Positions 1-57,771 of a stretch of 57,771 nucleotides of DNA are shown piece after piece. The notes beneath the pieces were generated by a model. The model ran no database searches and had not been told where the DNA came from. It was given only the letters and a program-made list of their open reading frames with translations. The translations under genes were made by a program, and so were the position numbers. The stretch is from Clostridia bacterium (GTDB lineage Bacteria; Bacillota; Clostridia; Oscillospirales; Acutalibacteraceae). Where the stretch lies: positions 1 through 57,771 of the forward strand of contig JAFYLD010000010.1 in the NCBI GenBank assembly GCA_017537245.1, in the 5' to 3' direction. Numbering within the stretch: position 1 is the stretch's first letter; every line of letters starts with the position of its first letter.

Positions 1-21
1 CATGGTGCCTTATTGAGTTTT

Positions 22-56
22 GGGTTAAATAAAGGGCGCTTACATTGAAGCGCCCT
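22..56 (-). terminator. Intrinsic terminator of the tRNA operon
   Basis: A perfect 9-bp stem (33-41 with 48-56, AGGGCGCTT/AAGCGCCCT) with a 6-nt loop lies just 3' of tRNA-Gly. On the minus strand it is followed by a T-rich tract (TTTATTTAA). It ends the four-gene tRNA transcript. Confidence 0.8.
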
Positions 57-57
57 A

Positions 58-133
58 TGGAGCGGATTACGAGGCTCGAACTCGCTACCTCCACCTTGGC
101 AAGGTGGCGCTCTACCAGATGAGCTAAATCCGC
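58..133 (-). tRNA. tRNA-Gly (anticodon GCC)
   Basis: A 76-nt cloverleaf on the minus strand. The acceptor stem GCGGATT/AATCCGC, discriminator T and encoded CCA (58-60) are visible. The anticodon loop TTGCCAA sits between CCACC and GGTGG, giving anticodon GCC, and the T arm GTTCGAG is normal. It is the last gene of the Val-Asp-Phe-Gly tRNA operon. Confidence 0.95.
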
Positions 134-139
134 ATATAA

Positions 140-215
140 TGGTGCCTCCGGTCGGAATCGAACCAACGACACGGGGATTTTCAGTCCCCTGCTCTACCGA
201 CTGAGCTACAGAGGC
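140..215 (-). tRNA. tRNA-Phe (anticodon GAA)
   Basis: A 76-nt cloverleaf on the minus strand with acceptor GCCTCTG..., anticodon stem GGGGA/TCCCC around loop CTGAAAA (anticodon GAA), T loop GGTTCGATTCC and encoded CCA at 140-142. It lies 6 nt from tRNA-Gly and 3 nt from tRNA-Asp in one transcript. Confidence 0.95.
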
Positions 216-218
216 AAA

Positions 219-295
219 TGGCGACCTGGATGGGGCTCGAACCCACGACCTCTAGCGTGACAGGCTAGCGTTCTAACCAACTGAACTACCAGGCC
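219..295 (-). tRNA. tRNA-Asp (anticodon GTC)
   Basis: A 77-nt cloverleaf on the minus strand. The acceptor GGCCTGG/CCAGGTC has one G-T wobble, the discriminator is G, and CCA is encoded at 219-221. The anticodon stem CTAGC/GCTAG encloses CTGTCAC, giving anticodon GTC. Confidence 0.95.
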
Positions 296-299
296 AAAA

Positions 300-375
300 T
301 GGTGGGAACAACAGGGCTCGAACCTGTGACCCTCTGCTTGTAAGGCAGATGCTCTCCCAGCTGAGCTATGCTCCC
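300..375 (-). tRNA. tRNA-Val (anticodon TAC)
   Basis: A 76-nt cloverleaf on the minus strand. The acceptor GGGAGCA/TGTTCCC contains one G-T wobble, the discriminator is A and CCA is encoded at 300-302. The anticodon loop CTTACAA between TCTGC and GCAGA gives anticodon TAC. It is the promoter-proximal gene of the operon. Confidence 0.95.
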
Positions 376-421
376 ACGAAACGCTGGCTCTGTTAATCGC
401 AACTCACCGGCGACGAACACT

Positions 422-450
422 ATATTAACACAATGAATAACCAATGTCAA
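422..450 (-). promoter_or_regulatory. Sigma-A promoter of the tRNA operon
   Basis: The minus strand shows TTGACA (445-450), a 17-nt spacer and TAATAT (422-427), about 40 nt upstream of tRNA-Val. A long A/T tract (451-480) sits directly upstream of the -35 box and looks like an UP element, as is usual for stable-RNA promoters. Confidence 0.85.
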
Positions 451-478
451 GCATTTTTTTAAAAAATTTTAAAAATTT

Positions 479-1357
479 TTATTTTTGTAAAAACGAGCGA
501 ATTTCGTTGCTGGTAAAAGTATAAACGCTATTACAAAATTGGCATACTGTTTCGGCTTTTTCCATTTCGTTTGCCATTGACTCTAACTCCTCGCGGTTTA
601 GCGATTTTAGCGCGTCTTCAAATCTTTCGCGTGAACAATTACATTTATATGTGGCGTTTTGTTCTTCTAGAACCTCTACCTCAAAACCGTCAAGCGCAAT
701 TTTCACAATTTCTAATATATCCTTACCCTCGTCAAGCAACGTGGTAATTGGCTTCATAACCTTAATATTAGCCTCTAGCCTGTCGATAACCTCATCATAG
801 CCGTAAGCCGCAGGAAGAAGTTGAATAATATAACCGCCCGCAACTCGAACTGTAAGATCGGGATTTACAAGCACACCCAACGCGCAAACTGTAGGTATTT
901 GTTCGCTTACTGCAAAATATGCTGCAATATCCTCGGCAATTTCGCCCGTAGCAATCGGCACAAAGCCGTTGTAAGGCTCTTTCATTCCCAAATCCTTGAT
1001 TACAAACAAGGTGCCGTCGCGACCAACCGCACCGCTAACGTCGAGCTTGCCGTTGGCTTTAAGTGGAATTTCTACCACGGGGTTTACGGCATAACCGCGA
1101 ACGTCGCCCTGATTATCGGCTACCGCTATAATAGCGCCACTAGGACCGTTGCCGTCAATCTTTACCGTAATAGTGCTCTCTTTTCCTTTAAGGGCGTTGC
1201 CCATTAAGGAAGTCGCGGTAAGCAATCTGCCCAAAGCGGCGGTAACCACCGCAGAGGTTTGGTGTAGCTGCTCGGCCTTGGCTACTATATCGGTACTATC
1301 TATCGCAGTTGCCATAACCAATCCGTCAGAGGTTATGCATCTAATTATTTTTCCCAT
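479..1357 (-). CDS. hslO: Hsp33 redox-regulated molecular chaperone
   Basis: 292 residues, the full family length. Hsp33 is a cytosolic holdase activated by oxidative stress, when zinc is lost from four C-terminal cysteines and disulfides form. The zinc site is visible as C-x-C (residues 239/241) and C-x2-C (272/275). The N-terminal part (about 1-230) matches the Hsp33 chaperone core, including GYIIQLLPAA. The ATG start lies 2 nt beyond the methyltransferase stop, so it is the last gene of the dapF-yerC-methyltransferase-hslO transcript. No separate promoter was seen. An A/T-rich tract rather than a clear hairpin follows the stop. Confidence 0.95.
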   Translation of the reverse strand: MGKIIRCITSDGLVMATAIDSTDIVAKAEQLHQTSAVVTAALGRLLTATSLMGNALKGKESTITVKIDGNGPSGAIIAVADNQGDVRGYAVNPVVEIPLKANGKLDVSGAVGRDGTLFVIKDLGMKEPYNGFVPIATGEIAEDIAAYFAVSEQIPTVCALGVLVNPDLTVRVAGGYIIQLLPAAYGYDEVIDRLEANIKVMKPITTLLDEGKDILEIVKIALDGFEVEVLEEQNATYKCNCSRERFEDALKSLNREELESMANEMEKAETVCQFCNSVYTFTSNEIRSFLQK

Positions 1358-1359
1358 TA

Positions 1360-2097
1360 TTAGTTCACTTTCCTTGTAACGTATACCACGCGCTCGGTAG
1401 TATCTGCCGGCGCGGTTTCACTCATATCTTCAAAAATAGCCTCTATCTTTAGTCCCGCTTTTTGTAGCGCGTTTGCAACCTCGCTTTCGGTGTATGCGCG
1501 CTCACAAAAGCTCTCACCCGTGCGGTAATACGCATCGCCCTCGGGCATAAAGAAATCGAGCGTTATCTCAACCACACTTTTTCCGTCGTACTCGTTTTGC
1601 CACACGCAATAAACCTCATCGGTATCGATAACAAAGGTATTATTGCCCAAAACCTCGCGATGCTTATACTCGGTATTAAGGTCAAAGATAAAAAGTCTGT
1701 CCTTTTCGAGAAATAGCGACACGCGCTCTATCGCACGACAAAAACTGTCGTAATCGGTTATATGATTAAGCGAGTCAAGGCAACAAATTGCGCCGTCTAT
1801 CGTGCCGTAGAGGTCGAGCTCGGCGGCATCTTGACAAAGATAGAGAATATCGTTGCCCTCGTCGGCCGATTTTTCACGAGCGACGGACAACATATCATAA
1901 GATATATCAACACCTATGACCGAAACGTTTTTTTGAGCAAAACGATTACTAAACTCACCCGTACCGCAGGCCAAATCCAGCATAAGGGTAGGCGCGCGGT
2001 CAAACTTTTTAAAAAGTGAGTATAGATATTCTGTTCTGGCGTCATAATCCACGTCACCCATCAAGGCGTCGTAGTTGTAGGCGAAATCGTTATACAT
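1360..2097 (-). CDS. Class I SAM-dependent methyltransferase
   Basis: 245 residues from the ATG at 2097. It is a Rossmann-fold methyltransferase with motif I LDLACGTGEF at about residues 40-49 and the acidic GVDIS loop after it. The substrate cannot be inferred. The frame also opens at a TTG at 2112, but relatives of this small-molecule/protein methyltransferase group characteristically begin M-Y-x-x-F-A-x-x-Y-D, which favours the ATG. Shine-Dalgarno evidence is weak for both. It overlaps the end of yerC by 8 nt, so the genes are translationally coupled, and is followed after 2 nt by hslO. Confidence 0.85.
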   Translation of the reverse strand: MYNDFAYNYDALMGDVDYDARTEYLYSLFKKFDRAPTLMLDLACGTGEFSNRFAQKNVSVIGVDISYDMLSVAREKSADEGNDILYLCQDAAELDLYGTIDGAICCLDSLNHITDYDSFCRAIERVSLFLEKDRLFIFDLNTEYKHREVLGNNTFVIDTDEVYCVWQNEYDGKSVVEITLDFFMPEGDAYYRTGESFCERAYTESEVANALQKAGLKIEAIFEDMSETAPADTTERVVYVTRKVN

Positions 2098-2362
2098 TTT
2101 TGAGTCTTTCAAGCACTAGCTTGCTACCCTTACTCATAGTGCGATTTACACGGCTGATAGTAGCGGTAGAAGCGCCTGTTTCTTCAACGATATCGTTATA
2201 AATACTGCCTTCGCTCAACATTTTTGCCACTGCAAAACGCTGTGCGATAGACTTGATTTCCTTTGGAGTGCAAAGGTCCTCAAACAAGTGTTGGCATTCT
2301 TCCTCTGATTTTAGTGTCATTACTGCGCTATAGAGAAGTTTTGAAAAATCTTTGTCTGCCAT
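2090..2362 (-). CDS. yerC: YerC/YecD family TrpR-like DNA-binding protein
   Basis: 90 residues, all one TrpR-type helical domain. The helix-turn-helix is in the second half (IYNDIVEETGASTATISRVNR). Family members are small predicted transcription regulators, common in Firmicutes, with no firmly known effector. It starts 18 nt after the dapF stop and overlaps the methyltransferase start, so it is in the middle of the operon. Whether it acts on this operon cannot be told from the sequence. Confidence 0.85.
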   Translation of the reverse strand: MADKDFSKLLYSAVMTLKSEEECQHLFEDLCTPKEIKSIAQRFAVAKMLSEGSIYNDIVEETGASTATISRVNRTMSKGSKLVLERLKNV

Positions 2363-2380
2363 AATTATATACCCCTTGAA

Positions 2381-3226
2381 TTAATATTCATAAATTCCGT
2401 CAAAAACTTTGGTAGCTCCGCCACGCATAAATACCGTGCCGTCGCTAGAGTAGGTTATAAACAAATCGCCACCAACAAGATGAACTGTGATTTCACAGTC
2501 GTGTTTGCAGTAACCGTTTACCACCGCCGCAACTGCCGCAGCGCACGCGCCCGTACCACAGGCAAAGGTCTCACCGCTGCCGCGTTCCCACACGCGCATT
2601 TGCAAGGTGTTTTCATCAATTACGCGAATAAACTCGGTATTTACCTGCTCGGGAAACATTTCGTGATGCTCGAAATGAGGCCCGATTTTTTGGAGATTAA
2701 GGTTGTCTATATCCTCACAAAAAGTAACCGCGTGCGGATTACCCATTGATACGGCCGTTATATCATATTCGGCGTTATTTACCGTAATGGTAGTGTCTAT
2801 TATCGACTCGCAATCGGCAATAGCGGGTATTTTTTCGGGGCTGAATTCTGCCTTGCCCATATCTACCGTTATTGTATCTGCAAGACCGTCTTTATCGGTA
2901 ATTTTAAGTATTTTTATGCCACTTAACGTTTCGATGGTTATTGTATCCTTGTGGGCAATGCCGTTATCGTAAACAAACTTACCCACGCAACGAACACCGT
3001 TACCGCACATTTTACCCTCACTACCGTCGAGATTAAACATACGCATTTTTGCGTCGGCTACGTCTGACGGGCAAATGAGTATTACACCGTCGGCGCCAAC
3101 GCTAAAACGTCTGGGCGACATTTTAACCGCCAATTCGCTTGGGTTATCTATTTCTTGCTCGAAGCAATTAATATACACGTAATCGTTGCCGATGCCGTGC
3201 ATTTTGGTAAACTTAACTTGTGGCAC
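2381..3226 (-). CDS. dapF: Diaminopimelate epimerase
   Basis: 281 residues. It interconverts LL- and meso-diaminopimelate for lysine and peptidoglycan synthesis in the cytosol. The two catalytic cysteines are in MCGNGVRC (Cys74) and ACGTGACAA (Cys223), and the N-terminal FTKMHGIGNDYV motif is present. The start is GTG at 3226 with GGCGGTGG close upstream. It is the first gene of the dapF-yerC-methyltransferase-hslO operon, and its promoter overlaps a terminator hairpin (3240-3301). Confidence 0.96.
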   Translation of the reverse strand: MPQVKFTKMHGIGNDYVYINCFEQEIDNPSELAVKMSPRRFSVGADGVILICPSDVADAKMRMFNLDGSEGKMCGNGVRCVGKFVYDNGIAHKDTITIETLSGIKILKITDKDGLADTITVDMGKAEFSPEKIPAIADCESIIDTTITVNNAEYDITAVSMGNPHAVTFCEDIDNLNLQKIGPHFEHHEMFPEQVNTEFIRVIDENTLQMRVWERGSGETFACGTGACAAAVAAVVNGYCKHDCEITVHLVGGDLFITYSSDGTVFMRGGATKVFDGIYEY

Positions 3227-3239
3227 ACTACCACCGCCT

Positions 3240-3273
3240 AAAAAAATAAAGATTGGCTATACGCCAACCTTTA
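3240..3273 (-). terminator. Terminator hairpin between the dapF promoter and gene
   Basis: On the minus strand an 11-bp stem (TAAAGGTTGGC, 3263-3273, with GCCAATCTTTA, 3247-3257, one G-T pair) and a 5-nt loop are followed by TTTTTTT. It shares its outermost base with the dapF -10 box, so RNA started at that promoter would contain only part of the 5' arm. Its natural job is probably to stop transcripts coming from the zinc-ribbon gene upstream. Confidence 0.65.
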
Positions 3274-3301
3274 TTATAAGTTATAGTAAAATCAAAGTCA
3301 A
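3273..3301 (-). promoter_or_regulatory. Sigma-A promoter of the dapF operon
   Basis: Minus-strand TTGACT (3296-3301), 17-nt spacer, TATAAT (3273-3278). It lies about 45 nt upstream of the dapF GTG and drives dapF-yerC-methyltransferase-hslO. Confidence 0.8.
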
Positions 3302-3312
3302 CAAAAAACTAG

Positions 3313-3587
3313 AGGCTGACGAGCGTTGAATTCGTCACGCCTGACAAACAATAATTTTCTGTTTTTTCTTGCCTCATCACTTGTAATATGATAGTATTAC
3401 TGCATTCTTCGGCTTAACCTCTCCAAAAAATTCTTTGTTTGTCAGGTCAAAGAGTTTTTCTCGGCCATCTTTTGATGAAAGGCGAAGCGTGCGATTTGCA
3501 GTAAGGCTTTTGCCTTACAAAAATAAACGCAAGAAAGGCATTAAAAGTGGCAAGCAAAACCGTAACAGATTCAACACTCGTTAGCCT
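3313..3587. mobile_element. 275-bp MITE-like element with terminal inverted repeats
   Basis: The two ends are imperfect inverted repeats: left 3313-3339 (begins AGGCTGACGAGCGTTGAAT) and right 3561-3587 read in reverse (begins AGGCTAACGAGTGTTGAAT). Over 26 compared positions there are 5 differences, all transitions. Inside are a second inverted repeat (CCTGACAAACA 3340-3350 with TGTTTGTCAGG 3436-3446) and a 7-bp hairpin (3501-3518). No transposase is encoded. A minus-strand frame from ATG 3468 reads a basic peptide broken by TGA and TAA stops, possibly a relic. No clear target-site duplication was found. Confidence 0.55.
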
Positions 3588-3993
3588 ATGCTTTAAAGAC
3601 ATAAACCTTGAATTCGTTTTTGCATTTTGGGCAACGAGCTGTATGCTTGCCTTTTTTACGTGGAAGTCGCAACACCGCCTTGCAACGAGGGCATTTTTTA
3701 TACACGTGGTTATAGTCGGCTTTTCGCTGACGTCGAATGCCCATTTTGTATTTAATACCCATTCGGATTTTGCCGAAAAACTCGTTTTCTTTGCGACGAG
3801 CCGATACGTTGTGCGACAAAAATCTAAAAATCGCGTAGGCGGTTAAAGTATATACCACCATTTGTAACCACACCGCGCGTACAAAACAGTTACTTAGCGC
3901 CAACACCGACGCTACACCAAACAAAATATAAAATAATCGGTCTGCGCCGTAACAACGGCTAAAAAATTGCATAAGTTTATATCTAAAATTCAT
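3586..3993 (-). CDS. Membrane protein with C-terminal zinc ribbon
   Basis: 135 residues. Two hydrophobic segments (about residues 20-38 and 44-60) are followed by a basic region and a zinc-ribbon-like C-terminus: CPRC (about 101-104) and CPKC (about 121-124) set in lysine/arginine. No function is known to me. The ATG at 3993 has GAGGT 7 nt upstream. The TAG stop overlaps the right end of the inverted-repeat element at 3313-3587, so the present C-terminus may have been set by that element. It is divergent from yifB. Confidence 0.7.
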   Translation of the reverse strand: MNFRYKLMQFFSRCYGADRLFYILFGVASVLALSNCFVRAVWLQMVVYTLTAYAIFRFLSHNVSARRKENEFFGKIRMGIKYKMGIRRQRKADYNHVYKKCPRCKAVLRLPRKKGKHTARCPKCKNEFKVYVFKA

Positions 3994-4063
3994 TTTTATT
4001 ACCTCTTTCTTACATATTATATACCCCTTGTCAATAGCATTTGTGAACTTAAAATTAAAGTTT

Positions 4064-4092
4064 TTGCATTATTAGGTAAAATATGTTACAAT
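4064..4092 (+). promoter_or_regulatory. Sigma-A promoter of yifB
   Basis: TTGCAT (4064-4069), 17-nt spacer, TACAAT (4087-4092), placing the start of transcription near 4099, about 27 nt before the ATG. Confidence 0.65.
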
Positions 4093-4125
4093 ACAGTTAA
4101 AATATACTTATGGGGTTTGAAATTT

Positions 4126-5649
4126 ATGTTTTCGATGGTTAAAAGCGTAGGAATTTTTGGACTTAATTCATACATGCTTGAAATAGAAGCCGACGTTTCT
4201 AGCGGCATGCCGTCTTTTGACGTGGTAGGTCTTCCCGATACGGCGGTAAAAGAATCGCGCGACAGAGTTCGTGCCGCTATCAAAAACTGTGGCTTTACCT
4301 TTCCTACGGGCAGAATCACTGTGAATCTTGCCCCTGCCGACAAGAAAAAGGAAGGCGCGGTTTACGATCTGCCTATACTAACCTCTATACTAATAGCATC
4401 AAAACAATTAGAGTGCGACACACGAGATTGCGCATTTTTGGGCGAAGTATCGCTTGATGGTCAAGTCCGCAGTATAAACGGTGTTCTCGCGATGGTTATA
4501 ACTGCAAAACAAAGCGGTATTCGTGATATATACGTGCCACTTGAAAACGCTACCGAAGGCGCCGCTGTCGAAGGCATAAACGTTTATGGTATTAAAAACA
4601 TTAAAGAGCTTATAGAACATCTAACAGGATTTACCCCACTCACCAAAGCCGAACCCGTTCCGCCACAAGAAACGCTAATAAACGCTATGCTCGATTTTAG
4701 CGAAGTAAAAGGTCAAGTTATGGCCAAAAAGGCGCTCGAAATTGCGGCGGCAGGCGGACACAACCTGTTGATGATTGGTCCTCCAGGTTCGGGCAAAAGC
4801 ATGCTTGCAAAAAGACTGCCTACAATACTACCGCCAATGACCTTTGACGAGTCGATAGAAACAACCAAAATTCACTCGGTAGCGGGTAGTCTTGACAAAA
4901 ACCATCCTATCGTTACTACGCGTCCTTTCCGCTCACCACACCACACGATATCATCGGTTGGTCTTTCGGGCGGTGGCACAGTACCAAAACCTGGCGAAAT
5001 ATCGATGGCGCATAATGGCGTGCTATTTTTAGACGAATTACCCGAATTTAAGCGCGACGCTATGGAGGCTTTGCGCCAACCGCTAGAAGATGGCACAGTA
5101 ACTGTTACCCGCGCATCGGGTAGCGTTACCTACCCTAGCAACATTATACTTATTGCCGCTATGAACCCATGCCCTTGCGGATATTATGGTCACCCGACAA
5201 AAGCGTGCACCTGTTCACAAAACGCGGTACATAAATACCTAAATCGCATATCAGGTCCACTACTAGACCGACTTGATTTACACATTGAAGTGCCACCCGT
5301 TGACTACAAAGCGCTTGCGGACAAGGCGCCCGGCGAATCGTCGGCGCAAATTCGCGAACGCGTAACAAAGGCTCGCGAAATGCAGGTAGAAAGATACAAG
5401 GGCACGGGTATTACTTGTAATGCGCAGCTTACCCCTTCTCTACTTAGAAAGCACTGCGTGATGACTGACGAGGCTAGCGCATATTTGAGCCGCAGTTTCG
5501 ACGCTATGGGACTATCGGCTCGTGCGTACGACCGAATCTTGAAGGTAGCGCGAACCATCGCCGACCTTAAAGGCAACAATGAAATTCAAAAAGAAGATAT
5601 CGGTACAGCACTTCGTTTTAGAAGTCTAGATAGAAAATACTGGGAATAG
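4126..5649 (+). CDS. yifB: YifB/ComM family Mg-chelatase-like AAA+ ATPase
   Basis: 507 residues. Domains in order: an N-terminal ChlI-like domain (about 1-165, AxxxGLPDTAVKESRDRV), an AAA+ Mg-chelatase domain with Walker A GPPGSGKS (about 217-224), a Cys-rich insert CPCGYYGHPTKACTC and a C-terminal helical domain. ComM, a family member, is a helicase that promotes branch migration during natural transformation; the Firmicutes role is less clear. The frame is open further upstream to 3967, but that part lies before the promoter and codes for an unrelated hydrophobic stretch. The ATG at 4126 has GGGG 10 nt upstream. It is monocistronic and ends at a bidirectional terminator. Confidence 0.93.
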   Translation: MFSMVKSVGIFGLNSYMLEIEADVSSGMPSFDVVGLPDTAVKESRDRVRAAIKNCGFTFPTGRITVNLAPADKKKEGAVYDLPILTSILIASKQLECDTRDCAFLGEVSLDGQVRSINGVLAMVITAKQSGIRDIYVPLENATEGAAVEGINVYGIKNIKELIEHLTGFTPLTKAEPVPPQETLINAMLDFSEVKGQVMAKKALEIAAAGGHNLLMIGPPGSGKSMLAKRLPTILPPMTFDESIETTKIHSVAGSLDKNHPIVTTRPFRSPHHTISSVGLSGGGTVPKPGEISMAHNGVLFLDELPEFKRDAMEALRQPLEDGTVTVTRASGSVTYPSNIILIAAMNPCPCGYYGHPTKACTCSQNAVHKYLNRISGPLLDRLDLHIEVPPVDYKALADKAPGESSAQIRERVTKAREMQVERYKGTGITCNAQLTPSLLRKHCVMTDEASAYLSRSFDAMGLSARAYDRILKVARTIADLKGNNEIQKEDIGTALRFRSLDRKYWE

Positions 5650-5654
5650 AAGAA

Positions 5655-5684
5655 AGAACCTGCTAAATTTAGCAGGTTCTTTTA
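5655..5684. terminator. Bidirectional terminator between yifB and the AI-2E-type permease gene
   Basis: A 10-bp perfect stem AGAACCTGCT (5655-5664) / AGCAGGTTCT (5671-5680), loop AAATTT, followed by TTTT on the plus strand and by TTCTTCT on the minus strand. It serves two convergent genes. Confidence 0.8.
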
Positions 5685-5686
5685 AG

Positions 5687-6964
5687 TTATTCAGACTTTA
5701 TTTCTATTACTTCTTTTTGTGTTGGTTCTTCTGTTTTTAAGGCTTGTTTGTTTACGTACTCTCTAAACAATGCGTAAACAACCGAGCAAACAGGAACACT
5801 AAACAACATACCCCAAACGCCGAATAATCCGCCGCCAATGGTTACTGCCGCAAGCACCAAAACGCCAGGCAAGCCTACCGATTTACCAACAACCCTTGGG
5901 TAAATTAGATTTGACTCTAGTTGTTGTAGCACTATCATAAACACGACAAACCAAATCGCCATCATAGGATCTTCAAGCAATATCAAAAACGCACCAATGC
6001 CGGCGCTGATTAGCGCGCCAAAAATTGGGATTAAAGCCATAAATCCAACTATTACCGATATGATGCCTGCGTTTGGCATACCAAAAATCACCATACCGAT
6101 TAAGCATAGCACGCCCAACAGACAAGCCTCGGTAAGTTGTCCTGTAATAAAACCAGTGAAAGCATCGTTAGCAAGAGAAGAAACTCTAAATAAACGATTG
6201 GCGTGTTTTGGTTTTAAAATTGCGTTAATTGCTTTTTGGCATTGTGCGCCAAATTTTTCTTTTTGCGCGAGCAAATAAGCCGCAAAAACAAAACCTAAGC
6301 AAACGTCAATTAATATAACAAACAAACTAGCGGTCGTGTTGAAAATTGCCTTACCCGAACTGAATAAAAAATCCTTATTAACGGGTGTCTTGCCGGATTC
6401 GGTCTTTTGCGAATCTTTTCCTTCGGTTTGTGTGTTTGTCGCCTCTTTATCATCAACAATATTGTCTGTCCATGGAGGAAGTTCAATATTGTATTCGGCA
6501 AAGAAGTCGGCCGTATCGTTATAGCCTTCTTCCACGATTTTAGTATACGTTGGAATTTTGTTTACAAAAGAAACTACTGTATTGCTTACCGCAGGGACTA
6601 GCATAAACAATATTGCGCATATAACGCTAATAAACAACAGAAAACTTGTAAACAAGCAAACCGGACGTTTTAGTTTAGTGGTAACTTTTTTGTTTTTTTG
6701 TCTGCGCCATATAAAATCCCAAAAGCGCTCAATAGGGCGCAAAATAAGGTTGATTATGTACGCCAAAACAAAACCTATAATTATTGGTAGCAATACGTTT
6801 ACTACCGATTTGATAACAGAGAGTATGCTGCTAGGTTTTGCCACTACCGCATATACAAGCGCGATAATAATCGCTATCGCAAAAACGTATAGCAATAATT
6901 TTCGGTTTAAGGGCAAAGAAATTTTGATTTTGTCTTCGCTATTTGAAGTGTTTTTATCCTTCAT
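5687..6964 (-). CDS. AI-2E family transporter (PerM/YtvI type permease)
   Basis: 425 residues with about eight hydrophobic segments, a soluble loop of low complexity at about residues 150-190 (probably outside) and the family's C-terminal FGVWGMLFSVPVCSVVYALFRE. Members include TqsA and Na+/H+ antiporters; the true substrate cannot be told from the sequence. The ATG at 6964 is 2 nt from the stop of the HlyC-type gene, so the two are co-transcribed. Confidence 0.85.
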   Translation of the reverse strand: MKDKNTSNSEDKIKISLPLNRKLLLYVFAIAIIIALVYAVVAKPSSILSVIKSVVNVLLPIIIGFVLAYIINLILRPIERFWDFIWRRQKNKKVTTKLKRPVCLFTSFLLFISVICAILFMLVPAVSNTVVSFVNKIPTYTKIVEEGYNDTADFFAEYNIELPPWTDNIVDDKEATNTQTEGKDSQKTESGKTPVNKDFLFSSGKAIFNTTASLFVILIDVCLGFVFAAYLLAQKEKFGAQCQKAINAILKPKHANRLFRVSSLANDAFTGFITGQLTEACLLGVLCLIGMVIFGMPNAGIISVIVGFMALIPIFGALISAGIGAFLILLEDPMMAIWFVVFMIVLQQLESNLIYPRVVGKSVGLPGVLVLAAVTIGGGLFGVWGMLFSVPVCSVVYALFREYVNKQALKTEEPTQKEVIEIKSE

Positions 6965-6966
6965 TA

Positions 6967-8229
6967 TTATTCCTTCTCTTCTTCCTCGGTCAAATCGTGC
7001 TTTTCTACCTTTATGGTAGCCGCGCGGTGAGAATCAACCTCGGTAACGGTAACTAATAAATTTTCAAAGGTAAAGCTATCGTTTATATCAGGTATATTAC
7101 CGATTTGTTCGGCAACCCAACCGCCGACAGACACGCTATCAGACTCGGTTTTGATATCAAACTCTTCGCAAAAATCGTCAAGATTCATATTGCAATCGAT
7201 AACAAAGTTGTTTTCGTCAAGCTCTTTAAACTCTTCAACAACAACGTCGTGCTCGTCCCAAATTTCGCCAACAAGCTGCTCGAGTATATCTTCCATTGTA
7301 ACAATACCGAGTGTGCCGCCGTATTCGTCAACCACAACTGCAATATGTGATTTTTCTTTTTGAAGTTTTTTAAGCAAATCGTCAGCCATTTCAGACTGAT
7401 GAACAAAAAGCACGGGAGAAATTATATCTTTGATCGGCTCGGTTGTAACACCGCTGCCAACGTAAAAGTCTTTTTGGTGGATTACACCAACAATGTTATC
7501 GATATTGTCCTCGTATACGGGTATACGTGAAAAGCGAGTTTCGGTAAATTTTTGTGCAATTTCCTTTTTTGCCGCGTCAATAGGCAACGCCTCTAGGTCA
7601 ACACGGTGGGTAAGTATATCTTCTGCCTTAAGATCTGAAAATTCAATAGCATTTCTAAGAAGATCGCCCTCGTCGGTGTCGATATCGCCTTCTTGCTCGG
7701 CTTCTTCAACCATTAATAGCAATTCTTCTTGCGCCATATTTTCATCTTCTTCGTCCTCTTTAACGCGAACGATAAGGTCAACCAATTTTTTCCAGAGCGA
7801 GAAAATAAAATTAAGTGGCATCAAAATCCATATAAAACTACGAATAAGCGGTGCCGAGAACATTGCAAACTTTTCGGGAAAATCGTTAGCAAGACTCTTT
7901 GGTGTGATCTCACCAAAAATAAGAACTGCAACGGTAATAACAACAGTCGAAACCGTAGCACCCAACTCTTCGTCTTTAAGTTGTTGTGTAAAGACGATAG
8001 TGCCGAGTGATGCCAAAAGTATATTCACTATGTTATTACCAATAAGTATTGTAGAAATTAGTCTATCGTACTTTTCTGCGAGTCCTAATGCCAATTCTGC
8101 CTTTTTGTTGCCTTTTTCGGCCAGTGCACGAAGTCGTGTTTTATTTGCGCACGAAAAGGCCGTTTCGGTAGCCGAAAAATATGCCGAACCAATAAGGCAA
8201 ATCGCCATTATTATAATATACGTTGTCAT
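6967..8229 (-). CDS. HlyC/CorC (CNNM-type) membrane protein with CBS pair
   Basis: 420 residues. DUF21 transmembrane domain (about 1-140), cytosolic CBS pair (about 200-330) and C-terminal CorC_HlyC domain (about 340-410). Family members are often annotated hemolysin C, but the better-studied ones (Bacillus YhdP/MpfA, eukaryotic CNNM) act in Mg2+ efflux. The ATG at 8229 has AAGGAG 11 nt upstream. The transcript starts about 218 nt upstream and carries a short acidic ORF and a terminator (8305-8408), suggesting attenuation. The permease follows after 2 nt. Confidence 0.9.
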   Translation of the reverse strand: MTTYIIIMAICLIGSAYFSATETAFSCANKTRLRALAEKGNKKAELALGLAEKYDRLISTILIGNNIVNILLASLGTIVFTQQLKDEELGATVSTVVITVAVLIFGEITPKSLANDFPEKFAMFSAPLIRSFIWILMPLNFIFSLWKKLVDLIVRVKEDEEDENMAQEELLLMVEEAEQEGDIDTDEGDLLRNAIEFSDLKAEDILTHRVDLEALPIDAAKKEIAQKFTETRFSRIPVYEDNIDNIVGVIHQKDFYVGSGVTTEPIKDIISPVLFVHQSEMADDLLKKLQKEKSHIAVVVDEYGGTLGIVTMEDILEQLVGEIWDEHDVVVEEFKELDENNFVIDCNMNLDDFCEEFDIKTESDSVSVGGWVAEQIGNIPDINDSFTFENLLVTVTEVDSHRAATIKVEKHDLTEEEEKE

Positions 8230-8304
8230 TTTTGATTTTACTCCTTAAATAATACCTTTTATAAATTTTCTATATTTTCGTAAGTTTTAACTCTTTTTAG
8301 ACGC

Positions 8305-8344
8305 AAAAAGGCATACCTATACTAAACCATAGTATAAGTACGCC
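8305..8344 (-). terminator. Intrinsic terminator (possible attenuator) in the HlyC-type gene leader
   Basis: On the minus strand a 15-bp stem (GGCGTACTTATACTA, 8330-8344, with TAGTATAGGTATGCC, 8310-8324, two wobble pairs), loop TGGTT and then TTTTT (8305-8309). It lies between the promoter at 8454-8482 and the HlyC-type gene, 76 nt before its ATG, so transcription must pass it. Confidence 0.75.
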
Positions 8345-8408
8345 ATTCATTATTACGTGTCAAATTATTAGTATCGCCGTTATCGTCGCTACTGTCGCTA
8401 CTGTCCAT
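8322..8408 (-). CDS. Possible 28-residue acidic leader peptide
   Basis: The ORF starts at ATG 8408 and ends at TAG 8322. The first twelve residues (MDSSDSSDDNGD) contain five Asp; the rest is polar and ends EWRTYTMV. GGGAGGG lies 11 nt upstream, the same distance as the Shine-Dalgarno of the HlyC-type gene itself. The last codons fill the 5' arm of the terminator stem, and the stop codon is the first three bases of the 3' arm, so a ribosome finishing the ORF would mask the hairpin. A hydrophobic 18-codon ORF from TTG 8416 overlaps it in another frame and is the main alternative. Confidence 0.4.
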   Translation of the reverse strand: MDSSDSSDDNGDTNNLTRNNEWRTYTMV

Positions 8409-8453
8409 TTAGACAATAACCCTCCCAAAAATATATTTTAATTAGCGAATCAT

Positions 8454-8482
8454 ATTATACCAAACACAGTATATTTAGTCAA
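8454..8482 (-). promoter_or_regulatory. Sigma-A promoter of the HlyC-type gene / permease transcript
   Basis: Minus-strand TTGACT (8477-8482), 17-nt spacer, TATAAT (8454-8459). It is a near-consensus promoter 225 nt upstream of the HlyC-type gene. Confidence 0.85.
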
Positions 8483-8489
8483 GTACTAT

Positions 8490-10238
8490 TTAAAGTATGC
8501 TCTCGGCGTCATATCTCCAAGGTATTGTGTACACGATACCACGTTCTTTTCCGTCCATCCAAGCGCGGTAGGTACGTTCAATATTCGACCACTCGTCAAT
8601 TCGAGAAATATTGTGTGCGCGAAGGTCAGTGAAAAACTGATTAATCTTTTGAGCGTCATAATTGCCGCTTAAAACCTCGTTCCAGAAAATGTCGGCAAAA
8701 CGGATCGAAAGCCTTGCTCGCTCGACGCGCATAAGACGAACTCCATCCCCTGCTACCGCGTTTTGCGCCTTGTCGAATAATTCGTTATATTTTGCAAGCA
8801 ATTCATCAGACAAATAATCAGGGCGTTTGGTATCTTGTATATACATGTGATAATTCTCTTTTTCGACAAAATCACAAAGCATATTAAGATATTCGTCAAG
8901 ATATTCTGCCGCAGCGCCATAGAAATATTCCATAAACTCTTTGCGATGAGCATCTATATCGCAATCGGGATTCCACAAGAGTTTAGAGATTAAATAGGTG
9001 CGAAGCTCGTTAAAATCAACGCCGCCGTAATAGGCGCAATTCGCCTCTTCAAAAACACCTTTTACGTTATATTTTGCCATTGTTTGTAGATTAGGTTTTA
9101 GCACTCGCCAATTTGGAAACGGCATTGGATAAAGCGGGAAGTTTGAGGTGTAATCCCATACGTAAAGTCGCTCACAAACGCGGCTCCAATCCATTAAATC
9201 CTCGATAAACAAAGTGGCTTTTCCGTCGGGGCGTTTTTGCGCACGAGAGCGGTCGTCACATTTGTCGAAAGGATGCGCAAAACAGGTACAACTAGCGCAA
9301 AGGCGCACGCAAACGTTGTGTCTAGTTTGCGTTTTCTTTGACGCAGGTCTAGTGTAGTGGTAGGCTAATATATCAAAAGTAACGTCGGGGAATTCGGGCT
9401 CTAGTATTTCGGCCACGCGGTTTACAAATTTTATAAGCGTGCCAACGGGAGATCCCTCTTCGGCATCGGATTTAAGGCAGTTTTCGCACTGGCAGCTATA
9501 TGGATTGTCGTTTTGTGAAATTGAAAGAATTTTTCTATCGGGATTTTCTTTTAAAATCTTTCGCGCATTTTCAACCACAATATCTATAAGCTCGGGATTA
9601 GTTAGACAAAGCTGCCAATGGTCGTTTTCTACCGATTGACGACGCCCGTTATAAAAAGAAAAATATTCAGGGTGTGTGTCGCGATATTCTTTGTGTGGCA
9701 CCAAAACGGCAAAACTGTGCGCGCCTAGAGCGTATCTTATGCTTCCGCCAAGCATCTCTGGTATATCGTTCCAGCGGCCGTTAATACGGCACATTGTAGC
9801 AAATTTTGAAAAACGTTTTATGCTGCTATAATCGGTGTCGCGAAATTCAAAGGTCGGTTTTTCTACTATATCGAGCTCATCGATTTTAAGCGTTGTAAGG
9901 GTTGGTATCTTTTCACAATCGGGTGTAAAGAAACGGCAACCCAACCTTTCTAAAAATTCATAACCGCCGTAAATTACGCCGCGTTTACCACCTGTTATAT
10001 AAATACTGCCATCCTTGGTTTTGATAGAAAACTCGTCGGTTTTTAGACTAGCGTCTAATTTTACGTAGATGCCGTTTTGGTCATCGTTTATCTTAACCTC
10101 AAACGGCGCTATGGTAATTCGCGCTAAATAATAGCGTAGCTGTGTTGCAATAAACCACACCTGTGATTTATTGTTTTCAAAATCTTCTTCGGGTACGCAA
10201 ATTGCGCCAAACGGCACTCTGTTTTCTGCCAAAACCAT
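8490..10238 (-). CDS. DUF4838 domain protein (glycosidase-like), copy 1
   Basis: 582 residues, no signal peptide, so probably cytosolic. The N-terminal part resembles the N-terminal domain of alpha-glucuronidase-type enzymes (GGKRGVIYGGYEFLERLGCRFF, about residues 85-106); the rest is a DUF4838 barrel-like domain with a Cys cluster (CQCENC, about 255) and tryptophan-rich stretches. Reaction unknown; a glycoside-cleaving or sugar-binding role is inferred from fold and neighbours. It starts 15 nt after its paralogue with GAGGTG before the ATG. Clearly a tandem duplicate of the next gene upstream, and the second gene of the operon. Confidence 0.75.
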   Translation of the reverse strand: MVLAENRVPFGAICVPEEDFENNKSQVWFIATQLRYYLARITIAPFEVKINDDQNGIYVKLDASLKTDEFSIKTKDGSIYITGGKRGVIYGGYEFLERLGCRFFTPDCEKIPTLTTLKIDELDIVEKPTFEFRDTDYSSIKRFSKFATMCRINGRWNDIPEMLGGSIRYALGAHSFAVLVPHKEYRDTHPEYFSFYNGRRQSVENDHWQLCLTNPELIDIVVENARKILKENPDRKILSISQNDNPYSCQCENCLKSDAEEGSPVGTLIKFVNRVAEILEPEFPDVTFDILAYHYTRPASKKTQTRHNVCVRLCASCTCFAHPFDKCDDRSRAQKRPDGKATLFIEDLMDWSRVCERLYVWDYTSNFPLYPMPFPNWRVLKPNLQTMAKYNVKGVFEEANCAYYGGVDFNELRTYLISKLLWNPDCDIDAHRKEFMEYFYGAAAEYLDEYLNMLCDFVEKENYHMYIQDTKRPDYLSDELLAKYNELFDKAQNAVAGDGVRLMRVERARLSIRFADIFWNEVLSGNYDAQKINQFFTDLRAHNISRIDEWSNIERTYRAWMDGKERGIVYTIPWRYDAESIL

Positions 10239-10253
10239 AAAAACACCTCGATT

Positions 10254-12005
10254 TTAAAGTATGCTTTCTTTTTGAAAACGATAAGGGCGATTTACGTACA
10301 CGCCGCGGTCCCAACCTTTAACCCAGCCGTAATACGTGCCTTCAAGGTTGCACCATTCATCCATTCTTGATACGTCGTGCGCACGAAGGTCTACAAAAAA
10401 CTTATTAACCTTTTCGTTATCAAAGCGTCCGCTTATAATTTCATTCCAATAAACGTCGGCAAATCGTATGGACAAACGTGCTTTTTGTACGCGAGCGAGA
10501 AGAATTCCGTCGCCCGCTACCGCGGCCTCGGCTTTGTCGAACAACTCATTATATTTTAACAACAATTCATCAGATAAATACTCAGGGCGCTTGGTTTCCT
10601 GAATATAAAGATGATAGTTTTCTTTTTCTACAAAATCGCACAACATATTTAGATACTCGTCTAAATATGGCGCCGCCGCGCCGTAGAAATATTCCATAAA
10701 CTCCTTGCGGTGAGCATCTACGTCGCAGTATGGATTCCACATAAGTTTGCAAAGTAGGTAATTGCGCAATTCGTTAAAATCGGTACCGCCTTTTTCTGCG
10801 CGGTTAGCCTCTTCGAAAACGCCCTTAACGTTATGCTTTGTTAACGTTAGTAGGTTTGGTTGTAGTACGCGCCAGTTTGGAAACGGCATTAAATATAGCG
10901 GGAAGTTAGAAGTATAATCCCACACGTAAAGTCGCTCGCAAATCTTGCACCATTCTTTAAGGTCTTCGATAAATATTGTTGCTGTGCCGTCAGGACGTGG
11001 GGTTGCGTGACTGCGGTCGGTACATTCTTCAAACGAGTGGGCATAACAAGTGCGACTTGCACACAAACGCACACAAACGTTGTGGCGCACCTTTGTTAAA
11101 TGTGACGCAGGTCTAGAGTAACTATATGCCAAAAGGTCGAACATAACGTCTGGAAACTCCGGCTCTAAAACCTCGGCAATCTTGTTTACAAAACGTATTA
11201 TAGCGCCAACGGGCGAACCCTCTTCTTTGTCGATTTTTTGGCACTCTTCACACTGACAGTGCTTTACGTTATCGTTTTGAGATATTGATACTATCTTTTT
11301 ATCGGGATTTTCTTTAAGTATCTTGCGTATATTATCTGCCGCAATATTAACGATATCAGGATTCGACAAACAAAGTTGCCACTCAACGTGACTACCGGCA
11401 TCACGTTTACCGTCAATCAGTGCGTAATATTCCGGATGCTCGGCAAAATGCTCCTCAGGTGGCACTAAGATACCAAAGCTATGCGCAAAAAGAGCGTAAG
11501 AAACGTGTCCGCCAAAGCACTCGGGTATTTTGTTACTAGAACCATTTACACGACACATAGTAGCATATTTATAGGTAAGCTTAGTTGTGTTGTGATAGTC
11601 GGTTTCGCGATATTCAAATACCGGCTTTTCACGTTTGCTAACATCCGGCAATTCAAGATTTATAATGCTTGGAATTTTCTCGCACTCGGGTGTAAAAAAG
11701 CGACAACCCAAATTTTCGAGCAACTCGTAACCGCCGTAAATAACACCGCGCTTGCCACCCTTTATAAAAAGCTTATCGCCTTGTGTTTCGAGCGAAAACT
11801 CATCGTCGGCATAGGTTTTGTCAAGAGATATGTAAATACCGCTTTGGCCATTGTCTTTTTCTATTTCAAATGGCGCAGAGGTGATTCGCGCTAGATAATA
11901 GCGTAGTTGCCCCGCTATAAACCACACTTGTGACTCAATATTTTCAAAATCATTTTCCGACACGTGAATTGCGCCAAAAGGCACTCTGTTTTCTGCCAAA
12001 ATCAT
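10254..12005 (-). CDS. DUF4838 domain protein (glycosidase-like), copy 2
   Basis: 583 residues, colinear with the protein at 8490-10238 and identical at roughly two thirds of positions by eye, including both ends (start MILAENRVPFGAI, end ESIL). It has the same N-terminal glucuronidase-like segment (GGKRGVIYGGYELLENLGCRFF) and Cys cluster (CQCEEC). The ATG has GGGGTG 5 nt upstream. It is the first gene of a two-gene operon and is divergent from the GH94-like phosphorylase. The differences are spread over the whole length, which argues for an old duplication with separate substrates rather than a recent copy. Confidence 0.75.
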   Translation of the reverse strand: MILAENRVPFGAIHVSENDFENIESQVWFIAGQLRYYLARITSAPFEIEKDNGQSGIYISLDKTYADDEFSLETQGDKLFIKGGKRGVIYGGYELLENLGCRFFTPECEKIPSIINLELPDVSKREKPVFEYRETDYHNTTKLTYKYATMCRVNGSSNKIPECFGGHVSYALFAHSFGILVPPEEHFAEHPEYYALIDGKRDAGSHVEWQLCLSNPDIVNIAADNIRKILKENPDKKIVSISQNDNVKHCQCEECQKIDKEEGSPVGAIIRFVNKIAEVLEPEFPDVMFDLLAYSYSRPASHLTKVRHNVCVRLCASRTCYAHSFEECTDRSHATPRPDGTATIFIEDLKEWCKICERLYVWDYTSNFPLYLMPFPNWRVLQPNLLTLTKHNVKGVFEEANRAEKGGTDFNELRNYLLCKLMWNPYCDVDAHRKEFMEYFYGAAAPYLDEYLNMLCDFVEKENYHLYIQETKRPEYLSDELLLKYNELFDKAEAAVAGDGILLARVQKARLSIRFADVYWNEIISGRFDNEKVNKFFVDLRAHDVSRMDEWCNLEGTYYGWVKGWDRGVYVNRPYRFQKESIL

Positions 12006-12033
12006 AAAAACACCCCTATAATTTTATATTTCA

Positions 12034-12062
12034 ATTATAATATGTTGTTTTTCGTTTGTAAA
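12034..12062 (-). promoter_or_regulatory. Sigma-A promoter of the DUF4838 operon
   Basis: Minus-strand TTTACA (12057-12062), 17-nt spacer, TATAAT (12034-12039). The -35 box is 12 nt from the -35 box of the divergent promoter at 12075-12103, so one regulator could serve both. Confidence 0.75.
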
Positions 12063-12074
12063 CAGTAATTTTGC

Positions 12075-12103
12075 TTGAAAAAAGGAGTGTTTTATGCTAC
12101 ATT
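12075..12103 (+). promoter_or_regulatory. Promoter of the GH94-like phosphorylase gene
   Basis: TTGAAA (12075-12080), 17-nt spacer, TACATT (12098-12103), start of transcription near 12110, about 29 nt before the ATG at 12139. It is back to back with the DUF4838 promoter. Confidence 0.6.
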
Positions 12104-12138
12104 AAAAATGAAATAATTTGCCTGCGAGGTATGATATT

Positions 12139-14658
12139 ATGAGTATTGAAAACCAAATCAAAAAACTAATGCAACAAATAAATGATTTTGAGGCATCTGC
12201 CGACAACAGTTTGCCACAAAACACCTTCTATCTAAACGAAAAAGACATTTTGTGTTGCGAGCGCGAAACGGGCGTTTCTCGTTTTCCTTATGATGCAAAC
12301 GGTCTTGTTGTTTGGGCACGCAGCAGCGGTCACATTGACGCGTACGAGTCAACCTTTACCCTATTTCGCGAGCTTAATAACTTTGAAGATGCATCTATCG
12401 CGTTTATGGGCGGTTTAAAGCAAGAAAACGGCTACTACCCTGTTTCTCTTTTCGACTGTCAGCGTCAATTATTTGAGGCAGTTGATATCAAGCGTTACGT
12501 TGTTTATTCATTTAAATATGCGTACTACATTGCCGACACTCCAGACGTTACGTTTGCGGTACGTCTTCACGTAAGCGCTGACAAACATATTCACTTTGCG
12601 TTTACCGCTACAAACAAAACCAATAAGCCACAAAACATCTATATGATGTCTTGTTTTGACGCTTGGCTATTCTATCGCAACAACGGTGGCGTTTATGATA
12701 TTATGAACCGCTTTGGCAAACTCTACGACAACGGAAACTTCCTACTTCGTTCTTATGGCGATAGCATGGTAGTTTCTCGCGCAGCGTTTGGCGGCGACTG
12801 TGACAAAGAATATCTAACCGCACAAAAAGATGACGTGCTCGGTCCTGTTGGTCGTCTTATGAGCAACTCACCAACACTAAAAACCGGCGTATTTAAAGAA
12901 AATATTGCCGCAAACTCGGTACACGTTCCTGTAAGCGCTGACTGCGCTCACTACACACTCGAAGCAAACGGCACAATCCGTCGTGAATATGAGCTTTTGT
13001 ATTTCCACACTACCGAAGAAGCAGAAGCAAACATTGACTTTAAGCCGGACGTTGACAAAATCGACACCATTCTTGCGGCCGACGAAGAAGTGGCTCTTGC
13101 TAATTTTGCAACAATGCAAACTCACTTTAACAACTACGAGGGCGAGATTAATCCTCACGTTCTTAATAAATTTGTTCGCAATATTCAAAAGCAGATTTCT
13201 TTCTGCGCTTTGGGTAAGAACTATTTTGGTCCTATGATTGGTATTCGCGACGTTATGCAGCAGCTCGAATCATCCCTCATTTGGCAACCGGAAGACAGTC
13301 GCAGACAGTTTATTACCGCTATGAACTATATCTTGCACGACGGCAGACCACCACGTCAGTACTCGGTGCCAGATAACGCAAACGATTTGCCTGATCTTGA
13401 CCTTAGAAAGTATATTGACCAGGGCGTATGGATTATTACAACCCTTCACACCTACCTTTCTTATACAAACGATTGGTCGATTCTAGACGAAAAATGCTCA
13501 TACTACATAGTAAACGACAACAACACTCGCGTTATTGCAAAGAGCGAGGTTGTTGATACTGTACTCGACCACGTAATCAAGATTATGGACTTCTTGTGCA
13601 GTAACGTTGACGAGGTTACAGGTTGCTTGCACGTGCTATTCGGCGACTGGAACGACGCTCTTGACGGACTTGGTAAAACCGAGGACAAGTCAAAAGAGTT
13701 TGGCAACGGCGTTAGCGTAATGGCATCTCTACAGCTTTATCAAAACTGTGGCGAAATTTGCGAAATTCTCGCTCACGTTGGCGGCCATGACGATAAAATT
13801 GCCGAATACAAAGCTATGGCCGAAACACTCAAAAACGGTCTTAACAAAAACGCAATCGACCTAAACGATAACGGCGAGCGCCGCGTAGTTCACGGTTGGG
13901 GCGACAATATGTCTTATAAGATTGGTTCTTGGTGCGATCCTGACGGCGAGTCTCGTGTTAGCGGTACCGCAAACTCATTCTGGGCAAATAGCGGTATGAT
14001 AAAGAACGACCCATCTATGAAGGAAAGCATTATGGCGTCATTTGCTCACCTTGAGTCAAAGTTTGGCGCAATGACATTTGACAAGCCATTTAGCTATGAT
14101 ATGCAAAAATACGTTGGCCGTATTGGTAGAATTACCGCAGGTACTTACGAAAATGCAGGCACCTACGTTCACGCTACAATGTTTACCGCGGCGGCTTTGT
14201 TCCTTATGGGCGAATCGAAAGAGGCTTGGCGTCAAATTGGTCTTGGTTGCGTGCTTACTCACAAAGATTGCTCAAAATCACCGTTTGCTATGCCTAACTC
14301 CTACTTTAGATGCGCCGAATATTGCATAGACGGTGAATCATTTGCCGATTGGTACACGGGTAGCGGTACAGTATTTATTAAAAACCTTATTAAATACGGC
14401 TTTGGTATATGCCCAACGCTTGACGGTCTTATGATTCAGACGGCAAAATATATGCCTACAACCGACGCCGCGTTAGATATCGTTGTTAAGGGCAAGAAGA
14501 TTAAGTTTGTTTACAAAAACGATAGCAAGCCGGGTCGTAAATTCTTTGCTAACGGCAAAGAACTTTGTGGCGAATTTGATAGCCTTATGGATATCGAACG
14601 CGTATTTATTCCTACCGCTGATATTCGTGACGGTATGGTTATTGAGGTTATCGACTAA
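12139..14658 (+). CDS. GH94-like glycoside phosphorylase
   Basis: 839 residues from ATG 12139 (GAGG 9 nt upstream; a TTG at 12118 in the same frame is less likely). Organised like GH94/GH149 enzymes: N-terminal beta-sandwich (about 1-330), helical linker, (alpha/alpha)6 barrel (about 370-760) and small beta C-terminal domain. The catalytic-acid motif is GDWNDAL at residues 502-508 (acid likely Asp503 or Asp506). Such enzymes split beta-linked disaccharides or oligosaccharides with phosphate, giving a sugar 1-phosphate. No signal peptide, so it acts inside the cell. The linkage cannot be read from the sequence, and the usual HWWHP-type motif of cellobiose phosphorylase was not found. Confidence 0.75.
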   Translation: MSIENQIKKLMQQINDFEASADNSLPQNTFYLNEKDILCCERETGVSRFPYDANGLVVWARSSGHIDAYESTFTLFRELNNFEDASIAFMGGLKQENGYYPVSLFDCQRQLFEAVDIKRYVVYSFKYAYYIADTPDVTFAVRLHVSADKHIHFAFTATNKTNKPQNIYMMSCFDAWLFYRNNGGVYDIMNRFGKLYDNGNFLLRSYGDSMVVSRAAFGGDCDKEYLTAQKDDVLGPVGRLMSNSPTLKTGVFKENIAANSVHVPVSADCAHYTLEANGTIRREYELLYFHTTEEAEANIDFKPDVDKIDTILAADEEVALANFATMQTHFNNYEGEINPHVLNKFVRNIQKQISFCALGKNYFGPMIGIRDVMQQLESSLIWQPEDSRRQFITAMNYILHDGRPPRQYSVPDNANDLPDLDLRKYIDQGVWIITTLHTYLSYTNDWSILDEKCSYYIVNDNNTRVIAKSEVVDTVLDHVIKIMDFLCSNVDEVTGCLHVLFGDWNDALDGLGKTEDKSKEFGNGVSVMASLQLYQNCGEICEILAHVGGHDDKIAEYKAMAETLKNGLNKNAIDLNDNGERRVVHGWGDNMSYKIGSWCDPDGESRVSGTANSFWANSGMIKNDPSMKESIMASFAHLESKFGAMTFDKPFSYDMQKYVGRIGRITAGTYENAGTYVHATMFTAAALFLMGESKEAWRQIGLGCVLTHKDCSKSPFAMPNSYFRCAEYCIDGESFADWYTGSGTVFIKNLIKYGFGICPTLDGLMIQTAKYMPTTDAALDIVVKGKKIKFVYKNDSKPGRKFFANGKELCGEFDSLMDIERVFIPTADIRDGMVIEVID

Positions 14659-14665
14659 TCTCTGC

Positions 14666-14694
14666 TTGACAAAAAGCTACAAAAATGCTATACT
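14666..14694 (+). promoter_or_regulatory. Sigma-A promoter of the asnS-asnA transcript
   Basis: TTGACA (14666-14671), 17-nt spacer, TATACT (14689-14694), just upstream of the T-box leader. Confidence 0.85.
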
Positions 14695-14700
14695 CTCAAT

Positions 14701-14985
14701 ATATTTTAAAAGCTATGATAAAGAAAAGTAACGGTATAAACGGTGCTTAGTGAGTGGCAGATAGTGTAAATGCCGCCATACGCATACCGCGAAGAACACT
14801 TTGGAGCTGCAAACCCAAAAGTCTTAACACTTAGTAGGGGCGCCGTGGGCGGCACGTTAAAGCCGATAACAGTATTGGCTGTGAGTGACTGTATTTATAC
14901 AGTAATACGGGTGGCACCGCGAGTAGTATTTATGCGCTATTCGTCCCTGATTTTTCAGAGGATGAATAGCGCTTATTTTATTTTG
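14701..14985 (+). promoter_or_regulatory. T-box leader (tRNA-Asn responsive) of asnS-asnA
   Basis: The conserved T-box GGGTGGCACCGCG is at 14909-14921. The intrinsic terminator follows: a long stem from GCGCTATTCGTCCCTGA (14934-14950) to the matching arm ending at 14972, then TTATTTTATTTT. The antiterminator base TGGC would pair with an NCCA end whose discriminator is G, as in tRNA-Asn. AAC at 14795-14797 in stem I is a candidate Asn specifier codon, but I could not fold the stem to prove it. Uncharged tRNA-Asn is expected to turn on both genes. Confidence 0.9.
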
Positions 14986-15002
14986 TATTAAATTCCCTTG
15001 TA

Positions 15003-15050
15003 AGCCTCCCTTGCCTAAAGGGAGGGGGACCGCTTTAGCGGTGGAGGGAT
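15003..15050 (+). repeat. Dispersed two-hairpin palindromic repeat, copy A
   Basis: Two adjoining hairpins: CCTCCCTT/AAGGGAGG around GCCTA, then ACCGC-TTTA-GCGGT, ending GGAGGGAT. Related copies occur at 44749-44797 and 46556-46602. This copy lies between the T-box terminator and asnS, which keeps its own AAGGAG further downstream. Confidence 0.75.
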
Positions 15051-15072
15051 ATTCATTTAAAGGAGATAATTT

Positions 15073-16446
15073 ATGAAACACATCGACATTATCGAAATTT
15101 TAAAAGGTCAATACACCGACCAAAAGGTTACAGTTTGCGGTTGGGTACGTACCTCTCGCGACTCTAAAAATATGGCGTTTTTAGAGCTTAACGACGGTAC
15201 TACACTAAAACACTTGCAAATTGTAATTGACAAAGCGGTTATGAGTGATATCTCCGAGTTTATGAAGCTTGGTACCTCACTTAAAGTAGAAGGCACAGTT
15301 GTAAAATCAGTTGTTGCCGAGGATTCTGTTGAAGTAAATGCCGAATCAATCACAGTGCTTGGCGTTTGCCCACCTGAATACCCGCTACAAAAGAAGCGTC
15401 ACACTCTCGAATACTTGCGCACCATTCCTGCGCTTCGCGTTCGTACCAACACGTTTAACGCCGTACTTCGCGTGCGTTCGGTAATATCCGCTTGTATTCA
15501 CGAGTTTTTCCAAGAGCGTTACTACACCTACGTTCACACCCCACTTATCACAGGCAGTGACTGTGAGGGCGCAGGCGAAATGTTTAAAGTAACTACCCTT
15601 CCGTTTAACCACGAATTTAAAACCGAGGAAGAATACGACGCGGCTGATTTCTTTGGCCGTCGCGCTGCTCTTTCTGTTTCAGGTCAGTTAGAAGGCGAGG
15701 TTGCCGCTATGGCGCTTGGTAAAATTTACACCTTTGGTCCTTCTTTCCGCGCAGAAAAGAGTAACACTCCTCGTCACGTTGCCGAGTTCTGGCACGTAGA
15801 ACCAGAGGTTGCTTTTGCCGAGCTTCCTGATATTATTGAAATTGCAGAGGACCTTATCAAGCACATTATCAACACCGTTCTTACAAAGTGCCCTGAAGAA
15901 CTCAAGTTCTTTAACGCGCATTTTGAAAAAGGACTTATTGAAAAGTTAGAAAACGTTGTTGCAAACGACTTTGCAGTTATGACCTATACCGAAGCTATCG
16001 AAGCGTTAAAGGCAAGCGGTAAAGAGTTCCAGTACCCTGTTGAATGGGGCGCAGACCTTATGACCGAGCACGAGCGCTACATTGCCGAAGAGGTTTGCAA
16101 GCGCCCTGTATTCCTTACCAATTATCCTAAGGAAATTAAGTCTTTCTATATGAAGCAAAACGCTGACGGCAAAACCGTTGCCGCTACCGACTTGCTCGTT
16201 CCTACCGTTGGTGAAATCATTGGTTGTAGTGAACGTGAGGCCGACCTTGACAAACTACTCGAGGCTATGACCATTCGCGGTATGAATATTGACGATTACA
16301 CCGACTATATTTCACTACGCAAATTTGGTTCTGTTCCTCACTCGGGCTTTGGTCTTGGACTTGAAAGAATTATTATGTACGTTACAGGTGTTCAAAACAT
16401 TCGTGACGTAATTCTCTACCCACGTACCGTTGGTACTATCTCTTAA
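15073..16446 (+). CDS. asnS: Asparaginyl-tRNA synthetase
   Basis: 457 residues. It charges tRNA-Asn with asparagine. An N-terminal OB-fold anticodon-binding domain (about 1-100) precedes the class IIb catalytic core, with motif 2 region PSFRAEKSNTPRHVAEFWHVEPE (in two overlapping parts around residues 218-240) and motif 3 GFGLGLERIIMYVTG near the C-terminus. AAGGAG lies 8 nt upstream of the ATG. It is followed after 14 nt by asnA, under the same T-box, so charging and supply of asparagine are controlled together. Confidence 0.96.
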   Translation: MKHIDIIEILKGQYTDQKVTVCGWVRTSRDSKNMAFLELNDGTTLKHLQIVIDKAVMSDISEFMKLGTSLKVEGTVVKSVVAEDSVEVNAESITVLGVCPPEYPLQKKRHTLEYLRTIPALRVRTNTFNAVLRVRSVISACIHEFFQERYYTYVHTPLITGSDCEGAGEMFKVTTLPFNHEFKTEEEYDAADFFGRRAALSVSGQLEGEVAAMALGKIYTFGPSFRAEKSNTPRHVAEFWHVEPEVAFAELPDIIEIAEDLIKHIINTVLTKCPEELKFFNAHFEKGLIEKLENVVANDFAVMTYTEAIEALKASGKEFQYPVEWGADLMTEHERYIAEEVCKRPVFLTNYPKEIKSFYMKQNADGKTVAATDLLVPTVGEIIGCSEREADLDKLLEAMTIRGMNIDDYTDYISLRKFGSVPHSGFGLGLERIIMYVTGVQNIRDVILYPRTVGTIS

Positions 16447-16460
16447 TTGGACGTGATTTT

Positions 16461-17444
16461 ATGTATAAATCAAAACTAAACGTACTCGAAACGCAGGGCA
16501 TTATTCGTTCGCTCCGCCACAAGTTTGAAGAACATCTTTGCGATGCGCTAAATCTTCGACGTGTTTCTGCGCCGCTTTTTGTAAAACGCGGTAGCGGTCT
16601 TAACGACGATTTAAGCGGTGTTGAGCGTCCTGTTTCGTTCGATATTTTGCAGTCTGGCGAGATTGTCGAGGTTGTTCACTCTCTCGCTAAGTGGAAACGT
16701 ATGGCGCTTGGCAAATACGGTTTTTCTATGCACACCGGTCTTTATACCGATATGAACGCTATTCGTCGCGATGAAACGTGCGATAGCATTCACTCGCTAT
16801 ACGTTGACCAATGGGACTGGGAAAAGGTTATTTGCGAGTCTGACCGCACGGTAGATTTCTTGATAGATACAGTAAAGCGTATCTACGCGGCAATTCTTTT
16901 GACCGCCGATTTTGTAGAGCGCAGATATCCCGAACTTGATAACTATCTACCACGCGATATTAAGTTTATCACCTCACAAGAGCTTTTAGACAAATACCCT
17001 ACCCTTACTGCCAAAGAGCGTGAAAATACCATTGCCAAAGAATATGGCGCGGTATTTTTAATGCAAATCGGCGGTCGCCTTTCAAACGGCGAAAAGCACG
17101 ATGGCAGAGCACCCGACTATGACGACTGGGCGCTAAACGGCGACCTACTTGTTTATAACCGAGTATTAGATTCAGCACTTGAACTTTCAAGTATGGGTAT
17201 TCGCGTTGATAAGGAAACACTTTTAAAGCAACTTACTGCCGAAAACAAGCTCGATCGATTGGAACTTCCCTTCCACAAATCACTTGTTAACGATAAACTA
17301 CCTCTCACCATAGGCGGCGGTATCGGTCAATCAAGACTATGTATGCAAATTCTTCAAAAAGCGCACATCGGCGAGGTTCACGCGTCGGTTTGGCCCGAAA
17401 CCGAGCTTAAAAAGTGCGAAGAGCTTGGAATTGAATTATTATAA
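16461..17444 (+). CDS. asnA: Aspartate-ammonia ligase (asparagine synthetase A)
   Basis: 327 residues, the usual AsnA length. It makes asparagine from aspartate, ammonia and ATP and is built like a class II synthetase core. Family signatures seen: SVYVDQWDWEKVI-like stretch (HSLYVDQWDWEKVI), KRIYAAI, GGRLSNGEKHDGRAPDYDDW and the C-terminal GGGIGQSRLCM. Second gene of the T-box operon; a strong terminator follows directly. Confidence 0.96.
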   Translation: MYKSKLNVLETQGIIRSLRHKFEEHLCDALNLRRVSAPLFVKRGSGLNDDLSGVERPVSFDILQSGEIVEVVHSLAKWKRMALGKYGFSMHTGLYTDMNAIRRDETCDSIHSLYVDQWDWEKVICESDRTVDFLIDTVKRIYAAILLTADFVERRYPELDNYLPRDIKFITSQELLDKYPTLTAKERENTIAKEYGAVFLMQIGGRLSNGEKHDGRAPDYDDWALNGDLLVYNRVLDSALELSSMGIRVDKETLLKQLTAENKLDRLELPFHKSLVNDKLPLTIGGGIGQSRLCMQILQKAHIGEVHASVWPETELKKCEELGIELL

Positions 17445-17447
17445 TGT

Positions 17448-17476
17448 AAAGCCCCCGCTTTAAAGCGGGGGCTTTA
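17448..17476 (+). terminator. Terminator of asnS-asnA
   Basis: A perfect palindrome, GCCCCCGCTTT (17451-17461) / AAAGCGGGGGC (17462-17472), then TTTACTCTT, starting 7 nt after the asnA stop. Confidence 0.85.
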
Positions 17477-17479
17477 CTC

Positions 17480-17509
17480 TTGACATAATATACATATATA
17501 TGATATTAT
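17480..17509 (+). promoter_or_regulatory. Promoter of the lipoprotein gene at 17533
   Basis: TTGACA (17480-17485), 18-nt spacer, TATTAT (17504-17509), 24 nt before the ATG with AAGGGGG between. Confidence 0.7.
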
Positions 17510-17532
17510 TAAGGTTGTAAGGGGGTCTGTTT

Positions 17533-18396
17533 ATGAAAAGAATTTTAGCATTAATGTTGGCTCTTATTATGTTGTTTGGTTTTACAGGTTGCGCCGAAGA
17601 ATCGGGCGACGAAGCGACTAAATCTATCATTACAAAAACCATCACTGCATCAAACGGCGATAAAATTAAAATCAAACTAACCGACGGCGACAGCCCAAGC
17701 GTTTTAGTAACTGTCAACGACAAAGAAATTTGTTCGTTTGATAATTTTGCAAAGTATAAAGACGCATACGATTTTGACAAGGATTTCACTCTAAACGCTA
17801 CCAAAGAATATTCTGATACCCAAATTCTATGGGCGTATAAATTTGACTGGGGTGTAATATATTCCACCAAATATACTTTGACCGGCGAAGAAACTGAAGC
17901 CACTATTACTTACGCCGCTTTAAAACACGATTATGACAAAAGTTATTTCAACAAGATAAATTTTGAAGATGTTGCCCAAAAATGGGATTTGGTAGATTTT
18001 GAAATCATACCGGAAACAGGTAAAAAAATCTTTTGGGAAAATTATCCTGCCGCACAAGCCGTTTTTGAGTATATATATAAAACCGAAAATTACACAATTA
18101 AAGAAATCGACGACCTTGAAAAAGCTGGATATAGTTTTAGTGAAAAAAAGTATTACTATATGCACGATCTAGAATTCAGTAGTGGCGCAGGACTTAATGA
18201 CTGGCAAAAGATATATGAAATATCCGTTGACGGCAAACCTTTTGCGCTTATGTTTTGCCAATCATATTCATGGCACTACATATTACAAGAACTTGACTGG
18301 AAAGGCCCATGTCCTGTATCTTGGAAACGCACCGAAAACGGCATGGAATATGAAGCCACCACAAGAAACGGCGACAAATTAACCGATATATCGTAA
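17533..18396 (+). CDS. Lipoprotein of unknown function
   Basis: 287 residues. A lipoprotein signal peptide is clear: basic MKR, a hydrophobic core and lipobox FTGC with Cys at about residue 20. The mature protein is acidic and rich in Tyr, Lys and Asp, without a domain I recognise. It would be anchored to the outside of the membrane after modification by Lgt (encoded at 19975-20748). It is alone between its own promoter and a bidirectional terminator. Confidence 0.75.
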   Translation: MKRILALMLALIMLFGFTGCAEESGDEATKSIITKTITASNGDKIKIKLTDGDSPSVLVTVNDKEICSFDNFAKYKDAYDFDKDFTLNATKEYSDTQILWAYKFDWGVIYSTKYTLTGEETEATITYAALKHDYDKSYFNKINFEDVAQKWDLVDFEIIPETGKKIFWENYPAAQAVFEYIYKTENYTIKEIDDLEKAGYSFSEKKYYYMHDLEFSSGAGLNDWQKIYEISVDGKPFALMFCQSYSWHYILQELDWKGPCPVSWKRTENGMEYEATTRNGDKLTDIS

Positions 18397-18407
18397 CTTA
18401 AAATTTA

Positions 18408-18437
18408 GAGCCTCTGCTTTAAGCAGAGGCTTTTTTA
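18408..18437. terminator. Bidirectional terminator
   Basis: GCCTCTGC (18410-18417), loop TTTAA, GCAGAGGC (18423-18430), then TTTTTT on the plus strand. It overlaps the last bases of the convergent P-loop gene. Confidence 0.8.
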
Positions 18438-19511
18438 TGACAATATCTCTTTCGACTTTTCCTCGGCAAAGAGTGTAAGCGCGTTAAAATCCATTGCATC
18501 TATATAATGTTTTTCCAGCTCGTCGTGAACTCGCTTTGCTTTTTCAAGTGTTTCTATAGCGCCAAGCAGCAATTCTCTTGCAACGCGTCGGTTAAAGGTA
18601 AGTCGAGTGCGGCAGTCACGTAAAATATTTATATCATAAAATCTACGAGCGTGTATTCGGCGCTGATGGGTAGCAAAATTTATATACTCATACTCTCGAA
18701 CAAACGCTAACGACAACGCAGGAATTAGTATGTGGTCGGTAATTACACTTGCTAAAAACGGATTTTTAAGCGTTATTATTTCGTACCCACGCTCCAAGGC
18801 GATTTCTCTAATACTTTCCATAATCACGTTTGCCGCAACGCCATATTTATCATCGATTACAATTATATTTTGGTAAAATTCTTCTACCGTTTTCTTAAAG
18901 GCAACTACACCCTTTGGTGTTACTCCGCCTATAAATCGCACCCATTCTTTTGGCGATGATTTGGTTTGTTTTGGTATTAAATTTTCGGCAAGTCGCACTC
19001 CATAGCGCTCGGCTTTTTTAACGTTTGTAAAACGTGTGCCAAGATTATAGTTATCTAGCATTAACTCCCCCGCTGCCGATATATAAGCAGCGGCGGTTTT
19101 GTGAAGTTTTTTGTTTTGATTTGTAACGATTATTATTTCTTTGACCTTTTCGCGCAATTTATCGCCACGCCAAAACTCGCCTAGGTTTATGATTTCTTCG
19201 CAAACACCGGGTAGTTTTGGCTCTACCACGTGAGGAGCTGTGCCATCTAGTATAATTATCTTTTTCTCTTTTATAATAACCCCGTCAAGACTATCGGGGT
19301 CAGACGAGCACGGACAAAGTTCTACGTTATAACCCTTATCAACCGCGTTTATAACAACATATTTCATAAATGATGATTTACCGGTCCCCGGGCCACCTTT
19401 TATTATATAGGCGCGCCAGCCGTCGATAAAATCATAATTATCAGCAAAGTGCGACACAAAACCCCCACTAGAATTTGATGCCAAAAAATATTTTGAAAAG
19501 ACGTTTTCCAT
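18435..19511 (-). CDS. PRK06851-like P-loop NTPase with degenerate second half
   Basis: 358 residues from ATG 19511 (GGTGGG 8 nt upstream; the in-frame TTG at 19517 is less likely). The N-terminal half has a good Walker A, GGPGTGKSS (about residues 39-47), followed by a CSSDPDSLDGV stretch. The second half repeats the same layout (FYQNIIVIDD..., ILIPALSLAFV), but the matching P-loop reads DDKYGVAAN and has lost the GKS. It looks like a family of two tandem nucleotide-binding domains, one now inactive. Function unknown; no membrane segment. Convergent with the lipoprotein gene. Confidence 0.7.
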   Translation of the reverse strand: MENVFSKYFLASNSSGGFVSHFADNYDFIDGWRAYIIKGGPGTGKSSFMKYVVINAVDKGYNVELCPCSSDPDSLDGVIIKEKKIIILDGTAPHVVEPKLPGVCEEIINLGEFWRGDKLREKVKEIIIVTNQNKKLHKTAAAYISAAGELMLDNYNLGTRFTNVKKAERYGVRLAENLIPKQTKSSPKEWVRFIGGVTPKGVVAFKKTVEEFYQNIIVIDDKYGVAANVIMESIREIALERGYEIITLKNPFLASVITDHILIPALSLAFVREYEYINFATHQRRIHARRFYDINILRDCRTRLTFNRRVARELLLGAIETLEKAKRVHDELEKHYIDAMDFNALTLFAEEKSKEILS

Positions 19512-19574
19512 AGCCAAAACCCACCCAAAACTTTTAAATTTTTTCTTTTATATACTATTCCCTATTTAAAAGTT

Positions 19575-19603
19575 TTGACACACGATAAGTTTTGTGTTAA
19601 AAT
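19575..19603 (+). promoter_or_regulatory. Promoter of RNase P RNA
   Basis: TTGACA (19575-19580), 17-nt spacer, TAAAAT (19598-19603), 7 nt before the 5' end of rnpB. Confidence 0.85.
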
Positions 19604-19610
19604 ACCTCTT

Positions 19611-19938
19611 GCGAGTTAGTTACGCGGTTGCGCATACCTAGTATGTGAGGAAAGTCCGAGCCCCACAGGGCAGAATAACAGCTAACGGCTGCCGAGGGTG
19701 ACCTTAGGGATAGTGCAACAGAGATATACCGCCGCTTATGCGGTAAGGGTGGAAAGGCGAGGTAAGAGCTCACCTACCGTGTGGAGACACATTGGTACTG
19801 TAAACCCTATTTGGAGCAACGCTGACTGTAGCTATACGTTGGCCCGACGTGCTACGAAAAGCGGCTTGAGCGCACAGGCGACTGTGCGTCGAGATAGATG
19901 ACCGCGCACGACAGAACTCGGCTTATAGATTAACTCGC
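19611..19938 (+). ncRNA. rnpB: RNase P RNA (bacterial class A)
   Basis: About 328 nt. The conserved core GAGGAAAGTCCGAGCCCCAC at 19647 onward, the CAGAATAAC and GGGTGGAAAGGCGAGGTAAGAG-type segments and the 3' core ACAGAACTCGGCTTATAG are present. The 5' GCGAGTTA pairs with the 3' TAACTCGC to close P1. It processes tRNA 5' ends, including the tRNA operon at 58-375. Own promoter and terminator. Confidence 0.95.
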
Positions 19939-19942
19939 GCAA

Positions 19943-19970
19943 AAAAAGCACTTCGTTTGAAGTGCTTTTT
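19943..19970. terminator. Bidirectional terminator of rnpB and lgt
   Basis: GCACTTC (19948-19954), loop GTTT, GAAGTGC (19959-19965), flanked by an A run and a T run, so it can act on both strands. Confidence 0.85.
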
Positions 19971-19974
19971 TATT

Positions 19975-20748
19975 TTATTCTGCTTTTTTCTTTTTTACAA
20001 ATATTCCGACAAAACCTATTACAAAGAGAATTGCGCTTATCCACTGCGAGGTAGAAAGACCTAGATAAATTCCTCTGTAAACGTCACCACGGAAAAATTC
20101 AAATACAAATCTGCCAACGGGGTAGGTTAGCATATAAACGTAAATCATTTTGCCGCTAAATTTTTTCTTTTTGTATAGGTAAAATAGCGCGACAAACAAC
20201 GCAAGGTTAAATGCGCACTCGACAAGCGATATTGGAAAGCGTCTTACGCCGCAAAGACCGGGAACAAGATTGTTGTTTGTTGCGATAAAGCCAAAATCGC
20301 TTTCTACACCATAGCAGCAACCGCCAAGAAAACAACCCACCCTGCCAAACGCGTGAAACAGTGGTACGCATACTGCGTATATGTCGATAAAACCGTCTTT
20401 TATAAGGGTTTTTTTGGTCTTGCCATATAGTTTTAGGGTTATAACCGAGCCGATAAATCCGCCGTAAAAAACGTTGCCACCAAATATTTGCTTTAGGTGA
20501 CGCCACTCGAACTTGCCCGCTTTAATAAGGGCTATAGCCTCGTCGATATTTGTTATTGCATATAGCAAGTGTCCGCCTATCAATAGACCTGCAAGCAAAA
20601 TCAAAAAACTTAGTAACGTATGTTCAAATTGCATATCTATCTTTTTGGCAAGCATAACGCAAACAAACATTGTAACAACAAAGCCCACTATTGCGCACAA
20701 CGCGTAGGTGCCAATTGTTTTACCAAATATTTCAAAATACGGGAACAT
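19975..20748 (-). CDS. lgt: Prolipoprotein diacylglyceryl transferase
   Basis: 257 residues from ATG 20748 (GGAG 10 nt upstream; a TTG start at 20772 would fall inside the terminator hairpin region and is rejected). An integral membrane enzyme that moves diacylglycerol from phosphatidylglycerol to the lipobox Cys. Seven or so hydrophobic segments; signature HAFGRVGCFLGGCCYG and PVGRFVFEFFRGD are present. Lipoprotein substrates in this window include 17533-18396, 24291-25631 and 56063-56473. Confidence 0.95.
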   Translation of the reverse strand: MFPYFEIFGKTIGTYALCAIVGFVVTMFVCVMLAKKIDMQFEHTLLSFLILLAGLLIGGHLLYAITNIDEAIALIKAGKFEWRHLKQIFGGNVFYGGFIGSVITLKLYGKTKKTLIKDGFIDIYAVCVPLFHAFGRVGCFLGGCCYGVESDFGFIATNNNLVPGLCGVRRFPISLVECAFNLALFVALFYLYKKKKFSGKMIYVYMLTYPVGRFVFEFFRGDVYRGIYLGLSTSQWISAILFVIGFVGIFVKKKKAE

Positions 20749-20764
20749 AAAGCATTTTCTCCAT

Positions 20765-20807
20765 AAAAACAAAAATCGCCAATCTGCCTCTGGGAGTAGA
20801 TTGGCGA
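20765..20807 (-). terminator. Terminator of the DUF4190-like gene at 20827
   Basis: Minus-strand stem TCGCCAATCT (20798-20807) / AGATTGGCGA (20776-20785), 12-nt loop, then TTTTTGTTTTT. It ends 17 nt before the lgt ATG, so lgt must use a promoter close by or depend on read-through. Confidence 0.8.
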
Positions 20808-20826
20808 AAATTGTAATAACTATAAA

Positions 20827-21126
20827 TTAATAGTAGTAGTTGAATGCATCTTCAACTGCGCTCTCTACTGCGCTAACGCAAATAAGAGCAGCGATTACAA
20901 CAACAGCGATGATAGCTGTAGCGATGATTGAGCATACAAGACCTGCTGTAGCCATACCTGTTGGAGCGCCAGCTGCCTTAGCCTTGCCACGACCCATAGC
21001 TGACAATACGATACCTATGATACCGCAGATAAGACCTACCCAACCGTTAATTAGCAAGCCAATTACGAGTGCGCAGATACCTAGTACGAGACCAGCAACG
21101 CATAAACCTTTACCATTGTATTGCAT
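20827..21126 (-). CDS. DUF4190-type small membrane protein
   Basis: 99 residues. Two hydrophobic segments pairs: GLVLGICALVIGLLINGWVGLICGIIGIVLSAMG (about 11-45) and GLVCSIIATAIIAVVVIAALICV (about 62-85), joined by a Lys/Ala linker. This is the DUF4190 layout; function unknown. ATG at 21126 with GGGGGTG upstream. Own near-consensus promoter and own terminator, so it is a separate unit. A relative lies at 21339-21650. Confidence 0.7.
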   Translation of the reverse strand: MQYNGKGLCVAGLVLGICALVIGLLINGWVGLICGIIGIVLSAMGRGKAKAAGAPTGMATAGLVCSIIATAIIAVVVIAALICVSAVESAVEDAFNYYY

Positions 21127-21175
21127 AAATACACCCCCGAAAAAAATTTACAATTTGTACATAAAGTACAATATT

Positions 21176-21204
21176 ATAATAGCACTTTAGTCTAGTGATG
21201 TCAA
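21176..21204 (-). promoter_or_regulatory. Promoter of the DUF4190-like gene at 20827
   Basis: Minus-strand TTGACA (21199-21204), 17-nt spacer, TATTAT (21176-21181), 50 nt before the ATG. Confidence 0.8.
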
Positions 21205-21285
21205 GGGAAAATTAGTAAATACTACACGTTTTTTGCAATAAAATTTCGTTTTTTATTGCAAACTGCATAAATGCCGCATATTATG

Positions 21286-21319
21286 CAAAAAACAAAAAGA
21301 TATCGGCAAAACCGATACC
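21286..21319 (-). terminator. Terminator of the DUF4190-like gene at 21339
   Basis: Minus-strand stem GGTATCGG / CCGATATC (one wobble) around TTTTG, followed by TTTTTGTTTTTT. Confidence 0.75.
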
Positions 21320-21338
21320 TTTTAGCCTTTAGAGTATT

Positions 21339-21650
21339 TTATTTATCACCATAATATATAGCGTCAATAGCGCCCTTAAATGATGATGCTTTTTCACTTT
21401 CGTGAATTAAATACAACACTAACATAACAATGCCGGTCACCACGCCTATTGCCGATGCGATAAGACCTATGGTAGCAAGCAAAGTTGGTGCTTCTTCTGC
21501 TTTGGCTTTCTTTTTAGCAACTATTGATAATACTACACCAGCTACGCCGAACACCATACATAATATAATATACTCAAACAAGCCCAACGCTATCGAGCAG
21601 CCGCCTAAAGCAATGCCGACTATAGATAAAATTTTAGTATTTTTAGTCAT
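21339..21650 (-). CDS. DUF4190-like small membrane protein, second copy
   Basis: 103 residues from ATG 21650 (GAGGG 7 nt upstream). The frame is open 15 codons further, but that part contains the promoter-proximal leader and no better Shine-Dalgarno. Same plan as the protein at 20827-21126: hydrophobic pairs at about 8-45 and 58-82 with a KKKAKAEEAPT linker. Function unknown. It has its own promoter and terminator. Confidence 0.65.
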   Translation of the reverse strand: MTKNTKILSIVGIALGGCSIALGLFEYIILCMVFGVAGVVLSIVAKKKAKAEEAPTLLATIGLIASAIGVVTGIVMLVLYLIHESEKASSFKGAIDAIYYGDK

Positions 21651-21685
21651 AAATATACCCTCGTGTTTTAACTTTTTATAGCACC

Positions 21686-21714
21686 ACAATACCATAATAC
21701 CGTTGTGTTGTCAA
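21686..21714 (-). promoter_or_regulatory. Promoter of the DUF4190-like gene at 21339
   Basis: Minus-strand TTGACA (21709-21714), 17-nt spacer, TATTGT (21686-21691). Confidence 0.75.
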
Positions 21715-21750
21715 GTAAAATAAAACGCTCGAGGAGTATTTTGCGCCACG

Positions 21751-21921
21751 TTATTTGCGCTTTTGTTTTTTTGATAGTCCCTGCCCAATTTTTGGAAAAT
21801 CGGTGTCGCTGTCTGCCGTAGGTTGAACGTTGTACGTTCCGTATTTATTTAGCAGTTCAAAACTTGTTTTAGGTCTACCCGGAATATAATCTTTTTTTGT
21901 TATTCTTTTTTCGTTTTTCAT
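21751..21921 (-). CDS. Small conserved-looking protein, unknown function
   Basis: 56 residues, MKNEKRITKKDY at the start, then GRPKTSFELLNKYGTYNVQP and TDFPKIGQGL, ending KKQKRK. Basic ends and a Pro/Tyr/Asp-rich middle. GGTGAT just before ATG 21921 resembles the AGGTGATATTATG start of the gene at 46105. The frame runs on upstream to 22092 but there it lies over serS and its promoter, so the short version is preferred. I recall similar small proteins in Clostridia but cannot name a function. Confidence 0.6.
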   Translation of the reverse strand: MKNEKRITKKDYIPGRPKTSFELLNKYGTYNVQPTADSDTDFPKIGQGLSKKQKRK

Positions 21922-21967
21922 AATATCACCATTTATATTCTTAACAAAAAATTTACTGCTATTCCCT

Positions 21968-21996
21968 TTGACATATATAAACATATATGATATAAT
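21968..21996 (+). promoter_or_regulatory. Sigma-A promoter of serS
   Basis: TTGACA (21968-21973), 17-nt spacer, TATAAT (21991-21996): full consensus, 34 nt before the ATG. Confidence 0.9.
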
Positions 21997-22030
21997 ATAT
22001 GTTACGAAAATATCCCTTGGAGGAGTTAAA

Positions 22031-23341
22031 ATGCTAGACATTAAATTCATTTGTGAAAATCCAGAACTTGTTAAAGAAAACATTAAACACAAGTTTAAGG
22101 ATAATAAATTACCACTTGTTGACGAGGTTATCGCTCTTTATAACGAGAAAAAGGACGTTAACAACCGCGCTAACGAGCTTCGCGCAAACCGCAACAAGAT
22201 AAGCAAACAAATTGGTATGCTTATGGCTCAGGGCAAACGCGATGAGGCAGAAGAAACCAAAAAACTCGTTACCCAACAGGCTGAGGAACTAAAAGCTCTT
22301 GAAGAAAAAGAGGCAGAGCTTGAAGTTACCGTTCGCGAAATAGTTATGAAGATTCCTAACATTGTGGATAGTAGCGTGCCTGTGGGTAAAGACGATAGCG
22401 AAAACGTAGAGGTTAAGCAATACGGTGAAAAAACAGTGGTTGACTTTGAGGTTCCATACCACACCGACATTATGGCTCTATTTGACGGCATTGATAAAGA
22501 GGCCGCAGGTCGAGTAGCGGGCGAAGGTTTTTACTACCTTATGGGCGACATTGCTCGTCTTCACTCTGCAGTTACCGCTTATGCGCGCGACTTTATGATA
22601 GACAAGGGCTTTACTTACTGCATTCCACCATTTATGATTCGTAGCCACGTTGTATCAGGCGTTATGAGTTTTGAAGAAATGGATGCAATGATGTACAAAA
22701 TAGAGGGCGAGGATCTTTATCTTATCGGCACTTCAGAACACTCTATGATCGGTAAGTTTATCGACACCATCACCCCTGAAGAAAAATTGCCACTTACCCT
22801 TACAAGCTATTCACCATGTTTCCGTAAAGAAAAGGGTGCTCACGGTATTGAAGAACGCGGTATCTACCGTATTCACCAGTTCGAAAAGCAAGAAATGATC
22901 GTTGTTTGTCGCCCAGAAGAAAGCATGGAATGGTTTAACAAAATGTGGAGCTATTCTGTTGAGCTTTTCCGCAGTATGGATATTCCTGTTCGTACACTTG
23001 AGTGCTGCACAGGCGACCTTGCTGACCTTAAGGTTAAGTCTTATGACGTAGAAGCTTGGAGTCCAAAGCAACAAAAATATTTTGAGGTTTGCTCTTGTTC
23101 AAATCTTGGTGACGCACAGGCTCGTCGTCTTGGTATTCGCGTTAAGGGCGAGGATGGTAAGAAATATCTTGCACACACCCTCAACAACACCGTTGTTGCA
23201 CCACCACGTATGCTTATTGCTTTCCTTGAAAACAATCTTACGTTTGATGGTGAATATTACACAATTAAAATTCCAGAGGCTCTTCGTCCATACATGGGCG
23301 GCAAGACCGAAATAAAGGCACTAAACAAATATAATGCATAA
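22031..23341 (+). CDS. serS: Seryl-tRNA synthetase
   Basis: 436 residues from ATG 22031 (GGAGGAG 6 nt upstream; upstream in-frame codons lie in the promoter). N-terminal long coiled-coil arm that binds tRNA-Ser (about 28-105, rich in Lys/Glu), then the class IIa core with the serine-site GTSEHSMIG, motif 2 FRKEKGAHGIEERGIYRIHQ and motif 3 near the C-terminus. No T-box is visible, unlike asnS. srtB-type sortase follows after 17 nt, perhaps by read-through. Confidence 0.96.
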   Translation: MLDIKFICENPELVKENIKHKFKDNKLPLVDEVIALYNEKKDVNNRANELRANRNKISKQIGMLMAQGKRDEAEETKKLVTQQAEELKALEEKEAELEVTVREIVMKIPNIVDSSVPVGKDDSENVEVKQYGEKTVVDFEVPYHTDIMALFDGIDKEAAGRVAGEGFYYLMGDIARLHSAVTAYARDFMIDKGFTYCIPPFMIRSHVVSGVMSFEEMDAMMYKIEGEDLYLIGTSEHSMIGKFIDTITPEEKLPLTLTSYSPCFRKEKGAHGIEERGIYRIHQFEKQEMIVVCRPEESMEWFNKMWSYSVELFRSMDIPVRTLECCTGDLADLKVKSYDVEAWSPKQQKYFEVCSCSNLGDAQARRLGIRVKGEDGKKYLAHTLNNTVVAPPRMLIAFLENNLTFDGEYYTIKIPEALRPYMGGKTEIKALNKYNA

Positions 23342-23358
23342 TTAGTGAGGTAACAAAA

Positions 23359-24249
23359 ATGGAAGAATATACCCCAAAAAATCCTGACACAGAAAATGAG
23401 TTTACCATCGATCAAGAAGATGCTATTCAAGAAGTAATTGTTGAAGGACCAAAACACGCAAAGAAATCAAACAAGCTTATCTACTATATAATTATGGCGG
23501 TTTGTCTTGTTGTTATGGTAGGCGCGATAGTTTATCTTTGTTGGCCTAGTCTTTTTGATAGCGGTAAGCCAGCAAGCCAAAACGAAGGTTTTAAAACCCC
23601 ATCGACACCTACCGAAACAGTAGAAACAGAACTGCCGATAAATCCTATCGACTTTAAAAAGTTGCAAGAGCAATATCCTGACGCTTGTGCTTGGATTCAA
23701 GTAGATGGTATTCCTGAAATTGACTACCCTATCTTTATGAGTCAACCCGAAGTTGACGACAACTTCTATCTCGACCACAACCGTGACGGTGAATCAGACA
23801 GATATGGCGAAATTTATATTCAAAAGCTTAACTACAAAAACTTTAGCGATCCAAACACGTTGATCTATGGCCACAATATGAGCAATGGCGATATGTTTGG
23901 TACACTTTATGATGGCTCTGGCAAACAATTTGACAACCAAGAATTTTTTGACGCGCATCGTAAAATTTATATTTACACACCTGGTCATATCCTAGAGTAC
24001 GAAATCATTTCGGCATTTGTTTATGATAATAGACATATCTTGAATTCATTTAACTTTGATATCGAGCAGGAACGCGAGCAATTCTTTAACGAATGTACAA
24101 ATCCAACAGCAATTACAAAGAAGGTTGTTGAAGGCGCAGAACTAAATTACATGACAGATAAAATCATCACTCTTAGTACCTGTACCGGCAACGATGCTAC
24201 AAGATATCTTGTAGTTGGTAAGCTAATTAGCGACACCGAAACACAGTAA
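23359..24249 (+). CDS. srtB: Class B sortase
   Basis: 296 residues. A cytosolic N-terminus and one membrane anchor (about 40-62) precede a sortase B fold outside the cell. The catalytic residues are His172 (YGHNM), Cys275 (TLSTC) and Arg282 (NDATRY). It is a transpeptidase that joins proteins carrying a sorting signal to the wall. A likely substrate with SPATG is encoded at 25698-27974; the Clostridioides difficile class B sortase is known to use S/P-PxTG signals, so the match is plausible. GAGG lies upstream of the ATG; it follows serS closely and ends at a bidirectional terminator. Confidence 0.93.
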   Translation: MEEYTPKNPDTENEFTIDQEDAIQEVIVEGPKHAKKSNKLIYYIIMAVCLVVMVGAIVYLCWPSLFDSGKPASQNEGFKTPSTPTETVETELPINPIDFKKLQEQYPDACAWIQVDGIPEIDYPIFMSQPEVDDNFYLDHNRDGESDRYGEIYIQKLNYKNFSDPNTLIYGHNMSNGDMFGTLYDGSGKQFDNQEFFDAHRKIYIYTPGHILEYEIISAFVYDNRHILNSFNFDIEQEREQFFNECTNPTAITKKVVEGAELNYMTDKIITLSTCTGNDATRYLVVGKLISDTETQ

Positions 24250-24254
24250 TAACA

Positions 24255-24292
24255 AAAACTCCAATCCAAAAGGATTGGAGTTTTATTTTTTT
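24255..24292. terminator. Bidirectional terminator after srtB
   Basis: AAAACTCCAATCC (24255-24267), loop AAAA, GGATTGGAGTTTT (24272-24284), then ATTTTTTT. Convergent genes meet here. Confidence 0.85.
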
Positions 24293-25631
24293 AGCCAAGC
24301 ATTATTTTCTTGTATGCGTCAATATGTTTTTGTTGAACACCTGCATCAAGCAAGAACGCCTCTATCGCTGTTGATAGTTTACCATCGGTACAGTATTTAC
24401 TTTCCATAAACGTTTTATTAAGCACTCCCCAACGACCATCAACCTCTGAATTAGAAATGTTGTTTTGAATTAAATCGTTAGGTCCAAACGTACCGCCATA
24501 ACCATTACCGCGCCATCTTCTATCGTGTGTAAACGCATAAGAAGTTATCTCATAATCGCGAGTCAAATCTTCATAGTTAACACCGAGCAAACCATTCATA
24601 ATATATGCAATAGTACCTGTACGGTCGTTACCAAAATTGCAATGCAAGTAAATAGGATAATAGCTTTCATCTGCTAACATAGCAAATATTTGTGGGTAAT
24701 TAGCTCTTACTTCTTCACTAGGGGTTCCGTCGCCTCTAAAAATAGCGTCATACGAAGCGCCTGTGTTTATAAAGTAATAATCAAGACCGGTATTTTCACC
24801 AGGACCATGAGAATCCCAGCTAGCAGTAGAGCGAATGTCTATATCGGTCTTTATGCCAAGCTTTTTGAGAGTTGCAATACCTTTATCGGTTATATCGTCA
24901 AAACGAGAGCCACGATAAATCTTGCCGTATTTTATTGTTTTGCCACTCTCGGTTGTCCAACCGCCCATATCTCTAACGTTTGGTACGCCGTCTATTTCTA
25001 TCCAGCGAACAGGTTGGTTAACAATTTTTATTTTACCGCCACCGCGCGGACTTTCTTTTGATGCGCCGTAAACCTTCCAATAATATGTTTTACCAGGTAC
25101 ACACGTTACTGCAACCTGACCGCCCACTAGCTCGTCGCCGTCATAAGTACCGGTTATAGTCACGATTTCTGCGTTAGAGAAGTCTTGTTTTTCTGATAAA
25201 TGCAAAGTGTATTTTACACTACCGTCGGGTTTCCATCTTACGGGCAAAACTTGATAGTCTAGTTTCATCGTATCGTACTGACTTAAAAATTCGTATTGTT
25301 GTCTTGGTGTCGATGCGTCAAGATAACCTCTAATTACGTCGTCACAAATATCTATTTCAACAGTCTTGTTATAGTCGATTACAATTTTTTCTTCCGTAAC
25401 GGTTGGTTTTGTTTCGGAACTGGTATCGACAACCGAAGATTGTTCGTTTGAATTTGTTTCCTCGCTTGAAACAACCGAGTTTGTCGAGGATGATGAGCTA
25501 TTTTCGTCTTCTACTCTTATTTCCTCATAGATAACCTCTTGGTCGCTTGTAGTAGAATTTGTATCGCCACTACAACCGCACAACGAAAGCAACATGCTAA
25601 GCGCTAATGTTGCTGATAAAATCTTTTTCAT
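24291..25631 (-). CDS. Lipoprotein tyrosine phosphatase (Y_phosphatase3 type)
   Basis: 446 residues. Lipoprotein signal with lipobox LCGC (Cys about 20), then a long Ser/Thr/Glu-rich linker (to about 95), a beta-sandwich-like region (about 110-205) and a dual-specificity-type phosphatase domain (about 210-440). The active-site loop is HCNFGNDRTG, with nucleophile Cys331 and Arg337; the general-acid side is in DIRS. It would act outside the membrane, where phosphotyrosine is rare, so the substrate may be another phosphate ester. It lies between a sortase and its likely substrate; a terminator follows the substrate gene upstream. Confidence 0.85.
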   Translation of the reverse strand: MKKILSATLALSMLLSLCGCSGDTNSTTSDQEVIYEEIRVEDENSSSSSTNSVVSSEETNSNEQSSVVDTSSETKPTVTEEKIVIDYNKTVEIDICDDVIRGYLDASTPRQQYEFLSQYDTMKLDYQVLPVRWKPDGSVKYTLHLSEKQDFSNAEIVTITGTYDGDELVGGQVAVTCVPGKTYYWKVYGASKESPRGGGKIKIVNQPVRWIEIDGVPNVRDMGGWTTESGKTIKYGKIYRGSRFDDITDKGIATLKKLGIKTDIDIRSTASWDSHGPGENTGLDYYFINTGASYDAIFRGDGTPSEEVRANYPQIFAMLADESYYPIYLHCNFGNDRTGTIAYIMNGLLGVNYEDLTRDYEITSYAFTHDRRWRGNGYGGTFGPNDLIQNNISNSEVDGRWGVLNKTFMESKYCTDGKLSTAIEAFLLDAGVQQKHIDAYKKIMLG

Positions 25632-25650
25632 ATAATCCCTCTATTTTAAC

Positions 25651-25681
25651 AAAGCACCTGCTACAAAATAGCAGGTGCTTT
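25651..25681 (-). terminator. Terminator of the SPATG surface protein gene
   Basis: A 13-bp stem AAAGCACCTGCTA/TAGCAGGTGCTTT with a 5-nt loop, 17 nt after the stop at 25698. The T tract is short (TTTGTT), so some read-through into the phosphatase gene is possible. Confidence 0.65.
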
Positions 25682-25697
25682 AATTTGTAATTAGATA

Positions 25698-27974
25698 TTA
25701 CTTTTTAATTTTGCGTGTCATTGCAACCGCTGCGCCGCCTGCAAGAACTGCAAGAGCAAGAACAGATGCTACGCTGTCGCCTGTAGCAGGGCTCTTGTCG
25801 CTAGTATCAACGTTGCCCTGAATTTGATTTTGATATTCAGGTGGCAATACCTTTGGAATTACAAGAGATGCGCTTGTTGCCTTATTCTTACCTTCAGCAT
25901 CGGTGTAGATTTCTTTGCACTCGGTACAAGCATAGTGAGCCTTTGTACCTTCTAGCTTATCGGTAGCAGGAACTTCGTCATACTTAACGATCTTGTGACC
26001 TGCAGGAGTAACCTTGTATTGCTTGTCACCACAGTTGGTGCACTTGAGTTCTTCCTCACGGTCAACTGTACAGCTACCAACAACGTGAACTATACCAGAT
26101 GGCTGATAGTTGTGTTCTGGACATTCCCAACCACAATCAACGCAAACGCCGTCATCATACTTGTGTTTCTTGATACGACCTTCGTCAGCATACTTTTCGC
26201 TTTCAACTGCGAGGAGCTTACCATCGCAAGTGTAGCAAATCCAGTAGTGACCATCGTTACCTTGTTGTACTACAAGGATTGAACCATCTTCGCGGTTAAG
26301 AGCATTATGAGGAGCAATAGGAGTTACGAGAGTTGTCTCTGGATCAAGAATGTTTGTGCTCATTGGAGCCCATTTTGCAGCTTCTTCAGAATCAGCGGTG
26401 AAGTTACCGTTACATTCTGAACAGTGCCAGTAACCTTGACGACCTTCTTTTTCACAGTCAGCAAGGATTTCTTCTACCCAAGTAAGTACGTGACCGTAAG
26501 CTTCGCCTACGTATTCAACGCTACCCCATGTACAGTAGTGACATTCAGTGTAGTAACCATCTTTAGTTACACAGTCACCTGTTCTAAATTCGCCAACGGT
26601 TTGTGAACCGTGTGTACACTGCCATTCACAATCGATACACTTGTATGTATCATCCCAGTTATGCTCTACTTCGCCGCCATAAGACTTGAGTCCGCAAGTT
26701 TCGCAAGCATAGTAGTGAGATGTGTTTGTTTTGGTAAGAGTGATCGCACCGTGGAATGAACGGAATGTTGGACCCTGTTCAGCCATGAACCAATCGTTTT
26801 CCCAGTCAAAAGCTTTCATAGCAGCTTGACCTTCTGGACCGAAAGGATTTTCAACAAGTGTTACTGCAGGTACGGTTGATTTAATGTTGGTATATATATT
26901 TGATGTATAAGTGATATCATCTTTGTTGTGCTGTAATTGGCTAACCAATGTGCCGATAGAAACAGCATCGTGAAGTTCGCCATAGAAACCTGCACCAGAA
27001 AGTGTGTTTTGAGCAAACAAACGGTTAAAGTCTTTTGATGTATCTACTGAATATGTGGTGTTAGAAGCACTACCATATACACGGTATTCAGTCTTGTTAC
27101 CATATACAGAAAGGCCGGTAACCTTCATTGGGTCGTTAGCCATAGCACCGCCGATGACACCCATTTCAGAAATGCCCCAAGCAGCGTTAGCAATTGTGCC
27201 GTCCTTAGTAATAAGGTCTTGACCTACAAGGAAGTTGTTAGCAACTTCACAGTTGTAAAGTTCGCTCCAACCATCAACGTAAGCGCCGCCCTTGTTCCAC
27301 CAAGCGGTAGAAGAAATTACACCTACACGACGATAACCCTTAACGTAAGAGTTCTTAACAGCGAAATTTTTAAGAGTTGTTGCCTTTTCAGCAGCGCCTT
27401 GGTTAGCAACGCCTACGCCGTTACCATCAAGAAGTGGGAAAAGACCACATTGCTCACTCCTAACAGCTGCACCGTCAGAGTACATACCATAAATAGTAAC
27501 GCCGTTACCATCAAAGTGACCTGCGAACACGCTGGCTGAACCGTTTTTAAGCCAGTTCATAAGTTTACTCTGATCTGCGCCTTCAAACAATGCTTTTGTT
27601 TGGTCTGCTGATGTAATATTCATAAACGCACTGTCGCCACCAAGAGCGGTAACGAGAGATTGTGGTTGAAGAATAAATGCCTTGATAGCAGGATCAACTA
27701 CGTAATACTTATCCTCTGTTGCAGCGTTTGCTGAGTTACAAACGTAGTTAAGCTCTGCAGCGTTGGTAATAATATATGGGTTGTCTTGTGTACCGGCACC
27801 AGCAAGTGATGTGTCCTTTGCACCATCCCAATATTCGATTCTTGTGCCTGCGCAAAGAGCCTCGGTAGAGTCAGCGCTTGCAACAATGCTGCCTGCAAAC
27901 AATGATACTGCAAGAATAGCAAGAGCCATTACAACTGCAAATATTTGCTTGCTGTTTTTAAACATTTTTGTCAT
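25698..27974 (-). CDS. Secreted surface protein with SPATG sorting signal and CxxC modules
   Basis: 758 residues. Signal peptide (about 1-34, ending ASA). Residues about 50-400 read like a beta-helix/GLUG-type region, opening GTQDNPYIITNAAELNYV. Residues about 420-710 contain eight C-x2-C pairs (CETC, CIDC, CHYC, CSEC, CYTC, CVDC, CTNC, CTEC) in modules with conserved His and Trp, a pattern common in gut Clostridia surface proteins. The C-terminus is a cell-wall sorting signal: SPATG (728-732), a hydrophobic stretch and RKIKK. The sortase at 23359-24249 is the likely anchoring enzyme. Role unknown; perhaps adhesion or carbohydrate binding. Confidence 0.85.
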   Translation of the reverse strand: MTKMFKNSKQIFAVVMALAILAVSLFAGSIVASADSTEALCAGTRIEYWDGAKDTSLAGAGTQDNPYIITNAAELNYVCNSANAATEDKYYVVDPAIKAFILQPQSLVTALGGDSAFMNITSADQTKALFEGADQSKLMNWLKNGSASVFAGHFDGNGVTIYGMYSDGAAVRSEQCGLFPLLDGNGVGVANQGAAEKATTLKNFAVKNSYVKGYRRVGVISSTAWWNKGGAYVDGWSELYNCEVANNFLVGQDLITKDGTIANAAWGISEMGVIGGAMANDPMKVTGLSVYGNKTEYRVYGSASNTTYSVDTSKDFNRLFAQNTLSGAGFYGELHDAVSIGTLVSQLQHNKDDITYTSNIYTNIKSTVPAVTLVENPFGPEGQAAMKAFDWENDWFMAEQGPTFRSFHGAITLTKTNTSHYYACETCGLKSYGGEVEHNWDDTYKCIDCEWQCTHGSQTVGEFRTGDCVTKDGYYTECHYCTWGSVEYVGEAYGHVLTWVEEILADCEKEGRQGYWHCSECNGNFTADSEEAAKWAPMSTNILDPETTLVTPIAPHNALNREDGSILVVQQGNDGHYWICYTCDGKLLAVESEKYADEGRIKKHKYDDGVCVDCGWECPEHNYQPSGIVHVVGSCTVDREEELKCTNCGDKQYKVTPAGHKIVKYDEVPATDKLEGTKAHYACTECKEIYTDAEGKNKATSASLVIPKVLPPEYQNQIQGNVDTSDKSPATGDSVASVLALAVLAGGAAVAMTRKIKK

Positions 27975-28081
27975 TTAAAAACCAATCCTTTCCCTATAGG
28001 GTTTCCCCTTTTTTTAAGTCAACGTGAGAAATTATCTGTTAAATGAAGATAGCAACCCACATTTACATTATGTACACATAC

Positions 28082-28110
28082 ATTGTAATATAAAATAGAC
28101 AAAATTTCAA
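28082..28110 (-). promoter_or_regulatory. Promoter of the SPATG surface protein gene
   Basis: Minus-strand TTGAAA (28105-28110), 17-nt spacer, TACAAT (28082-28087), giving a leader of about 100 nt that includes a CCCTATAGGG palindrome just before the ribosome binding site. Confidence 0.7.
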
Positions 28111-28210
28111 TAGTTTTTTTAATAATTTTATGATTTTTTATTATAAATTTTAACTAAATTTCAAAAAACACTACATAATGTGGATGGCTTTTTTTACCAC
28201 ACAACAAAAC

Positions 28211-28246
28211 GAAAAAAAGACACCTTTCTGTTGAAAGGTGTCTTTG
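28211..28246 (-). terminator. Terminator of the ribosomal superoperon
   Basis: Minus-strand stem AGACACCTTTC / GAAAGGTGTCT (28233-28243 with 28218-28228), 4-nt loop, then TTTTTTT. It lies 132 nt after the rplQ stop; the stretch between (28247-28377) holds only a weak 6-bp hairpin and no gene. Confidence 0.85.
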
Positions 28247-28377
28247 ATTTAATTGCTTTAATAGACACATCATCCCGAAATTTCAAGCGCAGAATGCGAC
28301 AAGTATTATTCGGCTGGGTCGATAGTTAAGAACATTGCTATCGTTTATGCGAAAATGTGACTACTAAAATATGAGAA

Positions 28378-28719
28378 TTAGATTAACTCGATAATTGCCA
28401 TTTCAGCAGCGTCGCCACGACGTGGGCCTGTCTTTGTAATACGGCAGTAACCACCGTTTACGTCTGCATACTTAGGAGCGATTTCGTTGTAAAGCTTTGC
28501 AACTACGTCTTCCTTAGTAATGAATGCCATTGCCTGACGTTTGCTGTGTAATGTATTTGTCTTAGCGAGTGTAATATACTTCTCTGCCATCGAACGAACC
28601 TCTTTAGCGCGAGTAACGGTTGTTTCGATCTTTCCGTTTTCGAGAAGGAAAGTAACCATTGCGCGAAGCATTGCGGTTCTGTGATCGCTTGTTCTTCCGA
28701 GTTTACGAGTACCTGGCAT
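28378..28719 (-). CDS. rplQ: 50S ribosomal protein L17
   Basis: 113 residues; binds 23S rRNA near the exit-tunnel side of the large subunit. The family start [21 protein letters not shown] and the ending [16 protein letters not shown] are both present. Last gene of the superoperon, 14 nt after rpoA. Confidence 0.97.
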
Positions 28720-28733
28720 TGATATTCACTCCT

Positions 28734-29684
28734 TTATTCGTCGTCTTTCTTGAGAGCGAAGCCGAATGAAGCCAATTTTGCAATTACTTCTTCAAGTGAC
28801 TTGCGTCCCAAGTTTCTAACCTTCATCATGTCCATTTCAGACTTGTTGATGAGGTCTTCAACAGTATTAATACCTGCACGCTTAAGGCAGTTAAAGCTAC
28901 GTACTGAAAGGTCGAGCTCATCAATAGTGAGGTCAAGAACCTTTTCTTTAGCAGTGTCTTTTGTTTCTGCCATAATGCTCTGGGTTTCGCTTATGCCCTC
29001 TGCAAGATTTAGGAACAATTCAAAGTGTTCGATAAGGATTTTAGCAGACATAGATACTGCTTCATCAGCCTTGATAGAACCATCGGTCCAAACTTCGAGA
29101 GTAAGCTTGTTTTTGTCAACAACGTTACCTACGCGGGTGTTGTCAACGTTAAAGTTTGCCTTCAAAACCGGAGTGTAGATAGAATCAATCGGAATAACAC
29201 CGATTATATTCTGTGCCGGCTTATTCTGCTCTGCAGATACATAACCTCTGCCCTTGTCGAGAGTCATCTCGATGTTGAGTTTTGCACCTTCGTCAAGAGT
29301 TGCGATATACATATCTGGATTAAGAATTTCTACCTCAAAATCAGCCTTGATGTCCGCTGCAGTAACTACGCATGGACCTTCTGCTTCGATATAAATTTTC
29401 TTAGCAGCATCAGATGTAAGTTTTGCGATAAGACCCTTAAGGTTAAGAACTATCTCGGTTACATCTTCTTTTACGCCAGGAATAGTAGAAAATTCGTGAA
29501 CAACACCATCGATCTTAACGTTGGTGATAGCAGCGCCTGGCAAAGTTGAAAGAAGAACTCTTCTAAGGCTGTTGCCAAGGGTGATTGCGTAACCACGTTC
29601 GAGTGGTTCCATTACGAATTTACCGTACTTTCCGTCTGCTGAAAGTTCGAGAGTTTCAATTCTGGGCTTTTCAATCTCTATCAT
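28734..29684 (-). CDS. rpoA: RNA polymerase alpha subunit
   Basis: 316 residues. Dimerisation domain (about 1-230) with [23 protein letters not shown], and C-terminal DNA/activator-binding domain (about 250-310) with [19 protein letters not shown] and LGRKSLEEV. Starts 93 nt after rpsD; that gap holds a stem-loop (29702-29784), so its level could be set apart from the ribosomal proteins. RBS GGAG upstream. Confidence 0.98.
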
Positions 29685-29701
29685 TTAAAAGCTCCGTTTC
29701 T

Positions 29702-29784
29702 CCGCATTGTATAGATTTTAAGATATTGTGTCCCAATGCGGTGGACAAAAGACAAGATAATAATATAGTTATTGTTATTATCTT
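29702..29784 (-). promoter_or_regulatory. Stem-loops in the rpsD-rpoA gap
   Basis: Two inverted repeats: CCGCATTG (29702-29709) with CAATGCGG (29734-29741), 8 perfect bp, and the AT-only AAGATAATAA (29754-29763) with TTATTATCTT (29775-29784), the latter covering the rpsD stop. No strong T run follows, so a processing, stability or feedback element is as likely as a terminator. Confidence 0.4.
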
Positions 29785-30404
29785 GAGTAGAATTCAACGA
29801 TAAGCTGTTCTTCAACTGGAGCGTCGATTTGCTCACGAGTTGGGAGTGCGATAACCTTTGCTGTGAGCTTTTCGCGGTCAACGCTAATCCACTCAGCAAC
29901 AGGACGTGCACTGTTAGCTTCTACAACAGCCTTGATCTTATCGCTTGACTTAGCCTTTTCGCAGATAGCGATTTCGTCACCTGCTTTGAGAAGGTATGAA
30001 GCGATATCAACGCGGTTGCCGTTAACTTCAAAATGACCGTGGCCTACAAGCTGACGTGCTTCTGCTCTTGAAGAAGCAAAGCCTACTCTGTAAACTACGT
30101 TGTCAAGACGGCTCTCAAGAATCTTCAAAAGGTTGTCACCAGTAACGCCTGGTTTTCTTTCAGCAACTTCGAAGTAGTGGCGGAATTGGCCTTCTTGAAC
30201 GCCATAAAAACGTCTTGCGGTCTGCTTAGCACGAAGCTGCAAACCATATTCGGATGACTTCTTTCTACCTTGTCCGTGCTGGCCAGGAGCATAGCTGCGG
30301 CTAGCAATAGAACACTTTTCAGAATAGCAGCGTTCGCCCTTGAGGAACAACTTTTGTCCTTCGCGGCGGCAAAGTCTGCAAACTGCACCGGTATATCTTG
30401 CCAT
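29778..30404 (-). CDS. rpsD: 30S ribosomal protein S4
   Basis: 208 residues; primary 16S rRNA binder that starts assembly of the 30S body. N-terminal cysteines [23 protein letters not shown] suggest the zinc-binding form. The S4 RNA-binding domain follows (about 98-160, [27 protein letters not shown]). 59 nt after rpsK. In Bacillus rpsD is a separate gene; here it keeps the alpha-operon place. Confidence 0.97.
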
Positions 30405-30463
30405 CTTTTACACCTCCAAATTATTCTGCAACATATATTGTTGCATTAGGTTGTTTATAATTA

Positions 30464-30859
30464 TTATACGCGTCTTCTCTTGGGAGGACGGCAGCCGTTG
30501 TGTGGAATTGGGGTTACGTCTTTAATCATAGAAACCTCAAGACCTACTGACTGCAATGCGCGGATAGCAGCTTCACGACCTGCACCCGGTCCTTTAACAT
30601 AAACTTCAACAGTCTTAAGACCGTGTTCCATAGCAGCCTTAGCAGCCTTTTCAGCAGCGCTTTGTGCTGCGAAAGGAGTAGACTTCTTAGAGCCACGGAA
30701 ACCGAGTTCACCAGCAGATGCCCATGAAAGAGCGTTACCCTGTGTATCGGTAATTGTAACTATTGTGTTGTTGAAGGTTGACTGGATATGGGCTGCACCA
30801 CGTTCAATGTTTTTCTTTTCGCGACGACGACGTGTTGTCGCTTTCTTAGCAGTAGCCAT
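30464..30859 (-). CDS. rpsK: 30S ribosomal protein S11
   Basis: 131 residues; platform protein of the 30S subunit. The core [16 protein letters not shown] and [14 protein letters not shown], and the C-terminal [18 protein letters not shown] typical of S11, are present. 17 nt after rpsM with an AGGAGG ribosome binding site. Confidence 0.97.
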
Positions 30860-30876
30860 TAAAGTTTACCTCCTAC

Positions 30877-31245
30877 TTATTTCTTCTTGTTTGCTACGGT
30901 TCTCTTCGGACCCTTGCGTGTACGAGCGTTAGTCTTTGAACGCTGACCTCTTACAGGCAAGTTTTTACGGTGACGAAGACCGCGGTAGCTACCAATTTCA
31001 ATAAGTCTCTTAATATCCAATGCAACTGTACGACGACGGTCACCTTCTACTTCAAGGTTCTGGTCAATGTACTCACGCAATTTGGAAATATCTTCTTCTG
31101 TAAGATCCTTAACACGTACATCAGGATCGATACCTGTGTCTTCAAGGATCTTTTTAGATGTTGTAAGACCAATACCGTAAATATAAGTAAGTCCTATTTC
31201 AACTCGCTTATTATTAGGAAGGTCAACACCAGCAATACGTGCCAT
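30877..31245 (-). CDS. rpsM: 30S ribosomal protein S13
   Basis: 122 residues; head of the 30S subunit, contacts the P-site tRNA. Start [21 protein letters not shown]-type and the H2TH-like middle ([20 protein letters not shown]) with a basic tail ([11 protein letters not shown]). Follows rpmJ after 43 nt. Confidence 0.97.
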
Positions 31246-31288
31246 TTATCAAAGCACCTCCATATTTGTTGTTGCGACAGTCGGGGAA

Positions 31289-31402
31289 TTAACCCTGACG
31301 CTGCTTGTGCTTAGGGTTCTCACAGATAACCATGATTCTGCCCTTGCGCTTAATGATTTTGCATTTTTCGCAAATCTTTTTTACAGAAGGTCTGACTTTC
31401 AT
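31289..31402 (-). CDS. rpmJ: 50S ribosomal protein L36
   Basis: 37 residues (start [20 protein letters not shown], end NPKHKQRQG), read from ATG 31402 to TAA 31289. Cys11, Cys14, Cys27 and His32 form the zinc site of the C+ type, so no zinc-free paralogue is needed here. AAGGAGG precedes the ATG. It sits between infA and rpsM as in other Firmicutes. Confidence 0.95.
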
Positions 31403-31459
31403 TTGGATTTTACCTCCTTAAAATTTAGGGTACGATTTAAAATCATACTATTGTCTGTC

Positions 31460-31678
31460 TTATTTAGAACGCCAAGTAATGCGTCCTTTTGACAGGTCGT
31501 ACGGTGACATCTCAACTGTTACCTTGTCACCTGGAAGGATGCGTATGAAGTTCATACGAAGCTTACCAGAAATGTGAGCAAGAATTTGATGTCCACCTTG
31601 GATTTCTACCTTGAACATTGCGTTAGGCATTGCTTCAACAACGGTGCCTTCAAGTTCAATCATATCTGATTTTGACAT
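31460..31678 (-). CDS. infA: Translation initiation factor IF-1
   Basis: 72 residues; an OB-fold that covers the A site during initiation. Typical [22 protein letters not shown] and [19 protein letters not shown] stretches. Its ATG overlaps the stop of the KOW gene (TAATG), so the two are translationally coupled. Confidence 0.97.
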
Positions 31679-31926
31679 TACGTTTCCTCCTCATTTGTGC
31701 TGCTTATTGCCTTTAAGGCTTTGCGTAGAGCACGATTGGTTTCAAGCTGCTGTGCTGTAAGATAAGTGTTGGTGAGCTTTAGATGCTTCGGGTTTTTGCG
31801 CTTTGGGCGCTCGACCGGCCGCTCTTTTCCATCACACACTAACAGATAGTTTTCGGTCTCTTTAACTATTACCATCACTTTGGTCTTATCTCGGCCCGCA
31901 TTTGATAGTACTACCTTACCTACCAT
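31678..31926 (-). CDS. KOW-domain RNA-binding protein
   Basis: 82 residues. An N-terminal KOW-like beta domain ([19 protein letters not shown]) is followed by a basic [15 protein letters not shown] segment. Proteins of this kind, related to L14e, lie between map and infA in many Clostridia and are thought to bind ribosomal RNA, but no role is proved. 8 nt after map, overlapping infA by one base. Confidence 0.85.
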
Positions 31927-31934
31927 AACGCACC

Positions 31935-32684
31935 TCAGGGTTTAGTCATAATCTGTGGTCCGTCTGGGGTAATTACTATAGTATGTTCAAAATGGGCTGA
32001 TAAAGAACCGTCTTTTGTAAGCACTGTCCAGCCGTCAGGCATAACCTTTACGTCGTAGTGGCCCATATTTATCATAGGCTCGATCGCAAGTGTCATACCA
32101 GGCATAAGACGAATACCTCGTCCTTGAGTGCCAAAATTAGGTACTTCGGGGGCTTCATGTAGTTTTGTACCGATGCCGTGACCGACAAACTGACGTACTA
32201 CCGAATATCCCCTGCTTTCGACATACTGCTGCACTGCAGCGCCGATATCACCTAATCTGCCACCAGACACCGCCGCCGCTATGCCTTCGTAAAGGCTTTC
32301 GCGTGTGGTATCTATCAGCCGCTTTGCTTCTTCGGATATATCTCCGCAAGCAAATGTGGCAGCATTATCACCGTGATATCCTTCAAAACATGCGCCAAGG
32401 TCAATCGAAACGATATCGCCCGCTTGAATAACGCGTTTTTTTGAAGGTATGCCGTGAATTACCTCGTTGTTGATTGATATACATGCGGTTGCAGGATAGC
32501 CGTTGTAATTTTTGAAGTTTGGCTTAGCGCCTTGACTTAAAATGTACTTTTCGGCTATTTTGTCAAGCTCGGCTGTTGTTACACCCGGCTCTACCGCACT
32601 GCCTGCTAATTTTAATGCGGCGGCCGATATTCTGCAAGCTTCTCGCATTACTTTAAGCTCGCGGCCGGTTTTAAGGACTATCAT
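31935..32684 (-). CDS. map: Type I methionine aminopeptidase
   Basis: 249 residues; removes the N-terminal Met of new proteins. The two-metal ligands are in place: SIDLGACFEGYHGDNA (two Asp), GHGIGTKLHE (His), LAIEPM (Glu) and FEHTIV (Glu). The short bacterial form without N-terminal extension. It follows adk after 3 nt. Confidence 0.97.
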   Translation of the reverse strand: MIVLKTGRELKVMREACRISAAALKLAGSAVEPGVTTAELDKIAEKYILSQGAKPNFKNYNGYPATACISINNEVIHGIPSKKRVIQAGDIVSIDLGACFEGYHGDNAATFACGDISEEAKRLIDTTRESLYEGIAAAVSGGRLGDIGAAVQQYVESRGYSVVRQFVGHGIGTKLHEAPEVPNFGTQGRGIRLMPGMTLAIEPMINMGHYDVKVMPDGWTVLTKDGSLSAHFEHTIVITPDGPQIMTKP

Positions 32685-32687
32685 AGC

Positions 32688-33323
32688 TTATATCTCCGAC
32701 AATGTGGCGAGAACCAATTTGCTTGTGTCCTCAACTTCTGACTGACCCTGTACGGTAATCAGTTTGCCCTGGTTTTTGTAATAGCTTTTTAGCGGTTCGG
32801 TTGTTTTATGATAGATATCTAATCTATCGATAACCGTATCCGGCTCGTCGTCCTTGCGAATAACAAGCGCTCCGCCACAAGCATCACAAACACCGTCTGT
32901 CGTTGGTTTTTTATACTCTATATGATAGCTACATCCACACTTTTCACAAACGCGTCTGCCCGACATACGTTTTACTATGTCGCGATCGCTAACCTCTAGG
33001 GAAAGCGCTGCGTCAATCTTAACGTTCATTGTGTCAAGCGCTTCAGCTTGTGGAATTGTACGTGGAAAACCATCGAGTATAAAACCATTATGGCAATCGG
33101 CTTCGGCGAGTCGGTCCTTGATGATGCTTATTACAACATCATCCGGAACCAATCTACCGCTGTCGATATAAGCCTTAGCCTTTAATCCCATCTCTGTACC
33201 GTTTTTTAGTGCAGCACGAATAATGTTGCCGGTTGAGATGGTCGGAATATTGTACTTTTCAGATATAACCTCCGCCTGAGTACCTTTGCCGGCACCGGGC
33301 GCTCCTAAAAGGATGAGTCTCAT
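32688..33323 (-). CDS. adk: Adenylate kinase, zinc type
   Basis: 211 residues; AMP + ATP to 2 ADP. P-loop GAPGAGKGTQ (7-16), DGFPRTIPQA and the LID domain with four cysteines CEKC...CDAC (about 126-150), the zinc-binding form usual in Gram-positives. ATG 33323, 14 nt after secY. Confidence 0.97.
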   Translation of the reverse strand: MRLILLGAPGAGKGTQAEVISEKYNIPTISTGNIIRAALKNGTEMGLKAKAYIDSGRLVPDDVVISIIKDRLAEADCHNGFILDGFPRTIPQAEALDTMNVKIDAALSLEVSDRDIVKRMSGRRVCEKCGCSYHIEYKKPTTDGVCDACGGALVIRKDDEPDTVIDRLDIYHKTTEPLKSYYKNQGKLITVQGQSEVEDTSKLVLATLSEI

Positions 33324-33337
33324 TTCTAAAATACTCC

Positions 33338-34633
33338 TTAATCTAGGAATCCCTTATAATGACGCATCATCATCTGAGACTCAAGATTATTAACTGTGTC
33401 AAGTGCTACACCAACCATAATGAGTACTGAAGTACCGCCAAGTGAAATATTGATTCCACCAACGCTGCTTACAATGATAGGAAGGATAGCGATTACGCTC
33501 AAGAAGAGAGCGCCCATAAGGGTAATTCTTGACAAGATTTTTGAAATAAAATCGGAAGTTGGTTTGCCTGGACGAATACCAGGAACCGCGCCACCGTTTT
33601 TACGAAGATTGTTTGCCATTTCTACTGGATTAAACTGGATTGTTGCATAGAAGTAAGCAAATGCAATAATCATTATAAAGTAAATCACTGCGTAGAAAAC
33701 ACCTTGTGTGGTAAAGAGTGCCATAGCATCTTTCCAGAAAGGTAAATCAAGAGAATTTGTATCAGCAAAACTCAAGATCATTGTTGGGAGCATCAAGATA
33801 GATGATGCAAAGATTACAGGCATTACACCAGACATATTAACCTTGATCGGAATATGTGTGTTTTGGCCGCCGTACATCTTGTTACCAACAACGCGCTTAG
33901 CATACTGAACAGGGATACGACGTTCTGCATGTGTCATCCAAACGATAAACGCGATAACTGCCAAGAACGCGAGTAATATACCAATTACTGCAACGTACTG
34001 TCCGTCTTCCCAATAGTAGTACAACGCTCTAGCTGCCTGAGGACCACGAGACAAGATACCAACGAAGAGTAGTACGGAAATACCGTTACCAATACCCTTA
34101 ACGTCGATTTGTTCGCCAAGCCACATTACAACAGCAGAACCAGCCGCAAAGGTTAGGACGATAACGATTGCTGCGAACCAAAGTCCGCTCTTAACGTTAA
34201 TCCAACCACTGCCTTCTAGATAGAAGTAGTAAGCAACACCCTGGATAAGCGCTAGAATTACTGTTGTGTAACGAGTAATAGTTGCAAGCTTCTTTTGACC
34301 CTCTTCGCCTTCTTTTGAAAGTCTTTCGAGGTATGGGATTGCTACGCACAATAACTGGATAATAATAGATGCGTTGATGTATGGGGTAATTGACATTGCG
34401 AAAATCGCGCCGTATTCAAGACCACCACCTGTAAGAATTGACAAGTAGCTAAAGAATTCGTTTACGCCACCATCGCTGCCTGCGTTAGCAAATGCATTTT
34501 GAAGTGACGAGAAATCTACATACGGAACTGGAATAAATGAGCCAATGCGGAAAATAACGATAACGAAAAGTGTAAAGAGAATCTTGCTGCGAAGTTCTTT
34601 AACTCTCCACGCGTTTTTTAATGTTTCCAACAT
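33338..34633 (-). CDS. secY: Preprotein translocase subunit SecY
   Basis: 431 residues from ATG 34633 (GAGGTG 8 nt upstream; an in-frame TTG at 34639 is less likely). The channel subunit of the Sec translocon with ten membrane segments. The plug/TM2 stretch (LSILTGGGLEYGAIFAMSI) and cytosolic loops (GIRPGKPTSDF) are intact. The secreted proteins of this window would pass through it. It starts 2 nt after the rplO stop. Confidence 0.97.
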   Translation of the reverse strand: MLETLKNAWRVKELRSKILFTLFVIVIFRIGSFIPVPYVDFSSLQNAFANAGSDGGVNEFFSYLSILTGGGLEYGAIFAMSITPYINASIIIQLLCVAIPYLERLSKEGEEGQKKLATITRYTTVILALIQGVAYYFYLEGSGWINVKSGLWFAAIVIVLTFAAGSAVVMWLGEQIDVKGIGNGISVLLFVGILSRGPQAARALYYYWEDGQYVAVIGILLAFLAVIAFIVWMTHAERRIPVQYAKRVVGNKMYGGQNTHIPIKVNMSGVMPVIFASSILMLPTMILSFADTNSLDLPFWKDAMALFTTQGVFYAVIYFIMIIAFAYFYATIQFNPVEMANNLRKNGGAVPGIRPGKPTSDFISKILSRITLMGALFLSVIAILPIIVSSVGGINISLGGTSVLIMVGVALDTVNNLESQMMMRHYKGFLD

Positions 34634-34635
34634 TC

Positions 34636-35076
34636 TCAAATCACCTCTGCCTTTCCACCTGCAGCGTTAATTTTTTCTGCAGCCGATGCAGAGAATGCGT
34701 TAAGATTAACTGTAAGCTTCTTAGTAAGCTTGCCGTTACCTAAAACTTTTACAGGCATATCAGCCTTTTTGATGATGTTCTTTTCTGCTAAAGCAGCTGC
34801 ATCAACTACAGCACCGTCCTCAAATGCTTCGAGGGCTGCTACGTTGATTGCAATCCATTCTTCAGCGAAAATGTTGTTAAAGCCACGCTTTGGTATACGT
34901 CTGTGAAGTGGCATCTGACCACCTTCAAAGCCAATTCTCATGCCGTGACCAGCACGAGCCTTTTGACCCTTGTGACCTTTACCGGCTGTTTTACCATTAC
35001 CGGAACCATGACCTCTACCTATACGCTTTGATTCTTTTGTAGAACCAACTGCGGGAGATAATTCATGCAATTTCAT
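34636..35076 (-). CDS. rplO: 50S ribosomal protein L15
   Basis: 146 residues. [22 protein letters not shown] start, glycine/lysine-rich N-terminal arm ([18 protein letters not shown]) and globular C-terminal domain. Ends 2 nt before secY. Confidence 0.97.
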
Positions 35077-35127
35077 TGTTGCACCTCCTTGCTTAATTAG
35101 CGGTTATAAACCGCCATGTAAAATCAA

Positions 35128-35325
35128 TTAGCCTTCGATAATCTTTACAAGGTGAGATACCTTGTTGATTTTACCTCTGGTCTGCTCGTTGTCAGGCTGT
35201 ACCTTAACGTCGCCTACCTTACGAAGACCTAAAGATTCTACTGTTGCGATTTGGTCCTTCTTAGAACCTATTGTGCTCTTTACGAGTTTAATAGTAAGGC
35301 CAGCAGCCTTTTTCTTTGTTGCCAT
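35128..35325 (-). CDS. rpmD: 50S ribosomal protein L30
   Basis: 65 residues, the short bacterial L30, with [27 protein letters not shown] (core seen in two parts) and V-S-H-L-V at the end. 14 nt after rpsE. Confidence 0.95.
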
Positions 35326-35339
35326 AGTGCTGCTCCTCC

Positions 35340-35843
35340 TTAACCTATAATTTCCTTAACGTCCTTGCCACGAACTGCAGCAACCTGGCTAGCGTCACGA
35401 AGAGCTGCGAGGCCTGCAACTGTTGCACGAACTACGTTGCACGGATTATTTGAACGAAGTGCCTTTGTACGGATGTCTTTAATACCAACCATTTCAACAA
35501 CTGCACGAACAGCGCCACCAGCGATAACACCGGTACCAGGGCCAGCTGGCTTAAGAAGCACGCGACCTGCGCCAAATTCACCAATAATTTCGTGAGGGAT
35601 TGTTGTACCCTTTAATGAAACCTTAATAAGGTTCTTCTTTGCGTCTTCGATACCCTTACGGATAGCGTCCGGAACTTCACCTGCTTTGCCGAGGCCGAAA
35701 CCTACGACACCATTGCCGTCACCTACAACAACAAGTGCAGAGAACTTCATAATACGGCCGCCCTTAACGGTCTTAGATACGCGATTTATAGCAACTACAC
35801 GTTCCTGTAAATCTAATGTTGATGCGTCAATATTTGTAGCCAA
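35340..35843 (-). CDS. rpsE: 30S ribosomal protein S5
   Basis: 167 residues; sits at the mRNA entry channel. N-terminal double-stranded-RNA-binding fold ([31 protein letters not shown]) and C-terminal domain ([20 protein letters not shown]). Confidence 0.97.
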
Positions 35844-35866
35844 AAGTGTTTCCTCCTTCTTCTTAC

Positions 35867-36226
35867 TTAGAACTTGAGGCCGCCCTCACGGGCACCTTCG
35901 GCAAGCTCCTTGACACGGCCGTGATAAATGTAACCACCGCGGTCGAAAACAACCTCTGTGATACCTTTAGCAGCAGCGCGTTCAGCGATTAACTGTCCAA
36001 CCTTACGTGCACCTTCGCAGTTGCCGCCGTTCAATTCGAAATCTTTTTCGTTTGAACCAGCTGCTGCGAGTGTAACACCGTTTACGTCATCGATAAGCTG
36101 GGCATATATATTGCTGTTGGAGCGGAATACATCGAGGCGAGGACAAGCTGCTGTACCGCTGATCTTTGCGCGAACGCGAGCGTGACGCTTAAGTCTTGCC
36201 TGATTCTTGTTAGGTTTGCTAACCAT
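35867..36226 (-). CDS. rplR: 50S ribosomal protein L18
   Basis: 119 residues; binds 5S rRNA. Basic N-terminus ([18 protein letters not shown]), core [13 protein letters not shown] and ending [21 protein letters not shown]. 23 nt before rpsE. Confidence 0.97.
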
Positions 36227-36244
36227 TTTTCATACACTCCTTCT

Positions 36245-36793
36245 TTATTTCTTAGAGCCCTTAGCGGCCTTACCTTCTTTGCGGCGGATATGCTCGTCAG
36301 AGTACTTGATACCCTTGCCCTTGTATGGTTCGGGTGGTCTCTTACTACGAACGTCAGCTGCAAACTGGCCAACCAACTGCTTATCTGCACCACTGATAAC
36401 TATTTGGTTAGCAGATGGTACTTCAATGTGAATGCCTTCAACTTCAGGCATGATAACCTGATGTGAATAACCCAAGTTCATAACAAGGTTGTTACCCTGT
36501 TTCTGAGCACGATAACCTACGCCGTTGATGTCAAGTGTCTTTGAATAACCTTCAGAAACACCAGTGATCATGTTAGCGATAAGTGTACGTGTGAGGCCGT
36601 GCAATGCACGATGCTCTTTAACGTCGCTTGGGCGTGTAACGTTGATTTCGTTACCTTCTACTGCAACGGTGATGTCTGCGTTAAAGGTGTAGTTAAGCTC
36701 ACCTTTTGCGCCCTTAACGGTAATGTTGTTACCATTAAGTTTAACCTCAACGCCTGCAGGAATTGTAATAGGCTTCTTACCTATACGTGACAT
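36245..36793 (-). CDS. rplF: 50S ribosomal protein L6
   Basis: 182 residues from ATG 36793 ([17 protein letters not shown]), with AAGGAGG 9 nt upstream; the frame opens 7 codons earlier inside the end of rpsH, without a better ribosome binding site. Two similar halves of the L6 fold and the C-terminal [13 protein letters not shown] motif. Confidence 0.97.
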
Positions 36794-36807
36794 AATCCTG
36801 CACCTCC

Positions 36808-37206
36808 TTACCAAACAAATGCGAGCACTTCGCCGCCAACGTTGGCTTTGCGTGCAGCTTTGTCTGTCATAATTCCTTTAGAGGTGGAAAGGATTGCGAT
36901 ACCAAGGCCCTTCATAACCTTTGGCATTTCCTCTACGTTTGTGTAGATGCGTAGACCAGGTTTTGACACACGGCGAATACCGGTGATGGTCTGTGCTTTA
37001 TTTTGGCCATATTTCAACACAATGTGAATTATGCCCTGCTTACCGTCTTCTTCAACGGTGAAGCTGCTGATGTAACCCTCGTCAAGCAAAATCTGGGCAA
37101 TTGCCTTTTTTACTTTGGACGCCGGTACATCTACCGAATCGTGTTTTGCTGCAGATGCGTTACGAATTCTCGTAAGCATATCAGCTATTGTATCGGTGAT
37201 TTGCAT
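36808..37206 (-). CDS. rpsH: 30S ribosomal protein S8
   Basis: 132 residues; primary 16S rRNA binder. [17 protein letters not shown] start and the C-terminal [15 protein letters not shown] motif that reads the rRNA helix. In Gammaproteobacteria S8 is the spc-operon repressor; no matching target site was seen here. Confidence 0.97.
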
Positions 37207-37235
37207 ACCGTAAACCTCCTTAAGCTATTCTCGCC

Positions 37236-37421
37236 TTACCAGCTTGCCTTCTTAACACCAGGGATCTCGCCTTTGTAAGCAAGTTCTCTGAAGCATATAC
37301 GGCAGATGCCGTACTTGCGAAGATAAGCATGTGGGCGGCCACAGATTTTGCATCTGTTGTATTCTCTAGTTGAAAACTTAGCTGGACGAGCCTGCTTAAC
37401 TTTCATAGCTGTTTTTGCCAT
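37236..37421 (-). CDS. rpsN: 30S ribosomal protein S14, zinc type
   Basis: 61 residues, the short C+ form with CKIC and CRIC (zinc site) and the ending [13 protein letters not shown]. Lies between rplE and rpsH. Confidence 0.97.
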
Positions 37422-37433
37422 AATTCCTTCTCC

Positions 37434-37973
37434 TTACTTCGCAAACGGAGCGCCCATAAGTGTTAAAAGCTCACGAGCCTCTTCATCTGTCTTGGCGGTA
37501 GTTACGAACATAATGTCCATACCACGTACCTTGTCAATCTTGTCATATTCGATTTCAGGGAAGATCAACTGTTCTTTAACGCCCATAGCATAGTTGCCGC
37601 GGCCGTCGAAAGCGTTAGGGTTGATACCTCTGAAGTCACGTACACGTGGAAGTGCAGCGTTGAAAAGACGATCAACAAATTCATACATTTTTTCACCACG
37701 AAGGGTAACCTTTGCGCCGATAACCATACCTGCACGAAGCTTAAAGTTCGCAACAGACTTCTTAGCGCGGCAAGGGATAGCCTTCTGACCGGTGATAAGT
37801 CCTAAATCTGCAATGATAGCATCAATAACTTTTGAGTTGCTGATTGCCTCACCGCAGCCTACATTGATTACAACCTTATCGAGCTTCGGAATCTGCATGA
37901 CGCTCTTATAGCCAAATTTGGTCATCAATGCAGGAGCAACTGAATTTTTATATTCATTTCCTAGCGTTGACAT
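37434..37973 (-). CDS. rplE: 50S ribosomal protein L5
   Basis: 179 residues; binds 5S rRNA and touches the P-site tRNA. Seen: [37 protein letters not shown] and the C-terminal [20 protein letters not shown]. Confidence 0.97.
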
Positions 37974-37994
37974 TAGTCATGTCCTCCTTATCTC

Positions 37995-38318
37995 TTAAAA
38001 AGTTGCGCCGCATTTTTTGCAAACGCGATCTTTTGAACCGTCAGCGTTGATTTGTGCACCAACGCGAGTAGGTTTGTTACATTTTGGGCAAACAACCTGC
38101 ACTTTGCATGCAAGGATTGCGCTTTCTGTTTCAATAATGCCTGATGGATCGCCAGCCTTGCGAGGTTTAACGTGTTTCTTAACTTTGTTAAGACCTTCAA
38201 CAATAACTTTGCCTTCCTTTGGGCTAACCTCAAGAACCTTACCGGTCTTCTTGCGGTCTGCTGCGTCTCCTGTTAGAAGAACTACAGTGTCGCCGGTTTT
38301 AATGTGAAGCTTACTCAT
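37995..38318 (-). CDS. rplX: 50S ribosomal protein L24
   Basis: 107 residues from ATG 38318 (GGGAGG 10 nt upstream). A second in-frame ATG at 38336 overlaps the rplN stop and lacks such spacing. KOW motif near the N-terminus (TGDTVVLLTG...GKVLEV) and a C-terminal CxxC pair set (VCPKC, VCKKC). Assembly initiator of the 50S subunit. Confidence 0.95.
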   Translation of the reverse strand: MSKLHIKTGDTVVLLTGDAADRKKTGKVLEVSPKEGKVIVEGLNKVKKHVKPRKAGDPSGIIETESAILACKVQVVCPKCNKPTRVGAQINADGSKDRVCKKCGATF

Positions 38319-38335
38319 ATTCAATTTACCTCCCA

Positions 38336-38704
38336 TTAAAGTACTTCCGGAGCAAGAGAAAGGATCTTTGTATAATCTTTCTCACGAAGCTCACGGGCTA
38401 CCGGTCCAAAAATACGGGTACCGCGTGGATTCTTGTCCTCACGGATGATTACAGCCGCATTTTCGTCAAATCTAATGTAAGTGCCATCATTACGGCGAAG
38501 ACCTTTTGCAGAACGAACTACAACAGCCTTAACAACGTCGCCCTTCTTAACTGTGCCGCCTGGCGCAGCCTTTTTAACAGAAGCAACGATAACATCACCG
38601 ATGTTGGCATACCTCCTTTTGGAGCCTCCAAGAACACGGATGCACATAATTTCTTTAGCGCCTGTGTTGTCGGCTACCTTGAGGTAACTCTGTTGTTGTA
38701 TCAC
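38336..38704 (-). CDS. rplN: 50S ribosomal protein L14
   Basis: 122 residues. [19 protein letters not shown] start, [31 protein letters not shown] core (seen in parts) and ending LAPEVL. 19 nt after rpsQ. Confidence 0.97.
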
Positions 38705-38723
38705 AGTGGTTTCCTCCCTTTGA

Positions 38724-38981
38724 CTACTTAGCCTTTTCGATTATTTCGGCAACGCGCCATCTCTTATCCTTAGAGAGAGGACGGGTTTCCATAATGAGTA
38801 CTCTGTCGCCAACGCCACAAGAGTTATTCTCATCATGAGCCTTTAATCTGATAGTGTTTTTGATAATCTTCTTGTAGAGTGGGTGCTTAACGTTGTCCTC
38901 AATTGCAACTACAACGGTTTTGTCCATCTTGTCGCTAACAACACGACCAACTCTTGTTTTACGAAGGTTTCTTTCGCTCAT
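38724..38981 (-). CDS. rpsQ: 30S ribosomal protein S17
   Basis: 85 residues; OB-fold primary binder of 16S r[23 protein letters not shown] and [12 protein letters not shown] are typical. 15 nt after rpmC. Confidence 0.97.
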
Positions 38982-38996
38982 TCCAGTTTACCTCCC

Positions 38997-39203
38997 TTAA
39001 GCGTTAGCGCTGTCTTTAACTTCAGCTTCGCGAAGAATTGTCTGAACGCGAGCGATGTCTTTCTTGACAGCTGTTATGCGCATTGGGTTTTCGAGCTGGT
39101 TAATGGCGTGCTGGAAACGGAGCTTGTAAAGTTCGTCCTTTAAATCAGCAAGCTTTTCGTTAAGCTCAGCAACTGATAATTCTCTGATTTCCTTTGCATT
39201 CAT
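38997..39203 (-). CDS. rpmC: 50S ribosomal protein L29
   Basis: 68 residues, two helices. [18 protein letters not shown] and [16 protein letters not shown] are typical. Its ATG overlaps the rplP stop by one base (TAATG). Confidence 0.96.
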
Positions 39204-39625
39204 TACTGCTCACCACCCATCTCTTTGGTTACAAACTTGCACTTGATTGGAAGTTTGTTTGCTGCAAGACGCATAGCCTCGCGAGCGAGTTCCTCAGATA
39301 CGCCGCCGATTTCGAACATAACGCGACCTGGCTTAACTACTGCTACCCAGTATTCTGGTGAACCTTTACCTGAACCCATTCGAGTTTCAGCTGGCTTTTC
39401 AGTAATTGGCTTATCAGGGAAAATTTTGATCCAAACTTTACCGCCACGCTTGATATAACGTGTCATAGCAATACGGGCAGCTTCTATCTGGTTAGAGGTG
39501 ATCCACGCAGGCTCTGTTGCCTGAAGACCGAAATCACCATGGCTTACTGTGTTACCACGTAAAGCTTTACCAGTCAAACGACCGCGTTGTACACGACGGT
39601 ATTTAACACGCTTAGGCATTAACAT
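39203..39625 (-). CDS. rplP: 50S ribosomal protein L16
   Basis: 140 residues from ATG 39625, which has AAGGAGG 9 nt upstream and gives the usual [11 protein letters not shown] start (the next ATG, two codons in, is too far from the Shine-Dalgarno). Typical [20 protein letters not shown], and the region around [17 protein letters not shown] that lies near the A-site tRNA. Overlaps the rpsC stop. Confidence 0.96.
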
Positions 39626-40293
39626 TAGCGTGAACCTCCTTGTCTTTTGTTTGTACGACGATTTTCGTTAAGAACTTCGCCTTTGTGGATCCAAACCTTA
39701 ACACCGATGATACCGTAGGTTGTGTTAGCCTCAGCAAAACCGTAGTCAATGTCTGCTCTAAGTGTTTGTAGAGGAATAGTACCTTCATGGTACTGTTCGC
39801 TTCTAGCGATTTCAGCGCCGCCAAGACGACCTGAAACTTGTGTTTTGATACCTTTGATACCGAGGCGCATTGCTCTACCGATTGAGAGCTTCATTGCACG
39901 ACGGAAAGATACACGTTTTTCAAGCTGTGCAGCGATGTTTTCTGCAACCAACTGTGCGTTAGCATCTGGGCTCTTTATCTCAACAATGTTTACGATAACT
40001 GGCTTACCAAGCATTTTTTCGCATGTAGCCTTGAGCTTTTCGATTTCTGCACCGTTACGGCCGATAACCATACCAGGCTTTGCGCAGTGGATGTGTAATC
40101 TTACACGCTTGTCATCACGTTCGATTTCGATTTTTGCAATACCTGCTGTGAAAAGTGCTTTCTTGAGGTATTTACGGAGGTTGTAGTCCTCAACCAATGT
40201 ATCACCAAAAGTGCTGTCATTGGCAAACCAACGTGAGTCCCAGTTTTTAATGATACCTACACGATAACCGTGTGGATTAACTTTCTGACCCAT
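39625..40293 (-). CDS. rpsC: 30S ribosomal protein S3
   Basis: 222 residues; forms part of the mRNA entry. KH domain with [17 protein letters not shown] (the GxxG loop) and C-terminal domain ([25 protein letters not shown]). Confidence 0.97.
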
Positions 40294-40311
40294 AACTTTA
40301 ACCTCCCTTTC

Positions 40312-40647
40312 TTAATTCTCACGTTCTTTAAGAACGAGTGTAACATGGCTTGTTCTCTTTAAGATGCGGTGTGCACGACCGTGATCCTTTGGACGAATTC
40401 TCTTAAGAATTGGACCTGGGCACACGAGGCACTCTGCAACGTAGAGTTTTTCCATATCCATATTTTTCATTTCGGCATTTGCCATTGCTGAATGGAGCAG
40501 CTTCTCTAAATATTCACAAGCGGATTTAGGAGTGAATTTGAGTATAGCCATAGCTTTTTCAGCATCTTGATTGCGGATAAGATCCAAAACAATCTTCACC
40601 TTACGAGGTGAAATACGGGCGTATTTAAGGGTTGCCCTTGCTTCCAT
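40312..40647 (-). CDS. rplV: 50S ribosomal protein L22
   Basis: 111 residues from ATG 40647 (MEARATLKYARISPRKVK) with AAAGGAG 8 nt upstream; the longer frame to 40746 runs into rpsS and is rejected. The beta-hairpin that lines the exit tunnel is in the second half (CPGPILKRIRPKDHGRAHRI). Confidence 0.96.
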   Translation of the reverse strand: MEARATLKYARISPRKVKIVLDLIRNQDAEKAMAILKFTPKSACEYLEKLLHSAMANAEMKNMDMEKLYVAECLVCPGPILKRIRPKDHGRAHRILKRTSHVTLVLKEREN

Positions 40648-40669
40648 AGTTAACTCTCCTTTCGGCCGC

Positions 40670-40945
40670 TTACTTACCGGTAGTTTTTGAACCGGCGTGA
40701 CCTCTGTATGTTCTTGTAGGTGCAAACTCACCGAGCTTGTGACCAACCATATCCTCAGTTACATATACCGGTACGTGCTTACGACCGTCATGTACTGCAA
40801 AAGTATGACCGACGAAATCGGGGAATATGGTGGATGAACGGCTCCAAGTTTTAAGCACACGCTTTTCACCGGCTGCATTCATTTCTTGAACTCTTTTGAA
40901 CAACACGGGTTGTACATAAGGTCCTTTTTTAACGCTTCTTCCCAT
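40670..40945 (-). CDS. rpsS: 30S ribosomal protein S19
   Basis: 91 residues. [18 protein letters not shown] start, [29 protein letters not shown] core (in parts) and the basic end. 22 nt after rplB. Confidence 0.97.
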
Positions 40946-40967
40946 TATGAAATCTCCTTTCGTCGCA

Positions 40968-41795
40968 TTACTTACGGCGTGTTACGATATATTTATCGCT
41001 AGCCTTATTCTTCTTACGGGTCTTGTAGCCCAATGTTGGTTTACCCCAAGGTGTAACAGGGCCTGGACGACCGATTGGTGACTTACCTTCACCACCACCG
41101 TGTGGGTGATCGCATGGGTTCATTACAGAACCACGTACGGTAGGTCTCCAACCCATGTGACGCTTACGGCCTGCTTTACCGTAGTTGATGTTAGCATGTT
41201 CTGGGTTTGAAACAGTACCAACTGTAGCCATACATTTTTCAGGTACGTTACGAAGTTCGCCTGATGGCAAACGAAGAAGTGCCATACCATTTTCCTTAGC
41301 CATAAGCTGAGCCATGTTACCAGCTGAACGAGCGAGCTGAGCGCCCTTGCCTGGGTAAAGCTCAATGTTATGAAGGAATGTACCTACTGGAATATTTACA
41401 AGCGGAAGTGCGTTACCTGGTTTGATATCGGCATCTGGTCCGCTTACTACAACGTCGCCAACCTTAAGGTCTTGTGGAGCGATGATGTAGCTCTTAACGC
41501 CATCTTCGTATTGAATGAGGGCGATGAATGCAGAACGGTTTGGATCGTACTCAAGAGTAAGAACTGTTGCAGGAACACCGAAACGGTTTCTCTTGAAGTC
41601 GATGATTCTGTACTTTCTGCGGTTACCGCCGCCACGATGACGTACGGTGATGCGGCCGTAGCTGTTACGACCAGCATTCTTCTTAAGTGGTGCCAACAAA
41701 CTTCTTTCTGGTGCTACCTTTGACAACTCTGAATAATCCATTGTTGTCATGTTACGCAAACCATTAGTAGTCGGCTTATAATGCTTAATTGCCAT
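40968..41795 (-). CDS. rplB: 50S ribosomal protein L2
   Basis: 275 residues from ATG 41795 ([14 protein letters not shown]), AGGAG 10 nt upstream; an in-frame GTG three codons earlier is less likely. L2 lies at the peptidyl-transferase centre; the conserved His-rich loop [19 protein letters not shown] is complete. A 91-nt gap separates it from rplW and holds a short hairpin but no gene. Confidence 0.97.
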
Positions 41796-41886
41796 TTGTT
41801 TCACTCTCCTATTTTGGCTTAGCGAAGCGAGCTTGTCGCTTCATACATCACCGGAAATATCTGTGATTTCCTGTCTTGTGTGCAAA

Positions 41887-42180
41887 TTACATTAAACCGT
41901 CAAAGAATTCGATAGTCTTTGAATCAGCTTTAAGGGTAACGATTGCCTTCTTCCAAGAAGCTGTGTAACCCTCGTAGCGACCCATTCTTCTCTTCTGGCC
42001 GCGCACATTAATGGTGTTTACCTTGGCAACGTCTACCTTGAACAACTTTTCAACTGCGTCAGCAATTTCAAGTTTATTAGCGTCCTTAGCGACTTTGAAG
42101 GTGTATTTCTTGTCGGCAATGCCTGACATGCTCTTTTCGGTAATTACCGGAGCAATAATGATGTCCTGTGGAGCTTTCAT
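41887..42180 (-). CDS. rplW: 50S ribosomal protein L23
   Basis: 97 residues; at the tunnel exit, docking site for trigger factor and SRP. APVITEKSMSGIADKKYTF and VNTINVRGQKRRMGRYEGYT. Its ATG overlaps the rplD stop (TAATG). Confidence 0.96.
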   Translation of the reverse strand: MKAPQDIIIAPVITEKSMSGIADKKYTFKVAKDANKLEIADAVEKLFKVDVAKVNTINVRGQKRRMGRYEGYTASWKKAIVTLKADSKTIEFFDGLM

Positions 42181-42803
42181 TATGCGTACACCTCCTCAAT
42201 TTTTGCTACTGCACCCTTAACGATAACAAGTGTGTCAGCGTTAATGATGTCGTAGGTATTGATTGTGTTAACCTGAGCAGCCTTAGCACCCTTGATGTTT
42301 GCAATACTCTTTACTGCAAATGGGTTGTTGCTGTCGAGAACAACCAATGTCTTCTTACCAGCGCCGATTGCATTAAGGCAAGCAGCTGCGGTCTTGGTTT
42401 TGTATTCGTCCATCTTAAATTCGTCAAGAACGATAAGATTGCCACCGAGAGCCTTGTCAGAAAGTGCAGACTTAAGTGCAAGCTTGCGAACCTTCTTGTT
42501 AAGAGAGTATGAATAATCTCTTGGCTTTGGTGCGTGTACGATACCACCATGTCTCCACTGTGGAGCTCTTGTAGAACCCTGACGAGCATGGCCTGTACCC
42601 TTTTGTCTCCATGGCTTTCTACCGCCACCGGAAACTTCTGTACGAGTCAGAGTGGACTGTGTGCCCTGACGCTGATTTGCGAGGTAGTTAACAACTGCTG
42701 CGTGCATAACTACTGCATTTGGTGCGATACCGAAAATTGCATCGCTAAGGTCGATTGTACCAACCTTGTTACCTGTCATATCAACAACTGCGATATTTGG
42801 CAT
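42180..42803 (-). CDS. rplD: 50S ribosomal protein L4
   Basis: 207 residues. The tunnel loop (GGGRKPWRQKGTGHARQGS, RAPQWRHGGIVHAPKPRDY) and the globular domain are intact. In E. coli L4 also represses the S10 operon; whether it binds the leader at 43859-44136 is open. Confidence 0.97.
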   Translation of the reverse strand: MPNIAVVDMTGNKVGTIDLSDAIFGIAPNAVVMHAAVVNYLANQRQGTQSTLTRTEVSGGGRKPWRQKGTGHARQGSTRAPQWRHGGIVHAPKPRDYSYSLNKKVRKLALKSALSDKALGGNLIVLDEFKMDEYKTKTAAACLNAIGAGKKTLVVLDSNNPFAVKSIANIKGAKAAQVNTINTYDIINADTLVIVKGAVAKIEEVYA

Positions 42804-42820
42804 AACTGAACACTCCTTCC

Positions 42821-43450
42821 TTAAGCTTTAACGCTATCAAAAAGAACTACGATGCCGCCCTTAGGACCAGGAACTGCGCCCTTAACTGCGATGATGTTCT
42901 TTTCTGCGTCAACCTTAACAACGCTAAGGTTTTGAACTGTTACTCTTTCGTGACCGAGGTGACCAGCCATCTTCTTGCCCTTGAATACGCGAGCTGGGTC
43001 GATTGAACCCAATGAACCACCGTGACGGTGAACAGGGCCGGTACCGTGTGTCTCCTTAAGACGGCTGAAGTTCCAACGCTTGATTACGCCGGCATAGCCT
43101 TTACCTTTAGAAGTACCTCTTACGTCAACTGCATCGCCTTCTGCGAAAGCGTCTGCTTTAATGATGTCGCCTACGTTCATAGCGCTGATGTCTTCAAATC
43201 TGAATTCACGAAGCACTTTCTTAGGAGCAACATCGCCTTTGGCAAAATGGCCTTTCATAGGCTTATTTACCTTTGAAGCCTTAAGATCGCCGTAGCCGAT
43301 CTGAACTGCTTCATAACCGTCGTTCTCAGTTGTCTTCTTCTGTGCAATAACACATGGGCCTGCTTCAATTACAGTAACTGGAACAACATTACCATTGTTG
43401 TCAAAAAGCTGGGTCATACCAAGCTTTTTACCAATGATTGCCTTTTTCAT
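42821..43450 (-). CDS. rplC: 50S ribosomal protein L3
   Basis: 209 residues from ATG 43450 ([16 protein letters not shown]), GGAGG 8 nt upstream; the frame opens five codons earlier. The central loop near the peptidyl-transferase centre ([31 protein letters not shown], read in parts) is present. Confidence 0.97.
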
Positions 43451-43546
43451 TGTTTTTTCCTCCATTTTGGTTATTGGTCAACTTACGCTGACATGACCGG
43501 GTGTAATATAAATGAAATTACACTCAATATACATATATAATATATA

Positions 43547-43858
43547 TTAGAGCTTGATTTCGATTTCTACACCAGCGGGGAGCTCAAGGCCTGTAAGAGC
43601 TTCAACAGTTTTGTTTGAAGGTCTGATTACATCGATGAGCCTTTTGTGAGTCCTCATTTCGAATTGCTCACGGCTGTCCTTATATTTGTGAACAGCGCGA
43701 AGAATTGTTACGATTTCTTTTTCTGTTGGTAGCGGTACTGGACCTGATACTCTAGCGCCTGTACGTTTAGCGGTTTCCACTATCTTTTCAGCGGACTGGT
43801 CTACAAGTGCGTGATCGTAACCTTTAATACGAATTCGGATTTTTTCTTTCACTGCCAT
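43547..43858 (-). CDS. rpsJ: 30S ribosomal protein S10
   Basis: 103 residues from ATG 43858 ([20 protein letters not shown]) with AAGGAGG upstream. First gene of the superoperon; also the NusB partner in antitermination. The frame is open a further 73 codons upstream, but that stretch lies in the structured leader and does not resemble S10. The 96-nt gap to rplC has no gene. Confidence 0.97.
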
Positions 43859-44136
43859 GTGAAAATTCGCCTCCTTGTTTAGTTGGCGGGCAAAACTTAC
43901 ACCGCACCGTGTGTTTCTTTTCGGTGCAACATAAAACCGGCATTTGCTGGGGTTAACGCAAATCCGGAGCAGCGACTCGCATCGCCGCGACACTGTAGAT
44001 TTCGCAAGTAATCCGTAGTGTCTCCAAGTTCTTTCGCCCGGTTTCAAATCGGACATACTCCGCGGAAATTTCCCCACTCCAGGTGGGCCACCTCCCGCAT
44101 CAACGCATGTTTTTACGCCGCATTTTCGCAGCGTGC
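43859..44136 (-). promoter_or_regulatory. Structured 278-nt leader of the S10 operon
   Basis: Between the start of transcription and rpsJ at least five stems tile the RNA: 44081-44093 (AGGTGGGCCACCT), 43990-43994 with 44017-44021 (ACACT/AGTGT), 43969-43975 with 43982-43988 (one wobble), 43937-43947 with 43958-43967 (10 bp, one bulge) and 43904-43909 with 43922-43927 (GCACCG/CGGTGC). No T run follows any of them. This fits a ribosomal-protein autoregulation leader; I do not recognise it as a known family. Confidence 0.55.
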
Positions 44137-44142
44137 TCTATG

Positions 44143-44171
44143 ATAATAACACAAGTGTATCAAAAAATCAA
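44143..44171 (-). promoter_or_regulatory. Promoter of the S10 ribosomal superoperon
   Basis: Minus-strand TTGATT (44166-44171), 17-nt spacer, TATTAT (44143-44148), with A/T-rich DNA upstream. It is the only strong promoter seen for the genes down to rplQ. Confidence 0.8.
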
Positions 44172-44331
44172 GTATTTTTTTCGTATTTTTTCTTATATTT
44201 TTAACAAAATTTCGGCTTTGTTTTTGTGTGTTTTGACGAAAAATTATCCTCAATATTTTATGTTGTGATTACCATTATTTTTAGACACAATATATTGTAT
44301 TTTGCGCGATATATCGCCTAAATACCACAAT
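44172..44331. other. AT-rich spacer, nothing recognised
   Basis: Between the S10 promoter and the terminator behind mrnC. Runs of A and T; no ORF, repeat or clear structure was found. Confidence 0.5.
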
Positions 44332-44376
44332 AAACCTCCACGCAAATATATTGCGCAGAGGTTTATTTTTTTATAC
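44332..44376. terminator. Terminator behind mrnC
   Basis: AAACCTC/GAGGTTT and CGCAA/TTGCG stacked with a CA/CA internal loop around ATATA. The plus strand has the longer T run (ATTTTTTTA); the minus strand reads TTTATTGT. It separates mrnC from the S10 promoter. Confidence 0.65.
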
Positions 44377-44381
44377 ATTTT

Positions 44382-44744
44382 TTACCAAATTATTTCAAAA
44401 AGCTCGTTTATTCGTTCGTTTTGACCTGATAGATGCAAAAAACCAAACAAACATTCAAGTCCTGTTGCCGCGTGGTACTCACCGGCAGTTGCGCTTTTGG
44501 GCGTGTTGCCTGTGTGAAAATTTCGACCACGTCTAAATATCATCATTTCTTTTTCGGTCAAAACGCCCTCAATTTTTTTAAAGGCTTCGGCTTGCGCTAC
44601 CGCGCTAACGTATTTTACCGAAAGAGAATGTAAATCGCCCGAAGAACGATTGATTTCGGCAAGACGAGTGCGAACCAAAAGTCCGTAAACCGCATCGCCG
44701 ACAAAAGCAAGAACTGATGGGCTTAATAAATTTACGTTATCCAA
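44382..44744 (-). CDS. mrnC: Mini-ribonuclease III (23S rRNA maturation)
   Basis: 120 residues from a TTG at 44744. It cuts the ends of 23S rRNA precursor and is an RNase III catalytic domain without RNA-binding domain. The signature LAFVGDAVYGLLVRTRL carries the catalytic Asp, and Glu-rich helix LECLFGFLHL follows. The frame is open upstream to 44789, but those codons are the palindromic repeat at 44749-44797. That repeat ends in GGTGGAGGG, which lies 7 nt before the TTG and is the only good ribosome binding site. It follows obgE by 56 nt. Confidence 0.85.
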   Translation of the reverse strand: MDNVNLLSPSVLAFVGDAVYGLLVRTRLAEINRSSGDLHSLSVKYVSAVAQAEAFKKIEGVLTEKEMMIFRRGRNFHTGNTPKSATAGEYHAATGLECLFGFLHLSGQNERINELFEIIW

Positions 44745-44748
44745 TATT

Positions 44749-44797
44749 ATCCCTCCACCACCTTTGGTGGTCCTACTCCCTTTAGGCAAGGGAGGCT
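44749..44797 (-). repeat. Dispersed two-hairpin palindromic repeat, copy B
   Basis: On the minus strand the first hairpin is the same as in copy A (CCTCCCTTGCCTAAAGGGAG). The second stem is changed on both sides (ACCACC-AAA-GGTGGT against ACCGC-TTTA-GCGGT), keeping the pairing. It fills the obgE-mrnC gap, and its GGAGGG end serves as the mrnC Shine-Dalgarno. Confidence 0.8.
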
Positions 44798-44800
44798 TGA

Positions 44801-46075
44801 TTAATCCACAAAGTCAAATTCGACGTCGTAAACTATTACGGTATCGCCTTCTTGAATACCCGCTTTACGAAGCGCGTCGATAATACCTGTCTGACGCATA
44901 ACGCGCTCAAAGTATTGTAATGACTCGTAGTCGTCAGGGTCAACCTGATTCATAACGTCCATAATCCATGGCGCATCTTCAACAAAGTAAACGTCATCGC
45001 AAACGCGAATACTGAATTTACGTTTTTTATCGCTCTTGATATCGAGTTCCGGCTTAGGTTCTGCTTCATAAACCTTGATAGCAGGAAGTTTTGCAAGTTC
45101 TGCTGCTACGTGGTTTATTACCTCGGCAGTACCTTCGGCAATAGCCGCCATGGCAGGGAAGAATTTGTAACCCTTACCCTCGAAATACTCGGCGAATTTT
45201 GCTATCTCTTCCTCGTCAAGAAGATCGCACTTGTTACCAACTACAACCTGTGGACGTGTTGCGAGTTCATCGCTAAACGCGGCAAGTTCGGCATTTATCT
45301 TTTCAAAATCTTCGATTGGGTCACGTCCCTCGCTGCCGGAAATATCAACAACGTGAACAAGCAAGCGACAACGGTCTACGTGACGCAAGAACTCGTGACC
45401 TAGACCAATGCCTTCGCTAGCGCCTTCGATAAGACCGGGAATATCGGCCATAACAAATGAGCTGCCCTCACCCATACGAATTACACCAAGAACAGGTGTA
45501 AGGGTTGTAAAGTGATAGTTTGCAATGTTTGGTTTAGCGTCGCTTACAACCGATAAAAAGGTTGATTTACCGACGTTTGGAAAACCGATAAGACCAACGT
45601 CTGCAAGAAGTTTGAGCTCGAGCGTAATATCTAGCTCTTCGCCCGGATTACCCATCTTTGCAAAACGTGGTATTTGACGAGTCGCGTTAGAGAAGTGTTG
45701 GTTACCCCAACCACCGTTACCGCCTTTTGCGATTACAACAGGCTCGTCGTCTGAAAGGTCGGCAATAATACGACCTGTTTCTTGCTCTTTAACAACTGTT
45801 CCGCGTGGAACTTTGATGATTAGTGCGGGCGCTTTTTTACCTGCGCAATGACTGGTCTTGCCGTCTTCGCCATTTTGAGCGCTATATTTGCGTTTGTAGC
45901 GGAAATCAGCAAGGGTAGAAAGGTTGTCGTCAACCTGAAAAATTATGTCGCCGCCTTTGCCGCCGTCACCACCGTCAGGTCCGCCTGCTGCAACGTACTT
46001 TTCGCGGCGAAAAGATACCGCACCGTTACCGCCGTTACCCGCTTTTAAATGTATATTAGCTATATCTACAAACAT
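44801..46075 (-). CDS. obgE: Obg GTPase
   Basis: 424 residues. A glycine-rich Obg domain (about 1-157), G domain with GFPNVGKST (about 165-173), DIPGLIEGASEG and NKCDL, and a C-terminal OCT domain (about 345-424). Works in 50S maturation and stress signalling. The neighbours rplU-prp-rpmA upstream are the usual Firmicutes partners. Starts 29 nt after the DUF2007-like gene. Confidence 0.97.
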   Translation of the reverse strand: MFVDIANIHLKAGNGGNGAVSFRREKYVAAGGPDGGDGGKGGDIIFQVDDNLSTLADFRYKRKYSAQNGEDGKTSHCAGKKAPALIIKVPRGTVVKEQETGRIIADLSDDEPVVIAKGGNGGWGNQHFSNATRQIPRFAKMGNPGEELDITLELKLLADVGLIGFPNVGKSTFLSVVSDAKPNIANYHFTTLTPVLGVIRMGEGSSFVMADIPGLIEGASEGIGLGHEFLRHVDRCRLLVHVVDISGSEGRDPIEDFEKINAELAAFSDELATRPQVVVGNKCDLLDEEEIAKFAEYFEGKGYKFFPAMAAIAEGTAEVINHVAAELAKLPAIKVYEAEPKPELDIKSDKKRKFSIRVCDDVYFVEDAPWIMDVMNQVDPDDYESLQYFERVMRQTGIIDALRKAGIQEGDTVIVYDVEFDFVD

Positions 46076-46104
46076 ATTTATCTCCTATATAAAAATATGT
46101 TATA

Positions 46105-46521
46105 TTATTCTTCCTCAAACTCTTCGAATTCCTCGAAAAGATCATCGCCGAACTCAACTTCGGCATTCACAACGTTTTCATAAAGTTGTTGTGCAATTTC
46201 AAGGTCACATTCGTTTACGTATATTTCCTGCGCTGTAAAGCCACCGCCAAATACTATTTGCATAGCGTCTTCACTTTCGTCGCAGGTAAATATAATGCCG
46301 TTGTCACGCAAAACGTCTTTATAGATTTCTGCCGCTACAACGTTGTCAACACTTGCCGCAAGTACAGGCTTTTTAATAATCATTGCCTCTTCTTGAGCTT
46401 TCTTCTCTGCTTCTTTTAACTCTTGCTCATAAGTTTCAAAGGTTTTTAGCTCTGCGCCGCAAAGCAAGCAAACCTCAGCATCATTTTCGCACTCATATCC
46501 GCATACATGACAATTTTTCAT
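46105..46521 (-). CDS. Zinc-ribbon protein with DUF2007-like domain
   Basis: 138 residues. N-terminal zinc ribbon CHVCGYEC...CLLC (4-21), a charged helix (about 25-48), then a DUF2007-like fold (about 52-118, VLAASVDNVVAAEIYKDVLRDNGI ... FTAQEIYVNECDLEIAQQL, seen in parts) and an acidic tail (EEFEEFEEE). DUF2007 proteins are called putative signal-transducing proteins; the role is unknown. The ATG has AGGTGAT upstream. Probably one transcript with obgE. Confidence 0.7.
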   Translation of the reverse strand: MKNCHVCGYECENDAEVCLLCGAELKTFETYEQELKEAEKKAQEEAMIIKKPVLAASVDNVVAAEIYKDVLRDNGIIFTCDESEDAMQIVFGGGFTAQEIYVNECDLEIAQQLYENVVNAEVEFGDDLFEEFEEFEEE

Positions 46522-46555
46522 AATATCACCTTTACAATATTATATTGACCGTTTG

Positions 46556-46602
46556 CACCTCATCCACCGCAAGCGGTCCCCCTTCTCCCGAGGGAGAATG
46601 CT
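46556..46602 (-). repeat. Dispersed two-hairpin palindromic repeat, copy C
   Basis: On the minus strand: ATTCTCCCTCGGGAGAAGGG, then GGACCGC-TT-GCGGTGGATGAGG. The layout matches copies A and B (CCC/GGG hairpin, then ACCGC/GCGGT hairpin, then GGAxGxGG), with different stem sequence. It lies between the rpmA terminator and the DUF2007-like gene. Confidence 0.65.
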
Positions 46603-46604
46603 AA

Positions 46605-46650
46605 TTAAAAAAACCGAGCAGTCGTACCAAAAAGTTCGCCGCTCGGTTTA
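46605..46650 (-). terminator. Terminator of rplU-prp-rpmA
   Basis: Minus-strand stem AAACCGAGC / GCTCGGTTT closing a larger loop, followed by TTTTTT, 12 nt after the rpmA stop. Confidence 0.8.
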
Positions 46651-46662
46651 AGTTTTTAATAA

Positions 46663-46947
46663 TTACTGTTCCACAGCGTAGATGCTAACCTGTTTGCGGT
46701 CTCTACCTACGCGCTCAAATTTAACCTTACCGTCGATAAGTGCGAATAAAGTATCATCAGAGCCACGGCCTACGTTGTTGCCTGCGTGGATGTGTGTTCC
46801 TCTTTGACGAACGAGTATGTTACCTGCGAGAACGAATTGACCGTCTGCGCGCTTAACACCAAGACGCTTTGACTCACTGTCACGACCGTTCTTGGTTGAA
46901 CCCATACCTTTTTTATGAGCGAACAACTGAATGTTTAACTTTAACAT
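46663..46947 (-). CDS. rpmA: 50S ribosomal protein L27 with Prp-cleaved N-terminus
   Basis: 94 residues. Starts [21 protein letters not shown]: the LNxQxFA leader typical of Firmicutes, which the protease Prp removes near residue 9 so that the new N-terminus can reach the peptidyl-transferase centre. The protease is encoded just upstream, as expected. Core [24 protein letters not shown] follows. Confidence 0.97.
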
Positions 46948-46950
46948 TAT

Positions 46951-47268
46951 CTACACCTCCGTATTGATTTTAATTCGTTTGCTGTACTGTTTTGAAAGCT
47001 CGGTTAAATGAAGTTTAAGTCCGTCTAGCACAACCTGTGTTTCTTTTGTGGGGTTTATAACGCGAACGCACATTAGCGCGTCATCTACCATTATATCACA
47101 CTCACTGCCAATTATCTCGGTAATGGTGTTTGCCGTCATATACGCGGCGCTTGATACAGCGGCGCATACGATCTTGCCCTCAAAATCATCACAGTCACTT
47201 GAGCTATGACCCTTAATTTCAAAACCGTAAAGGCTTTCCTTGTTTGACAGAAATTTTACACTTGTCAT
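46951..47268 (-). CDS. prp: Ribosomal-processing cysteine protease Prp
   Basis: 105 residues. The catalytic pair is His21 (IKGHS) and Cys35 (IVCAAVS). It cleaves the L27 leader, and possibly phage proteins with the same motif. It lies between rplU (8 nt) and rpmA (3 nt). Confidence 0.95.
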   Translation of the reverse strand: MTSVKFLSNKESLYGFEIKGHSSSDCDDFEGKIVCAAVSSAAYMTANTITEIIGSECDIMVDDALMCVRVINPTKETQVVLDGLKLHLTELSKQYSKRIKINTEV

Positions 47269-47276
47269 ACTAAAAA

Positions 47277-47582
47277 TTAGCCGATTTCGGTAATCTGTAC
47301 TTTAGTGTATGGCTGTCTGTGGCCCATCTTGCGTGAGCTGCCCTTCTTTGGCTTGTAGGTAAAGATGTTTACCTTCTTGCCCTTACCGTTCTTAAGAACT
47401 GTGCCTTTTACGAAAGCGTCCTTAACGTAAGGCTTGCCAACCTTTAAACTCTTGTCGCTTACAGCAACGACTTTGTCGAAGGTTACTTCTGCGTCAACCT
47501 CTGCGTCAAGCTTTTCGATATAGATAACGTCACCGTTTTCTACACGATACTGCTTGCCACCTGTTTCGATAATAGCGTACAT
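47277..47582 (-). CDS. rplU: 50S ribosomal protein L21
   Basis: 101 residues. [18 protein letters not shown] start and [21 protein letters not shown]-type end ([15 protein letters not shown]). First gene of rplU-prp-rpmA, behind a likely L21 leader. Confidence 0.97.
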
Positions 47583-47674
47583 TTTTTACACCTGCCTGAT
47601 ATTTTACAGTCTCGCTAAAGCTAGGCGTGCATCCCGAATTTCGGGCGCAACTTAGAAAGCCCACAATATGCGGC
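47583..47674 (-). promoter_or_regulatory. Probable L21 leader RNA
   Basis: The 92-nt leader contains GCCCGAAATTCGGG (a perfect hairpin) and the segment GATGCACGCCTAGC...GCGAG followed by CAGGCAGGTG, which resembles the L21 leader found before rplU in many Firmicutes. The resemblance is from memory; a covariance search would settle it. Confidence 0.55.
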
Positions 47675-47680
47675 TCGAAT

Positions 47681-47709
47681 ATTATAACGCAACAAGTGTC
47701 CTTTGTCAA
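47681..47709 (-). promoter_or_regulatory. Sigma-A promoter of rplU-prp-rpmA
   Basis: Minus-strand TTGACA (47704-47709), 17-nt spacer, TATAAT (47681-47686): full consensus. Confidence 0.9.
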
Positions 47710-47809
47710 GCAAAATTTTTATTTTTTCAAAACGCATTTTATATTGTAATTTTAATTTATTTATGATATTATATTTATAATTATATTCACAAGAAAGAAG
47801 TTTCGCAAA

Positions 47810-48817
47810 ATGTCTGAAATTATTACAAACGAAAAGAAAAAAGTTTTAAGCTGTATTCAGCCTAGCGGTATGCTCACTTTGGGCAACTATTTGGGTGCAC
47901 TTAAAAACTGGAAAAATATGCAAGAAGAGTTTGATTGCACCTACGCGGTAGCCGACCTACACGCGATTACCGTTCGTCAAGAGCCGGCAAAGCTTCGCTC
48001 ACAAATTTACTCTACCTACGCTATTATGTTAGCATTGGGTCTTGACCCCGAAAAGAGCACACTCTTTATTCAGTCGCACGTGCCCGAGCACACTGCGCTT
48101 TCTTGGTTGCTTTCTTGCAACACCCAGTTTGGCGAGATGTCACGTATGACACAGTTTAAGGACAAGTCACTAAAGCACGCAAACAACGTAAACGTTGGTT
48201 TGTTCTCATACCCTGTTCTTATGGCGGCGGATATACTACTTTACCAGCCTGACTTTGTTCCGGTTGGCGCCGACCAAAAGCAACACCTTGAAATCGCGCG
48301 CGATATTGCAATTAGATTTAACAATCTTTACGGCGACGTGTTTACAGTACCCGAGCCATTTATCGCAAAGAGTGGCGCTAGGGTTATGTCGCTACAAGAT
48401 CCTACCAAGAAAATGTCTAAGTCAGACGAAAACGCAAACGCGTGGGTAGCAATACTTGATGACCGCGACACAATTATTCGCAAGTTTAAGCGTGCAGTTA
48501 CCGATAGCGAGGCTTGCGTTCGTATGAACGAGTCACAAGCGGGTATTTCTAACCTTATTACAATTTATAGTTGTGTTACAGGCAAAACCGTAGCCGAAAT
48601 AGAAAAAGAGTTTGAAGGTAAAGGCTACGGCGACTTTAAGCTTGCCGTTGGCGAGGCAGTTGCCGACGAGTTAGCGCCTATCAAGGCAGAATACGACCGC
48701 TTTATTTCTGATAAGGCAGAGCTTGAACGTATATTCCGCGACGGCGATGCAAGAGCCGAAAAGGTTGCTCGCAAGACCTACTTTAAGGCAATGAAAAAGG
48801 TTGGCTTTGTACTATGA
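47810..48817 (+). CDS. trpS: Tryptophanyl-tRNA synthetase
   Basis: 335 residues, class Ic. The HIGH-like motif is PSGMLTLGNYLG (18-29) and the KMSKS motif is present as KKMSKSDENA (about 199). No T-box is visible upstream, only AT-rich DNA with AAGAAAGAAG before the ATG. Its stop overlaps the holB start (ATGA). Confidence 0.97.
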   Translation: MSEIITNEKKKVLSCIQPSGMLTLGNYLGALKNWKNMQEEFDCTYAVADLHAITVRQEPAKLRSQIYSTYAIMLALGLDPEKSTLFIQSHVPEHTALSWLLSCNTQFGEMSRMTQFKDKSLKHANNVNVGLFSYPVLMAADILLYQPDFVPVGADQKQHLEIARDIAIRFNNLYGDVFTVPEPFIAKSGARVMSLQDPTKKMSKSDENANAWVAILDDRDTIIRKFKRAVTDSEACVRMNESQAGISNLITIYSCVTGKTVAEIEKEFEGKGYGDFKLAVGEAVADELAPIKAEYDRFISDKAELERIFRDGDARAEKVARKTYFKAMKKVGFVL

Positions 48818-49614
48818 TTTCTTGGGGTAAAAACCAAAAGGTCAAGTCGGTAGTTGACGGGTTTATCACCTCGCGCCGTATTCCGCACGCGATAATGATT
48901 GAGGGCGAAAATAACGCCGCTAATCTAGAGCTTGCGCGATATATTGCGGCAGCCGCTGTGTGCGACAACGATAACGTGCCTTGCGGCAGTTGTCAAAACT
49001 GTCACCTAGCAAAAATAGGCTCTCATCCCGATATTGCCGTTATAAATCCGCTAGATGGTAAAAAGTTTTTGTCGGTTGACCAAATACGCGAGCTTCGCGC
49101 AGAGGCTTTTGTAAAACCGCACCAGGCCGCAAACCGCGTATTTATAATAGAGGACGCGTCCAGAATGAACCCACAGGCGCAAAACGCACTTTTGAAGGTT
49201 CTTGAAGAGCCGCCAAAAAACGTGGTGTTTATATTGCTTGTTCCGTCAAAGACAATGCTACTCGACACCATTATTTCGCGTTGTGTGTTGCTCTCTTTAC
49301 AAGACGAATCAAACGACAACCAATATATAGAAACTGCAGACAAATTTATAGACACGTTATTACACGGTAGCGAATACGAACTTGCAAAACTTTTGACTCC
49401 GCTTGAAAAAAGCCGCGTAGAGATGGAAAAGTTTTTGGGCACCTTGTCTGTTCGCATAACCGCAAGGCTAAAGAGTAGTAAACTAAACTCTAGAATATTA
49501 GATAGCCTTTTTGACGATATTAAATATTATTTAGACCTTTTAGCAACAAATATAAATATGGCGCTGCTAGTAAGCCTTATCGCGAGCCGCAGCAAAGGTC
49601 TTTTAAATAAATGA
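48814..49614 (+). CDS. holB: DNA polymerase III subunit delta prime
   Basis: 266 residues, shorter than the Bacillus protein but complete. Clamp-loader subunit. The zinc cysteines CDNDNVPCGSCQNCH (about 50-64) and SRMNPQAQNALLKVLEEPP (the SRC-like region reads ISRCVLLS) are seen. It lacks a usable Walker A, as expected for delta prime. Overlaps trpS by 4 nt; ricT follows after 8 nt, the usual holB-ricT pairing. Confidence 0.92.
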   Translation: MISWGKNQKVKSVVDGFITSRRIPHAIMIEGENNAANLELARYIAAAAVCDNDNVPCGSCQNCHLAKIGSHPDIAVINPLDGKKFLSVDQIRELRAEAFVKPHQAANRVFIIEDASRMNPQAQNALLKVLEEPPKNVVFILLVPSKTMLLDTIISRCVLLSLQDESNDNQYIETADKFIDTLLHGSEYELAKLLTPLEKSRVEMEKFLGTLSVRITARLKSSKLNSRILDSLFDDIKYYLDLLATNINMALLVSLIASRSKGLLNK

Positions 49615-49622
49615 GGTAAATT

Positions 49623-50465
49623 ATGACACAGGTTATTTCAGTTAAATTTAAAGATAGTGGTAAAAACTATTACTTTTCTCCCGATGGTAAAAGCTATAAA
49701 GCGGGAGATAACGTAATTGTTGAAACCGCAAACGGTCTTGCTTTTGGCACAGTAGCCGAGGGCAACCACGAGGTAGATGACGAACGCGTTGTTCCACCGC
49801 TAAAAAAGGCGCTTCGCGTTGCTAATGAAAAAGACATTCAGCGACTCCACGAAAACAAAGAAAAAGAGGCCGGCGCGCTAAAGGTTTGTGAAGAAAAGGT
49901 TGCCGAGCACAAGTTAGATATGAAACTTGTTCGCGTTGAGTATTCATTTGACGGCGGTAAAATCACATTCTTCTTTACTTCTGACGGACGTGTAGATTTT
50001 CGCGAGCTTGTAAAAGACCTTGCAAATCATTTTCATTCTCGTATAGAGCTTCGCCAAATTGGCGTGCGTGACGAGGCAAGAATGCTTGGCGGCGTTGGTA
50101 TTTGCGGTCAAGAATATTGCTGCAAGCGTTTTCTCGACGACTTTTTGCCTGTATCTATCAAGATGGCAAAGGAACAAAACCTCTCCCTTAACCCAACCAA
50201 AATTTCGGGTAGCTGTGGCAGACTTATGTGTTGCCTTAACTACGAGCAAGAGTCTTATGAATATCTAAACTCTATTACCCCTTGGGTAGGCTCTACCGTA
50301 AAATGTGAGCACGGCGTTGGTATTGTTGTTGATTCTAATCTTATTACCGGCGATCTTACCGTTAAACCAAAGGACGGCGAAGGCGCTCCATACAAAACAA
50401 ATCGCAAATACGTAAAGATTTTATCAAACCACAAAGCAAAAAAGAACGACGACTCACAAGAATAA
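49623..50465 (+). CDS. ricT: RicT (YaaT) / PSP1 domain protein
   Basis: 280 residues. PSP1 C-terminal domain with GDxVIVET-type start, RVEYSFDGGKITFFFTSDGRVDFRELV, and Cys residues in GGVGICGQEYCCKRFL and GSCGRLMCCLNYE. In Bacillus RicT joins the RicAFT complex, which carries [4Fe-4S] clusters and aids RNase Y processing, sporulation and competence. The cluster-binding Cys are kept. No other ric genes are in the window. Confidence 0.93.
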   Translation: MTQVISVKFKDSGKNYYFSPDGKSYKAGDNVIVETANGLAFGTVAEGNHEVDDERVVPPLKKALRVANEKDIQRLHENKEKEAGALKVCEEKVAEHKLDMKLVRVEYSFDGGKITFFFTSDGRVDFRELVKDLANHFHSRIELRQIGVRDEARMLGGVGICGQEYCCKRFLDDFLPVSIKMAKEQNLSLNPTKISGSCGRLMCCLNYEQESYEYLNSITPWVGSTVKCEHGVGIVVDSNLITGDLTVKPKDGEGAPYKTNRKYVKILSNHKAKKNDDSQE

Positions 50466-50473
50466 AATTCCTC

Positions 50474-50502
50474 TTGCAATTTTACTCGAATGTTGTTACA
50501 AT
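50474..50502 (+). promoter_or_regulatory. Promoter of the ferredoxin gene
   Basis: TTGCAA (50474-50479), 17-nt spacer, TACAAT (50497-50502), about 50 nt before the ATG at 50554. Confidence 0.7.
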
Positions 50503-50553
50503 ACTTATAATAAGTTTTACAACTTTAATTCATTTGGGAGGCAGGTGTAACCA

Positions 50554-50724
50554 ATGGCTTACAAAATTACTGATGAATGCATCAGCTGTGGTGCTTGCGC
50601 AGGCGGTTGTCCTTGCGACGCTATTGCTGAAGGCGATGGCAAATTTGAAATCAATGCAGATTTGTGCTGCGACTGCGGCGCATGTGCAGCAGGTTGTCCT
50701 GTAGAAGCTATCGTTGAAGGCTAA
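50554..50724 (+). CDS. 2[4Fe-4S] ferredoxin
   Basis: 56 residues (MAYKITDECISCGACAGGCP ... CCDCGACAAGCPVEAIVEG). Two C-x2-C-x2-C-x3-C-P cluster motifs, the clostridial ferredoxin pattern. A low-potential electron carrier in the cytosol. GGGAGG and AGGTG lie upstream. It is convergent with the corrinoid activator gene, to which it could supply electrons, but this is inference; such ferredoxins serve many enzymes. Confidence 0.95.
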   Translation: MAYKITDECISCGACAGGCPCDAIAEGDGKFEINADLCCDCGACAAGCPVEAIVEG

Positions 50725-50746
50725 TTTTTAGTTCTTAACAAAAAGT

Positions 50747-50783
50747 AAGGTTCAACAATTTTTGTTGAACCTTTTCTTTTTTT
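50747..50783. terminator. Bidirectional terminator after the ferredoxin gene
   Basis: AAGGTTCAACA (50747-50757), 5-nt loop, TGTTGAACCTT (50763-50773), then TTCTTTTTTT. It also ends the corrinoid operon. Confidence 0.85.
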
Positions 50784-50791
50784 ATTTAAAT

Positions 50792-52288
50792 TTAAAATAA
50801 CATTTCTTCTATATATTTTTCTATAAAAAAGTCGTCGGTCGATAACTCTAACACGTCCGCGTTATTTATATAATGTGTTACTTTGGCTTTTAACGCAGGA
50901 TTAAGCAGCATCATCGCAGCACCGCTAAGCGCCGCGTTACCAATAGAGATTGTCTTTGGTACTAACTCTTTTGGCAAAAGACCTATCTCCCCCGCGTTAT
51001 CAAGATTTAGATAACTACCAAAGCCGCCTGCTATATACACGTTTTTGATATCTTCACAGTTTATTCCTGCAGCATTGATAAGCGTATATATTCCCGCGCA
51101 AATTGCGCTTTTTGAAAGTTGTACCGCCCTAATATCGTTTGGCGTAATTGTAACAGGCGCAGAGATTGTAACGTCCTCTTTAAGATAACCCGTTTTATCA
51201 ACCAGTCCCAATTTTAGCAAGCACGCTACCGCATCTACAATGCCGCTACCACAAATGCCGCAAGGCGATTGGTTATCGATAGTGTGAGCGACAAGCTCGT
51301 CACACTCTATTTCAACGCGGTCTATTGCACCACTCTTGCTAGTCATTCCCATGCTTATGCCAACACCCTCAAAGGCAGGACCCGCGGCGGTAGAACAAAA
51401 ATAAAGTTTTTGATTATGCCACAAAGCCATTTCACCGTTGGTACCAATATCAACAAGCAGCTGCGTGTGCTCACTGCTGCAAATATCACTAGCTAACAAT
51501 GCCGTTACCACGTCCGCGCCAATGAATGCCGCTACGCAATTTGGTAAATAAACGGGCGTTTTATCGTAAAGTGAAGTAAGACCTATATCTTTTGCCGCAA
51601 GCGTTTCGCCAAACAATCTATCGCACAAAAACGGAGCTTTGGCAAATGCCTTTACCGACGTCTTGGTAAGCAGGCTTAACATAACGGTATTACCCGTTAT
51701 TACAACTTCGTCGATATCAAGACTTGATAGGTCGTTTTGCTTGCACGTTTCGCAAACCAAGTCGTCAATTGCGCCACGCACACTTGAGGTTAGCTTATCG
51801 CCGTCCGGCTCAAGCGACGATTCGATTCTAGATATTACGTCTGCGCCCCACAAGGATTGTGGATTGGGCGCATTTTTGCTTGATACAATATTGCCACTAG
51901 CGTCATATAGCCTTGCCGCTATTGTGGTAGTACCTATATCGACCGCAAGCCCCAATTTGTTGAATGCAGGTTTTTTCTCAAACTCTGGGGTGAATCCATC
52001 GTTCATTATTTTGATTTTATTTTGCGCGGCAAAAGGAATCGTTTCTATCACCATGCTATCTTGAACAAGAGTAATACAAGCAAGGTGAATTCCTTGCTCA
52101 ATTTCTTTGTCAGAAAGCAATTCAAGTTCACGTTCGCTATAAGGCAATCGTGGGCTTTTAATTTTTATCTTGCACTTGCCACACTTGCCATGCGAACCAC
52201 ACGGAAAATCCATATTTAAAAGTTGACCTATTTTTACGTCACTTTCGGCAAAAATGATTTTTTCGTCAATCTTTATTTTAACTTTCAT
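50792..52288 (-). CDS. Corrinoid-activating ASKHA protein with 2Fe-2S domain (RACo/RamA-like)
   Basis: 498 residues. N-terminal 2Fe-2S ferredoxin domain with Cys30, Cys36, Cys39 and Cys71, a linker, and a DUF4445-type ASKHA ATPase domain (LAVDIGTTTIAARLYD, DIGTNGEMALW, GICGSGIVDAV, IAGGFGSYLNLDNA). Proteins of this type reduce inactive Co(II) corrinoid to Co(I) at the cost of ATP. The start overlaps the previous gene by 11 nt. Last gene of the four-gene cassette. Confidence 0.9.
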   Translation of the reverse strand: MKVKIKIDEKIIFAESDVKIGQLLNMDFPCGSHGKCGKCKIKIKSPRLPYSERELELLSDKEIEQGIHLACITLVQDSMVIETIPFAAQNKIKIMNDGFTPEFEKKPAFNKLGLAVDIGTTTIAARLYDASGNIVSSKNAPNPQSLWGADVISRIESSLEPDGDKLTSSVRGAIDDLVCETCKQNDLSSLDIDEVVITGNTVMLSLLTKTSVKAFAKAPFLCDRLFGETLAAKDIGLTSLYDKTPVYLPNCVAAFIGADVVTALLASDICSSEHTQLLVDIGTNGEMALWHNQKLYFCSTAAGPAFEGVGISMGMTSKSGAIDRVEIECDELVAHTIDNQSPCGICGSGIVDAVACLLKLGLVDKTGYLKEDVTISAPVTITPNDIRAVQLSKSAICAGIYTLINAAGINCEDIKNVYIAGGFGSYLNLDNAGEIGLLPKELVPKTISIGNAALSGAAMMLLNPALKAKVTHYINNADVLELSTDDFFIEKYIEEMLF

Positions 52289-53288
52289 AATATTTATCTA
52301 CCGCATCAAAAAACGCAGTTATGTTTTCCCACTTTGAGTGAGGTGGTATATCGCAACCTGATGATATTACAAAGTTTTTGTAAGTAGAGCATTTATCAAG
52401 CAGCTCGGTTGTAGCCTTTGTAATAGAATCGACCGTTCCGTTACAAAACTCGCTTGTCGGGTCAACGTTACCCATAGCGATAGTATCATCTGGTATGTAC
52501 TTCATCATTTCGGACATATCAATTGAGTTGCCAAAATGATATGCCGCAGAGCCGGTAGAAAGTATAGAATCTATCATAGCGATAACGTTGTTGCCGCAGT
52601 TGTGATATACAACAATAAAATCATCGTCTTGAACTGCATCTACAATTTGTTTAACGTAAGGCGACGAAAATTCCTCGGCCATATCGGGCGACAAAAGTCC
52701 TGCTACGGGTTCTGCCATAACAACACCATTTGCGCCGGCCGCCTTATATGCCTTGCAATACTCAATTAAAAACTCTGTGCTCTTTTTTAAAACCAGGTGT
52801 ACCATTTCGGGATCGTCGTAGCACCACAAAATCATTTCAGAAACGTCTAGAAGTCTTGCCGCCAAAGAGCATGGACCTATCACGCCCGCAAAAATCGGTC
52901 TGTCGGTAATAAGATCGGTAGCTTTTTTAATAGCGTCAATATAAACGCCGCTTCGCGCCGAACCTACCTCGGGTACTTTTAGCGCCTTAGCGCTGTCCAT
53001 ATCTTCTACAATTTTTCCAATTATGTTTGGAACTTCATTTTCGCTAACGCATATTTGCGAACCAAAACATTCGGCCTCTACCGATAAATCCATAAGGCTA
53101 ACGCTTGCAAGCGAGTTGGTTTTGTCCGCAACCATTTTCATGCCCTTGGCCTGCAAATTTGCATCCGCAGTTATCTCTTTTACTGTGCAACCAATAAGTT
53201 GTACCGACGGAAACGAGAGTATTGGCATAGCTTTTTTAACATTTGAGTTTTTTACGTCTTCAAGCCATTGCTTCATATTAATTTTCAT
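52278..53288 (-). CDS. UroD-family corrinoid methyltransferase, copy 1
   Basis: 336 residues from ATG 53288 (AGGGG 9 nt upstream; the TTG at 53297 is less likely). A TIM-barrel protein of the MtaA/CmuA/UroD group: PILSFPSVQLIGCTV, GPCSLAARLLDVSEM, the His/Cys zinc region YHNCGNN (about 236-242) and the C-terminal SSGCDIPPHSKWEN (about 312-325). The last motif is typical of MtaA-like enzymes that move a methyl group between a corrinoid protein and a thiol or pterin acceptor. Substrate unknown. Confidence 0.85.
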   Translation of the reverse strand: MKINMKQWLEDVKNSNVKKAMPILSFPSVQLIGCTVKEITADANLQAKGMKMVADKTNSLASVSLMDLSVEAECFGSQICVSENEVPNIIGKIVEDMDSAKALKVPEVGSARSGVYIDAIKKATDLITDRPIFAGVIGPCSLAARLLDVSEMILWCYDDPEMVHLVLKKSTEFLIEYCKAYKAAGANGVVMAEPVAGLLSPDMAEEFSSPYVKQIVDAVQDDDFIVVYHNCGNNVIAMIDSILSTGSAAYHFGNSIDMSEMMKYIPDDTIAMGNVDPTSEFCNGTVDSITKATTELLDKCSTYKNFVISSGCDIPPHSKWENITAFFDAVDKYYES

Positions 53289-53305
53289 TATAAGCAACCC
53301 CTACA

Positions 53306-53941
53306 TTATGCACCTTGACAAAGTTTTACCGCCATCTCGGCAGCGCTTGCTGAATCAACAGAATAACAGTCGGCGCCAATTTCTTTACAAAAATCTTCGG
53401 TTACGGGCGCGCCGCCTACCATTATCTTAACCTTGTCGCGAATACCTGCAGTTTCGGCAGCCTTTACCACGTCGCCCATAACCGGCATTGTGCTGGTGAG
53501 TAGTGCCGAACAACAAATGATAGCGCAGTTTTCGTTTATCGCGGTGGTTACAAAGACATCTGCGGGCACGTTTGTACCAAGGTCGATAACCTCAAAACCC
53601 TTTGCCTCGAGCATCATTTTAACAAGGTTTTTACCTATATCGTGCAAATCGCCAAAAACAGTACCGATTACAGCCTTTCCAAGTGATTGAGCATTATCGC
53701 CGGCAAGATATGGTTTTAACAAATCGGCGCCTTGCTTCATTGCGCGCGCGGCGATCATAACCTGAGGCACGAAGATTTCGTTGTTTTTAAACTTTTGACC
53801 GATAATATCCATACCGCACATAAGACCGTCTTTTAATATTTCTTCAGCAGCAATTCCCGCGTCAAGCGCCTGTTGAACCAATTCTTTTACACCCTTTGCG
53901 TTACCTGCTTGTAATTGGGTTGATATTTCTTGTAGTGACAT
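53306..53941 (-). CDS. Corrinoid (cobalamin-binding) methyl-carrier protein
   Basis: 211 residues, MtaC/MtbC-like. N-terminal helical cap (about 1-85) and B12-binding Rossmann domain with GDLHDIGKNLV (Asp98, His100 as the likely cobalt ligand, Gly103), and the later S-x-L (CSALLTS) and GG (MVGGAPV) signatures. It carries the methyl group between the two UroD-type enzymes. AAGGAG precedes the ATG. 17 nt after copy 2 of the methyltransferase. Confidence 0.93.
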   Translation of the reverse strand: MSLQEISTQLQAGNAKGVKELVQQALDAGIAAEEILKDGLMCGMDIIGQKFKNNEIFVPQVMIAARAMKQGADLLKPYLAGDNAQSLGKAVIGTVFGDLHDIGKNLVKMMLEAKGFEVIDLGTNVPADVFVTTAINENCAIICCSALLTSTMPVMGDVVKAAETAGIRDKVKIMVGGAPVTEDFCKEIGADCYSVDSASAAEMAVKLCQGA

Positions 53942-53958
53942 ATTTTTTCTCCTTAATA

Positions 53959-55014
53959 TTAAAATCCTGCGTGAATCATACTAGCAGGCACGTTTAGCTC
54001 GATTGCTCTTTGGCAAGCCTTGTGCGAAAGGAATAAAATCTTCTTGCCGCAAGAGAGCACGTCGTTTAGCACCTTGTCAACGTCATTAAGATGTGGTTGT
54101 GACAAATTAACCGCCGTAGCCTTTGTGTTGGCGGCAACTATACCAATAAAGTGGTCGCCCTTTCCACAGTAGTGCACCAAACCGCCGTTATAGTAGTCGA
54201 GCAACTTTTGGTCGTAAGGCAATACAAACTCGCTATATTGCTCGGGCGAAAGATTAATAGAACTATCGTTACGAACACAAACGCCACCGCGCATAAACCA
54301 GCCCCAGTGAACATTAAGATCAGGCTTGTTTGGATACAACTTGAACCAACGATCCAAAAGAGTGATTTGCGTATTGGTTATTAAATCTAGTGTTGCGTGA
54401 ACAAGATCGGGGTCGTCATATAGTTCGTAGAACATTTCGCCGCCCCACAATAGCTCGGCAGTATCAATAGGTCCTTGAGTATCGGGATGATACATAACAA
54501 CGTATTTTGAAATGTTTGGATAGTCTTTGAAAATTTCTAAACACATTTCGCCAAAAGCAAATACTTTTTCGCCAAGAGCGGCAGTAACGTCGGGCATACC
54601 TTTTTCTACCATTTCGCGTATAACGTCGGTATCATTAAACGCCAGCGTGGTCGGAAGTGTGTTTTGCTCACGTGGCATTTCAAAAAACTTTGCGCCAAAA
54701 AGTGACGACATTATACCCGTGCCGTAGTTTGCGCGCATGCATAATCCCTTTTGCTCTGTGCTAAGCGCATAAGACACGTCGGCAAGTTGCATATCGAGCA
54801 TAAGCTCGTAATCATTTAGCGCATCATTTATATGTATATCTTTAATTTCTATCGATGGTTGAGAGATTATTTTGCGTTTTGGACGAAAAACAATGCCATT
54901 AAACTTGTTGTCCCAAAAATCTTGCCACTGACTCAAAAAGTCGTCCTCCACCCATGGAATGATACGATTTTCGATATCGTTTAGCAAATCTAGCGTATAT
55001 TGTGATAATTTCAT
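53959..55014 (-). CDS. UroD-family methyltransferase, copy 2 (probable substrate:corrinoid enzyme)
   Basis: 351 residues from ATG 55014 (AGGAG 8 nt upstream; a TTG at 55020 is rejected). UroD-like barrel with HYCGKGDHFI (about 276-285) and aromatic residues (HWGWFMRGG) in the likely active site. It differs strongly from copy 1. As the first gene beside the corrinoid protein it may take the methyl group from the growth substrate, but no known substrate class (methanol, methylamines, aryl ethers) could be matched. First gene of the cassette. Confidence 0.8.
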   Translation of the reverse strand: MKLSQYTLDLLNDIENRIIPWVEDDFLSQWQDFWDNKFNGIVFRPKRKIISQPSIEIKDIHINDALNDYELMLDMQLADVSYALSTEQKGLCMRANYGTGIMSSLFGAKFFEMPREQNTLPTTLAFNDTDVIREMVEKGMPDVTAALGEKVFAFGEMCLEIFKDYPNISKYVVMYHPDTQGPIDTAELLWGGEMFYELYDDPDLVHATLDLITNTQITLLDRWFKLYPNKPDLNVHWGWFMRGGVCVRNDSSINLSPEQYSEFVLPYDQKLLDYYNGGLVHYCGKGDHFIGIVAANTKATAVNLSQPHLNDVDKVLNDVLSCGKKILFLSHKACQRAIELNVPASMIHAGF

Positions 55015-55032
55015 ACGCAAATCTCCTTTTAA

Positions 55033-55061
55033 TTGATTTTTTTGATTATCTGTATTATACT
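55033..55061 (+). promoter_or_regulatory. Overlapping divergent promoters of the AraC gene and the corrinoid operon
   Basis: Plus strand: TTGATT (55033-55038), 17-nt spacer, TATACT (55056-55061), for the AraC gene. Minus strand: TATAAT (55054-55059) on almost the same bases, but with no good -35 box at the right distance. The operon promoter therefore looks activator-dependent, and RNA polymerase cannot sit on both at once. Confidence 0.65.
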
Positions 55062-55144
55062 ATGAATTGTAAAGTTTGTCTTTGCGATTTTGTGTATATT
55101 TTTTTGCGTTTTGTGCATATTTAATTTATTTTAAGGTGATAAAA

Positions 55145-55996
55145 ATGAAAATTATCGATCGTTTTAGCAATTTTGCAGAGTTGCACGGCGATTTTTCAGT
55201 AGATTATCGTTACACAAGCGGCGCTACAAAGGGTCCTTTCCACTTGCACGATGCCTATGAAATAGTATTTGCTTTATCAAACGACGTCGAAATTACCGTT
55301 AATAACGAAACGTTCCCCGTTCCATTTGGCTCTATTTTAATTTTTAACGCCATGGACCTGCATCAAATTCGTTATACAGGCAACGACGCATACAAGCGAT
55401 TTGTCGTTTGGTTTAAGCATGACTTTTTAAACTCGCTAGAAAGCATGCGAGATAAATTGTTGCGTTGTTTCTTTATTCGTAATTTTGAAAAATCGAATAT
55501 GCTAATCCCAAACAAAGAACAGTTTGACTTCTTTCTTGATGCGTTCAACTCATTAAAGGCATATTCCACAAATCCATCCACAACGCCGCTAAAACTAAAA
55601 TTGGGCGAAATTCTATTTGCAATAAACGAAATGGTCGCTAGCGCGCACACGTTATCACCATCAACCAAAAAGGCGCATCTTGTTTCGGTTTATAACGCAA
55701 TGCAATACATTCACGAAAAATACTCCGACGATATAGACCAAGACAAGCTCGCCAAAATAGCAGGCTGCACCAAAAGAACGCTGTGCGCCAACTTTAAGAC
55801 TTTAACCGGTATGTCAACGGGACAGTACATTTTGCACTGCCGAATAAACGCTGCAAAATCTTATTTAGTGCAAGGGCTTTCGGTATCGGAGGTTTGCTAT
55901 AAAACGGGCTTTGCTAATTTTAGCAACTTTTCAAGAACTTTTTACAACCACACGGGAATCAGTCCCAAGCAGTACGCAATGAAACACCGAGTTTGA
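55145..55996 (+). CDS. AraC family transcription regulator
   Basis: 283 residues from ATG 55145 (AAGGTGAT just upstream; the longer frame to 55076 is upstream of it without Shine-Dalgarno). N-terminal cupin-like sensor domain (about 15-120, GPFHLHDAYEIVFAL) and two C-terminal helix-turn-helix motifs (about 190-280, IAGCTKRTLCANFKTLTG and VCYKTGFANFSNFSRTF). It is divergent from the corrinoid cassette and shares its promoter region, so it most likely activates the cassette in response to the methylated substrate or a product. Confidence 0.92.
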   Translation: MKIIDRFSNFAELHGDFSVDYRYTSGATKGPFHLHDAYEIVFALSNDVEITVNNETFPVPFGSILIFNAMDLHQIRYTGNDAYKRFVVWFKHDFLNSLESMRDKLLRCFFIRNFEKSNMLIPNKEQFDFFLDAFNSLKAYSTNPSTTPLKLKLGEILFAINEMVASAHTLSPSTKKAHLVSVYNAMQYIHEKYSDDIDQDKLAKIAGCTKRTLCANFKTLTGMSTGQYILHCRINAAKSYLVQGLSVSEVCYKTGFANFSNFSRTFYNHTGISPKQYAMKHRV

Positions 55997-56006
55997 GAAT
56001 TGTTGC

Positions 56007-56035
56007 TTGAAAAATTGCTTTTAAAATGATAAAAT
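56007..56035 (+). promoter_or_regulatory. Promoter of the lipoprotein / HIT genes
   Basis: TTGAAA (56007-56012), 17-nt spacer, TAAAAT (56030-56035), 27 nt before ATG 56063 with AGGAGG between. Confidence 0.7.
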
Positions 56036-56062
56036 AAGGTAAAAGATTTAGGAGGTTTTAAT

Positions 56063-56473
56063 ATGATGAAAAAATTCACAAAATGCTTTTCTGTTTTGCT
56101 TTGTGTTTTATTGCTTTGTCTTACTTTCGCTTCCTGCTTAGAAAAAGAACCAACCCCAAAAGAAGAGTTTGTATATAAACTTGAAGATTTTGAATATTAT
56201 ACAAATAAATTCAAAAAAGAGATAAATGTAGGAGAGATAAAAGATTCGGACGATGCTATTGCAAAAGCTGACAAACTTTTTGTGGAAACTTACGGCGAAG
56301 AAAATATGGAACGCAAAAAACCTTACCAAGCATTTTTTGACGAAGAAAACGAAAGTTGGTATGTGAGAGGAACCTTACAACAACCACTTTTTGGCGGTAG
56401 GCGTGTGGGCGGCGTTCCACACGTAATCTTTGATTTCGATGGCAACGTTCTCGCCCTTTGGCACGACAAATAA
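56063..56473 (+). CDS. Lipoprotein with NTF2-fold immunity-like domain
   Basis: 136 residues. Lipoprotein signal peptide with lipobox FASC (Cys about 25). The mature part reads DAIAKADKLFVETYGEE, KPYQAFFDEENESWYVRGTL, GGVPHVIFDFDGNVLALWHDK, which is the pattern of the NTF2-fold immunity proteins (Imm-NTF2 type). No toxin gene is next to it, so it may be an orphan or serve another role. The HIT gene follows after 25 nt. Confidence 0.7.
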   Translation: MMKKFTKCFSVLLCVLLLCLTFASCLEKEPTPKEEFVYKLEDFEYYTNKFKKEINVGEIKDSDDAIAKADKLFVETYGEENMERKKPYQAFFDEENESWYVRGTLQQPLFGGRRVGGVPHVIFDFDGNVLALWHDK

Positions 56474-56498
56474 TTTATTTATATAAGGAGTTTTATTT

Positions 56499-56918
56499 AT
56501 GAAAGACCAAAATTGCGCATATTGTATGGGTGGAGAATTGCTTGATAAATTCGGTATTTATATTTGCAATTTGTCGGTAAGTCAGCTTATTCTTTTTAAA
56601 GAACAGACAAAGCCCGGCCGTGTTATCGTGGCTTACAAAGACCACGTTAGCGAAATCGTTAATATAAGCGTTGAAGAGCGCAACGCGTTTATGGCAGACG
56701 TTTGTCGCGCGGCAAATGCCGTTCACAAGGCGTTTAACCCCGACAAGGTAAACTATGGCGCTTACGGCGATACAGGTTGCCACCTACACATGCACATTGT
56801 ACCAAAGTACAACGGCGGTGACGAATGGGGCGGCGTGTTCCAGATGAACCCGGGCAAAACTTATTTAACCGATGCAGAATATGCAGAAATGATTGAAAAG
56901 ATTAAAGCAAATTTATAA
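56499..56918 (+). CDS. HIT family nucleotide-binding protein
   Basis: 139 residues. The histidine triad is HLHMH (His95, His97, His99) followed by IVPKY, and N-terminal CAYC (Cys6, Cys9) may bind zinc with residues further on. Such proteins are nucleotide hydrolases or transferases (Hint/Ap4A-type); the substrate is not known. AAGGAG precedes the ATG. Confidence 0.92.
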   Translation: MKDQNCAYCMGGELLDKFGIYICNLSVSQLILFKEQTKPGRVIVAYKDHVSEIVNISVEERNAFMADVCRAANAVHKAFNPDKVNYGAYGDTGCHLHMHIVPKYNGGDEWGGVFQMNPGKTYLTDAEYAEMIEKIKANL

Positions 56919-56922
56919 AATT

Positions 56923-56955
56923 AAAAAGCACCGAGTAATCGGTGCTTTTTTCTTT
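56923..56955. terminator. Bidirectional terminator between the HIT gene and azlD
   Basis: GCACCGA (56928-56934), loop GTAA, TCGGTGC (56939-56945), flanked by A and T runs. Confidence 0.85.
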
Positions 56956-57266
56956 TAGATAAATAATTCTACAATAAACACTACCGCGCAAGCAATAGTC
57001 GCTACAATCGGTAGTCCGCCGCCGGCATAGGCTACAACCATTGCCACGGCAAATGCAGCGCCCGCCGACCAAACACTCTCGGTCGCGCCAAGTATTGCGG
57101 GAAAGGTCATAACCGCTAGGGTTACGAAAGGAACGTAATAAAGAAAAGATTTAAAGAACTTGTTGGTTATCTTTTTCTTTATAAGCGCTAGTGGCAACAT
57201 TCTTATAAGATAGGTCACTACCGCCATTGTAAATATGTAAAGGGCTATATTATTCATTAGCGTCAT
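56955..57266 (-). CDS. azlD: AzlD-type branched-chain amino acid exporter subunit
   Basis: 103 residues with about four hydrophobic segments; small partner of AzlC in the branched-chain amino acid (and azaleucine) exporter. Signature TYLIRMLPLALIKKKI and YYVPFVTLAVMTFPAIL. Overlaps the azlC end by 17 nt. Confidence 0.88.
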   Translation of the reverse strand: MTLMNNIALYIFTMAVVTYLIRMLPLALIKKKITNKFFKSFLYYVPFVTLAVMTFPAILGATESVWSAGAAFAVAMVVAYAGGGLPIVATIACAVVFIVELFI

Positions 57267-57771
57267 CCTCCTCTTCTACGGGGAAGAAATATGCCGCGAC
57301 GCTAGCGATAACAATTGTCAAAATTATTACCCTATAACCCGACGGAATTTCTTTTAAAAGTGGGGTTACGGCAAAACCAAGGCTTAAAAGCATAGATACC
57401 AATACAATGCCTAAAAGCACCTTGTTTTCTTTTGCGGGTGGTACGATTATTGCAATAAACATACCGTAAAGCGCCACGCCCAACGCGCTAAGTACGCTAT
57501 CGGGCAATAACTCGCCCGATATACAACCAAGCGCTGTGCCACCTACCCAACCTGGCCACGCGGCCGAAATCAGACCATAGCAATATGCGGGCGGTACGTT
57601 TCGGTGCACGTAGGCGCTAGACACGCCAAAAACCTCATCGGTAACACCAAATGAAATTAAATAGCGGTGATACCATTTCATATTTGTGTCAAATCGTTGA
57701 GAAAGCGACGATGACATTAGGCAATATCGCAAGTTAATAACAAGTTGTGTCAGTATCATTGCTAGGTATCC
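57250..57771 (-). CDS. azlC: AzlC family transporter subunit, N-terminus cut by the window end
   Basis: At least 173 residues visible; the frame is open through the last base (57771), so roughly 60 N-terminal residues are missing. Family motifs: NLRYCLMSSSLSQ, FGVTDEVFGVS, YCYGLISAAWPGWVGGTALG. Large subunit of the AzlCD branched-chain amino acid exporter. An internal ATG at 57759 is not the true start. Confidence 0.9.
   Translation of the reverse strand, partial: GYLAMILTQLVINLRYCLMSSSLSQRFDTNMKWYHRYLISFGVTDEVFGVSSAYVHRNVPPAYCYGLISAAWPGWVGGTALGCISGELLPDSVLSALGVALYGMFIAIIVPPAKENKVLLGIVLVSMLLSLGFAVTPLLKEIPSGYRVIILTIVIASVAAYFFPVEEEDDANE

Follow-up and report, generated by a model that had tools for sequence, protein, structure and literature searches.

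The leader region described here lies on the minus strand of the window (the whole stretch of 57,771 nucleotides that was analyzed), in the gap that separates a DUF4838 gene (stop at 8490) from a gene for a CNNM/CorB-type transporter (start at 8229). It comprises a near-consensus promoter, a Shine-Dalgarno (SD) sequence, a 28-codon leader ORF with five Asp among residues 1–12, and an intrinsic terminator of 15 bp into which the end of the ORF extends (Table 1). All of these elements had been called in the initial annotation and were recovered here, as was the DUF21-CBS-CorC_HlyC assignment of the next gene, whose product matches CNNM (PF01595), CBS and CorC_HlyC and thus has the architecture of CNNM/CorB proteins. 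The promoter begins 7 nt beyond the stop of the upstream DUF4838 gene, and both of its hexamers were found in 7/7 aligned sequences of the genus. The 11-nt distance between the SD sequence and the start codon had been regarded as a weak point; it is no defect, the median obtained by a similar measure for 90 leaders being 12 nt. The fold of the leader RNA has a z-score of −3.8, with 0 of 200 dinucleotide shuffles as stable. The hairpin predicted around the start codon was also obtained for all nine genus members folded and for few of 13 sequences from outside the genus.

Table 1 Features of the leader region and of the genes downstream of it.
Feature	Position in the window	Strand	Basis or remark
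Promoter TTGACT-N17-TATAAT	8454..8482	−	11/12 match to consensus, TG before the −10 hexamer
Shine-Dalgarno GGGAGGG	8420..8426	−	11 nt ahead of the ATG (8408–8406)
Predicted hairpin, 10 bp, start codon at the loop	8397..8420	−	Folding
Leader ORF, 28 codons, MDSSDSSDDNGDTNNLTRNNEWRTYTMV	8322..8408	−	Begins MDSSDSSDDNGD; ORF translation and orthologous leaders
Acidic segment, codons 2–12, DSSDSSDDNGD	8373..8405	−	D/E/P enrichment in residues 2–10 of relatives versus controls; proposed ribosome-destabilizing stretch
Intrinsic terminator hairpin, 15 pairs, 5-nt loop	8310..8344	−	Supported by covariation and geometry
Terminator U-tract (TTTTT)	8305..8309	−	Sequence
CNNM/CorB-type transporter (DUF21-CBS-CorC_HlyC), 420 aa, proposed regulated gene	6967..8229	−	Pfam
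AI-2E family transporter gene	5687..6964	−	2 nt downstream of the CNNM gene; ORF and family match

To judge from the spacing, the AI-2E transporter gene probably shares an operon with the CNNM gene. On the upstream side, two tandem DUF4838 paralogs (8490–12005) adjoin the leader, and a DUF4838-like coding sequence precedes it, as judged by eye, in five of six aligned genus-mates. Elsewhere in the window, Rfam matches mark a T-box leader (14706–14951) and an S10-Clostridia ribosomal leader (44034–44111).

The CNNM/CorB protein is probably a Mg2+ exporter. In the part of the MtCorB paper drawn on here, residues S21, S25, S71 (N in bacteria), G110, E111, P114 and K115 are described as binding Mg2+ or shaping its site (PMC8242095); S15, S19, N65, G106, E107, P110 and K111, which correspond to them in an alignment read by eye, are invariant in 12/12 aligned orthologs. 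In Staphylococcus aureus, loss of MpfA, a relative of the CNNM protein, is reported to raise internal Mg2+ (PMC6711546, in part). The CNNM gene is the only PF01595 match in its own assembly (79.6% complete), in which an MgtE match is present and no match to CorA was found. The M-box (ykoK) is a leader RNA with a terminator that controls a Mg2+ transporter gene. The element described here differs in being a coding leader, and no M-box (RF00380) was detected in any of 40 genomes, its own included, in a search that was positive in Bacillus subtilis and Lactococcus lactis. In the window, RF00380 gave no match at the gathering cut-off, and no Rfam family reached its cut-off over the leader.

Constraint on the leader within the genus

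Nine close orthologs of the CNNM gene (E ≤ 1e-110) were found among 70 genomes of the genus, and all nine are preceded by the leader. The sequence MDSSDSSDDNGDTNN is identical in eight of these leaders; the ninth, L008, has MDSDDSSDNGN instead. Codons 2–15 (8364–8405 in the window) are frozen at the nucleotide level in the window and in L003–L007, L181 and L182: 21 of 392 pairwise codon comparisons among these eight members differ (5.4%), and the lowest pairwise codon difference in 413 windows of 14 codons from the CNNM gene is 33.9%. The three substitutions found in total are all synonymous in the acidic frame, which supports this reading frame. Conservation of the acidic codons and a synonymous bias had both been put forward as comparative checks on the leader, and both are borne out within the genus.

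Judged from these alignments, the freezing of codons 2–15 far exceeds what a peptide property alone would need. Across families, Ser codons in the leaders are mostly AGY, the first codon of an SS pair is usually AGT, and the AGT:AGC ratio is 80:43 in leaders versus 159:426 in genes. Neither the nucleotide freeze nor the AGT bias would be required by a property of the peptide alone, and both count against the reading proposed below.

Two other candidates from the same DNA were rejected. A +1-frame ORF (TTG start, 8428–8360, ...SKWTVATVATITAILII) lies nearer to the SD sequence than the acidic ORF and was found at 7/7 genus loci checked. It was rejected as the main frame because the substitutions in L003, L007 and L182 are synonymous in the acidic frame and, on our reading, residue-changing in +1; any RRY run read in +1 yields V, A, T or I. 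Within the genus, the acidic and +1 frames may both be coding. The conserved C-terminal peptide RYAFLRLKRVLS was rejected as a peptide signal because the same nucleotides reappear after the stop codon in L008.

Leader starts across CNNM orthologs

From the ortholog group, 182 upstream regions were collected, of which 175 remained after seven near-duplicates were dropped; one contributing locus scan used the best 80 loci, four of which were then dropped (L032, L033 and L046 as repeats of L005, L007 and L009, and L084 because it was truncated). Three, four or five D/E/P or more among residues 2–10 of an SD-led ORF were present in 113, 79 and 37 of the 175 non-redundant regions and in 65, 47 and 23 of the first 88; these are automatic picks, with chance ORFs (L064, for example) among them. 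The same thresholds were reached in 12.8%, 3.1% and 0.5% of 3520 length-matched dinucleotide shuffles of these first 88 regions. For other genes in the same loci, the corresponding counts were 10, 3 and 0 of 108, in windows trimmed to the intergenic gap and so shorter on average than the CNNM windows; one of the three positives is the CNNM leader of L088 itself. For the MgtE/CorA importer genes of relatives, at least four D/E/P were found in 1/34 cases, also when 330 nt were searched. An apparently conserved mgtE leader, MSPTSS..QGESIPG, was rejected, being the end of a longer upstream gene that is presumably SpoVAD.

Acidic leader starts include MDSSDSS, MDSDSSDD, MDGDSSED, MDDADSDAD, MDDGADGD and MEPDDGNP, and Pro-type starts include MDEPPPSN (GTG-started), MDEPPR, MDQPPP, MDIPPL, MDDVPL, MDSVPRRRR and MEQPPSPRR. 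Lactonifactor longoviformis DSM 17459 (L111) is among the strains with such a leader. As far as sequence comparison indicates, the D/E/P property of the leader start persists far beyond the genus while the peptides change. The initial annotation had read the leader as Asp-rich; its acidic start is indeed conserved, and the property that is kept is Asp/Glu/Pro, not Asp alone. In a FastTree of 118 CNNM proteins, 37 of whose 115 inner branches are weak, the acidic and Pro labels require at least six changes among leader-bearing rows, where "acid" takes in weak MD[SGTCA] leaders with two D/E/P and "pro" takes in acidic leaders with one Pro. By the filter, 33 of the 118 orthologs have no leader, a few having been missed by it; in our own reading, the label "none" takes in the filter-missed leaders L011, L092, L098, L102 and L204.

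These exchanges bear on amino-acid attenuation, in which scarce charged Asp, Ser or Pro tRNA would stall the leader ribosome. Codons 2–12 are rich in Asp and Ser, and Pro appears in other lineages, as such a mechanism would require, but the residues swap between lineages while the gene remains that of a metal transporter. Moreover, an early stall leaves the terminator free, so that starvation would turn the gene off, and we regard this explanation as very improbable. Alternatively, Mg2+ might be sensed by an RNA element or by a nascent peptide that binds the metal directly: many leaders resemble DxDxDG loops, and the nucleotide-level constraint in the genus, the preference for AGT over AGC and the start-codon hairpin would all suit such a sensor. 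However, a DxDxDG loop is impossible for MDEPPP, MDSVPRRR and MDIPPL leaders, the start hairpin is missing from the predicted folds of most of the 13 sequences from outside the genus, and the leader matches no Rfam family at cut-off; we therefore give direct sensing by RNA or peptide equally little weight.

A strict acidic pattern searched against 245 genomes gave a single match, at CNNM, and none for the reversed control, the pattern being too strict. The MDEPP pattern gave nine matches in the same genomes, seven of them just upstream of a CNNM ortholog; its reversed control gave eight by our own count, so that only the position of seven of nine at CNNM is informative, and not the number of matches. 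With both patterns combined, 8/10 matches lie just upstream of a CNNM ortholog.

The MDEPP start, found in 16 of 90 leaders, would also suit a reading in which the signal for the same leader and terminator is not Mg2+ but a broader difficulty in elongation (EF-P, ABC-F/EttA, L31 or zinc status, ribosome-targeting drugs). With such helpers in short supply, ribosomes would pause or drop at the D/E/P codons and the terminator would win. In the parts of the papers used here, EttA is described as relieving early acidic motifs and EF-P as relieving polyproline (PMC11282234), and abortion at acidic stretches as being countered by L31 (PMC8092293). The tie of the leader to a gene of Mg2+-transporter type, seen also in the positions of the MDEPP matches, argues against this reading, which we consider unlikely.

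Leaders are uncommon outside the nearer orthologs. Among 67 upstream regions of distant CNNM genes, six of which (L114–L119) are also counted in the 175, at least three, four or five D/E/P were found in 15, 8 and 2; with 8/67 at four or more, the leader appears to be mainly a property of the nearer orthologs. Two leaders of CNNM genes outside the main group, L163 (449–565, MDEDIGDEGNSKR...KPFYYLRP) and L168 (472–573, MEDSFGEEGSRR...RPFYYPRP), are alike, acidic at the start and of the same build as the main leaders, the stop lying, by eye, in the terminator 5′ arm in L163 and directly before the terminator in L168.

Geometry of leader ORF and terminator

The relation between ORF and terminator was analyzed in 94 leaders, selected to have D/E as residue 2 together with three or more D/E/P (four or more for TTG starts), so that composition in this set is no independent evidence. 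After the ORFs of L214, L245, L256 and L259 were removed by eye, 90 leaders remained, with a mean charge of −3.0 in residues 2–10 and +2.6 after residue 20, values that are partly a product of the selection. In 73 of the 94 selected loci, a T-run is preceded by a hairpin of at most −12 kcal/mol; these hairpins are the best-scoring ones picked by a script, and part of them may not be genuine terminators. In these 73 pairs, the ORF ends inside the hairpin in 33, beyond it in 34 and within 15 nt 5′ of it in six, and in none does it fall short, giving an overlap of ORF and hairpin in 67/73. Of the 146 control readings in the two remaining frames, 35 overlap the hairpin and 84 fall short of it (overlap, p = 6e-23). 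Shuffled spacers predict 37 overlaps and 55 ORFs within reach, against the 67 and 73 observed. The start of the hairpin falls in all three ORF phases (22, 19 and 32).

Covariation in the stem, the third comparative check proposed at the outset, was likewise found. When 37 of the 73 hairpins, picked for similar build, were aligned, 11 of 13 pairs proved to have changed on both sides, and the covariation score is 0.444 compared with 0.279 for shuffled alignments, 0 of 500 of which scored as high. The terminator consensus GGCATACCTGC...GGNACAGGTATGCC-TTTTTGC is kept in the window (8310–8344) and the 37 hairpins, though the ORFs cross it in different phases.

In the window, the leader stop TAG (8324–8322) forms the first three bases of the terminator 3′ arm, as had been noted in the initial annotation; this holds for the window and is peculiar to its species. 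Relative to aligned genus-mates, a single additional base precedes the hairpin in this species, and the stop therefore falls in the 3′ arm. In seven genus-mates (L003–L007, L181 and L182) the ORF continues past the hairpin, and in L008 it stops inside it. It is the overlap between ORF and hairpin that is conserved; the base at which the ORF stops is not.

Some lineages are without a clear intrinsic terminator. No terminator of −12 kcal/mol or better was found in 21 of the 94 selected leaders, including long MDEPPR and MDSVPRR types. Six terminator-less ORFs (L072, L082, L089, L211, L218 and L249, of MDEPPR, MDSVPRR and MDSIPRR types) end 46–79 nt from the gene, an arrangement that would suit Rho control. 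The converse case, a hairpin kept with the ORF lost, had been named as one that would speak against the leader, and it is rare: L036 and L037 retain a weakly acidic ORF with the hairpin, and L064 seems to have a hairpin without a convincing acidic ORF.

A passive attenuator, or a chance ORF before a terminator, that senses nothing would agree with the existence of orthologs that manage without a leader. The enrichment of D/E/P starts, the ORF–hairpin geometry and the covariation all argue against it, and we consider it hardly credible.

Proposed Mg2+ control and known leaders

We propose, with a probability of roughly 0.6, that the leader attenuates transcription in a translation-dependent manner, with the ribosome acting as the Mg2+ sensor (an intrinsic-ribosome-destabilization, or IRD, leader). 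The same direction of control had been put forward in the initial annotation, and the comparative results support it in part. Consistent with IRD leaders, D/E/P are concentrated in the first ~10 codons of the upstream ORF, which lies ahead of a gene predicted from Pfam matches and Mg2+-site residues to encode a Mg2+ transporter. These first codons (Asp/Glu, with Pro elsewhere) would destabilize the ribosome while its exit tunnel is nearly empty. We infer that the leader is translated in vivo and that, at ample cytoplasmic Mg2+, the 70S ribosome would stay stable and translate to or through the hairpin, physically blocking terminator formation and allowing RNA polymerase to continue into the CNNM exporter gene (ON). 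At low Mg2+, drop-off within the acidic stretch would leave the hairpin free to form, and the exporter would not be made. The recurrence of the arrangement in many Clostridia suggests that the Mg2+ need of the ribosome decides exporter production.

In the sections of the IRD papers used here, D/E and Pro at early positions are named as ribosome-destabilizing residues (PMC11282234, PMC11552253), and high Mg2+ is described as counteracting IRD (PMC9718836). For the E. coli terminator tR2, nearly full repression is reported at a position several base pairs past the end of a gene (PMC4824070, in part). Against the IRD reading stands the lesser robustness of E. coli ribosomes. In B. subtilis, RNA polymerase runs ahead of the ribosome; if the same holds in these Clostridia, ribosome-mediated antitermination would be weakened.

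A mechanistic parallel is pyrL-pyrBI, where a ribosome keeping pace through the leader prevents the intrinsic terminator from forming and UTP is sensed by polymerase pausing. The proposed attenuator would work in a similar way, the leader ORF reaching the terminator in all 73 pairs as in pyrBI; it differs in its sensor, proposed to be ribosome stability in the acidic/Pro start.

By build, the leader can be compared with MgtL of mgtA in E. coli and Salmonella, which, in the descriptions available in part, is likewise a short upstream ORF with a destabilizing acidic/Pro start (EPDP) next to a Mg2+ transporter gene and reads Mg2+ via ribosome stability, as proposed here. The leaders MDSVPRRRR and MEQPPSPRR resemble the MgtL peptide. 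In MgtL, however, a Rho site becomes accessible once translation is completed, and an importer is switched ON by abortion. In the present leaders, the ORF runs into an intrinsic terminator, OFF is the state expected upon abortion, the gene is that of a probable exporter, and the hosts are Clostridia. Because a covarying intrinsic terminator overlapped by the ORF takes the place of Rho-dependent termination after completed translation, the leader can be said to work like mgtL without being a member of that family. MgtQ, in the Salmonella mgtC-mgtB gap, is similar in that a Mg2+ transporter is controlled by translation abortion, brought about by acidic residues 2 and 5; it differs, as far as the portion used here describes it, in acting on importer translation through alternative stem-loops.

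Since MgtL and MgtQ are described in this way, the sign could be the opposite of the proposed one, with completed translation leading to termination and abortion turning the gene ON at low Mg2+. In the great majority of loci (67/73), it is the terminator itself that the ORF overlaps, no antiterminator appears in the minimum-energy fold of the window's leader, and an exporter that is ON at low Mg2+ would be counter-productive. In addition, in the part of the paper cited, Salmonella corC is up at high Mg2+, as is mgpA at neutral or alkaline pH (PMC12421838). An inverted sign thus appears improbable. The proposed sign, ON at ample Mg2+, suits an exporter and is opposite to that of MgtL and MgtQ.

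We lean slightly toward the broader view that these leaders form a large new class in Clostridia, in which the ribosome would serve as Mg2+ sensor for export, selection would act on a nascent-chain property (D/E/P at the start) and not on any particular sequence, termination is intrinsic, the sign is opposite to that of mgtL, no Mg2+ riboswitch is found, and a codon/nucleotide layer (frozen GACAGTAGY) would tune drop-off. If so, the IRD principle would be used with opposite sign, and for export, in many Clostridia; the exchange of Asp runs for Pro motifs would amount to a natural mutational scan of ribosome destabilization, for which about 90 natural leaders are available for testing; and there would be a route to adjust Mg2+ export in bacteria without an M-box. 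The printed IRD-type Mg2+ leaders that we met, MgtL and MgtQ, serve enterobacterial importers. Among the matches listed from 5.39 million open-access papers, none showed a comparable leader, either for CNNM/CorC genes or in Clostridia, and the portions of motif-discovery papers covered make no mention of one.

For E. coli CorC (YbeX), early codons of a Mg2+-export gene are reported to be ribosome-destabilizing, with expression proposed to be up at high Mg2+ (Chadani 2021, as quoted in PMC12421838). CorC differs from the present case in carrying its IRD motif in the protein's own start, with no leader and terminator. CNNM orthologs that have no clear leader (L086, L090, L094–L097, L099 and L110) are often acidic at their own N-terminus, with starts such as MDEHS, MDPDSM, MDLDSAS, MDSQST and MGSDSS; MNDDT is a further start seen among leaderless CNNM proteins. 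By analogy with E. coli CorC, these N-termini are perhaps direct IRD starts.
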